The translations under genes and the position numbers were made by a program. A stretch of 34,282 bases of DNA from contig JAGCCX010000033.1 of the NCBI GenBank assembly GCA_017651465.1, positions 1-34,282 on the forward strand. The letters are read 5' to 3'. How positions within the stretch are numbered: position 1 is the first letter of the stretch; the number at the start of each line of letters is the position of its first letter. The notes under the pieces are model-generated. The model was not told the DNA's origin and did no database searches. It worked only from the letters and a program-made list of their open reading frames with translations. The stretch comes from Bacteroidales bacterium. GTDB lineage: Bacteria > Bacteroidota > Bacteroidia > Bacteroidales > UBA932. Shown piece by piece: positions 1 through 34,282 of this stretch.

Positions 1-10
1 CCTCCTTTTT
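1..10 (+). rRNA. 16S rRNA, 3' end only (anti-Shine-Dalgarno CCTCC)
   Basis: The first bases, CCTCCTTTTTGGAGC, resemble the extreme 3' end of Bacteroidota 16S rRNA, where CCTCC is the anti-Shine-Dalgarno. The call is supported by the downstream order tRNA-Ile(GAT) then tRNA-Ala(TGC), the classic content of a 16S-23S spacer. Only the last few bases lie inside the window and the exact mature end is a guess. No 23S rRNA follows. Confidence 0.65.
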
Positions 11-87
11 GGAGCGAAACCTGATACCAAGGCTCGCGGTGTTCAAGGCACGGTAGCCTTGTACTTATCTTTTTCTATATTATATAT

Positions 88-161
88 AGGCTCGTAGCTC
101 AGTTGGTTAGAGCGCCACACTGATAATGTGGAGGTCCGCGGTTCAACTCCGCGCGGGCCTA
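88..161 (+). tRNA. tRNA-Ile (GAT)
   Basis: A complete 74-nt cloverleaf is present. Acceptor AGGCTCG pairs with CGGGCCT plus discriminator A. The anticodon stem CCACA/TGTGG encloses loop CTGATAA, giving anticodon GAT at 122-124. The T stem is CGCGG/CCGCG. CCA is not encoded. It sits about 75 nt after the 16S 3' end, the usual position for spacer tRNA-Ile. Confidence 0.97.
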
Positions 162-166
162 CAGAG

Positions 167-193
167 AAGCCGGCGCAATAACCGGCTTTTTTT
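167..193 (+). terminator. Intrinsic terminator between tRNA-Ile and tRNA-Ala
   Basis: Stem AAGCCGG/CCGGCTT with an 8-nt loop is followed at once by a T run to 193. It lies only 6 nt after tRNA-Ile and 7 nt before tRNA-Ala. The shape is a textbook Rho-independent terminator. It might instead be a processing hairpin that is read through under rRNA antitermination. Confidence 0.75.
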
Positions 194-200
194 ATATCCC

Positions 201-273
201 GGGGATATAGCTCAGCTGGTAGAGCACAACATTTGCAATGTTGGGGTCGCCGGTTCGAATCCGACTATCTCCA
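201..273 (+). tRNA. tRNA-Ala (TGC)
   Basis: A complete 73-nt cloverleaf is present. Acceptor GGGGATA pairs with TATCTCC plus discriminator A. The anticodon stem CAACA/TGTTG encloses loop TTTGCAA, giving anticodon TGC at 234-236. CCA is not encoded. Instead of the expected 23S rRNA, an intrinsic terminator starts 14 nt later. Confidence 0.97.
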
Positions 274-286
274 CTCATCAAGAATC

Positions 287-322
287 AAAAACCCTCTCTG
301 AATGATGTCAGAGAGGGTTTTT
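287..322. terminator. Bidirectional terminator after tRNA-Ala
   Basis: A perfect 10-bp stem, ACCCTCTCTG/CAGAGAGGGT, has an 8-nt loop. It is flanked by an A run on the left and a T run on the right, so it can stop transcription in both directions. It separates the rRNA/tRNA unit from the convergent gene ending at 324. Confidence 0.9.
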
Positions 323-323
323 C

Positions 324-767
324 TTATTCCAGACAGTGCCGGGCATAGTTGATGCCGGCGGCATCGTAGCGTGGGAGCGACTCTTTCAGCCGCGAGAGGA
401 ATTCTTCCCAGCTCCTGGCCTTGCCACCCGTCCAGGCAACCTCGCAGAAGGCGTCCAGACGCGGCAGAAGCATATACTGAAGATGTGAGTATACGGGGTC
501 GTCTGCTTCGTCCGGGATGTCCGGATCCAGGTTCTCCAATATTTTCCTGCGTTTAAGATAGTTGAGGCACTTGTTGCGAACTATCGTATAGAGCAGCGAA
601 GGAGCCTGGCGGCTATCCTTCCTGCCGTATCTTTCCCAAAGAGAAATGTAAGCATCCTGCACCAGATCCCTTGCTGCCGCAGGATCGCCCGTAAAGCGAA
701 CGGCATAATTTACAAGCCTCGGCTGGAGGATTGTGAACAATTCATCAAAGGAATCATATATGCGCAT
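324..767 (-). CDS. Chimeric ORF: ECF sigma region 2 fused to a GH20 C-terminal tail
   Basis: The 147-aa ORF has two unrelated parts. Residues 1 to about 85 look like region 2 of an ECF sigma-70 factor of the Bacteroidota polysaccharide-locus type, with DLVQDAYISLWE and then LLYTIVRNKCLNYLKRRK. Residues about 95-147 match the end of GH20 beta-N-acetylhexosaminidases: YMLLPRL, an EVAW box, a WEEFLSRL helix and the terminal YDAAGINYARH. Sigma region 4, which reads the -35 element, is missing, as is the whole GH20 catalytic barrel. Normal ECF factors are about 170-200 aa. The junction near 475-495 stays in frame. A near-consensus -7 box (AATATTTG) ends 7 nt before the ATG. I infer a deletion fusion or an assembly misjoin. 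A working sigma factor is unlikely, although a free sigma region 2 could still bind RNA polymerase core. Confidence 0.8.
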   Translation of the reverse strand: MRIYDSFDELFTILQPRLVNYAVRFTGDPAAARDLVQDAYISLWERYGRKDSRQAPSLLYTIVRNKCLNYLKRRKILENLDPDIPDEADDPVYSHLQYMLLPRLDAFCEVAWTGGKARSWEEFLSRLKESLPRYDAAGINYARHCLE

Positions 768-915
768 AAGCGCACAAATATAAATGTTTTTTCATTACAC
801 TTGCGGCTCCCGTAAACAATAACGGATAAAGCAAAGATATGTCGCCTCCAGCTGACCAGGAGAGGCTGCTGAAACAATTTCCTGCGGCTGTTTTTCGTTG
901 TATGTACAAATTGAC

Positions 916-923
916 TATCTTTG
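916..923 (+). promoter_or_regulatory. -7 promoter box TATCTTTG for the 965 lipoprotein run
   Basis: TATCTTTG is an exact match to the Bacteroidota -7 consensus TAnnTTTG, about 40 nt before the first lipoprotein start. A T-rich stretch ending in TTG lies 15-25 nt upstream in the -33 area. The rest of the gene-free stretch 768-964 shows nothing else I can name. Confidence 0.7.
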
Positions 924-964
924 CAGTTTGTGCGTTAACTTACTGAATAATAGCATTCTGAAAT

Positions 965-1981
965 ATGTACGATATGAAAAGAATACTCGCCCTTTGTGCT
1001 CTGGCCATCGCCCTGATGGCTGCAGCATCCTGTCAGAAAGCAGAATCGGACGGCACACATTCGGAGCCTTATTATCCGTGCAACGATGCGGATATCCTCC
1101 TGAACAAGGTGCTCGCCATCGACAATAACCAAACCATCACCGGTACCAGAGGAGGTTTCCAGCTGGACGAGGCCGATCCGGGCAAGGTGACCATTTTGGC
1201 AGAAACTTATGAAGAGGCCAAGCAATGGTTCGATGCCATTGTTCCTGACTATGCCGAGTTGATCAGCAATTCGGACCGCTTGATCTGGAATTTGCGTGAT
1301 ACCTTGAGCGCCAGCCAGGGCCAGGCTATCCTTAAGCCCGCATCGGGAAAGGCCGACGGACGTATTGCAGAGGTGGAAGTGCCCGTGAGCGCCCGTCCTC
1401 TCTCGTCCATCGTCTTCATTCCCCGCAGCGCCCTGCCGCTGAACGACGATGAGATTATCGACAGGGAGACTTGTGACGCCCTGGACTATTTCTATCTCGG
1501 AGCTCTGGTTACCGTGGATGACGGCAGGCTTCCTGAAGGCGCCGTCGCTTATAGCGGCTTTATACGTGGCCGGGGCGCTTTTGTGGTCATTCAGGAATAT
1601 ACGGTGGGTGTCCGCTACGGTTACCTGCTGCACCTTGAGCCGGGCGAACAGAACATTATGAGTCCGTCCGTCGATGACTCCAAACACTTCCTCCGCGCAT
1701 CGGCTGTGTGGACACTTCAAACCGTCCACGACATCCTTAAGGCCAACCCTTCCCTGCTCTCCAATTTCGACGCTCTCAAAATGCCCAGCTGGGACAACTG
1801 GTTCCTGTGCTTCCGGAACAGTGTGGACAGCAACCGCTACCGTTATCACCTCAAGAACGGCGGGGACATAGAAAGGCTGTGGTTCTTCGGCTCGTGGTAC
1901 TACTATGAAGCATATGTATATCAATTCGAAGTAAGGACGGGCAATAGCGATTATGTGGTTTCGATATCGCCCGCAGACTAA
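965..1981 (+). CDS. Lipoprotein of unknown function
   Basis: A 338-aa protein whose ATG at 965 is followed by a second ATG at 974. The second start gives a cleaner signal peptide (MKRILALCALAIALMAAASC) with the lipobox Cys as residue 20, so 974 is probably the true start. The mature part has no motif I recognise. It is rich in acidic and aromatic residues and ends in a Tyr-rich segment (WYYYEAYVY). It is first in a run with the genes at 2019, 4456 and 4583, behind the -7 box at 916-923. Context suggests a surface or outer-membrane-anchored protein made together with fimbrillin-like neighbours, but the function is not known. Confidence 0.85.
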   Translation: MYDMKRILALCALAIALMAAASCQKAESDGTHSEPYYPCNDADILLNKVLAIDNNQTITGTRGGFQLDEADPGKVTILAETYEEAKQWFDAIVPDYAELISNSDRLIWNLRDTLSASQGQAILKPASGKADGRIAEVEVPVSARPLSSIVFIPRSALPLNDDEIIDRETCDALDYFYLGALVTVDDGRLPEGAVAYSGFIRGRGAFVVIQEYTVGVRYGYLLHLEPGEQNIMSPSVDDSKHFLRASAVWTLQTVHDILKANPSLLSNFDALKMPSWDNWFLCFRNSVDSNRYRYHLKNGGDIERLWFFGSWYYYEAYVYQFEVRTGNSDYVVSISPAD

Positions 1982-2018
1982 GAGAAGGATATAACTAGAC
2001 ACACTTTTGAAGACAACA

Positions 2019-4454
2019 ATGAATAGAATAAGCTGTTTCTTTGCGCTGGCACTTTTGCTTCTCCCGCTTGCCTGCACCAAGGATGTAATGGAGGAGCCCG
2101 ACAACCGTACCCTGGAGTACAGTTTGGAAGTTACCAACAAGAACTATGTCGCCACCACGGTTCTGGACGGCATCGGCAACACCCGCATTGCCGAAGTACT
2201 GAACCAGCCCGCCTGGGTGAGCGAAGTAAGCCGGGAGGATGAACTTCTCGACGGAAGTATGGTCCTGTGCGTAAACGTAAAGTCGGACCCGGCCCTGGAC
2301 GGTACCCGTACTGCCCGGCTGCAAATCAAGATGAGCAACGGCGCCACGGCTTTTGTTACCATTACCCAGCGCGCCGGCCTTCCCACCGGCTTCAACGCAG
2401 ACGAGACACCTTCCGTGAACACCAAATTCGAGGAGGACTGGTCGTCGGTCACAAAGATAAACCTGGTAAGTTCCGTTACCATAGAGAACGGCAGGAAGAA
2501 GGTCATATCCCAGGACCTGCCGCTTCCCTGGGCATTTGATGAGCCTGGAAACCAATACAATATGCCCAAAGACGACCTGGTGGCAATGTTGAAAAACAAA
2601 GATCACTGGAAAATGGTCTTCAACACCACCGGTATCGAAGATTCCTCCTGTGAGAACAGGAACTATTTCGGCCTGTACAATACCCAGACCGGTATCCTGC
2701 GCATTTTCTACTACTGGCCCAAAGAGCTGATACCCGCTTCCGGCGCCAACGACCATATGTGGTTTGTCCGCGGCCGGGGCACCCAGGCCCAGCACAATTC
2801 CTCGATATTTGCCGTTCCCCTCCAGCACGAATTCAATGCCGGGACAGACAATTACAAGGAGTTTGAAAAAAGGGCCGGAGTGTATTATACCTCTGCCATT
2901 GCAAAAGACATTGGAGACAATATGGTGATTGTCCCCAAAGTTGGCTGGTGGTGCTTTGATATGGATATTTCGGCTATGCGAAACCAGTCATTCTTTGATA
3001 ATTATGAGGAGATTACAATAGGAATGGACCTGTTCGACACGGAGAATGTTATTCTCAATTCCGTGTTTGACGGATCAATAACCGGGAGCCTGAAAGGTAA
3101 CGTTAATTTGGATGGCCTGGTGCCTACATCGGCCAACGCCGCCGGCAAAATCATCCCTTCCGTTCTAAGTGGAGCCGGTGGTTTCGCCACCAATAAGTTC
3201 TTCTTGGACTACCTCACAGGAGGCATTGGCGCAAATGTCGTCCCTTCAAAAGGTCTCTGGGCCTTAGGAATAGGATGTTTGTTAAGCATAGGCGGAAACA
3301 TCGGCAAGGAATATGCTAAAGGATCTCATTCAGAGGACACGATGAAGAGTCTTGGGGAACTTTCGGTTACAGCCGATCTGGCTTTGAATGCGACCATTGA
3401 GACAAAGGGTCTCATCAAGTCGCAACGCTCCCACAGTGTTCCGGAAGTGAGTATTCCCTTAAGTTATATTAAGAACATCGAGAAAACCAAAGCCGCACCC
3501 GGCGACGGACAGGTCGGAAGAGGCCTTTGGAATATCAGCAATGACCCTGTAGTTTATATTGTGAAGGATGCTTTCTGGGCCAACAAAGCCCAGGCTACCT
3601 ACTACTCACGCAAGGATCTGAACTGGTACCGCGCCGGAAACAAGGTGGCGGAATACGACATTTCAATGTCTCCCTATCAGCTCGGACTGCGTCTCATCTC
3701 CTTCTTCGATCCCACTTCCATCGGCGAAGTTGTAATCAACGAAGAGCTGTTCGGGCACCCCACGGACTTCCGCGTGGGGGTGAGCTACGGAATCTACCCC
3801 GGTTCAAAGGCCGGTTATACAGACTGGTTCCGTAATGCCTGCTCACTGAACTACAACCCCATTACCCTGTCCACCTCGGCAAAAGACCAAAAGGTCTCTA
3901 CCGGCAGCGTACCCGGTGCCGTCAAGGCTCCTTTCCGGGTGTTCAAGATGCCTTACAACAAAGACTTTTTCCAGATCATCGACAACACTACCTATCCGGA
4001 AGATGTAGCAACCCGGCTCAGCGAGCAGGATGTGAACGACGGGGGCTATCAGCGCCGTTATTATGGCTCTTCGCTGTTCTACTGCACCCCCGAAGCTTCT
4101 TCCGCCACGGTGGACGAAGTCCAGTATGTAGCCGATCCGCAGATTTTCGTCCCCTACAATGAGTCAAGGCGCGTGATCACGGATCCGGACATCCCTGATA
4201 TGGTGGTCTCCGTGGAGGTCGTTTTCCAGAGCCAGGGGCCTGGTGAAACCGAACCCACGTGGAAGACTTATACTCTGCGTTATCTGCCCAAGGTGGAATT
4301 CATCGGAGTAAATGAAGTCAAAGGCATCGCCGACAGGATAGGCGCCACCGCCAACGGCGGCCAGCGGTCCGATATCACATATATCACCTATGAATACCAT
4401 AATGCCATCGTTCAGAAGTATTCGTCGGAGATAAGCTCCCAACTCGCAAATTAA
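2019..4454 (+). CDS. Large lipoprotein with N-terminal BACON-like domain
   Basis: The 811-aa protein starts at ATG 2019. A TTG at 2007 in the same frame is less convincing because the signal peptide MNRISCFFALALLLLPLAC (lipobox Cys19) begins at 2019. Residues about 30-120 form a BACON-like all-beta domain, with PAWVSEV in the middle and TARLQIKMSNG then VTITQRAG at the end, as in Bacteroidota carbohydrate-associated surface proteins. The remaining roughly 690 residues resemble nothing I can name. They include a Gly-rich, weakly hydrophobic stretch (about 385-435) and a soluble, Tyr-rich C-terminal half. The gene starts 37 nt after the previous stop and its own stop is 1 nt before the small ORF at 4456, so it is almost certainly co-transcribed with both neighbours. 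It is probably a surface-exposed lipoprotein of unknown ligand. Confidence 0.85.
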   Translation: MNRISCFFALALLLLPLACTKDVMEEPDNRTLEYSLEVTNKNYVATTVLDGIGNTRIAEVLNQPAWVSEVSREDELLDGSMVLCVNVKSDPALDGTRTARLQIKMSNGATAFVTITQRAGLPTGFNADETPSVNTKFEEDWSSVTKINLVSSVTIENGRKKVISQDLPLPWAFDEPGNQYNMPKDDLVAMLKNKDHWKMVFNTTGIEDSSCENRNYFGLYNTQTGILRIFYYWPKELIPASGANDHMWFVRGRGTQAQHNSSIFAVPLQHEFNAGTDNYKEFEKRAGVYYTSAIAKDIGDNMVIVPKVGWWCFDMDISAMRNQSFFDNYEEITIGMDLFDTENVILNSVFDGSITGSLKGNVNLDGLVPTSANAAGKIIPSVLSGAGGFATNKFFLDYLTGGIGANVVPSKGLWALGIGCLLSIGGNIGKEYAKGSHSEDTMKSLGELSVTADLALNATIETKGLIKSQRSHSVPEVSIPLSYIKNIEKTKAAPGDGQVGRGLWNISNDPVVYIVKDAFWANKAQATYYSRKDLNWYRAGNKVAEYDISMSPYQLGLRLISFFDPTSIGEVVINEELFGHPTDFRVGVSYGIYPGSKAGYTDWFRNACSLNYNPITLSTSAKDQKVSTGSVPGAVKAPFRVFKMPYNKDFFQIIDNTTYPEDVATRLSEQDVNDGGYQRRYYGSSLFYCTPEASSATVDEVQYVADPQIFVPYNESRRVITDPDIPDMVVSVEVVFQSQGPGETEPTWKTYTLRYLPKVEFIGVNEVKGIADRIGATANGGQRSDITYITYEYHNAIVQKYSSEISSQLAN

Positions 4455-4455
4455 T

Positions 4456-4596
4456 ATGGGTCAGACTGATCGTTTCGCATACGACGCCCCCTGCTGCCGG
4501 ACGCTTATGCTGGCACCCGGGCATATTGTGCTCAGCAGCGGCGGCACCCTTGACGGTGCTTCCACTAAAGATCTCAAAGATTATGAGGATCTTTAA
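4456..4596 (+). CDS. Small protein of 46 aa, YxxP...SGG type, upstream of a fimbrillin-like gene
   Basis: A short ORF starts at ATG 4456, 1 nt after the previous stop, and ends with TAA at 4594-4596, overlapping the next gene's start (4583) by 14 nt in another frame. The product contains YDAPCCRT, then IVLSSGG, and an acidic end (DLKDYEDL). It lines up without gaps over 26 residues with the small ORF at 19961 (YQEPSVRT ... MICVSGG), sharing Y, P, R-T, G and S-G-G. It has no clear signal peptide. The same position directly before a fimbrillin-like lipoprotein recurs at 19961 and 28484. Stop-start overlap at both ends suggests translational coupling. Short proteins with an N-terminal YxxP stretch are, as far as I recall, common but uncharacterised in Bacteroidales. 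A peptide substrate, regulator or secreted factor are all possible. Confidence 0.6.
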   Translation: MGQTDRFAYDAPCCRTLMLAPGHIVLSSGGTLDGASTKDLKDYEDL

Positions 4597-6223
4597 GATT
4601 ATCGCACCCACCCTCCTGGTCCTTGTGTGCGCCTGCCAGCGGCAGGCGGCGCCGGAAAAGCCTGAGCTTGTGGAGCATACAATTTATGCTTCCCTCCCCT
4701 CCGACGGGCAGCCGGGCACCCGCACCGTGCTCGATCCCGCCAACGACAAGAAGATACTTTGGAGTAACGGTGAGTCTATTTCCGTTCTCTGCGAGGGGGG
4801 CAATTACAAATTCGACGGCGATAATACGCAGGAGTGTGCGTCAGCCAGTTTTACGGGCAACGGGCCGGCCGAACTGGGCAGCTATATAGCCTTGTACCCT
4901 TACAATGGGTCGGCGCGTGTGGATGGAGACTATGTATATACATCCCTCCCGGCAAGCCAGACCGGCAAGGCAGGCTCTTTTGCCGACGGATATCTTATCA
5001 CAGCCGACGATGCCACCGGAAACAACGTCTCATTCAACCATCTGTGCAGCGGCCTGCGCTTCCAGGTGGGCCGTGACGATGTTTCCGCTGTCAGCATCCG
5101 TGGCAACAAAGGCGAGAAGATAGCCGGTGATTTCCGCTTCAGTTTTACCGCTGCCGATACCCCTGCCGCGCAGGAGGGGACGGAGGAAATTGTAACCCTC
5201 AACGCGCCCGGCGGGCACTTTGAGACGGGCAAGTACTATTACATCGTCATTCTTCCCACCACTTTCCAGGCGGGCTTTACCTTGGCGGCCAACGCCGGCG
5301 GACAAGTAGGAGAACTTAGGTTCGATTCGGCCGTCACCTTCTCCTGCGGCGCTTTCAAGAACATCACCGGGCTGCTCGACGAACGTATGGACTGGCCTTC
5401 CGCCACATCCCAGGTATATTACGGCCCGCAGAACTCCTTCTGCATAAGGCCCGGGCAGACTATCACCTTTGACATCCAGCCCCGCAAGATTACCGCCTCC
5501 TGGCAGCGGAGCGGCATTTTGGCGCCGGGTAGTTCCGTGCCCGCCACAGGAGATGCTCAGGTGCTGTGGGGCAGTTCCGTCGCCTCTGCGGTGGTTACGG
5601 GCGACAATATCACCATAACTGCCTCCAACACCAGCGGCAGCAGCCTGGTGGCGGTCAAGAGCGGCAACAGAATACTGTGGTCGTACTTGATTTGGGTTAC
5701 GCCTTCGGCTCCGGCCGAGACAATCCTGCCCTCCGGGGCCGTAATGCAGGAAGAGCTGGGCGGCGGCACCCTGAGCTTCCAATGGGGCCGTAAAGACCCG
5801 CTGCAGGCAGGCGCTACAACGGTGAGCAACCAGGGCGACGACGGCCTGGCGTACAGCATCGCGCACCCCGACGAGTATATCCAAGGCATCGCGCCGACCA
5901 ACAACTGGTACACCGGATCCACCGACCACGCTGACAACGATCTGTGGGGCGGAGTCAGCGGCGTAAAGACCGTCTGGGATCCCTGCCCGCAAGGCTGGCG
6001 TATTCCCGCCGATGCTGACTTTGCCGACCTTATCGAACTCGACACCGCTTTTGGATTCAGGGAGGGCTATTATTACTCCTCCATCCCGCTCAAGACCGGA
6101 GATGTGAACAACAAGGCATCCTGCCTCTCCGTAGCATATTATCCTTCGGGTAATTACTATGAGTACGAGCTGACCGGGGACAACAGAAACGCAGCGAACT
6201 ATGTCCGCTGCGTCAAAGAGTAA
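4583..6223 (+). CDS. Fimbrillin-like lipoprotein with C-terminal FISUMP-like domain
   Basis: A 546-aa lipoprotein. ATG 4583 is chosen because it opens the signal peptide MRIFKIIAPTLLVLVCAC; upstream in-frame codons only overlap the small ORF. Residues about 30-270 form a fimbrillin-like (Mfa-like) module recognisable by GTRTVLD, then ILWSNGESISVL, then YIALYPY. The same motif set occurs in the proteins at 20126, 28615 and 32687. Residues about 435-546 look like the FISUMP-type domain found in Bacteroidota and Fibrobacter surface proteins, with VWDPCPQGWRIP near residue 462 and the closing NYVRCVKE. The middle (about 270-420) is beta-rich and unassigned. It is the last gene of the run from 965 and is convergent with 6242, leaving only 18 nt between stops. 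It is probably a surface or fimbria-related protein. Confidence 0.85.
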   Translation: MRIFKIIAPTLLVLVCACQRQAAPEKPELVEHTIYASLPSDGQPGTRTVLDPANDKKILWSNGESISVLCEGGNYKFDGDNTQECASASFTGNGPAELGSYIALYPYNGSARVDGDYVYTSLPASQTGKAGSFADGYLITADDATGNNVSFNHLCSGLRFQVGRDDVSAVSIRGNKGEKIAGDFRFSFTAADTPAAQEGTEEIVTLNAPGGHFETGKYYYIVILPTTFQAGFTLAANAGGQVGELRFDSAVTFSCGAFKNITGLLDERMDWPSATSQVYYGPQNSFCIRPGQTITFDIQPRKITASWQRSGILAPGSSVPATGDAQVLWGSSVASAVVTGDNITITASNTSGSSLVAVKSGNRILWSYLIWVTPSAPAETILPSGAVMQEELGGGTLSFQWGRKDPLQAGATTVSNQGDDGLAYSIAHPDEYIQGIAPTNNWYTGSTDHADNDLWGGVSGVKTVWDPCPQGWRIPADADFADLIELDTAFGFREGYYYSSIPLKTGDVNNKASCLSVAYYPSGNYYEYELTGDNRNAANYVRCVKE

Positions 6224-6241
6224 GCATTACGTTTCCCGGTA

Positions 6242-6790
6242 TCAGAATACCCAGCCGAGCTTCATACCGATAAGGGCGAAGGGCGCAGAAATGCGGAACT
6301 CCTTCTGGGAGGCCCTTTCGATGGCCAGGTTAACGTCGAACGCTACCCTGAAATGATCGCCGAACTGAACGCCGAGGCGAGGATCGGCTATACCCAGGAT
6401 GTACTTGTACTTGACATCGCTCGGCTTGTCTTTGTAGGACGCATATCCTGCGCCCAGGCCGACGCCGATAAACGGACGCATCTTGCCCGAAGACAGGATG
6501 TTCCAGTCGGCAACCAACATCAGCTCCGCCTGGTTGAATGCTGCGGGCTTTGCCTCATAGGTTCCGGAGCTGTAGGAATAGTTGATCTGCGCGCCGACGT
6601 CAAAATGATCCGACAAGGCATAGCGGTACTCACCGTAAACAAGCACTCCCGGATTACGGGAAATATCATTCTTGGTGATGAACGTAAGGCCTGAACCTAT
6701 TCCGAGTTCAAAATTGTGGGAATCCTCCTCCTGTGCCTGGAGGCTAAGGGCGGCCAGGATTGCGAAAAATGATAGAACCAGTTTTTTCAT
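6242..6790 (-). CDS. Outer-membrane beta-barrel protein (OmpW/PorT-like size)
   Basis: A 182-aa protein with a cleavable signal peptide (MKKLVLSFFAILAALSLQAQ). It is followed by alternating hydrophobic/polar strands such as LGIGSGLTFITK, YRYALSDHFDVGAQINYSY and MRPFIGVGLGAGYASY, and ends in an aromatic residue (GWVF). This fits a small 8-stranded outer-membrane barrel. It starts 8 nt after the stop of the upstream nuclease-like lipoprotein and is presumably expressed from the same promoter. No substrate can be inferred. Confidence 0.85.
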   Translation of the reverse strand: MKKLVLSFFAILAALSLQAQEEDSHNFELGIGSGLTFITKNDISRNPGVLVYGEYRYALSDHFDVGAQINYSYSSGTYEAKPAAFNQAELMLVADWNILSSGKMRPFIGVGLGAGYASYKDKPSDVKYKYILGIADPRLGVQFGDHFRVAFDVNLAIERASQKEFRISAPFALIGMKLGWVF

Positions 6791-6798
6791 ATTATTAA

Positions 6799-7659
6799 TT
6801 ATTTAAGAACTATATCCACATATACGGGTAGATGGTCGGAAGCCACCGTCACATCGCCGGTAGAGAAAACGGTAGCAATCCTGGCCTCTTTCAACTCTAT
6901 CCTGTCGGCGGCATTCTTGTACACCATTATGTAGTCGATGCACTTTGAAGGATTGCTGGCAGGATATGTAAAACCTTCGGGCGAGAGAATTGTCCAGTTC
7001 TTGCGCATATAGGCCAGAGTCTCGCTGGAGGGCAGGGCGTTAAAGTCACCGCAAAGTATAACGGGCTTGCGGGAGTTGGCGTAAGTCTTTTCGACCCAGG
7101 CTGTTATCTCTCCGGCCTGCACCAGCTGCGCCTCCTTGGACTTGTGGTCGAGGTGCGTGGAGCAGAATACGAAATCCTGGAACTCGCTCACCGCCAGCGC
7201 CCTGACCTCGGAGCCCCCGGCCTGGCTGAGCTTGAGGCGGAAGCGCCTGATTATGTTAAGCTTGGGGTCGGATGCGATGCCTATTCCGTACCAGCCTCCC
7301 TTGTAGTTCAGGGCAGGAGCGTAGGTATAGTCCCAGGAGCCCATCTCGCGCGCGAACGACTTAAGCTGGAACACTTGGTGACGGGTGTTGCAGCTGTCGA
7401 GCTCGTTCATCGAAAGGGCGCAGACTCCAAGTTCTTTCATCATCTCCACCACCATCAGGGTGGTGTTGGTCCCGCTCTTGCTGAACACTCCCACGTTGTA
7501 GGTGGCCAGCCTCAGTACGTCGGCCTCGGGCTCCTCCTTATCCGGAGTCTGGGGCGTCTGGGGCTCGCCGGTAGCGGCGGGCGGCGGGATTTGATACTCC
7601 GTGCCCTTATTGCAAGTGCCGGTAAGCAAACAGGCCAGAAGGATAATAAGCAACTTCAT
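6799..7659 (-). CDS. Endonuclease/exonuclease/phosphatase (EEP) family lipoprotein
   Basis: A 286-aa protein with a lipoprotein signal (MKLLIILLACLLTGTC, Cys16) and a Pro-rich linker to about residue 47. The rest is a complete EEP fold with all the usual catalytic signatures: ATYNVG (metal-site Asn), NELD (metal-binding Glu), STHLDH, GDFNALPSS, IDYIMV and a closing ASDHLPVYVDI with the catalytic His. The family cleaves phosphodiester or phosphoester bonds in nucleic acids, sphingomyelin or inositol phosphates. Membrane anchoring suggests an extracytoplasmic substrate, which cannot be specified. A -7 box lies at 7679-7686 on the minus strand. It is the first gene of a two-gene operon with the barrel protein at 6242. 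Confidence 0.9.
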   Translation of the reverse strand: MKLLIILLACLLTGTCNKGTEYQIPPPAATGEPQTPQTPDKEEPEADVLRLATYNVGVFSKSGTNTTLMVVEMMKELGVCALSMNELDSCNTRHQVFQLKSFAREMGSWDYTYAPALNYKGGWYGIGIASDPKLNIIRRFRLKLSQAGGSEVRALAVSEFQDFVFCSTHLDHKSKEAQLVQAGEITAWVEKTYANSRKPVILCGDFNALPSSETLAYMRKNWTILSPEGFTYPASNPSKCIDYIMVYKNAADRIELKEARIATVFSTGDVTVASDHLPVYVDIVLK

Positions 7660-7678
7660 TTTTTAAAACATTTTCATC

Positions 7679-7686
7679 CAAAGATA
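7679..7686 (-). promoter_or_regulatory. -7 box TATCTTTG for the EEP lipoprotein
   Basis: Read on the minus strand this is TATCTTTG, an exact TAnnTTTG match, 19 nt before the ATG at 7659. It sits back to back with the uvrC promoter, with 11 nt between the two boxes. Confidence 0.7.
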
Positions 7687-7697
7687 CGCATTTTTAA

Positions 7698-7705
7698 TAT
7701 ATTTG
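7698..7705 (+). promoter_or_regulatory. -7 box TATATTTG for uvrC
   Basis: TATATTTG matches TAnnTTTG exactly and ends 22 nt before the uvrC start. The predicted transcript start falls at about 7709-7712, giving a short leader. Confidence 0.65.
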
Positions 7706-7727
7706 TATTTATACAAGCATTTCCGTC

Positions 7728-9530
7728 TTGACAGTCAAAGAAAAAATAGAACTTCTGCCTCACAGTCCCGGGGTGTACCGCTACAGCGACTCGTCCGGGA
7801 CTATTATTTACGTGGGCAAGGCCAAAGACCTCTACAAGCGGGTGCACCAGTACTTTGTGCCCCCCGAGAGGCTCAACGCCAAAACCCGCATCCTGGTTAG
7901 CAAGATTGCGGACGTCCAGTACTCCGTGGTTAACAGCGAGTCCGACGCCCTGCTCCTCGAGAACAACCTCATCAAGCAGTTCAAGCCTCGCTACAACATA
8001 CTTCTCAAAGACAGCAAGACATACCCCTGGATATGCGTCACGGCCGAACCCTTCCCGCGGGTGTTCCTTACCCGGAGGGTGGAGAAGAACGGCTCGCGAT
8101 ACTTCGGCCCCTACAGTTCGGTGGTGCACGCAAGGAGCCTGCTCGACTTCTTCGGCCGCAACTGGCCTCTGCGCAGCTGCCGGCTCAAAATCGACTCCGA
8201 CGCCATTCTGCGCGGTAAATACCGCCCCTGCCTCGACTATCACATAGGCCGCTGCCTGGGCTGCTGCGTGGGCAAGGTTTCGGAAAAAGAATACGACAGC
8301 TGGATCGAAGAAATAGTGCATCTGCTCAAGGGCGGCGTGAGCGAAATCATCGCCAAGTACAAGAGGGCGATGCTGCAAGCCTCCGACGAATTGGATTTCG
8401 AGACGGCGCAGTTTTGCAAAACCCGTATGGAGGCCCTCCAGCAGCATTACGCCAAGTCCATCATAACTTCCGACAAAGACCGCGACCTGGACGTGTTCTC
8501 GCTGGTCTTCGACGGGCCCGAGGCCTTCGGCAACTTCCTGAGGGTGAGGGGCGGAGCCATCATCCAGAGCCTCAACCTGGGGTTCAAGATGCAGATCGAA
8601 GAAGAGCAGGCCTCGGTGCTGAGCAGCTTCATTGCCGAGATAGAGGCCAAGTTCGGAGAACTCGCCCGCGAGGTGGTGGTGCCGTTCAAGCCCGACGTGA
8701 GCATCGAGGGCGTAAATTTCAACATCCCCGCCCGGGGCGACAAGCTCTCGCTGTTGGAGCTGAGCGCAAAGAACGCCAAGGAGTTCCGCTTCAACGCCCT
8801 CAAGCAGCGCGAGCACAGCGACCCCGACGCCTTCAGGCAAGCTGTGATGGAAGAGCTGCGCAAGGCCCTCGGGATGAAGGAACTCCCCCGCCACATCGAG
8901 TGCTTCGACAACTCCAACCTTCAGGGCACCAACCCCGTGGCGTCGTGCGTGGTGTTCCGCGAGGGCGAGCCCAGCAAGAAAGACTACCGGCGATTCAAAG
9001 TTAAAACGGTCATAGGCGCCAACGACTACGCTTCGATGAAGGAAATAGTGAACCGGCGATACTCCCGTATGCTGGAGGAAGCCCCCGACGACCTGCCGCA
9101 GCTGGTGGTAATAGACGGCGGCGCCGGGCAGCTCAATTTTGCCTGGCAGGCCATCTGCGAGCTGGGAATCCAAGACAGGATGACGGTGGTGGGACTGGCC
9201 AAGCGCCTGGAGGAGGTCATACGCGTAGGAGACCCCTATCCCCTCTTCCTCGACCGCAATTCGCAGGCTCTCAAACTGCTCCAGCGTGCCCGCGACGAGG
9301 CGCACCGCTTCGGCATCACCTTCCACCGCTCGCTACGCAGCAAATCGGCCCTGCACAGCACTCTGAGGGACATTCCGGGCGTGGGACCGCGCACCGAAGA
9401 GCGTCTGCTGCTGCATTTCGGCTCCCTTGCGCGGGTGCTGGCGGCTCCCTTCGAAGAACTATCTTCGCTCGTGGGGCCTTCCCTCGCAAAGAGAATTTCG
9501 GAAAGCGGGGGTGGTTGCAAATCTGAATAA
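7728..9530 (+). CDS. uvrC: UvrABC excinuclease subunit C
   Basis: A 600-aa protein of full family length. UvrC makes the two incisions around bulky DNA lesions after UvrAB loading. Residues about 12-90 are the GIY-YIG domain (GVYRYSD, then IIYVGKAKDLYKRV) for the 3' cut. About 205-240 is the UVR helical pair that binds UvrB (ELDFETAQFCKTRMEAL). About 385-530 is the RNase H-like domain for the 5' cut (IECFDNSNLQG, VVIDGGAGQ). About 540-590 is tandem helix-hairpin-helix (LRDIPGVGPRTEERLL). A Cys cluster (CLGCC) near residue 180 may bind a metal. The start is TTG at 7728; no ATG lies in frame near the expected N terminus. The promoter of acpP overlaps its 3' end. Confidence 0.97.
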   Translation: MTVKEKIELLPHSPGVYRYSDSSGTIIYVGKAKDLYKRVHQYFVPPERLNAKTRILVSKIADVQYSVVNSESDALLLENNLIKQFKPRYNILLKDSKTYPWICVTAEPFPRVFLTRRVEKNGSRYFGPYSSVVHARSLLDFFGRNWPLRSCRLKIDSDAILRGKYRPCLDYHIGRCLGCCVGKVSEKEYDSWIEEIVHLLKGGVSEIIAKYKRAMLQASDELDFETAQFCKTRMEALQQHYAKSIITSDKDRDLDVFSLVFDGPEAFGNFLRVRGGAIIQSLNLGFKMQIEEEQASVLSSFIAEIEAKFGELAREVVVPFKPDVSIEGVNFNIPARGDKLSLLELSAKNAKEFRFNALKQREHSDPDAFRQAVMEELRKALGMKELPRHIECFDNSNLQGTNPVASCVVFREGEPSKKDYRRFKVKTVIGANDYASMKEIVNRRYSRMLEEAPDDLPQLVVIDGGAGQLNFAWQAICELGIQDRMTVVGLAKRLEEVIRVGDPYPLFLDRNSQALKLLQRARDEAHRFGITFHRSLRSKSALHSTLRDIPGVGPRTEERLLLHFGSLARVLAAPFEELSSLVGPSLAKRISESGGGCKSE

Positions 9531-9545
9531 TTATATATATCTTTG
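9515..9545 (+). promoter_or_regulatory. acpP promoter (TTG at 9515, TATCTTTG at 9538)
   Basis: A TTG at 9515-9517 and TATCTTTG at 9538-9545 are 20 nt apart, matching the Bacteroidota -33/-7 layout. The -33 element lies inside the last codons of uvrC. A leader of about 45 nt follows. Confidence 0.75.
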
Positions 9546-9595
9546 CCTCCTGCAAAACGTAACAAGTACTAATTAATAAACCAATATTATAACTT

Positions 9596-9841
9596 ATGGA
9601 ATACGAAGAAATCGTAAGCAAGGTTAAGGCCATCATCGTTGACAAACTTGGCATTGAACCTTCTGAAGTGACTGAAACAGCCAACTTCACCAACGACCTG
9701 GGAGCTGACTCTCTCGACACCGTCGAGCTCCTTATGGAATTTGAAAGGGTGTTCGGAATCAAGATTCCCGATGAGGAAACCAGTTCCATCGCCACTGTCA
9801 AGGATGCCATCGACAAGGTAGCCGAAAAGCTCGCTGCATAA
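9596..9841 (+). CDS. acpP: Acyl carrier protein
   Basis: An 81-aa acidic four-helix protein of normal ACP length. It carries growing acyl chains in type II fatty acid synthesis on a 4'-phosphopantetheine arm. The attachment Ser lies in [15 protein letters not shown], the canonical DSL motif. It has its own strong promoter and ends at a good terminator (9864-9898), so it is probably a monocistronic, highly expressed gene. fabF is not adjacent, unlike in many Bacteroidales. Confidence 0.97.
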
Positions 9842-9863
9842 GCGCACTTTAGTATGAGAATTC

Positions 9864-9898
9864 AAAAAGACGTAACCCCCGGGGCTGCGTCTTTTTTT
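9864..9898 (+). terminator. Intrinsic terminator after acpP
   Basis: Stem AAAAAGACG/CGTCTTTTT encloses an inner CCCC/GGGG hairpin and is followed by T residues to 9898. It begins 22 nt after the acpP stop. The next start codon (9911) is only 12 nt beyond the T run. Confidence 0.88.
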
Positions 9899-9910
9899 AA
9901 AATACGGATT

Positions 9911-11482
9911 ATGAAAAAATTTCTCCCCGCTTTGGTGGTTCTGCTCTGCGCCTCCTGTACGCAGGGCTGGGACGCCCTCAACAAGCAAGCCGCCCAAGAG
10001 TACCTCGAGCCCTTCCGCACCGACGTTCCCTGGAACAATTTCGCCAAGAAGTTCATCTATGCTCCGGCATTCCATTTCGACGAAGTCCAAAACGCTGAAT
10101 CTTACGTATTTACCCTTACTCCGGAAGACGGAGAGGCGCTGAGCTTCGAGGCATCCTCGCCCAGCGCGCCCCTCACTCCTGTATGGGACAAGCTGCCGGC
10201 CGGAAAGCAGATAGAACTTACCGTCGATGCCCTGGCCTCAGACAGAAAAGTGATTTTGCGTGTGGGCGAGCGTAGTTTCCTTAAGGATTTCCCCTTCGAG
10301 GGGCCTTACCCCGGACCCGCCTGCGACTACAAGGAGGCTGCGCTCAAAGGTGCGTTGTACATACACACTATGCCCGAAATCCAGCACTGGAGCACCTCAG
10401 TGGAGCCGGATATGGACTATCCCCACAACACCTATCCCTGCAAGATCATCAGCGCCACCGTACGCAACGAGTGCCTGATTGCATCACTGCTGCCTGAGAG
10501 GCGCGAGAACGCCCTGGCCATAGCTCGCGGAGCCGCACAGTTCCTTATCGACCAGAGCCGGCCCGAGGGAGATCCGCTGGCCTACTTCCCTCCCACTTAC
10601 TATCTCGACAAAGAGGCCTCCAAGCGCGACTGGAACAAGGGTAAGACTATGACCCTCGAGGCCGCCAGCGCCGGACAGGCGTTCCTGGACCTGTACGACA
10701 CCACGGGCGAGAAGGAATGGCTCGACCGCGCCGTCGCCATAGGCCGCACCTACATCAAGCTGCAGCACGAAGACGGGTCGCTGCCCATCAAGGTAGATTT
10801 TGTGACCGGCGAGCCCGTGAACGAGGTCTGCGCTATGCTGCACCCCCTTCTGCGCTACTACAAGCGGCTCGAGGGCTACGGATTCGGCGAGTTCCTGCCC
10901 TACCGTATCAAGGGTGAGGAATGGATGAATTCTACGGCGGTGAAGGTGTTCAATATGACGGGGCAGTTCGAAGATGTAAACGTCAAGGACCTGGAGCTCT
11001 ACCAGAACCTGACCAACTGTACAGCAGCTCCTTACGCGACATATCTGCTCAAGAAGGCGGCGCCCACCAAGGACGATCTCCGCAATGCCGAGGACTTGAT
11101 TCGTTTGAGCGAAGACCAGTTTGTGCACTGGGCGTATCCCGAGCGCACCGCCGACGGATTCTTCCTGCGTTATACCCCTTGCGTGCACGAGCAGTACCGC
11201 TATGAGATGCCTGTTGACAACAGCGCCTGCAATGTGGCTAACGCCTGGCTCGACTATTACGAGGTGACCGGCGACCTGCTCGCCCTTGCCAAGGCTAAGG
11301 CGATGATTGACAATATTACGCGTATGCAGAACCCGGTTAACGGCAAGATCCCCACCACCTGGGAGTGGCGTGACGCTCGCAAAGACCGCAACCGCACTTT
11401 CTGGGTTAACTGCTCTTTCAGCTCCATTCAGATGCTCCTCCGCGCCGACGGCCTGAAGGACGCTTTTGAAAAATTACCGTAA
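9911..11482 (+). CDS. Putative alpha/alpha-barrel glycosidase-like lipoprotein
   Basis: A 523-aa protein. ATG 9911 is chosen because it opens the signal peptide MKKFLPALVVLLCASC (Cys16); any upstream in-frame start would place the acpP terminator inside the gene. Residues about 40-125 look like a small beta domain. Residues about 140-510 are strongly helical with repeated hairpins such as AASAGQAFLDLYDTTGEKEWLDRAVAIG and ANAWLDYYEVTGDLLALAKAKAMIDNI. This is the texture of (alpha/alpha)n toroid glycoside hydrolases or polysaccharide lyases. I do not recognise the exact family and cannot assign a catalytic residue. It probably acts on a glycan at the cell surface or in the periplasm. No promoter is visible between the acpP terminator and the start. 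Confidence 0.75.
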   Translation: MKKFLPALVVLLCASCTQGWDALNKQAAQEYLEPFRTDVPWNNFAKKFIYAPAFHFDEVQNAESYVFTLTPEDGEALSFEASSPSAPLTPVWDKLPAGKQIELTVDALASDRKVILRVGERSFLKDFPFEGPYPGPACDYKEAALKGALYIHTMPEIQHWSTSVEPDMDYPHNTYPCKIISATVRNECLIASLLPERRENALAIARGAAQFLIDQSRPEGDPLAYFPPTYYLDKEASKRDWNKGKTMTLEAASAGQAFLDLYDTTGEKEWLDRAVAIGRTYIKLQHEDGSLPIKVDFVTGEPVNEVCAMLHPLLRYYKRLEGYGFGEFLPYRIKGEEWMNSTAVKVFNMTGQFEDVNVKDLELYQNLTNCTAAPYATYLLKKAAPTKDDLRNAEDLIRLSEDQFVHWAYPERTADGFFLRYTPCVHEQYRYEMPVDNSACNVANAWLDYYEVTGDLLALAKAKAMIDNITRMQNPVNGKIPTTWEWRDARKDRNRTFWVNCSFSSIQMLLRADGLKDAFEKLP

Positions 11483-11486
11483 AGGT

Positions 11487-11605
11487 TTCGGGGCGCCTTC
11501 GGCCCTGCGGACTACGGCCTTCGGCCTATCCCTCCCGCATAGCGGGCCCCTCCCACTCACGGCTGCGTGGGCGCAGACGGTCCGCAGGGCCGAAGGTGCC
11601 CCGAA
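11487..11605. repeat. 119-bp structured palindromic element with three inner hairpins
   Basis: Two 26-nt arms (11487-11512 and 11580-11605) are reverse complements except for one G.T-compatible position. The 67 nt between them contain further hairpins: GGCC-TTC-GGCC, CCCGC-ATA-GCGGG, and CCCAC/GTGGG. The result is a cloverleaf-like fold in the gap between the 9911 gene and pyrH. It may be a REP-like dispersed repeat or may act as a strong terminator. A similarly built element with different sequence lies at 18295-18436. Confidence 0.85.
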
Positions 11606-11623
11606 GCAGCAACAGCAAGTATT

Positions 11624-11655
11624 TTTGAATTTCTGAAGATTTTTCGATATTTTTG
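11624..11655 (+). promoter_or_regulatory. pyrH-frr promoter (TTTG at 11624, TATTTTTG at 11648)
   Basis: TTTG at 11624-11627 and TATTTTTG at 11648-11655 are 20 nt apart, an exact fit to the Bacteroidota -33/-7 consensus. It sits just after the palindromic element and 21 nt before the pyrH start. Confidence 0.75.
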
Positions 11656-11676
11656 TTTGTTTCAATCATATCGTTT

Positions 11677-12384
11677 ATGTACAAAAGAGTTCTTTTGAAA
11701 CTTAGCGGCGAGAGCCTTGGCGGGCCCTCCGGCAAAGGGCTCGACCCCGAGAGCCTGAATCGTTATGCCTCCGAAGTGGTGGCGGCAGTAAAGGCCGGAC
11801 ACCAGGTAGCGATAGTCAACGGCGGCGGCAACATCTTCCGCGGCCTGCAAGGCGTAGGCAAAGGGTTCGACCGCGTGACCGGCGACCGTATGGGAATGCT
11901 CGCCACCATCATAAACTCCCTCGCACTGGCCGGAGCCATCAAGAGCCAGGGTATTAATGCCGAGGTGTTTACCGCCACTCCCCTGGAGCCGTACGCCCGC
12001 TATTACACACGCGACAACGCCATAAAGGTACTCGAAGAGGGCGGCGTGGCCCTCATAGCCGGCGGCACAGGCAATCCTTTCTTCACCACCGACTCGGGAG
12101 CCGCCCTGCGCGCCCTCGAACTCGGTGCCGACGCCCTTCTCAAGGGCACCCGCGTGGACGGAGTCTATACCGCCGACCCGGAGAAGGACCCTACCGCCAC
12201 CCGCTACACGGAACTCACATTCACCAAGGCCCTCGCCGACCACCTCAAGGTGATGGACCAGACGGCTTATGCCCTTTGCGAGCAAGGCCCGGTGCCCATT
12301 GTGGTATTCGACGTCACCACTCCCGGCAATTTGGCCCGTCTGTTGCAAGGAGCCCCCATCGGAACAATAGTAAAAGCAGAATAA
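11677..12384 (+). CDS. pyrH: UMP kinase
   Basis: A 235-aa amino-acid-kinase-fold enzyme of normal length that phosphorylates UMP to UDP in pyrimidine synthesis. Visible family signatures are KRVLLKLSGESL at the N terminus, NGGGNIFRG, the DRMGMLATIINSLAL helix, AGGTGNPFFTTDSGAALRA, and GVYTADPEK. ATG 11677 gives the standard MYKRVLLKLSGE start. An upstream in-frame ATG at 11653 would lie inside the promoter and is rejected. frr follows after 1 nt, the widespread pyrH-frr pairing. Confidence 0.97.
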   Translation: MYKRVLLKLSGESLGGPSGKGLDPESLNRYASEVVAAVKAGHQVAIVNGGGNIFRGLQGVGKGFDRVTGDRMGMLATIINSLALAGAIKSQGINAEVFTATPLEPYARYYTRDNAIKVLEEGGVALIAGGTGNPFFTTDSGAALRALELGADALLKGTRVDGVYTADPEKDPTATRYTELTFTKALADHLKVMDQTAYALCEQGPVPIVVFDVTTPGNLARLLQGAPIGTIVKAE

Positions 12385-12385
12385 T

Positions 12386-12955
12386 ATGTTGAACGACAAA
12401 GCAAAAGAAATCGTCAGCGGTGCTGAGGCCAAAATGGCCGACGCCCTCAAATTCCTCGAGGAAGACCTCAAGACCTACCGTGTCGGCAAGGCCAACCCCG
12501 CCATTTTCAACGGACTTATGGTTGATTACTATGGCAGTCCCACCCCTGTCCACCAGGTGTGCTCGATATCGGCTCCCGACGCCAAGACCCTGGCCCTCCA
12601 GCCATGGGAGAAGAATATGATCCCCAAAATCGAGAAGGCCATTATGGATGCCAACCTTGGTTTCACTCCCCAGAACAACGGCGAGATTATCCGTTGCGTA
12701 GTGCCCGCCCTCACCGAAGAGAGGCGTAAAGACCTCATCAAGAAGGCCAAAGCCACCGGCGAGCAGACCAAGGTCACCGTACGCAACGCCCGTAGGGACG
12801 CTTTCGACGCCCTCAAGAAGGCCCAGAAGAACGAGGGTCTCTCCGAAGACATAGAGAAAGAAGCCGAGGACGAAGTACAGAAACTCACCGACAAGAAAGT
12901 AAAGGCGGTCGACGAAATCGTGGCCGCCAAGGAAAAGGAAATCCTCACCGTATAG
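12386..12955 (+). CDS. frr: Ribosome recycling factor
   Basis: A 189-aa protein of normal RRF length. With EF-G it splits post-termination ribosomes. Signatures are TYRVGKANPAIF, VDYYGSPTPVHQV, LALQPWEK, and the basic helix TEERRKDLIKKAKATGEQTK. The start follows the pyrH stop by 1 nt, so the two are translationally coupled. It is convergent with the beta-galactosidase, with only 2 nt between stops and no room for a separate terminator. Confidence 0.97.
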   Translation: MLNDKAKEIVSGAEAKMADALKFLEEDLKTYRVGKANPAIFNGLMVDYYGSPTPVHQVCSISAPDAKTLALQPWEKNMIPKIEKAIMDANLGFTPQNNGEIIRCVVPALTEERRKDLIKKAKATGEQTKVTVRNARRDAFDALKKAQKNEGLSEDIEKEAEDEVQKLTDKKVKAVDEIVAAKEKEILTV

Positions 12956-12957
12956 TT

Positions 12958-17127
<4,170 letters not shown>

Positions 17128-17138
<11 letters not shown>

Positions 17139-18159
17139 ATACGTTCGAGGATTCCAGGGGCACGTCGGCCCACTTGCTTGCTATGAAGTCAAGGGTGTCG
17201 AGTATCTCTTGCGGGTCGTTGGACGTGACAAGCTTCATACGGGTGGGCTTGAACTCGGGCAGGCCCTTGAAGTAGCAGCTCAGGTGGCGGCGCATCTCGT
17301 ATATACCGCGGGGAGCGCCCTTGTACTGCAGCGACAGATTGAAATGACGCTTGGCCAGCTCCACCCTCCGGGGCACTGCAAGCGGCGGAAGAGCCTCTCC
17401 GGTGTCGAGATAGTGCCGTATCTCGTTGAACACCCAGGGATGTCCGAACGAGGCCCGGCCGATCATTATGGCATCGACTCCATAACGGTCGAAGGCCTCT
17501 TTGGCCTGAGGGCCGTTGGTAATGTCGCCGTTGCCGATGATGGGGATGTGCATTCGGGGATTGTTCTTCACCTCTCCTATCAATGTCCAGTCGGCGCTGC
17601 CCCGATACAGCTGGCAGCGGGTCCTGCCGTGGATGGTAAGTGCCTGTATGCCCACATCTTGCAGGCGCTCAGCGAGTTCTACTATTATCTTGCTGTCCTC
17701 GTCCCAGCCCAGGCGGGTCTTGACTGTAACGGGCTTGTGGACAGCATCTACCACCGCCTTGGTAATGGCCACCATCTTGTCGGGCTCGCGCATCATTCCG
17801 CTCCCCGCCCCGCGGGCTGCTATCTTGGACACCGGACAGCCGAAATTGATGTCGATCACGTCGGCTCCGTGGCCGCCGGCAAGCTCGGCAGCCTGGTCGG
17901 CCATACGGGCAGCCTCGACCATATTCTCGAGAATGTGTCCGTATATCTGGATGCCCACCGGAGCCTCCTCGGGGAGGGTGTGCATCTTGGCTATGGCCTT
18001 GTCGGCGTCGCGTATGAGACCCTCGGAAGGAACGAATTCGGTATAGACCATCGCAGCACCCTGCTCCTTGCACAGGATGCGGAACGAAATGTCCGTAACA
18101 TCCTCCATAGGCGCCAGGAACAAGGGTTTGGAGCCAAAATTCAAATCTCCGATGGTCAT
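17128..18159 (-). CDS. dus: tRNA-dihydrouridine synthase (DusB-like)
   Basis: A 343-aa FMN enzyme that reduces uridine to dihydrouridine in the tRNA D loop. Signatures are LAPMEDVTDISFR at the N terminus, DINFGCPVSKIAARGAGSG with catalytic Cys108, VKTRLGWDE, TIHGRTR, IPIIGNGDI and IGRASFGHPW. ATG 18159 is used; the in-frame extension further upstream crosses tRNA-Ser and is not coding. A minus-strand -7 box (18166-18173) ends 6 nt before the ATG, predicting an almost leaderless mRNA. It is the first gene of the dus-lpxK-beta-galactosidase operon. Confidence 0.95.
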
Positions 18160-18165
18160 AGTGTA

Positions 18166-18173
18166 CAAAATTA
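18166..18173 (-). promoter_or_regulatory. -7 box TAATTTTG for the dus operon
   Basis: On the minus strand this reads TAATTTTG, an exact TAnnTTTG match, and its G lies 6 nt before the dus ATG. It is back to back with tRNA-Ser, whose own near-consensus box GAACTTTG ends at 18193. Confidence 0.65.
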
Positions 18174-18198
18174 AAAAATATTTACGAACTTTGCACCC

Positions 18199-18288
18199 GG
18201 AGAGATGGCCGAGTGGTCTATGGCGGCGCACTCGAAATGCGCTAAGCGGGCATAACCTGCTTCGGGGGTTCGAATCCCTTTCTCTCCG
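18199..18288 (+). tRNA. tRNA-Ser (CGA)
   Basis: A 90-nt class II tRNA with a long variable arm. Acceptor GGAGAGA pairs with TCTCTCC plus discriminator G. Anticodon stem GCGCA/TGCGC with loop CTCGAAA gives anticodon CGA at 18233-18235, decoding UCG. CCA is not encoded. A near-consensus promoter box GAACTTTG ends 5 nt upstream. A structured palindrome begins 7 nt after its 3' end. Confidence 0.97.
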
Positions 18289-18294
18289 CGCTAT

Positions 18295-18436
18295 GGAATC
18301 CGCAGCAGGCGCCGCACGAAAGTGCGGCGTTCTCCGTTTCAGGGTCGGCCGCCGCAAGCGCTAGCGTTTGCGAGCGGTCCGGCCCTGAAACGGAAACCCA
18401 GGGCCCTACGGGCCCGCAAGCCTGCTGCTGGATTCC
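18295..18436. repeat. 142-bp structured palindromic element beside tRNA-Ser
   Basis: Outer arms 18295-18310 and 18420-18436 pair over 16 bp with one bulged base (GGAATCC(A)GCAGCAGGC type). Inside are three hairpins. The first is GCCGCAC-GAAA-GTGCGGC (18311-18328), with a GNRA tetraloop. The second is a long stem of TCCGTTTCAGGG (18333-18344) with CCCTGAAACGGA (18383-18394), capped by CGCAAGCG/CGTTTGCG. The third is GGGCCC-TAC-GGGCCC (18401-18415). The fold is a cloverleaf-like multibranch structure. It may be a REP-like repeat or a structured RNA. The surrounding stretch 18289-18545 has no gene. Confidence 0.85.
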
Positions 18437-18452
18437 TCCCGGACAGAAAGGG

Positions 18453-18476
18453 AAAAGCCGCGGCCCTGCCGCGGCT
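18453..18476 (-). terminator. Intrinsic terminator for the NAGPA-type lipoprotein
   Basis: Perfect 8-bp stem AGCCGCGG/CCGCGGCT with a 5-nt loop. On the minus strand it is followed by TTTT. It lies about 70 nt beyond the stop of the minus-strand gene ending at 18546. Confidence 0.75.
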
Positions 18477-18508
18477 AATCCCGTCCTCAGACGATCCAAA
18501 AACCTATA

Positions 18509-18561
18509 TTAATCCGACGCCACTCTTTTAATCTGAAACCTCTCTTTAATCCGACGCCACT
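18509..18561. repeat. 16-bp direct repeat duplicating the 3' end of a gene
   Basis: TTAATCCGACGCCACT occurs exactly at 18509-18524 and 18546-18561, 37 bp apart. The right copy is the stop codon and last codons of the NAGPA-type gene (minus strand). The left copy sits just downstream in the untranslated region. A third, weaker TTAATC lies between them. Confidence 0.85.
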
Positions 18562-19571
18562 ATTGCCAGCCCGGGGCCGATAGCCCGCTCGGTACCATCC
18601 GAAGGCATATTCTTGATCAGGAACTTGGCATTGGTCCCATAGCCTCCGCTCGAAGTATCCCTGACAATAAAGGTCGAAGAACCCCCGCCGTCGATATTGA
18701 TGGAGTCAAAGCTTCCAAGGGCCTTCATAATCTTCTGCATATCAGGATAATCCATCCCCACGGCAAGCACGCTGTTGCGCCCGTCGAGCACCACCAGGAT
18801 CACTTTCTTGCCGTCTTCCTGCACGCCGAACATAGTCCTGGGATGCACCCCGGAAACACTGTCTGCCGTGATGGTCGAATACCCGCCGTTAACCACCAGG
18901 AACTGCCCGCCGCTGAAAGCCTCGCGTAACTTGGTAGCGGACTTGATTTGCGTATAATACGAACTGTTTGCTATGCGCACGGTCTCGTCTCCGTCCCAGT
19001 ACACAAAGCAGCGCGGCCTGGTGGTCTGCGAATTGAAAGTATCTTTGAGGCAGATGCCGTTGTGCCAGAAAATTCCCTGCGCCTGACCGGCCGTCGCCCC
19101 TGCATCGGTTATAAAAAAGTCGGTGTTGATGCCGCCTATCACCCTGCTGCCCTCGGCGTCGATACGGCGCAGCTGAGCGCTGAGTTTCTCTCTTCCGCCG
19201 GTAAAGCCGCTTGTGGCGCCGCCGGGCACCGTATTGGTCATACTCACGGTGGGGTCGGAAAGATCCACCTGCATCACGAACACCGCCTGGGGCTGGGATG
19301 CATAGTCGGTATAGCGAATCTCGGTCACATCGACGCTGCTATGGGGGCTATAATGGGTGCACGACTTGACCTTGCCGATGAGGCCCGCATCTTCAAATGC
19401 CGCCTGGACGTCGATGGGATATGACGGCTTTTCGGGCTCCGGCTCCGGTTCCGGTTCTTGCGGCTGCTCTTCCTTCTCCTGCGGCTTGGGCTCGGGTATC
19501 ACCGAAGGAGTACAGGATGCTATGGAAGCCGCCAGAGCGGCACAAACACAAAAGAAAAATACCCTTTTCAT
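18546..19571 (-). CDS. NAGPA-domain (phosphodiester glycosidase-like) lipoprotein
   Basis: A 341-aa protein. ATG 19571 opens the lipoprotein signal MKRVFFFCVCAALAASIASC (Cys20); the reading frame upstream is intergenic. A Pro/Glu linker (about residues 25-50, repeated PE pairs) is followed by a NAGPA domain (about 90-340), named after the human phosphodiester alpha-GlcNAcase. Signatures are IGGINTDFF, GIFWHNGICLK, RTMFGVQEDGKKVILVVLDGR and NIDGGGSSTF. The bacterial members are thought to hydrolyse sugar-phosphodiester or related linkages outside the cell, and the exact substrate is unknown. The gene appears monocistronic, with a terminator at 18453-18476. Its last codons are duplicated downstream. 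Confidence 0.9.
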   Translation of the reverse strand: MKRVFFFCVCAALAASIASCTPSVIPEPKPQEKEEQPQEPEPEPEPEKPSYPIDVQAAFEDAGLIGKVKSCTHYSPHSSVDVTEIRYTDYASQPQAVFVMQVDLSDPTVSMTNTVPGGATSGFTGGREKLSAQLRRIDAEGSRVIGGINTDFFITDAGATAGQAQGIFWHNGICLKDTFNSQTTRPRCFVYWDGDETVRIANSSYYTQIKSATKLREAFSGGQFLVVNGGYSTITADSVSGVHPRTMFGVQEDGKKVILVVLDGRNSVLAVGMDYPDMQKIMKALGSFDSINIDGGGSSTFIVRDTSSGGYGTNAKFLIKNMPSDGTERAIGPGLAIVASD

Positions 19572-19704
19572 TAGTTTGAGCGTAATTTTTATGCAAGATA
19601 CGACTTTTATGCTACACTCCGGTGCAAGATTTACTCTTTTTAGGTATTTACATAGTGAATATTGGTTTAGCGCCGCACCTTGACTATGCAAGTGCTTCAA
19701 AAAC

Positions 19705-19745
19705 AAAGAGTGACTGATGAACTACTATCAGCCACTCTTTTTTTA
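19705..19745 (+). terminator. Orphan intrinsic terminator in a divergent intergenic region
   Basis: Stem AAAGAGTG.CTGAT with ATCAG.CACTCTTT has one mismatch, an 8-nt loop, and a T run to 19745. The genes on both sides (18546-19571 minus, 19961 plus) are transcribed away from it, so neither ends here. It may close a short unannotated plus-strand transcript from the 19572-19704 stretch. A weak 31-codon ORF ends at 19683 in that stretch. Confidence 0.7.
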
Positions 19746-19891
19746 AAAATATTTAAAATGCTTGAAATAAATCGATTGCCGCATTATCGTAACAATTATT
19801 AAGGCAAATTTCAATATCTGCTTACAATTTGCTATAAAAATTTTTAATTGTGGCCATAGTCTTTAAGTATCGTATTGATTAGAGCGCGATT

Positions 19892-19929
19892 ACACGTGTT
19901 GCAATTAATAATTATTCTTTTTATTTTCG
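19892..19929 (+). promoter_or_regulatory. Promoter with palindromes for the 19961-20126 unit
   Basis: TTG at 19899-19901 and TATTTTCG at 19922-19929 (one mismatch to TAnnTTTG) are 20 nt apart. The perfect palindrome ACACGTGT (19892-19899) touches the -33 element, and AATAATTATT (19907-19916) lies in the spacer. Both could be operator sites, though AT-rich palindromes arise easily by chance. The rest of the AT-rich stretch 19746-19960 holds only a GCAAATT/AATTTGC inverted repeat (19804-19832). Confidence 0.5.
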
Positions 19930-19960
19930 CTGCCAGTGTAAACTTTTAAAGGTTAAGCGT

Positions 19961-20113
19961 ATGAAAAAGAACTATCAAGAGCCCTCGGTACGCACCTATT
20001 GTATAAGCGTCGGGGGCATGATTTGCGTTTCCGGAGGGAAACCAGGCGGCAACGGCCAGCCAGGGGCCCAATTCGACCCTGAAGAAGACATCTACGAAGG
20101 CGGTATTTTTTAG
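19961..20113 (+). CDS. Small protein of 50 aa, YxxP...SGG type
   Basis: The ORF opens MKKNYQEPSVRT, continues GGMICVSGGKPGGNGQ and ends in an acidic/aromatic tail (FDPEEDIYEGGIF). It shares Y-x-x-P, R-T and S-G-G at identical spacing with the small ORF at 4456. There is no hydrophobic signal segment. Gly and Cys in the middle could suit a modified peptide, but no modification enzyme is nearby. Its stop is 12 nt before the start of the large fimbrillin-like lipoprotein at 20126, and a recognisable promoter lies about 30 nt upstream, so the two form a clean two-gene unit. Proteins of this look are, as I recall, frequent and unannotated in Bacteroidales. The function is unknown. Confidence 0.75.
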   Translation: MKKNYQEPSVRTYCISVGGMICVSGGKPGGNGQPGAQFDPEEDIYEGGIF

Positions 20114-20117
20114 GAGG
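20112..20117 (+). promoter_or_regulatory. Perfect Shine-Dalgarno AGGAGG for the 20126 gene
   Basis: AGGAGG overlaps the stop codon of the small ORF and lies 8 nt before ATG 20126. It pairs fully with the anti-Shine-Dalgarno CCTCC seen at the window start. Strong SD sites are uncommon in Bacteroidota. The overlap with the stop suggests that terminating ribosomes re-initiate on the lipoprotein. Confidence 0.7.
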
Positions 20118-20125
20118 GCAAATCT

Positions 20126-22621
20126 ATGAAACGTACTGTTTATTCTTTAGCAATCCTGGCCATAGCTGGCATTGCAGTTCTGTCCTGTTCAAAAGAACCA
20201 AAAATCGAGGACACTATCAAAGCGCCCCAGGGCATTACCGTCAAGGTAGTCTCGGCAGAGGGCACCACCAAAACCCACATCGTCGATGGAGACGTCCCTA
20301 CCGTAGAATGGTCTGCCGATGACAAAATCTACCTGTTTGAAGCAGTGGACGGCGAAGTAAAGGGCAAGGCCGAATCGGAAAGCGCCGTCATCAGCGATGG
20401 CCTGGCAGGCTTCAGCACTACCATAGACTGGGCGGCCGAGGGAAGTTCATACCAATATTCGGCGGTATACCCCTCCAATAGTATTATTTCCTATAGTGGT
20501 AATTATTATATTATAATACCGGAGGAGCAGGTCCTTAACGGAAACAACTTTTCGGTGGACTCCGATGTTCTCTTCTCAACGCCCCTCGACCATGGCGCCA
20601 GCCGCGTGGCCGACGGTGAGGAACTTATGTTCAGCTTCAGGCGCCTTGGCACTGTGGTCCGCCTCAACATAATTGGTATTGCAGAAGGCGAGACGATAAG
20701 CGAGATTAAGGTAGTTGCGCCCTGTAACATTGCAGGAGCAATCGTTTATGACCCCGTTACAAGCACGGTTGACCCTTCTAGCGCTTTTGAGGCTTATGGT
20801 TCAAACACCGTTTCGCTATATCCTGAAGACATAGTAGCCACAGGAAACGATGTGTTCTGGTTCAGGGTAATGGCCGAGAGCGACTGGGCCGTGGGGGACA
20901 AATTCTCCGTCCAGGTCAGCACCGACCAAAACGTTTACAAAAAAGAGGTTACCCTTCCGTCCGTTATCAAATTCCCCGACGGCGGCCTGACTAAGTTCGG
21001 TGTCAACCTCGCTTCCAGCGTAGTTCCTCCTATGGCAGTACCTTGCACTTGGGATTTTGAAGACGGAGCCGATGACTGGACATTCATTGATAATGATGGA
21101 GATGGCTTTAACTGGGAATTATTCGACACAGATGGAGGGAACCCCCATTCAGGGACTACCTATCTGACAAGCGCATCCTTTATCAATGATCTGGGCGCGC
21201 TTGAGCCCGACAACTGGGCGTTTACACCTCGTGTTCAACTTACTGAAGGCAATTACCTTAGCTTCTGGGTAAGAGCACAAGATCCCAGTTGGCAGGATGA
21301 GCATTATGCTGTTTATATTACCAAGGGCTCTCCTATGGGAGAAATGTCCATTTTGATTCCGGAAACCATATTCCCTCAAGGAAGCTTTGTGGAAATAGGA
21401 GATGACGGCTACTATCAGCATCACATTGTGCAGATTCCCGAAGAATTTGATAATGAAGTGGTTTGCATAGGCTTCCGTCACTTTAACTGCACAGATATGT
21501 ATATGCTTGATATAGACGATGTTTCTATTACGGAAGAGTATCCTTATCAAGCTCCCGAAGCCGATTATGCAGACTTCCTGGGCCAATGGACCACAGGATC
21601 AAGGGTCTTTACCATTGAGCAGAAGGTTGAAGGAGAAAGCTATACTATCAGCGGATTTACCGGACAAGAATATCCTGTAGAAGCCAAGTTTGAGGGTAAC
21701 ATTCTAGTTGTTTATGACCAAATTGTAAACACCAGCGGCAGCACAGAGATCGCCATTCAAGGCATACCCGATTTATATCTTCCTGATTACCCTAGCGAGG
21801 AGATCATTTTGTTCCGCGCAGTTTATGACGAAGAGGAGAATGCCTTGATAATTCAAACCGCGAACGAGTATTACATTTGGATAATCTATGAAAATAAGGA
21901 GTTTTATGATTATATCCTTTATTCAGCCATCCCTGAGAAACTGGTACCTTACGTTCCGGGGCCAGATGTCGAAGATCCGAATACCTATCTATTTAAAGAC
22001 GACTTTGAGAATGGCCTAGGAAACTGGACGCTTTTCGATGCTGACGGCGACGGTTATAACTGGCAATGGTATGCTTATGAAGATTATGCTCATTCAGGTG
22101 AATCCTTCTTATGGGGTTACTCTTATTCCAGCCCGAATTCCTACGATCCAGACAACTATGCGTTTACTAAGGGAATTACCCTAACTACTAACAATTATCT
22201 GTCATTTTGGGTGCGTGGCATAACGCCCTACTACCCCGATCATTATGGTGTTTTCATCTCTAGCACGGCTCCTACAGCAAACAATCTCGCAAACTGTGTA
22301 AAGCTGTTTGAAGGTGATGCCGACAACACGACTTATGAAAAAATAGAGATTTCTATTCCTTCCGAATATGATGGCCAGACTGTCTATATCGCCTTCCGTC
22401 ATTTCGATAGCTACGATATGTATTACGTGTTCATTGACGATGTGGCTGTGACTGAAGGACAACTCATTGAACCCTCCAGCTCTGCTGCTCCCGCCTATCT
22501 TGCCCGTCCCAAACAGGCGGCCGTTACAGTCAAGGGCAATTTGAAGAAAGTATCCGACTCCCGTGGTTCCACCCGTAACCGGATACCGGTAAAGACAGAT
22601 TTCACCACAACACGTCGATAG
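20126..22621 (+). CDS. Fimbrillin-like lipoprotein with two cleaved-adhesin domains
   Basis: An 831-aa lipoprotein (signal MKRTVYSLAILAIAGIAVLSC, Cys21). Residues about 35-295 are the fimbrillin-like module: TKTH, VEWSADDKIYLF, then YSAVYP. Two cleaved-adhesin domains of the gingipain/haemagglutinin type follow at about 306-468 and 620-777. Each has a DxDGDGxNW motif, a YLSFWVR strand, an (E/D)HY(A/G)V(Y/F)I strand and FRHFxxxDMYxxxIDDV, so they are an internal duplication. Between them (about 480-610) is an unassigned beta domain starting FLGQWTTGSRVFTIEQ. The last 50 residues are basic and Ser/Thr-rich, and I do not see a type IX sorting domain. It is translated behind a perfect SD and the 19961 small ORF. 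A surface adhesin binding host protein or glycan is likely from family knowledge. Confidence 0.88.
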   Translation: MKRTVYSLAILAIAGIAVLSCSKEPKIEDTIKAPQGITVKVVSAEGTTKTHIVDGDVPTVEWSADDKIYLFEAVDGEVKGKAESESAVISDGLAGFSTTIDWAAEGSSYQYSAVYPSNSIISYSGNYYIIIPEEQVLNGNNFSVDSDVLFSTPLDHGASRVADGEELMFSFRRLGTVVRLNIIGIAEGETISEIKVVAPCNIAGAIVYDPVTSTVDPSSAFEAYGSNTVSLYPEDIVATGNDVFWFRVMAESDWAVGDKFSVQVSTDQNVYKKEVTLPSVIKFPDGGLTKFGVNLASSVVPPMAVPCTWDFEDGADDWTFIDNDGDGFNWELFDTDGGNPHSGTTYLTSASFINDLGALEPDNWAFTPRVQLTEGNYLSFWVRAQDPSWQDEHYAVYITKGSPMGEMSILIPETIFPQGSFVEIGDDGYYQHHIVQIPEEFDNEVVCIGFRHFNCTDMYMLDIDDVSITEEYPYQAPEADYADFLGQWTTGSRVFTIEQKVEGESYTISGFTGQEYPVEAKFEGNILVVYDQIVNTSGSTEIAIQGIPDLYLPDYPSEEIILFRAVYDEEENALIIQTANEYYIWIIYENKEFYDYILYSAIPEKLVPYVPGPDVEDPNTYLFKDDFENGLGNWTLFDADGDGYNWQWYAYEDYAHSGESFLWGYSYSSPNSYDPDNYAFTKGITLTTNNYLSFWVRGITPYYPDHYGVFISSTAPTANNLANCVKLFEGDADNTTYEKIEISIPSEYDGQTVYIAFRHFDSYDMYYVFIDDVAVTEGQLIEPSSSAAPAYLARPKQAAVTVKGNLKKVSDSRGSTRNRIPVKTDFTTTRR

Positions 22622-22645
22622 CTCTTAATCCCATCTGGGACAACA

Positions 22646-22680
22646 ATGAAGGCGGCCAGTCTTGGCCGCCTTCATCATTT
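22646..22680. terminator. Terminator between convergent genes 20126 and 22698
   Basis: A perfect 13-bp stem (ATGAAGGCGGCCA/TGGCCGCCTTCAT) with a GTCT loop, followed by CATTTTATTT on the plus strand. It lies 25 nt after the adhesin stop and serves at least the plus strand. It may also stop the minus-strand HTH operon. Confidence 0.8.
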
Positions 22681-22697
22681 TATTTATTCCCCCGAAC

Positions 22698-22901
22698 TTA
22701 ATCGGGCCTGAATTCGAGTATGTCGCCGGGCTGACAGTCCAGAACAGTGCACAGCGCATCAAGCGTGGAGAAACGTATCGCCTTGGCTTTTCCGGTTTTA
22801 AGAATAGATATGTTGGCCGGCGAGATGCCCACTTTCTCCGAAAGCTCCCCGGAGGACATCTTCCTCCGGGCAAGCATCACGTCCAGGTTAACTATAATCA
22901 T
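22698..22901 (-). CDS. Small XRE/Cro-C1-type HTH regulator
   Basis: A 67-aa protein that is almost entirely one helix-turn-helix domain: LDVMLARRKMSSGELSEKVG, then ISPANISILKTGKAKAIRFSTLD. The tail ALCTVLDCQPGDILEF is typical of the small YozG-like (HTH_26) group. It should bind DNA as a dimer. It starts 1 nt after the flotillin stop, so it is the third gene of the NfeD-flotillin-HTH operon. It may regulate that operon, but no operator is visible. Small HTHs of this type often accompany membrane proteins. Confidence 0.9.
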   Translation of the reverse strand: MIIVNLDVMLARRKMSSGELSEKVGISPANISILKTGKAKAIRFSTLDALCTVLDCQPGDILEFRPD

Positions 22902-22902
22902 C

Positions 22903-24300
22903 TTATTCCTCCTCAGGTTTTACTTCCTCCGGCTTTGACTCGCCCTTAAGGTAGTTGGGCAGTTCCATACCGGCCATCTTGAACAGGTCCTGCAGAGGAG
23001 GGACCGACTGCATAAGGCCCGACACGAAGTTGGCGGTAGCGGTTTTGCCGTTCTCGCCTTTTCCGCCGTCCCATACGGTCACCTTGTCGATGTTGATGCC
23101 CTTGACGGCCTCTACCTGGGTCTTCACCAGTTCGGGCAGCTTGTCGGCGATCATCATCAGCACGGCCTTCTGAGCATCGCCCTCGGCGGCGCCCACCAGC
23201 TGCTGGAAACCGGTAGCCTGCTTGGTGAGGATCTCCAGTACACCACGTGCCTGGGCGTCCATCTTGGCATAGATAGCGTCGGCCTCACCCTTTGCCTTGC
23301 GGCGAATCTGCTCGGCCTGGGCCTCGGCGTCGATGATGGCCTTTTCCTTCTCTATCTGGGCAGGCACCACCACGTTAGCCTTACGGGTAGCCTCTTCCCT
23401 CTCGGCACGGGCAAGCTCGGCGTCGCGCTCGCTCTTGTAAGCCTCTTCCAGAGCCTTGGCGGCCTGGACCTTCTCGGCGGCCACGGCCACGCGTGCGGCC
23501 TCGGCTTCCTTCTCACGACGGGCGGCATCGGAATTGGCGATGGCTATCTTGGCGTTGTTCTCTCCCTGCACGGCAAGGGCGTTGGCGTCGGCGGTCTTGA
23601 TACGGGTGTCTCGGGTGGTCTCGGCGATACGGATATCCTTGTCCCTGTCGGCCTCGGCCTTACCGATTTCACCGTAACGGTTCTGCTCGGCAACGCTCTT
23701 CTTGGCGTCGTTGATGGCCTTTGCGGCGGCTTCTTTACCAAGGGCCTCGATGTAGCCCGACTCGTCGCGGATATCGGTGACGTTCACGTTGATAAGCTTA
23801 AGACCTATCTTGCGGAGCTCGGCCTCCACGTTGGTGGAAACGTTTGCAAGGAACTTGTCACGGTCGGCGTTGATTTCCTCGATGTCCATTGTGGCGATGA
23901 CCAGACGCAGCTGACCGAACAGGATATCGGTAGCGATGTTGCGGATGTCCTCGGTGCTCAGGCCAAGCAGACGCTCGGCGGCGTTGGTCATACTATCCTG
24001 CTCTGTGCTGATACCCACGGTGAAGCGGCAGGGAACGTCAACGCGGATGTTCTGCTTGCTCAGGGCGTTGGTAAGGTTGCACTCGATGCTGATGGGAGTC
24101 AGGTCAAGGAACGAATAGCTCTGGAACACGGGCCAAATGAAGGATGCGCCTCCGTGGATACATTTGGCCGATGCGTGACGGCCTGTCTTACCGTAGATTA
24201 CCAGAATCTTGTCGGAGGGGCAGCGTTTGTAGCGTGCAAGAATGGCGGCAAAGGTCACAAAAAGGACCACCACCAGAATAAGAATCAGATAAAGTGACAT
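22903..24300 (-). CDS. Flotillin-like SPFH-domain membrane protein
   Basis: A 465-aa protein. An N-terminal membrane helix (about residues 3-22, LYLILILVVVLFVTFAAIL) leads into an SPFH/band 7 domain (about 28-190, with KILVIYGKTG and SIECNLTNALSKQNI). A long Ala/Glu/Lys-rich coiled coil follows (about 190-370), then a C-terminal helical region and a charged Pro-Glu tail. This matches bacterial flotillins (YqiK/FloT), which oligomerise at membrane microdomains and affect fluidity and protein assembly. The NfeD-family partner directly upstream supports the call, as in the Bacillus yuaF-floT pair. The gap from NfeD is 4 nt. Confidence 0.95.
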   Translation of the reverse strand: MSLYLILILVVVLFVTFAAILARYKRCPSDKILVIYGKTGRHASAKCIHGGASFIWPVFQSYSFLDLTPISIECNLTNALSKQNIRVDVPCRFTVGISTEQDSMTNAAERLLGLSTEDIRNIATDILFGQLRLVIATMDIEEINADRDKFLANVSTNVEAELRKIGLKLINVNVTDIRDESGYIEALGKEAAAKAINDAKKSVAEQNRYGEIGKAEADRDKDIRIAETTRDTRIKTADANALAVQGENNAKIAIANSDAARREKEAEAARVAVAAEKVQAAKALEEAYKSERDAELARAEREEATRKANVVVPAQIEKEKAIIDAEAQAEQIRRKAKGEADAIYAKMDAQARGVLEILTKQATGFQQLVGAAEGDAQKAVLMMIADKLPELVKTQVEAVKGINIDKVTVWDGGKGENGKTATANFVSGLMQSVPPLQDLFKMAGMELPNYLKGESKPEEVKPEEE

Positions 24301-24304
24301 AGTA

Positions 24305-24949
24305 TTAAATGATTAGTGATTCAAGGGGTTCTACAAGAAGAGTATCCGCGCTGAGCACTTCCACCACCCGGATGGAAGATCCGGTAGGGAGAGCGTCTCC
24401 GTCGGTGAGAGCCTCGTACTCGCGTACGGAGTTGTTGATGGTAATCTGTACCTTGCCGCAGCCCTCGCGCGCGGCAGGGATTCGCAGATAAACCTTGCCT
24501 TCGCAGCCCGGAGCGGCCTTGAAGACATCGATGTTGCCGGCCTGCTGCATACTGCTCAGCCAGCGGAAAAGCATCATCACAGCAAACACCAGGGCCACGC
24601 CCACGATGATGGAAATAATCATCAGGAGGCTCGTGGACTGGATGCTGTTCTTAAGCAGGATAGCCGACCAGCCGAAGCCCAGGAAGAAGTTCACAAAGTT
24701 GCGGAAGGTCAGAAGGCCCATTCCGGTGCCGTGAACGGCATTGCCGTCAATGGGAGCGGAGCCGTCGGCGGGCATATCGCCCAGACCGCCGTCGGGGATG
24801 TCTGTGTCGGAGTTGATGTCAAAGTCGGAGCCGCCGTCGGCGCCAAGGAATGTCATCACGCTCTGGATAACGAAGATCAGCGAGGCCGAAAGGGTGATTG
24901 CCCAGAGGACCCGCATCATTACGCTAAGGGAATTCCACCATTCAATCAT
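24305..24949 (-). CDS. NfeD-family membrane protein, flotillin partner
   Basis: A 214-aa protein with an N-terminal membrane helix (about 14-34) and an Asp/Gly-rich acidic loop (about 38-70). A pair of hydrophobic helices follows (about 80-130, IISIIVGVALVFAVMML). A C-terminal OB-fold-like domain (about 145-214) contains GCEGKVYLRIPAAREG, then VQITINNSVREYEAL and SIRVVEVLSADTLLVEPL. This is the short NfeD (NfeD1b/YuaF-like) architecture, nearly always encoded next to a flotillin. It is the first gene of the operon and is preceded by a TATATTTG box at 24973-24980. Confidence 0.9.
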   Translation of the reverse strand: MIEWWNSLSVMMRVLWAITLSASLIFVIQSVMTFLGADGGSDFDINSDTDIPDGGLGDMPADGSAPIDGNAVHGTGMGLLTFRNFVNFFLGFGWSAILLKNSIQSTSLLMIISIIVGVALVFAVMMLFRWLSSMQQAGNIDVFKAAPGCEGKVYLRIPAAREGCGKVQITINNSVREYEALTDGDALPTGSSIRVVEVLSADTLLVEPLESLII

Positions 24950-24972
24950 ATCGTTTTTCGTATTAGTTTTTG

Positions 24973-24980
24973 CAAATATA
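24973..24980 (-). promoter_or_regulatory. -7 box TATATTTG for the NfeD-flotillin-HTH operon
   Basis: On the minus strand this reads TATATTTG, an exact TAnnTTTG match, with its G 23 nt before the NfeD ATG. The AT-rich stretch to 25021 also contains a weak ATTG/CAAT hairpin that might end the C69 transcript. Confidence 0.65.
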
Positions 24981-25021
24981 GTAATTATTTATTGAAAAAC
25001 AATAATTTTTTATTATTTTTT

Positions 25022-26740
25022 TTACTTAACCTCCAAAACGTCGCCGGCGTCGCGGGCCACGGCGGCTTTCCAGCGCTCGGTATAACCGGGCTGCTTGAGG
25101 CCGGCGGGAACGCCCTTATTGTACTCCGAGTGCAGGAATTCACCCTTGTCGTCCTGGGCCTTGACGTTGCCGTCGATGAACTTTACCGTGAGCATCTGCT
25201 CCATATCAACCCAGCGGGAGAACTGTTCCTGGGCGGTATTGACCGAGAACTTGGTTATCTCGCGCTTGATCTTGCGCACCGCGCCCTTGCTGCCGCCTCG
25301 TTTGTTGTAAATCTCCTGCAGGCGGGCGTCCAGAGCGGGCACCGCGTTGCCTATCATCTCGTTCTCGAAGAGGTCGATGGACTCGCGCACCACCGGCTCC
25401 ATTGCGTCGTACATCCTGTAGCACGAATTGGTTACCCTGTTGCAGATCCAGAACTGCGAGGTGGGGCTGTAGTGCAGCAGGTCGCCGTTGCCCTCGCGCA
25501 CGCACTCAGGAACCTCTTTGATGTTGGCGTAAATGGGTGTAAGGTACGAGGTTGCGGCATCGTCGCAGCCGAACCATACCAGGGCGCCAAGCACGTCGGG
25601 CAGCCAGCCGCGGGCCTGAGCTACGAACCAGAAGCCGGTCTGCTGGGTGGCGATTGCCCTCTCGTTGACATAGGTCTTGCCTTCCCAGCTGAAATTCATA
25701 GGCCTCCAGCGATAAGGGCAGGCGTTGCCGCCGGCGCCTATATCCACGCGCATATCCATTGGCGTACCCTCGTAGTGGTCGCGCATCACGTCGGCAACAT
25801 CCTTAACGCCAATCTTGCGGGCGGGCTTGACAAAGAGGGGCATCTCGCCGTCCAGTTTGTAGCCCATGGCATAATCGAGCCAGTCGGAAGCGGGACGGGT
25901 CACCTCGTCGCCGTTCTCGTCGATATAGCAAAACTGCCCGTCGCAGAGAATGTTGAATGCCGACCAGGCACGGGCCTCGCATCCGCGGGCGCCGCCGAAG
26001 TCGAGCGGATTGTAAGCGTCACGGAAGCTGAAGTCCTCGTCGGAACCGCTGTACCAGCCATTGCTGCGGGCGAATTCGGCCACGTCGGGCGCGTACAGGC
26101 AGTTGTCGGGATCGTCCCAGGGGAAACGGGTGATGCGGCACTGGTTGGCGTGCGAGCAGATGTATCCGTCCGGAATGCGGCGTGCCACCCACACTATGCC
26201 CTTGTTGTCCGAGCCCTTGCCCACCAGGTCCATGACCCAGGCCTCCTTGGGATCGGCTATGCTGAAACTCTCGCCCTCGGAGGGGTAGCCGTACTCGTTG
26301 GCAAGGTCCACAATGGTCTGGATGGCCTCGCGCGCCGTGCGGGCCCGCTGGAGAGTAATGTATATGAGTGAGCCGTAGTCCATTATGCCGTTGGTATCTA
26401 CCTGCTCCTCGCGTCCGCCCCAAGTGGTCTCGCCTATGATGAGCTGATGCTCGTTCATATTGCCTACCGTCTGGAAGGTATAAGGCACCTGGGCGATGCT
26501 GCCGAGGGGCTTGTAGGTGTCCCACTCAATTATGGAGAGCCTGGAGCCCGGGGCCCATTCTTGAGCCTTGCGGAAGTACAGCTCGCCGAAAAGCCAGTGG
26601 GAGTCCGCGGCGTAGGATACCATTGAAGAGCCGTCGGCGCTGGCGCCGGGGGTTACGATTACATTTGTGCAGGCATTTGCCCGGGGGCTGAATGCGGCCG
26701 CCGCTGCGGCGAGCGCAAGAACAAGAAGAAAGCGTTTCAT
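25022..26740 (-). CDS. C69-family dipeptidase, secreted
   Basis: A 572-aa protein with a signal peptide (MKRFLLVLALAAAAAAFSP) and the C69 N-terminal-nucleophile signature ACTNVIVTPGASADGS. Cys24 would become the catalytic N-terminal residue after cleavage. Other family landmarks are SYAADSH, NEHQLIIGETTWGGR, ESFSIADPKEAWVMDLVG and HANQCRITRF. C69 enzymes cleave dipeptides with broad specificity, and an exported form suggests peptide scavenging in the periplasm or outside the cell. A TAGATTTG box lies only 5 nt before the ATG, so the mRNA is predicted to be leaderless or nearly so. It appears monocistronic. Confidence 0.95.
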   Translation of the reverse strand: MKRFLLVLALAAAAAAFSPRANACTNVIVTPGASADGSSMVSYAADSHWLFGELYFRKAQEWAPGSRLSIIEWDTYKPLGSIAQVPYTFQTVGNMNEHQLIIGETTWGGREEQVDTNGIMDYGSLIYITLQRARTAREAIQTIVDLANEYGYPSEGESFSIADPKEAWVMDLVGKGSDNKGIVWVARRIPDGYICSHANQCRITRFPWDDPDNCLYAPDVAEFARSNGWYSGSDEDFSFRDAYNPLDFGGARGCEARAWSAFNILCDGQFCYIDENGDEVTRPASDWLDYAMGYKLDGEMPLFVKPARKIGVKDVADVMRDHYEGTPMDMRVDIGAGGNACPYRWRPMNFSWEGKTYVNERAIATQQTGFWFVAQARGWLPDVLGALVWFGCDDAATSYLTPIYANIKEVPECVREGNGDLLHYSPTSQFWICNRVTNSCYRMYDAMEPVVRESIDLFENEMIGNAVPALDARLQEIYNKRGGSKGAVRKIKREITKFSVNTAQEQFSRWVDMEQMLTVKFIDGNVKAQDDKGEFLHSEYNKGVPAGLKQPGYTERWKAAVARDAGDVLEVK

Positions 26741-26745
26741 ATTTA

Positions 26746-26753
26746 CAAATCTA
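26746..26753 (-). promoter_or_regulatory. -7 box TAGATTTG for the C69 dipeptidase
   Basis: On the minus strand this reads TAGATTTG, an exact TAnnTTTG match, and only 5 nt separate its G from the ATG. That predicts a transcript start within about 2 nt of the start codon. Confidence 0.65.
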
Positions 26754-26787
26754 ATGAATTTTTTTCAAACGAGCGCCGCAAGTGCCG

Positions 26788-26930
26788 CAGACAGGCCAAA
26801 GCGCACAAGACCCGGGGTTCCGTGCGGTATTTGTTGGTTCAGACAGGCCAAAGCGCACAAGATCCGGGAAAATGTGTCAAAAACGGCAACGAGTCCATCG
26901 TTTTGACACGAAAAGCCGCATTTTGTGCGC
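26788..26930. repeat. Direct and inverted repeats in the 26741-27037 gap
   Basis: An identical 23-nt unit occurs at 26788-26810 and 26840-26862 (52-bp period) and contains CAGACAGGCC and GCGCACAAGA. The inverted form of its core, TTGTGCGC, is at 26923-26930. Between them GTGTCAAAA(A)CG (26874-26885) pairs with CGTTTTGACAC (26899-26909) as an 11-bp stem with one bulge. No gene lies in this stretch. It looks like a decayed or compact repeat element; two copies are too few and too irregular for CRISPR. Confidence 0.8.
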
Positions 26931-27001
26931 GGAACACCGCAACGGAAGGGATGAGCCAAGCGGCGCAGCGTCTGAAGGCCGCTTATTTACGCGGCCTGCT
27001 T

Positions 27002-27031
27002 TTTGCGTTCAAGGGTTTTTTATTAACTTTG
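27002..27031 (+). promoter_or_regulatory. Promoter for the 27038-pheS run (TTTG at 27002, TAACTTTG at 27024)
   Basis: TTTG at 27002-27005 and TAACTTTG at 27024-27031 are 18 nt apart and both match consensus. Only 6 nt separate the -7 box from ATG 27038, so translation would begin within a few bases of the transcript start. Confidence 0.75.
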
Positions 27032-27037
27032 CAGTTT

Positions 27038-27442
27038 ATGAAAAAGATATTAGTCACTTTGCTCTTGTGCGCGGCGGGCATAACCGCTCTGGCGCAGGAG
27101 AACAAGACCCCGGAGCAACAGGAAAAAGAGTTCTACGAGGCCATAGAAACGCAGGTAAACCGCCTGGCCGAGATGCTTGAGCTGGACGACGCCCAGGTGT
27201 TCTATCTCGACAGCATCCTGACCCACGACTACAAAGGTATGCAGGACGAATTCGGCAGTATGTCTGCCGCTAAAGTGTCCAATTCCGACCTGTTCTACGC
27301 CGTGCAGGACAAGTGGATGGATCAGATTTACAATTCTATTCACAAGATACTCAGCGAGGAGCAGTGGAACAAATACCTAAAAGCAGGCGCCGCCCGTGAC
27401 AAGAAAGCCCGCGAAAAGCGCGCGGCCAAAAAGAACAAGTAA
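27038..27442 (+). CDS. Small secreted protein of unknown function
   Basis: A 134-aa protein. ATG 27038 opens a clean signal peptide (MKKILVTLLLCAAGITALAQ); the frame upstream runs through promoter and repeats. The mature part is helical and charged, with RLAEMLELDDAQVFYLDSIL and a VQDKWMDQIYNSIHKILSEEQWNKYLKAG segment. It ends in a strongly basic tail (KKAREKRAAKKNK). The layout resembles small periplasmic helical proteins of the CpxP/LTXXQ kind, but I see no defining motif. It is the first gene before pheS (2-nt gap) and so shares a promoter with an essential gene. Confidence 0.8.
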   Translation: MKKILVTLLLCAAGITALAQENKTPEQQEKEFYEAIETQVNRLAEMLELDDAQVFYLDSILTHDYKGMQDEFGSMSAAKVSNSDLFYAVQDKWMDQIYNSIHKILSEEQWNKYLKAGAARDKKAREKRAAKKNK

Positions 27443-27444
27443 TT

Positions 27445-28482
27445 ATGAAACAACAAGATATCGACCGCATTGCAGCGTCGCTTGACGCTCTGGAGTGCAA
27501 GACTCTCAAAGAAGTGGAAGAGGCCCGTGTGCGCTTCCTCGGAAAAAAAGGTGAAATTACGGCTCTCTTCGAGGAGTTCCGCACAGTGGACAGGGATCAG
27601 AAAGCCATCTTCGGACGTCTCCTCAACGAGCTCAAGCAAAAGGCCCAGGCCCGCATAGAGGAGCTCAAAGGCAAAGCGGCCGACGAAGGTTCTTCCGACG
27701 GTCCTAAAATTGACCTCTCTATGCCCGGAGACCCGTACGAACTGGGCAGCCGCCACCCCGTAAGCATTGTGCGTCAGGAGATTGTCGATATTTTCCGCAA
27801 ATTCGGATATGACGTGGCCGAGGGCCCCGAGATCGAAGACGACTACCACGTGTTCGAGGCTCTCAACTTCCCCGCCAACCACCCCGCCCGCGATATGCAG
27901 GACACTTTCTTCGTGAGTGCCGGGCACCTCAACCCGCTGCTTCTCCGCACCCACACATCCAGCGTCCAGGTGCGCACAATGGAGAAAATGCCCGTGCCCA
28001 TCCGCGTCATCTGCCCCGGCAGGGTATTCCGCAACGAGGCTATCAGCGCCCGCGCCCACTGCATCTTCCACCAGGTGGAAGGTCTCTATATCGACGAGAA
28101 CGTGAGCTTTGCCGACCTCAAGCAGGCCATCCTGCTCTTCGCCCGTGAGATGTTCGGTCCCGACACCCAGATCCGTATGCGCCCCAGCTACTTCCCCTTC
28201 ACCGAGCCGTCGGCCGAGGTGGACGTAAGCTGCAACATCTGCCACGGAAAGGGATGCAACATTTGCAAGGGTACCGGCTGGCTGGAGATTCTGGGCTGCG
28301 GAATGGTTGACCCCAACGTGCTGGAAGCCAGCGGTATCGACTCCAAGCGCTACAGCGGCTTCGCCTTCGGTATGGGCCTCGAGCGCATAGCTATGCTTAA
28401 GTGGCGGGTCAACGACCTGCGCCATTACTTCGAGAACGACATGCGATTCCTGCGCGAGTTCGCAGCAGCTCCCGAAGTGTAA
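27445..28482 (+). CDS. pheS: Phenylalanyl-tRNA synthetase alpha subunit
   Basis: A 345-aa class II synthetase subunit of normal length. The N-terminal coiled-coil arm (about 1-85) binds tRNA. The catalytic core contains HPVSIVRQEIVDIFRKFGYDVAEGPEIE, DTFFV, RTHTSSVQVRTM (motif 2 region), FHQVEGLYID, and motif 3 FGMGLERIAML near residue 308. A CxxC-type insertion (CNICHGKGCNICKGTGWLEI, about 266-285) may bind zinc and is seen in other Bacteroidota. pheT is not adjacent. A small ORF follows after 1 nt. Confidence 0.97.
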   Translation: MKQQDIDRIAASLDALECKTLKEVEEARVRFLGKKGEITALFEEFRTVDRDQKAIFGRLLNELKQKAQARIEELKGKAADEGSSDGPKIDLSMPGDPYELGSRHPVSIVRQEIVDIFRKFGYDVAEGPEIEDDYHVFEALNFPANHPARDMQDTFFVSAGHLNPLLLRTHTSSVQVRTMEKMPVPIRVICPGRVFRNEAISARAHCIFHQVEGLYIDENVSFADLKQAILLFAREMFGPDTQIRMRPSYFPFTEPSAEVDVSCNICHGKGCNICKGTGWLEILGCGMVDPNVLEASGIDSKRYSGFAFGMGLERIAMLKWRVNDLRHYFENDMRFLREFAAAPEV

Positions 28483-28483
28483 T

Positions 28484-28609
28484 ATGGCCTTAAAATATTG
28501 CCCGCCGGTCTTGGCCGAGGAGCAGATGCTCGAAGCTTACTCTCTGCTGGTTGCCAGCAATGAGGGCTACGAAATTGATCCTTTCGATCCTGAATTCACC
28601 ACACCGTAG
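28484..28609 (+). CDS. Small protein of 41 aa between pheS and the M64 lipoprotein
   Basis: ATG 28484 is 1 nt after the pheS stop. The ORF ends at TAG 28607-28609, 5 nt before the GTG of the next gene. The product begins MALKYCPP, has a hydrophobic YSLLVASNEG stretch, and ends IDPFDPEF. It keeps the Y-x-x-P start, a hydrophobic run ending in Ser 20 residues later, and an acidic end. It therefore resembles the small ORFs at 4456 and 19961, though clearly less closely than they resemble each other. Its place before a lipoprotein with the same N-terminal module supports a link. It might be a chance ORF, but the tight spacing on both sides argues for coding. Confidence 0.55.
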   Translation: MALKYCPPVLAEEQMLEAYSLLVASNEGYEIDPFDPEFTTP

Positions 28610-28614
28610 CCGCC

Positions 28615-30660
28615 GTGAAGAAGTATTTGTTTTTAGCAGTCCTGGCCGTTGCAGCAATGGCCTCCTGCACAAAAGAACTCGAACAAGCGGCTCCCAAAGA
28701 GTATCAGACCTTGGTTATCAGAGCCGGCTTCGAGGCCGAAGACACCCGCACATCGCTGGAGATGAACAGCGCCCAGACCCGGGCCGACGTGGTGTGGAAC
28801 AGCGGCGACGAGATACGGGTGCTGGCATCAAGAGGCGGAAATTCATATACTTACGCCAACTTTTCCACTACCGACGACGGGGTGAGCGTGGGGGAATTCT
28901 CCTGCCACTCCTGGAATCCGGTGAGCAACACCAAATACGCCGCCGTTTACCCGGCCGGCAAGATGAAAGGCTACTCCTACAGCACCACCGAGGGCTACAC
29001 CTTCGGACTTGTGGTACCGCCTGTGCAGACCGCAGTCAAGGGTGGCGTGGAGCGCGGACTCATACGCTCCTTTGCCAAAGTCGGGGACAGTATGGCCCCG
29101 GACATCAAGTTCAAACACGCCCTTGCCCTGCTGCGGTTCCGCCTGGGCGGGAGCGCTGCCGGAGCGGTAAAGAAGGTCAAGTTAGTAGCCAATGCCGTGA
29201 TTGCAGGAGACTGTATGATACATCTGCTCGACAACGGCGAGGTTAGCTACGAAACCGACCGCTGGTATCTTCCGCTGGAATACGGACAGGTAAACAGCGT
29301 CACCCTCCAGGGAAGCTTCGAGAGCGGGGAGGATTACTATATTGCAGCTCTCCCCTGCGTCTCCGACGGCTTTTCGCTTCTGTTCTATGATTCATCGGAC
29401 CGGATCATCGCCCGCTATTCCAACAAAGTGCTGCCTTTGCGCCGGGCACGGATTACCGATATCGGAACAGTAAACCTGAGCGGAAGTTTCGGAGCTCCCG
29501 ACCCCAACGTCATCAAGTATATGGAGAGCAACAGGGGCTCGAGGCCTGTGACCATTGCGGTAGTTGCCGAGGGGTTCAAGGCCTCCGAGCAGGATAAATT
29601 CGTCTCCCTCGCCAAGGCTGCCGTGGACTTGATGTTCAGCACGGAGCCCTTCAAGACGTACAAAGATTACTTCAACGTGTACATTATGAAGGCCGTCTCC
29701 AACGAGTCCGGCGCATCCATCACCAACGGCAACGGCACCGTAACCACCAAGAAGGACACTTATTTCGGAGCCCGCTGGGGCGCAAGTTCCTATGGGGATA
29801 TGGAATCCGATGTCGAGAAAGTCTGGGGGTTCGTGAGCGCCCGCTGCCCGGAGATCCAGAGCGGCCTGCTCACCATCGACGAAGTGCCGGTGGGTATGAT
29901 TATCAACGATAACCGCTATGGCGGAAGGTGCCATTTCACTTCAAGCGGACGATGCGTGGCGCACGCCCCCCACACATACGACGGCAATCCCATTTCGTGG
30001 TCGTTCCCGAATATCGTGGCAGATAACGACGTTGATCAGTCGGGCGCGCACTACACTACCCAGGCAGAATACGCCGAGGTCGGCCATAGCACAGGAGATT
30101 GGCGCAATTCCTTCCTGCACGAGTTCTGCGGCCACGGCTTCGGCCGTTTAGCCGATGAATACTGGAACGGTACTTCTTATTCAACCGGCACCTACATCAA
30201 TGGGCAAGACTGGGAGTTGCCAGTTCACCTCAACATTTCCGGCACCTACAACAATGTGCCCTGGCAGGAAGACTTGCTGAACAACCGGGACGCCCTGATT
30301 GCACGCGACGCCCGCTATTCGCGCATCGGCCGTTTCCAGGGTGCCGGCGAGATGATTCTGAACCGCTGGCGCAGCGAGAAAATCAGCTGCATGATAGATA
30401 ACCGCCAGTACTTCTCCGCCTGGCAGAGAGAGTTGATAGTCAAACGGATAATGAGCCTGGCGGGAGAGAGCTTCAGCTTGTCCGACTTCTTCAACCTCGA
30501 CGTTACCCTTGACCCTGTGCGCGACTCCGGCGGCTCCGGCGCTCCTGAGCCCGACGGCTGGAAGAGCGAAGCTTGTACCGAGAGCGGCCCGCTCGCCCCG
30601 CCTCTGCAGATAGATAAAGATGCCCACGGCATTCCCCAACCGGTTTGCCGTCAAATGTAA
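28615..30660 (+). CDS. Fimbrillin-like lipoprotein fused to M64 (IgA-peptidase-like) metallopeptidase
   Basis: A 681-aa protein starting at GTG 28615, which opens the lipoprotein signal (V/M)KKYLFLAVLAVAAMASC (Cys18). Residues about 20-285 are the fimbrillin-like module: DTRTSLE, VVWNSGDEIRVL, then YAAVYP. From about 295 it is a Bacteroidota-type M64 peptidase: TIAVVAEGFKASEQDKF, FKTYKDYFNVYIMKAVSNESG, then the metal site FLHEFCGHGFGRLADEY with His502. The site reads H-E-F-C-G-H, one residue longer than plain HExxH. The founding family member cleaves IgA, but most members have unknown targets. The C terminus is Gly/Pro-rich. It lies 5 nt after the small ORF, in the pheS run. A surface protease tethered through an adhesin-like module is the likely arrangement. 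Confidence 0.88.
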   Translation: MKKYLFLAVLAVAAMASCTKELEQAAPKEYQTLVIRAGFEAEDTRTSLEMNSAQTRADVVWNSGDEIRVLASRGGNSYTYANFSTTDDGVSVGEFSCHSWNPVSNTKYAAVYPAGKMKGYSYSTTEGYTFGLVVPPVQTAVKGGVERGLIRSFAKVGDSMAPDIKFKHALALLRFRLGGSAAGAVKKVKLVANAVIAGDCMIHLLDNGEVSYETDRWYLPLEYGQVNSVTLQGSFESGEDYYIAALPCVSDGFSLLFYDSSDRIIARYSNKVLPLRRARITDIGTVNLSGSFGAPDPNVIKYMESNRGSRPVTIAVVAEGFKASEQDKFVSLAKAAVDLMFSTEPFKTYKDYFNVYIMKAVSNESGASITNGNGTVTTKKDTYFGARWGASSYGDMESDVEKVWGFVSARCPEIQSGLLTIDEVPVGMIINDNRYGGRCHFTSSGRCVAHAPHTYDGNPISWSFPNIVADNDVDQSGAHYTTQAEYAEVGHSTGDWRNSFLHEFCGHGFGRLADEYWNGTSYSTGTYINGQDWELPVHLNISGTYNNVPWQEDLLNNRDALIARDARYSRIGRFQGAGEMILNRWRSEKISCMIDNRQYFSAWQRELIVKRIMSLAGESFSLSDFFNLDVTLDPVRDSGGSGAPEPDGWKSEACTESGPLAPPLQIDKDAHGIPQPVCRQM

Positions 30661-30665
30661 TAGTT

Positions 30666-32675
30666 ATGTTTAAGCTCTTCAGGAAAATACTTCTCCTGGC
30701 GGTATTGCTGCTGCCTGCCGGATGCAATCTTTCCAAGCAAGGACTGCTGTTCGACCAAGTCGTGCCCTCCGGACTGGTGAATTTCGACTATCAGTCCTCA
30801 ACCGTCGTGACGATTATCCTGCCCGGAGGGGGAGGAAGCGCCAACGTGTCGTTCAGCGCGTCCGGCGACTGGGTGGCCCGTCTTGCCGACAATTCCGTGG
30901 CCTGGTGCTCACTGTCGCCCGAGAGCGGGACGGCCGCTGACAAACTGATTACGATCAACGCCCAGCCCAACGATGTGTTTGCCGAACGGAAATGTGTGGT
31001 GTCGCTGTTCTGCGACGGCAAGAGCGCCACGATTATAGTCAAACAGGCCGAAAAAGAAGAGTTTTCGCTGAATCAGTCCGCGGTAGAAATTCCGGCCGAG
31101 GGCGGCTCCTTCTTCGTTACCGTCACCCACACCTCGGATGTCAGCGCCAGCATTTCAAAAGACGCGGCCGAGTGGATACGACCCCTTGCGACAAAGGGCC
31201 CGACAGAAGACGAATTCGGTTTCGAGGTGCTCCTGAACCCCGAATCAACCCCCAGGGAAGGAAGCGTTACGTTTTCCTGTTCTTTGGGCGATAAAACCGT
31301 GAAAGTAATCCAGAAAGGGATTTCTGAATGCATAATCGTTCCCCAAAAAGATATCGAGGTCGATCAGGAAGGCGGCAGCTTTACGGTAACGGTCAAAAGC
31401 AATGTCGAGTATGACTGCACCATCACCCAAGGGGCCTCGTGGATAAGCGCCGCAGGCACCAAAGCCACGGTCACCGACTCCGACCACACTTTTATCGCGG
31501 CGCTTAACCCCAAAGACGAGCCCCGCGAGGGCAAGATAGTTTTTTCGAACAAAGCACTGGGCCTCAGCGAGACCGTAACCGTCAAGCAGAAGCCCGTCCT
31601 GGTGTTCTCTCTCACGCCCGACAAGGTGGAACTGGACTATACCGGCGGTGATTTTGAAATCCAAGTCACTTCATCGGTCGATTATGAAATAAAGTCTTTG
31701 CCGAATTGGCTTTCGTTAACTTCGGAACCGACCAGGGCACAGTCAAAAACACATAGTTTCAGAGCCCGTCCAAACAACTCTGAAGAGCCAAGGACGGGGA
31801 ATATCGTATTCAGCAACAGCGAGGGGGGAAGCCAGGTAGTAACGGTTACCCAGAAAGCCCGCGAAATTGCGGTGGATTGGAGCAAGGAATTCTATCACCG
31901 GTCGCTTATTATGCGATTTACTGCCACCTGGTGTGTCTTTTGTCCAATGATGCAGAGTGCTGTACTTATTGCCCAAGAACAATATCCCGACAAGCTTATT
32001 CACGTTGCCCTTCACGGAGGAGGAAGCGACTTGGAGTTCGGCGCCGGATCTTTACTCCAAAGCCAGTACAGAGTGAACGGTTTTCCTACCGGAATAGTTG
32101 ACGGACGCATTAAAGTCAACAATAATACTGAAATCCCGGTGACGGCGAGTAATTTACTTGCCGCAGCCAAGCAAACCGAGCAATTATATAGCACCCAGAC
32201 CGGAATATATCTCAATTCCTCCCTCTCCGGAAGAGATTTGACGATCGATCTTACAGTTTATGCTAAAAAGGCGGGGTCTTATTTGATTAGCGTACTATTG
32301 CTTGAAGACGGTATTTTTAATGCCCAGACAGGCTCCGAGAGCGGATTCGCTATTCACAACGACGTGGCGAGGATATCGGTAACCCAAAATACCGGTGAAT
32401 CTTTCTCCATCACAAAGGACTACAGTTTCAAGGACTTCACATATACCGTAAAAAATATCCCGTCCAGCTATCAACTTGACAAGATGAAGATTCTGGTATA
32501 TGTACAGAGAACGTTTAGTCCTGACCCGGTTAACCAAAGCGAGAATTACGGGAATTACTACGTCGACAACTGCGTTACCGTACCGTTAGGGCAGACGCTT
32601 AACGTTATGATGGCGGACACGATTCAGGGAGAAGGGACAGAAGGCGTCAAAACGGGGAATGATATCTATATGTAA
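30666..32675 (+). CDS. Lipoprotein with four BACON-like repeats and a thioredoxin/Omp28-like domain
   Basis: A 669-aa lipoprotein. ATG 30666 opens MFKLFRKILLLAVLLLPAGC (Cys20). Four BACON-like beta domains follow (about 40-128, 130-218, 219-308, 309-397), each with a W or WI core and a closing V(T/I)VKQ or VTVTQK strand. Residues about 400-540 are a thioredoxin-fold domain with FTATWCVFCPMM (Cys423, Cys426) and the cis-Pro-like GFPTGIVDG. The rest (about 540-669) is beta-rich, as in Omp28-type proteins. BACON modules are thought to bind carbohydrate or mucin, and the CxxC implies disulfide chemistry outside the cytoplasm. The start is 5 nt after the M64 stop. The last third is visibly more AT-rich than the first. 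Confidence 0.88.
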   Translation: MFKLFRKILLLAVLLLPAGCNLSKQGLLFDQVVPSGLVNFDYQSSTVVTIILPGGGGSANVSFSASGDWVARLADNSVAWCSLSPESGTAADKLITINAQPNDVFAERKCVVSLFCDGKSATIIVKQAEKEEFSLNQSAVEIPAEGGSFFVTVTHTSDVSASISKDAAEWIRPLATKGPTEDEFGFEVLLNPESTPREGSVTFSCSLGDKTVKVIQKGISECIIVPQKDIEVDQEGGSFTVTVKSNVEYDCTITQGASWISAAGTKATVTDSDHTFIAALNPKDEPREGKIVFSNKALGLSETVTVKQKPVLVFSLTPDKVELDYTGGDFEIQVTSSVDYEIKSLPNWLSLTSEPTRAQSKTHSFRARPNNSEEPRTGNIVFSNSEGGSQVVTVTQKAREIAVDWSKEFYHRSLIMRFTATWCVFCPMMQSAVLIAQEQYPDKLIHVALHGGGSDLEFGAGSLLQSQYRVNGFPTGIVDGRIKVNNNTEIPVTASNLLAAAKQTEQLYSTQTGIYLNSSLSGRDLTIDLTVYAKKAGSYLISVLLLEDGIFNAQTGSESGFAIHNDVARISVTQNTGESFSITKDYSFKDFTYTVKNIPSSYQLDKMKILVYVQRTFSPDPVNQSENYGNYYVDNCVTVPLGQTLNVMMADTIQGEGTEGVKTGNDIYM

Positions 32676-32686
32676 ACCCCGCCGCA

Positions 32687-34282
32687 ATGAAAGCTCTTGC
32701 CAGATTTTGCTTCCTCTGCCTGCTGCCGCTTGTTTCCGCCTGTGTGGCTCTTCCTTCCGAGGGAGGCGCTCCCGGAGACGAGAGTATCCTGACCGCCATT
32801 CTTGAGGGCGGGGAGCTAACCAAGACCCATCTTACCGGTCCCGAAGAGGGCATATACTATCCCTACTGGTCGGGGGACGAACACATTGCCGTTTATTCCG
32901 ATAATTCAAGCGAGCCCTCCCGTTTTGTTCTCAAGTCCGGCCAAAACAGCCGTAAGGCCACTTTTGCCGGTGCCGCTTCCGGCAAAAACTACATTGCAAT
33001 ATATCCTTATGAAAACAGCGGGAAGAATAAAAAAGGAGCAGTATCTCTCACGCTTCCTGCCGAGCAGAATTACGCGTTGGATTCGTTTGGCGAAGGGGCT
33101 TTTCCTATGCTTGCTGTCAGTTCCAGCAATTCTTTGTCGTTCAAGAATTTGTGTGCAGTACTCAAGGTGTCTCTGACGGGCAGCTCCGCGGTACAAAGCA
33201 TTACCTTAATTGCAAACGACGAGGGTATGGCGGTAAGCGGGCCGGCCTCTGTGAGCACCTCGGCCCCGGAAGCGCCCGAGCTGGTAATGGAGAGCGGCGG
33301 CTCGCCGAAAGTTCTGCTCATAGTGCCCGGAGTTAAGCTCTCCGAACAAACAGCAAAGGACTTTTTTATAGTTGTGCCACCCGGAACCTACAAAGGGGGC
33401 ATCACCCTCAAGATCAAGACATCGGAAGGAACCGTCACACGCTCGACCGATACAGACCTGATGTTCAAGCGCTCCGAGCTGCGCGCCATTCCCTCGTTCG
33501 AGTGCAACGGAGCAGAAGTCGATCCGGAAGACTTGCCTGACAATACAATATGGTATAAAACAGAAAACGGGAAGCCGGTCGATATACGCACAAATGCTTT
33601 TGCTTCCCCCATAGTTTCCCATACATACAAAGACGGTCGCGGTGTAATTGTTCTCCGCGAAGGTATAAAGATTATTCCCGAAAAAGCCTTCTACGGTAAA
33701 CATGTTACAGAGGTTCTAGTTCCGTCATCCATAGAAATAATCGAAAGAGACGCCTTCGCATACAGCTCGCTGCAGTCATTCAAGGTGCCGGATAATCTTA
33801 AAAAGATAGACAGAGGTGCGTTTGCATATTGCCCCCATCTTTCAAAATTTACCGGGGCCCATACTTTCGACAACGGCAAGGCTATAGTACTTAACAATGA
33901 GATTGTTGCCTATATAGGTAACATCGGCTCCAAAATTGTAATCCCGGAAGGTGTTTACTCCATTGCTGCAACCAGCTTCAGATTTGACGAAAGCGTTGCC
34001 ACCCGGCTAAAGGAACTGACTTTGCCTGAAGGACTTATAAGTATTGCCAGCGACAATTTCTCAAGTTTGCCGAATCTGGAATACGTTTATCTGCCATCTA
34101 CATTCAGCATCACCTGGCAGGGAACGTTTTCGCATTGTCCCAACCTTAAACAGTTCCGCGGGCCGTGTCCGCAAATCTACGACAACGGCAAGCTGCTTAT
34201 GTTCAACGATGGACATGTAACCGATTTTGCCGGGGCCGGTATTACTGACTACGTTATGCCGGAAGGCGTTACCGCCATCGAG
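32687..34282 (+). CDS. Fimbrillin-like lipoprotein with BspA-type leucine-rich repeats (runs off the window)
   Basis: An open reading frame of 532 codons with no stop before the window ends. The signal is MKALARFCFLCLLPLVSAC (Cys19). Residues about 35-265 are the fimbrillin-like module: LTKTHLT, PYWSGDEHIAVY, then YIAIYPY. From about 310 onward are BspA/LRR_5-type repeats such as VTEVLVPSSIEIIERDAFAYSSLQSF, KVPDNLKKIDRGAFAYCPHLSKF and LKELTLPEGLISIASDNFSSLPNLEYV. Proteins with these repeats bind host matrix or other cells in oral and gut Bacteroidota. It begins 11 nt after the BACON-thioredoxin gene and closes the visible run from 27038. Confidence 0.9.
   Translation, partial: MKALARFCFLCLLPLVSACVALPSEGGAPGDESILTAILEGGELTKTHLTGPEEGIYYPYWSGDEHIAVYSDNSSEPSRFVLKSGQNSRKATFAGAASGKNYIAIYPYENSGKNKKGAVSLTLPAEQNYALDSFGEGAFPMLAVSSSNSLSFKNLCAVLKVSLTGSSAVQSITLIANDEGMAVSGPASVSTSAPEAPELVMESGGSPKVLLIVPGVKLSEQTAKDFFIVVPPGTYKGGITLKIKTSEGTVTRSTDTDLMFKRSELRAIPSFECNGAEVDPEDLPDNTIWYKTENGKPVDIRTNAFASPIVSHTYKDGRGVIVLREGIKIIPEKAFYGKHVTEVLVPSSIEIIERDAFAYSSLQSFKVPDNLKKIDRGAFAYCPHLSKFTGAHTFDNGKAIVLNNEIVAYIGNIGSKIVIPEGVYSIAATSFRFDESVATRLKELTLPEGLISIASDNFSSLPNLEYVYLPSTFSITWQGTFSHCPNLKQFRGPCPQIYDNGKLLMFNDGHVTDFAGAGITDYVMPEGVTAIE

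Follow-up and report, generated by a model that had tools for sequence, protein, structure and literature searches.

A 50-residue YxxP peptide encoded next to a surface lipoprotein in a Bacteroidales genome is a probable precursor of an LPP-like RiPP

Linear polyphosphorylated peptides (LPPs) are RiPPs whose clusters encode, in the passages of the 2026 report on which we draw (PMC13381572), a precursor, an HprK-like kinase, an RRE, an SpI-like protease, an MsbA-like exporter and an NTP transferase. They are described there as restricted to Bacillota, and their role as unknown. The leader motif is YxxPxVLxHQxIxFETxxS, and docking of YxxP has been demonstrated for the RREs of LPPs and of lasso peptides. 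LppA is cut after T-1 and carries its phosphate on S3, 18 residues away from Y-16, and the catalytic triad of LppS is S29/H68/D93. The same passages report paeninodin clusters that also contain an HprK-like kinase and an NTP transferase.

Three other kinds of system are near enough to be compared. Lasso peptides such as fusilassin and paeninodin combine a YxxP or WxxP leader motif with a PqqD-type RRE, as is found here. The GG-motif RiPPs and bacteroidetocins, as far as the part of PMC10352776 used here describes them, likewise have small Bacteroidales precursors, N-terminal leaders and ABC export; unlike them, the peptides of this work have no match in NCBIfam and the transporter of the source genome has no peptidase domain. 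The fimbrillin and Mfa-like (type V pilus) lipoproteins have an N-terminal domain related to that of the partner lipoproteins described below, not to the peptide. A search of the open-licence literature by titles and abstract openings, with passages of PMC7533575 and PMC12710340, found no report of such a system or peptide family in Bacteroidota.

The DNA analysed, called the window, is a stretch of 34,282 nucleotides (contig JAGCCX010000033.1) from a Bacteroidales genome, named G000 below. We propose, at a probability of roughly 0.8, that a 50-aa ORF in this window (Table 1) encodes an LPP-like precursor, from which a linear, phosphorylated RiPP is made in trans. This reading is adopted because YxxP and a near-invariant Ser fit a RiPP precursor, because the five LPP families are present, and because the peptides and the machinery co-occur. 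Set against the LPPs as those passages of PMC13381572 present them, all five core families are also in G000, and the precursors share an N-terminal YxxP, a conserved Ser (at a spacing of 19 residues here and 18 there) and a variable C-terminus. The hosts differ, being Bacillota there and Bacteroidales here, as do the numbers, with one to three precursors per cluster there and dozens per genome here. The Bacteroidales precursors are scattered and paired with genes of surface-type proteins, unlike the LPP clusters, which hold the precursor gene; the operon of genome G054 holds one too, whereas the operon region of G000 does not. The NTP transferase gene of G000 lies away from the operon, again unlike LPPs, and the Bacteroidales leader is without the HQ and FET of the LPP motif, only YxxP and the Ser being kept.

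Table 1. Features of the window and candidate maturation genes of the source genome
Feature	Position	Strand	Basis
Promoter-like pair, TTG (19899-19901) and TATTTTCG (19922-19929)	19899..19929	+	upstream of small ORF
Proposed LPP-like RiPP precursor, 50 aa (leader + core)	19961..20113	+	sequence, family profile, orthologues, dN/dS
YxxP motif, Tyr5 + Pro8, proposed RRE-docking site in leader	19973..19984	+	alignments A2, A5
Ile21-Cys22-Val23-Ser24, where cleavage is proposed, with Ser24 as putative phospho-acceptor	20021..20032	+	LppA analogy
Proposed core: Gly/Pro stretch, then acidic FDPEEDIYEGGIF tail	20033..20110	+	motifs kept in orthologues
Shine-Dalgarno-like AGGAGG overlapping small-ORF stop codon	20112..20117	+	sequence
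Partner lipoprotein, 831 aa, fimbrillin-like N-terminal domain + Cleaved_Adhesin/choice-of-anchor J	20126..22621	+	Pfam, NCBIfam, profile A3
Second family member, 46 aa, overlapping start of next lipoprotein gene	4456..4596	+	A1 match, E 3.0e-12
Lipoprotein partner of 4456 peptide, fimbrillin-like N-terminus	4583..6223	+	profile A3
Third family member, 41 aa, between pheS and lipoprotein	28484..28609	+	A1 match, E 1.9e-8
Lipoprotein partner of 28484 peptide, fimbrillin-like N-terminus, M64 peptidase domain	28615..30660	+	profile A3
HprK-like kinase	G000:C3 6056-6946		operon G000:C3:6056-9304
Signal-peptidase-like protease	G000:C3 within 6922-7401		adjoins RRE gene
PqqD-type RRE	G000:C3 7398-7667		PF05402, 5e-16
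MsbA-like ABC exporter, 544 aa	G000:C3 7670-9304		ABC_membrane + ABC_tran
NTP_transf_5 (PF14907), on a different contig from the operon	G000 C18:57320		1.2e-36

The product of the small ORF (P0001) is MKKNYQEPSVRTYCISVGGMICVSGGKPGGNGQPGAQFDPEEDIYEGGIF, and the ORF is a real gene of a large peptide family. As the original prediction had it, the ORF is present in the sequence with its stop codon overlapping the AGGAGG before the lipoprotein ATG, and it heads a two-gene unit: it is the first gene on its own strand, the preceding one (18546-19706, with a NAGPA domain) being on the opposite strand. The two genes may be co-transcribed. A pattern composed post hoc, with the family already known (YxxP...[hydrophobic pair][CAVLM]xS), matches exactly three ORFs in the window, against a mean of 0.03 in 100 dinucleotide shuffles, three of which gave a single match; therefore, the small ORFs are not a product of chance. 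The other two matching ORFs are themselves rows of profile A1, by which they are listed in Table 1.

The pair TTG/TATTTTCG upstream of the ORF is promoter-like and of the Bacteroidota type, and four of the eight orthologues (L269-L272) have a box TA[TA]TTTCG at a distance of 39-53 nt upstream. The predicted promoter of its own is plausible for this copy, but in the family a same-strand gene ends within 120 nt upstream of 44 small ORFs out of 69 (a scripted count over the members with sufficient upstream DNA). A promoter scan of 69 small ORFs gave a weak signal (mean best score 7.38, and 7.10 in shuffled sequence); high scores were obtained for 16% of them and for 2% of 42 operon-internal lipoprotein genes, and TANNTTTG precedes 20/69 and 6/42, respectively. 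The perfect Shine-Dalgarno sequence is likewise real at this locus and not a trait of the family: 12 of 71 lipoprotein genes have AGGAGG at most 20 nt from their start.

Searches of Pfam and NCBIfam returned no family for P0001, and NCBIfam none for 48 family members; two Pfam matches (0.02 and 0.07), each of a single member among the 48, and 20 PDB matches at E 0.4 and up were judged to be chance. In the AlphaFold2 (AF2) model of the 50-aa peptide, pLDDT was 83-85 for the first 20 residues and fell to 57-63 for the rest; the model contains no secondary structure, and the fold is therefore left unclaimed.

Profiles were required to find relatives, since the peptide as a single query found nothing in the named genomes and gave weak matches in a search of 61 genomes. 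From that search, ten of 31 loci, the query included, had a YxxP small ORF at the match, and these ten with the two other window ORFs formed the first profile (A1); as the seed loci were picked with YxxP, conservation of this motif is partly a choice. A1 matched 112 of the 151 genus genomes at E<=0.1, frequently with many matches apiece, which bears out the predicted small-protein family far outside the window. At E<=1, it had 19 matches in G000 and 27 in G032. A 48-row profile extended the matches to other families, with 14 of 295 genomes of the order matched at E<=0.01, three of which (G058, G401 and G046) were unlike family members on inspection. When a Prevotella-type peptide was used as the tblastn query against plasmids, nothing was matched.

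YxxP is conserved among the relatives, as predicted: its Tyr and Pro do not vary in alignments A2 and A5, for which this motif served in part to select the rows. SGG, put forward as the other signature, is dropped, the conserved pattern being [VIL][LI][CA]xS followed by a variable Gly position. Among 69 YxxP peptides, Leu, Ile or Val occupies Y+16 in 65 and Ser occupies Y+19 in 58. One of the 70 members (G000:C82) is a likely false positive; once it was removed, 69 remained, 68 of them with YxxP, and 67 of these 68 have Ser at Y+18, 19 or 20. By analogy with LppA (T-1|A1 Q2 S3), Ser24 is proposed as the phospho-acceptor and the residues around it as the cut region. The tail is acidic and aromatic across the family, with Trp among the last five residues in 56% of 70 peptides and in 9% of the partner lipoproteins, a set that includes sequences truncated at the edge of the fetched DNA.

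The 831-aa partner was predicted to be an adhesin-like lipoprotein, and the Cleaved_Adhesin and choice-of-anchor J domains were indeed found (PF07675, 2.2e-44; NF038128, 3.9e-42). The fimbrillin-like N-terminal profile A3, whose rows include this protein itself, matches the window at 20186 (E 1.1e-20). PF13149 was found in five of 28 partner lipoproteins at E<=1. At the end of the window (32687-34282), a further fimbrillin-like lipoprotein gene lies behind a same-strand gene, with no recognised small ORF. In the whole of G000, a 2.5-Mb MAG, 66 matches to this N-terminus were found, many in tandem.

The partner preference is complete among the genus members examined, with no scattered homologues. 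A same-strand fimbrillin-like lipoprotein gene is directly 3' of all 79 members examined, after 193 nt in one case; these comprise 43 from G000 and G032 (including two identical copies on two contigs), 28 that are the best matches of 28 other genomes, and eight more (L186-L192 and L197). Such lipoproteins would make up about 3% of genes on an assumed count of some 2100 genes in the genome. The neighbours were scored by eye from a lipobox and a TKT...W..GD.I motif, and the automatic profile agreed for 20 of the 28 single-best-match cases. In G000 and G032 (n=43), the gap between the two genes ranges from -59 to +22 nt, apart from the one of +193. Looking from the lipoproteins, 41 of the 66 in G000 have a small ORF directly 5' (40 if the one that looks false is left out), 22 are preceded by some other gene on the same strand and three have neither. 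Among the 54 of G032, 47 were examined (seven were not fetched), of which 30 have the small ORF and 17 follow a same-strand gene.

The pair is also kept between genomes. The 831-aa partner was matched in nine of 400 genus genomes at E<=1e-60, G000 among them, and an orthologous small ORF is directly 5' in seven of the eight others (partner identity 45-68%, some partial); in the eighth (G516) the match is restricted to the middle of the protein, and it was left out. The eight orthologues keep two core motifs, PGA (changed to PGG in a single orthologue) and one of the DI[FY]..GG type. The closest pair of orthologous peptides is under purifying selection (dN 0.05, dS 0.44, dN/dS about 0.11); in most of the remaining pairs, dS approaches or exceeds saturation. 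At the protein level, the two ends of the peptide are both conserved. In a mirror test, similarity of the cores correlated with that of the lipoproteins (r 0.22, reached by 0 of 500 permutations), with no correlation for leaders (r -0.09) or full peptides (r 0.03); co-duplication could be the source of the correlation.

The constant position 5' of the lipoprotein gene in all genus cases examined, together with the share of G000 lipoprotein genes that have the small ORF, would suit a cis-acting leader ORF, whose translation controls the lipoprotein gene by coupling, stalling or re-initiation and whose peptide has no later role. We consider this unlikely, mainly on account of genomes outside the genus. 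There, the lipoprotein follows the peptide in G363 (three cases), G263 (one), G358 (two), G205 (one) and G316 (one). In G395 (L179:1504-2613), a YxxP peptide continues in frame, stop-free, into a fimbrillin-like lipoprotein; this may be a natural fusion, or two starts may overlap. In G054, a family peptide is encoded 23 nt 3' of the gene for a 480-aa protein. In G261 and G443, only one of 19 peptide matches is followed by a fimbrillin-like lipoprotein, and 16 lie downstream of a protein with a tail like YNLAGQRVxxxxKGLYIVNGKKVxVK (by eye). Several peptide copies of G261 are followed by a terminator-like hairpin, also seen by eye. The search of named genomes gave 18 loci, three of them from MAG RGIG3218; the remaining 15, of which 12 are titled Prevotella or Prevotellaceae, all have a secreted-looking protein with such a tail 12-69 nt upstream of the peptide. 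At L288, L296, L282 and the 12 further named loci, the shared C-terminal tail resembles YNLxGQRVxxPTKGLYIVNGKKxxVK and is followed by the YxxP peptide. This tail is similar to a T9SS sorting tail, but the sorting-domain model TIGR04183 scored above its cut-off in none of six Prevotellaceae neighbours.

The proposed check, whether homologues always precede fimbrillin-like or adhesin lipoproteins, thus comes out positive for the genus members examined and negative for the Prevotellaceae-type genomes, where the peptide is mostly 3' of a secreted-looking protein. Since the side on which the neighbour lies is flipped, the small ORF is not only a 5' leader, and this is the main evidence against a purely cis role; the conservation of both peptide ends, the low dN/dS of the closest pair and the co-occurrence of machinery that fits the motif point the same way.

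The YxxP of the family led us to look for PqqD-type RREs. PF05402 was found in 127 of the 151 genus genomes, mostly with one match, and in G000 its gene stands in an operon with candidate kinase, protease and exporter genes (Table 1). Against the PDB, the RRE profile had a sole match at E<=0.01, the lasso RRE TfuB1 (6jx3, 1.1e-5); LppB, its counterpart in the LPP system, was not among the matches of a PDB copy that may not hold it. The kinase matched TIGR04352 (HprK_rel_A) in 17/17 cases at E<=0.1 (best 1.6e-9), with the G000 copy under the cut-off of that model, and PEPCK and ScmC models matched too; the AF2 model of the kinase (pLDDT 92.7) matches PEPCK structures first and HprK next. The predicted protease of G000 has the motifs GSSMSP...HRV...GDGN, and GxSMxP, HR and GD align with its relatives, much like the catalytic Ser-His-Asp of LppS. 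Peptidase_S24 was matched by relatives and not by the G000 copy, and the PDB gave no match below E 0.46. For the exporter, TIGR02203 (MsbA, 3.1e-67) was the second-best model, under its cut-off.

This gene set recurs. Profiles of these proteins placed all four genes together in five of nine genus regions fetched, with one to three in the others; among 20 short genus loci, a set with several cut ones, 14 hold all four. The kinase, protease, RRE and exporter genes also occur together in G261, G363, G263, G358, G205, G054 and G361, and only protease and RRE were seen in G395. NTP_transf_5 lies within the operon in G358, G205 and G054, and was found in 14 of the 20 genomes asked. The operon of G054 is headed by a peptide gene, a YxxP peptide of 40 residues (E 2e-5) being encoded 38 nt before the kinase; no precursor gene was found in the 17-kb operon region of G000. 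At two loci, L348 (G032) and L355 (G159), the RRE gene stands apart from the others, beside a murF-like gene by eye, and in G159 the kinase and NTP transferase matches are close together on a contig other than that of the RRE.

YxxP also marks lasso leaders, and a loose lasso rule would permit a ring at an acidic residue in 52 of 67 family members. A lasso-type precursor is nevertheless very improbable: given a cut near residues 21-24, P0001 has no Asp/Glu at core positions 7-9 and so no ring acceptor, and Pfam found neither a B2 peptidase nor a cyclase in the G000 operon and its four neighbouring genes. The same low standing is given to a double-glycine bacteriocin precursor, against which speak the absence of a C39 peptidase domain (Pfam) from the 544-aa exporter and of any GG-motif family in NCBIfam.

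In the 151 genus genomes, with peptide presence defined as a first-profile match at E<=0.1, 106 have both the peptide and kinase or RRE, six the peptide only, 27 the machinery only and 12 neither (p=1.2e-4); for the kinase alone the counts are 102/10/26/13 (p=6.4e-4) and for the RRE alone 101/11/26/13 (p=1.5e-3), p-values that overstate independence because the genomes are related. The association is weak in the 62 genomes at least 90% complete (41/1/16/4, p=0.034, for kinase or RRE; p=0.022 and 0.063 when two and three peptides are asked), two of the 151 having no listed completeness. The kinase taken by itself shows no significant association in this set (40/2/16/4; p=0.079, 0.099 and 0.22 at one, two and three peptides). 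Five genomes at least 90% complete have neither kinase nor RRE, and their peptide counts are 0, 0, 1, 0 and 0. Across the order the RRE discriminates little, as PqqD is present in 183 of 295 genomes, in 11 of the 14 with peptide matches and in nine of the 11 with convincing peptides.

Exceptions occur on both sides. No kinase or NTP_transf_5 was found in G032 despite its many peptide matches; of the PqqD matches there, one is a solitary gene and the other, the second of two, lies within a 492-aa frame. Peptides with neither kinase nor RRE were found in G100 (five peptides; 80% complete), G010 and G085 (three each), G007 (two), and G018 and G091 (one each). Two genomes with peptides, G443 (89% complete) and G316 (99%), gave no PqqD match at E<=0.001. 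Machinery without a match of the 48-row peptide profile was seen in G262 (four genes, more spread), G444 (four) and G289 (three).

These exceptions fit a reading in which the peptides are small, unmodified cytosolic partners or chaperones of surface proteins, with the RRE operon unrelated and YxxP coincidental. The pairing with surface-type proteins in two contexts agrees with that, as does the absence of any hydrophobic stretch resembling a signal peptide (hydropathy of the best 12-mer, median 1.14 for the peptides and 2.66 for lipoprotein N-termini). A coincidence of this kind would have to cover YxxP and Ser at nearly the LPP spacing, the co-occurrence with kinase and RRE, and the YxxP peptide at the head of the G054 operon, and we regard it as improbable. 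Several roles were first suggested for the small protein (peptide ligand, regulator or secreted factor), and the data speak most for a peptide that is processed and exported. Maturation in trans by an LPP-like operon, guided by an RRE, was not among the ideas first put forward.

For such an LPP-like precursor, the N-terminal half would be the leader, with Tyr5 and Pro8 docking in the stand-alone PqqD-type RRE. The RRE would hand the peptide to the HprK-like kinase, which would place a phosphate on the almost invariant Ser24, and also to the archaeal-type signal-peptidase-like protease, for a cut near Ile21-Cys22-Val23. The acidic core would then be exported by the MsbA-like ABC transporter. 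A single machine, the operon and the NTP transferase gene elsewhere, would serve some 20-40 scattered precursors. The pairing of each precursor gene with one for a surface-type lipoprotein makes it probable that the two products meet at the cell surface, where the peptide may act on the lipoprotein. We would give even odds to the wider proposal that one kinase, protease, RRE and exporter mature dozens of peptides from across the genome, each sharing an operon with its own surface lipoprotein (a secreted protein in Prevotellaceae) and serving, once mature, as a dedicated ligand, tag or cofactor of that protein; if true, this would be a new way of building or regulating bacterial surface proteins and the first likely biological role for LPP-type RiPPs.

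If the precursor reading is right, LPPs reach a second phylum, with a gene pairing that points to cell-surface proteins. The predicted chemistry would be a serine phosphate on a linear exported peptide. A numerous family with no Pfam or NCBIfam model, present in many Bacteroidales including rumen MAGs, would gain a maturation pathway, and there would be a reason for the small conserved ORF in so many surface lipoprotein operons.
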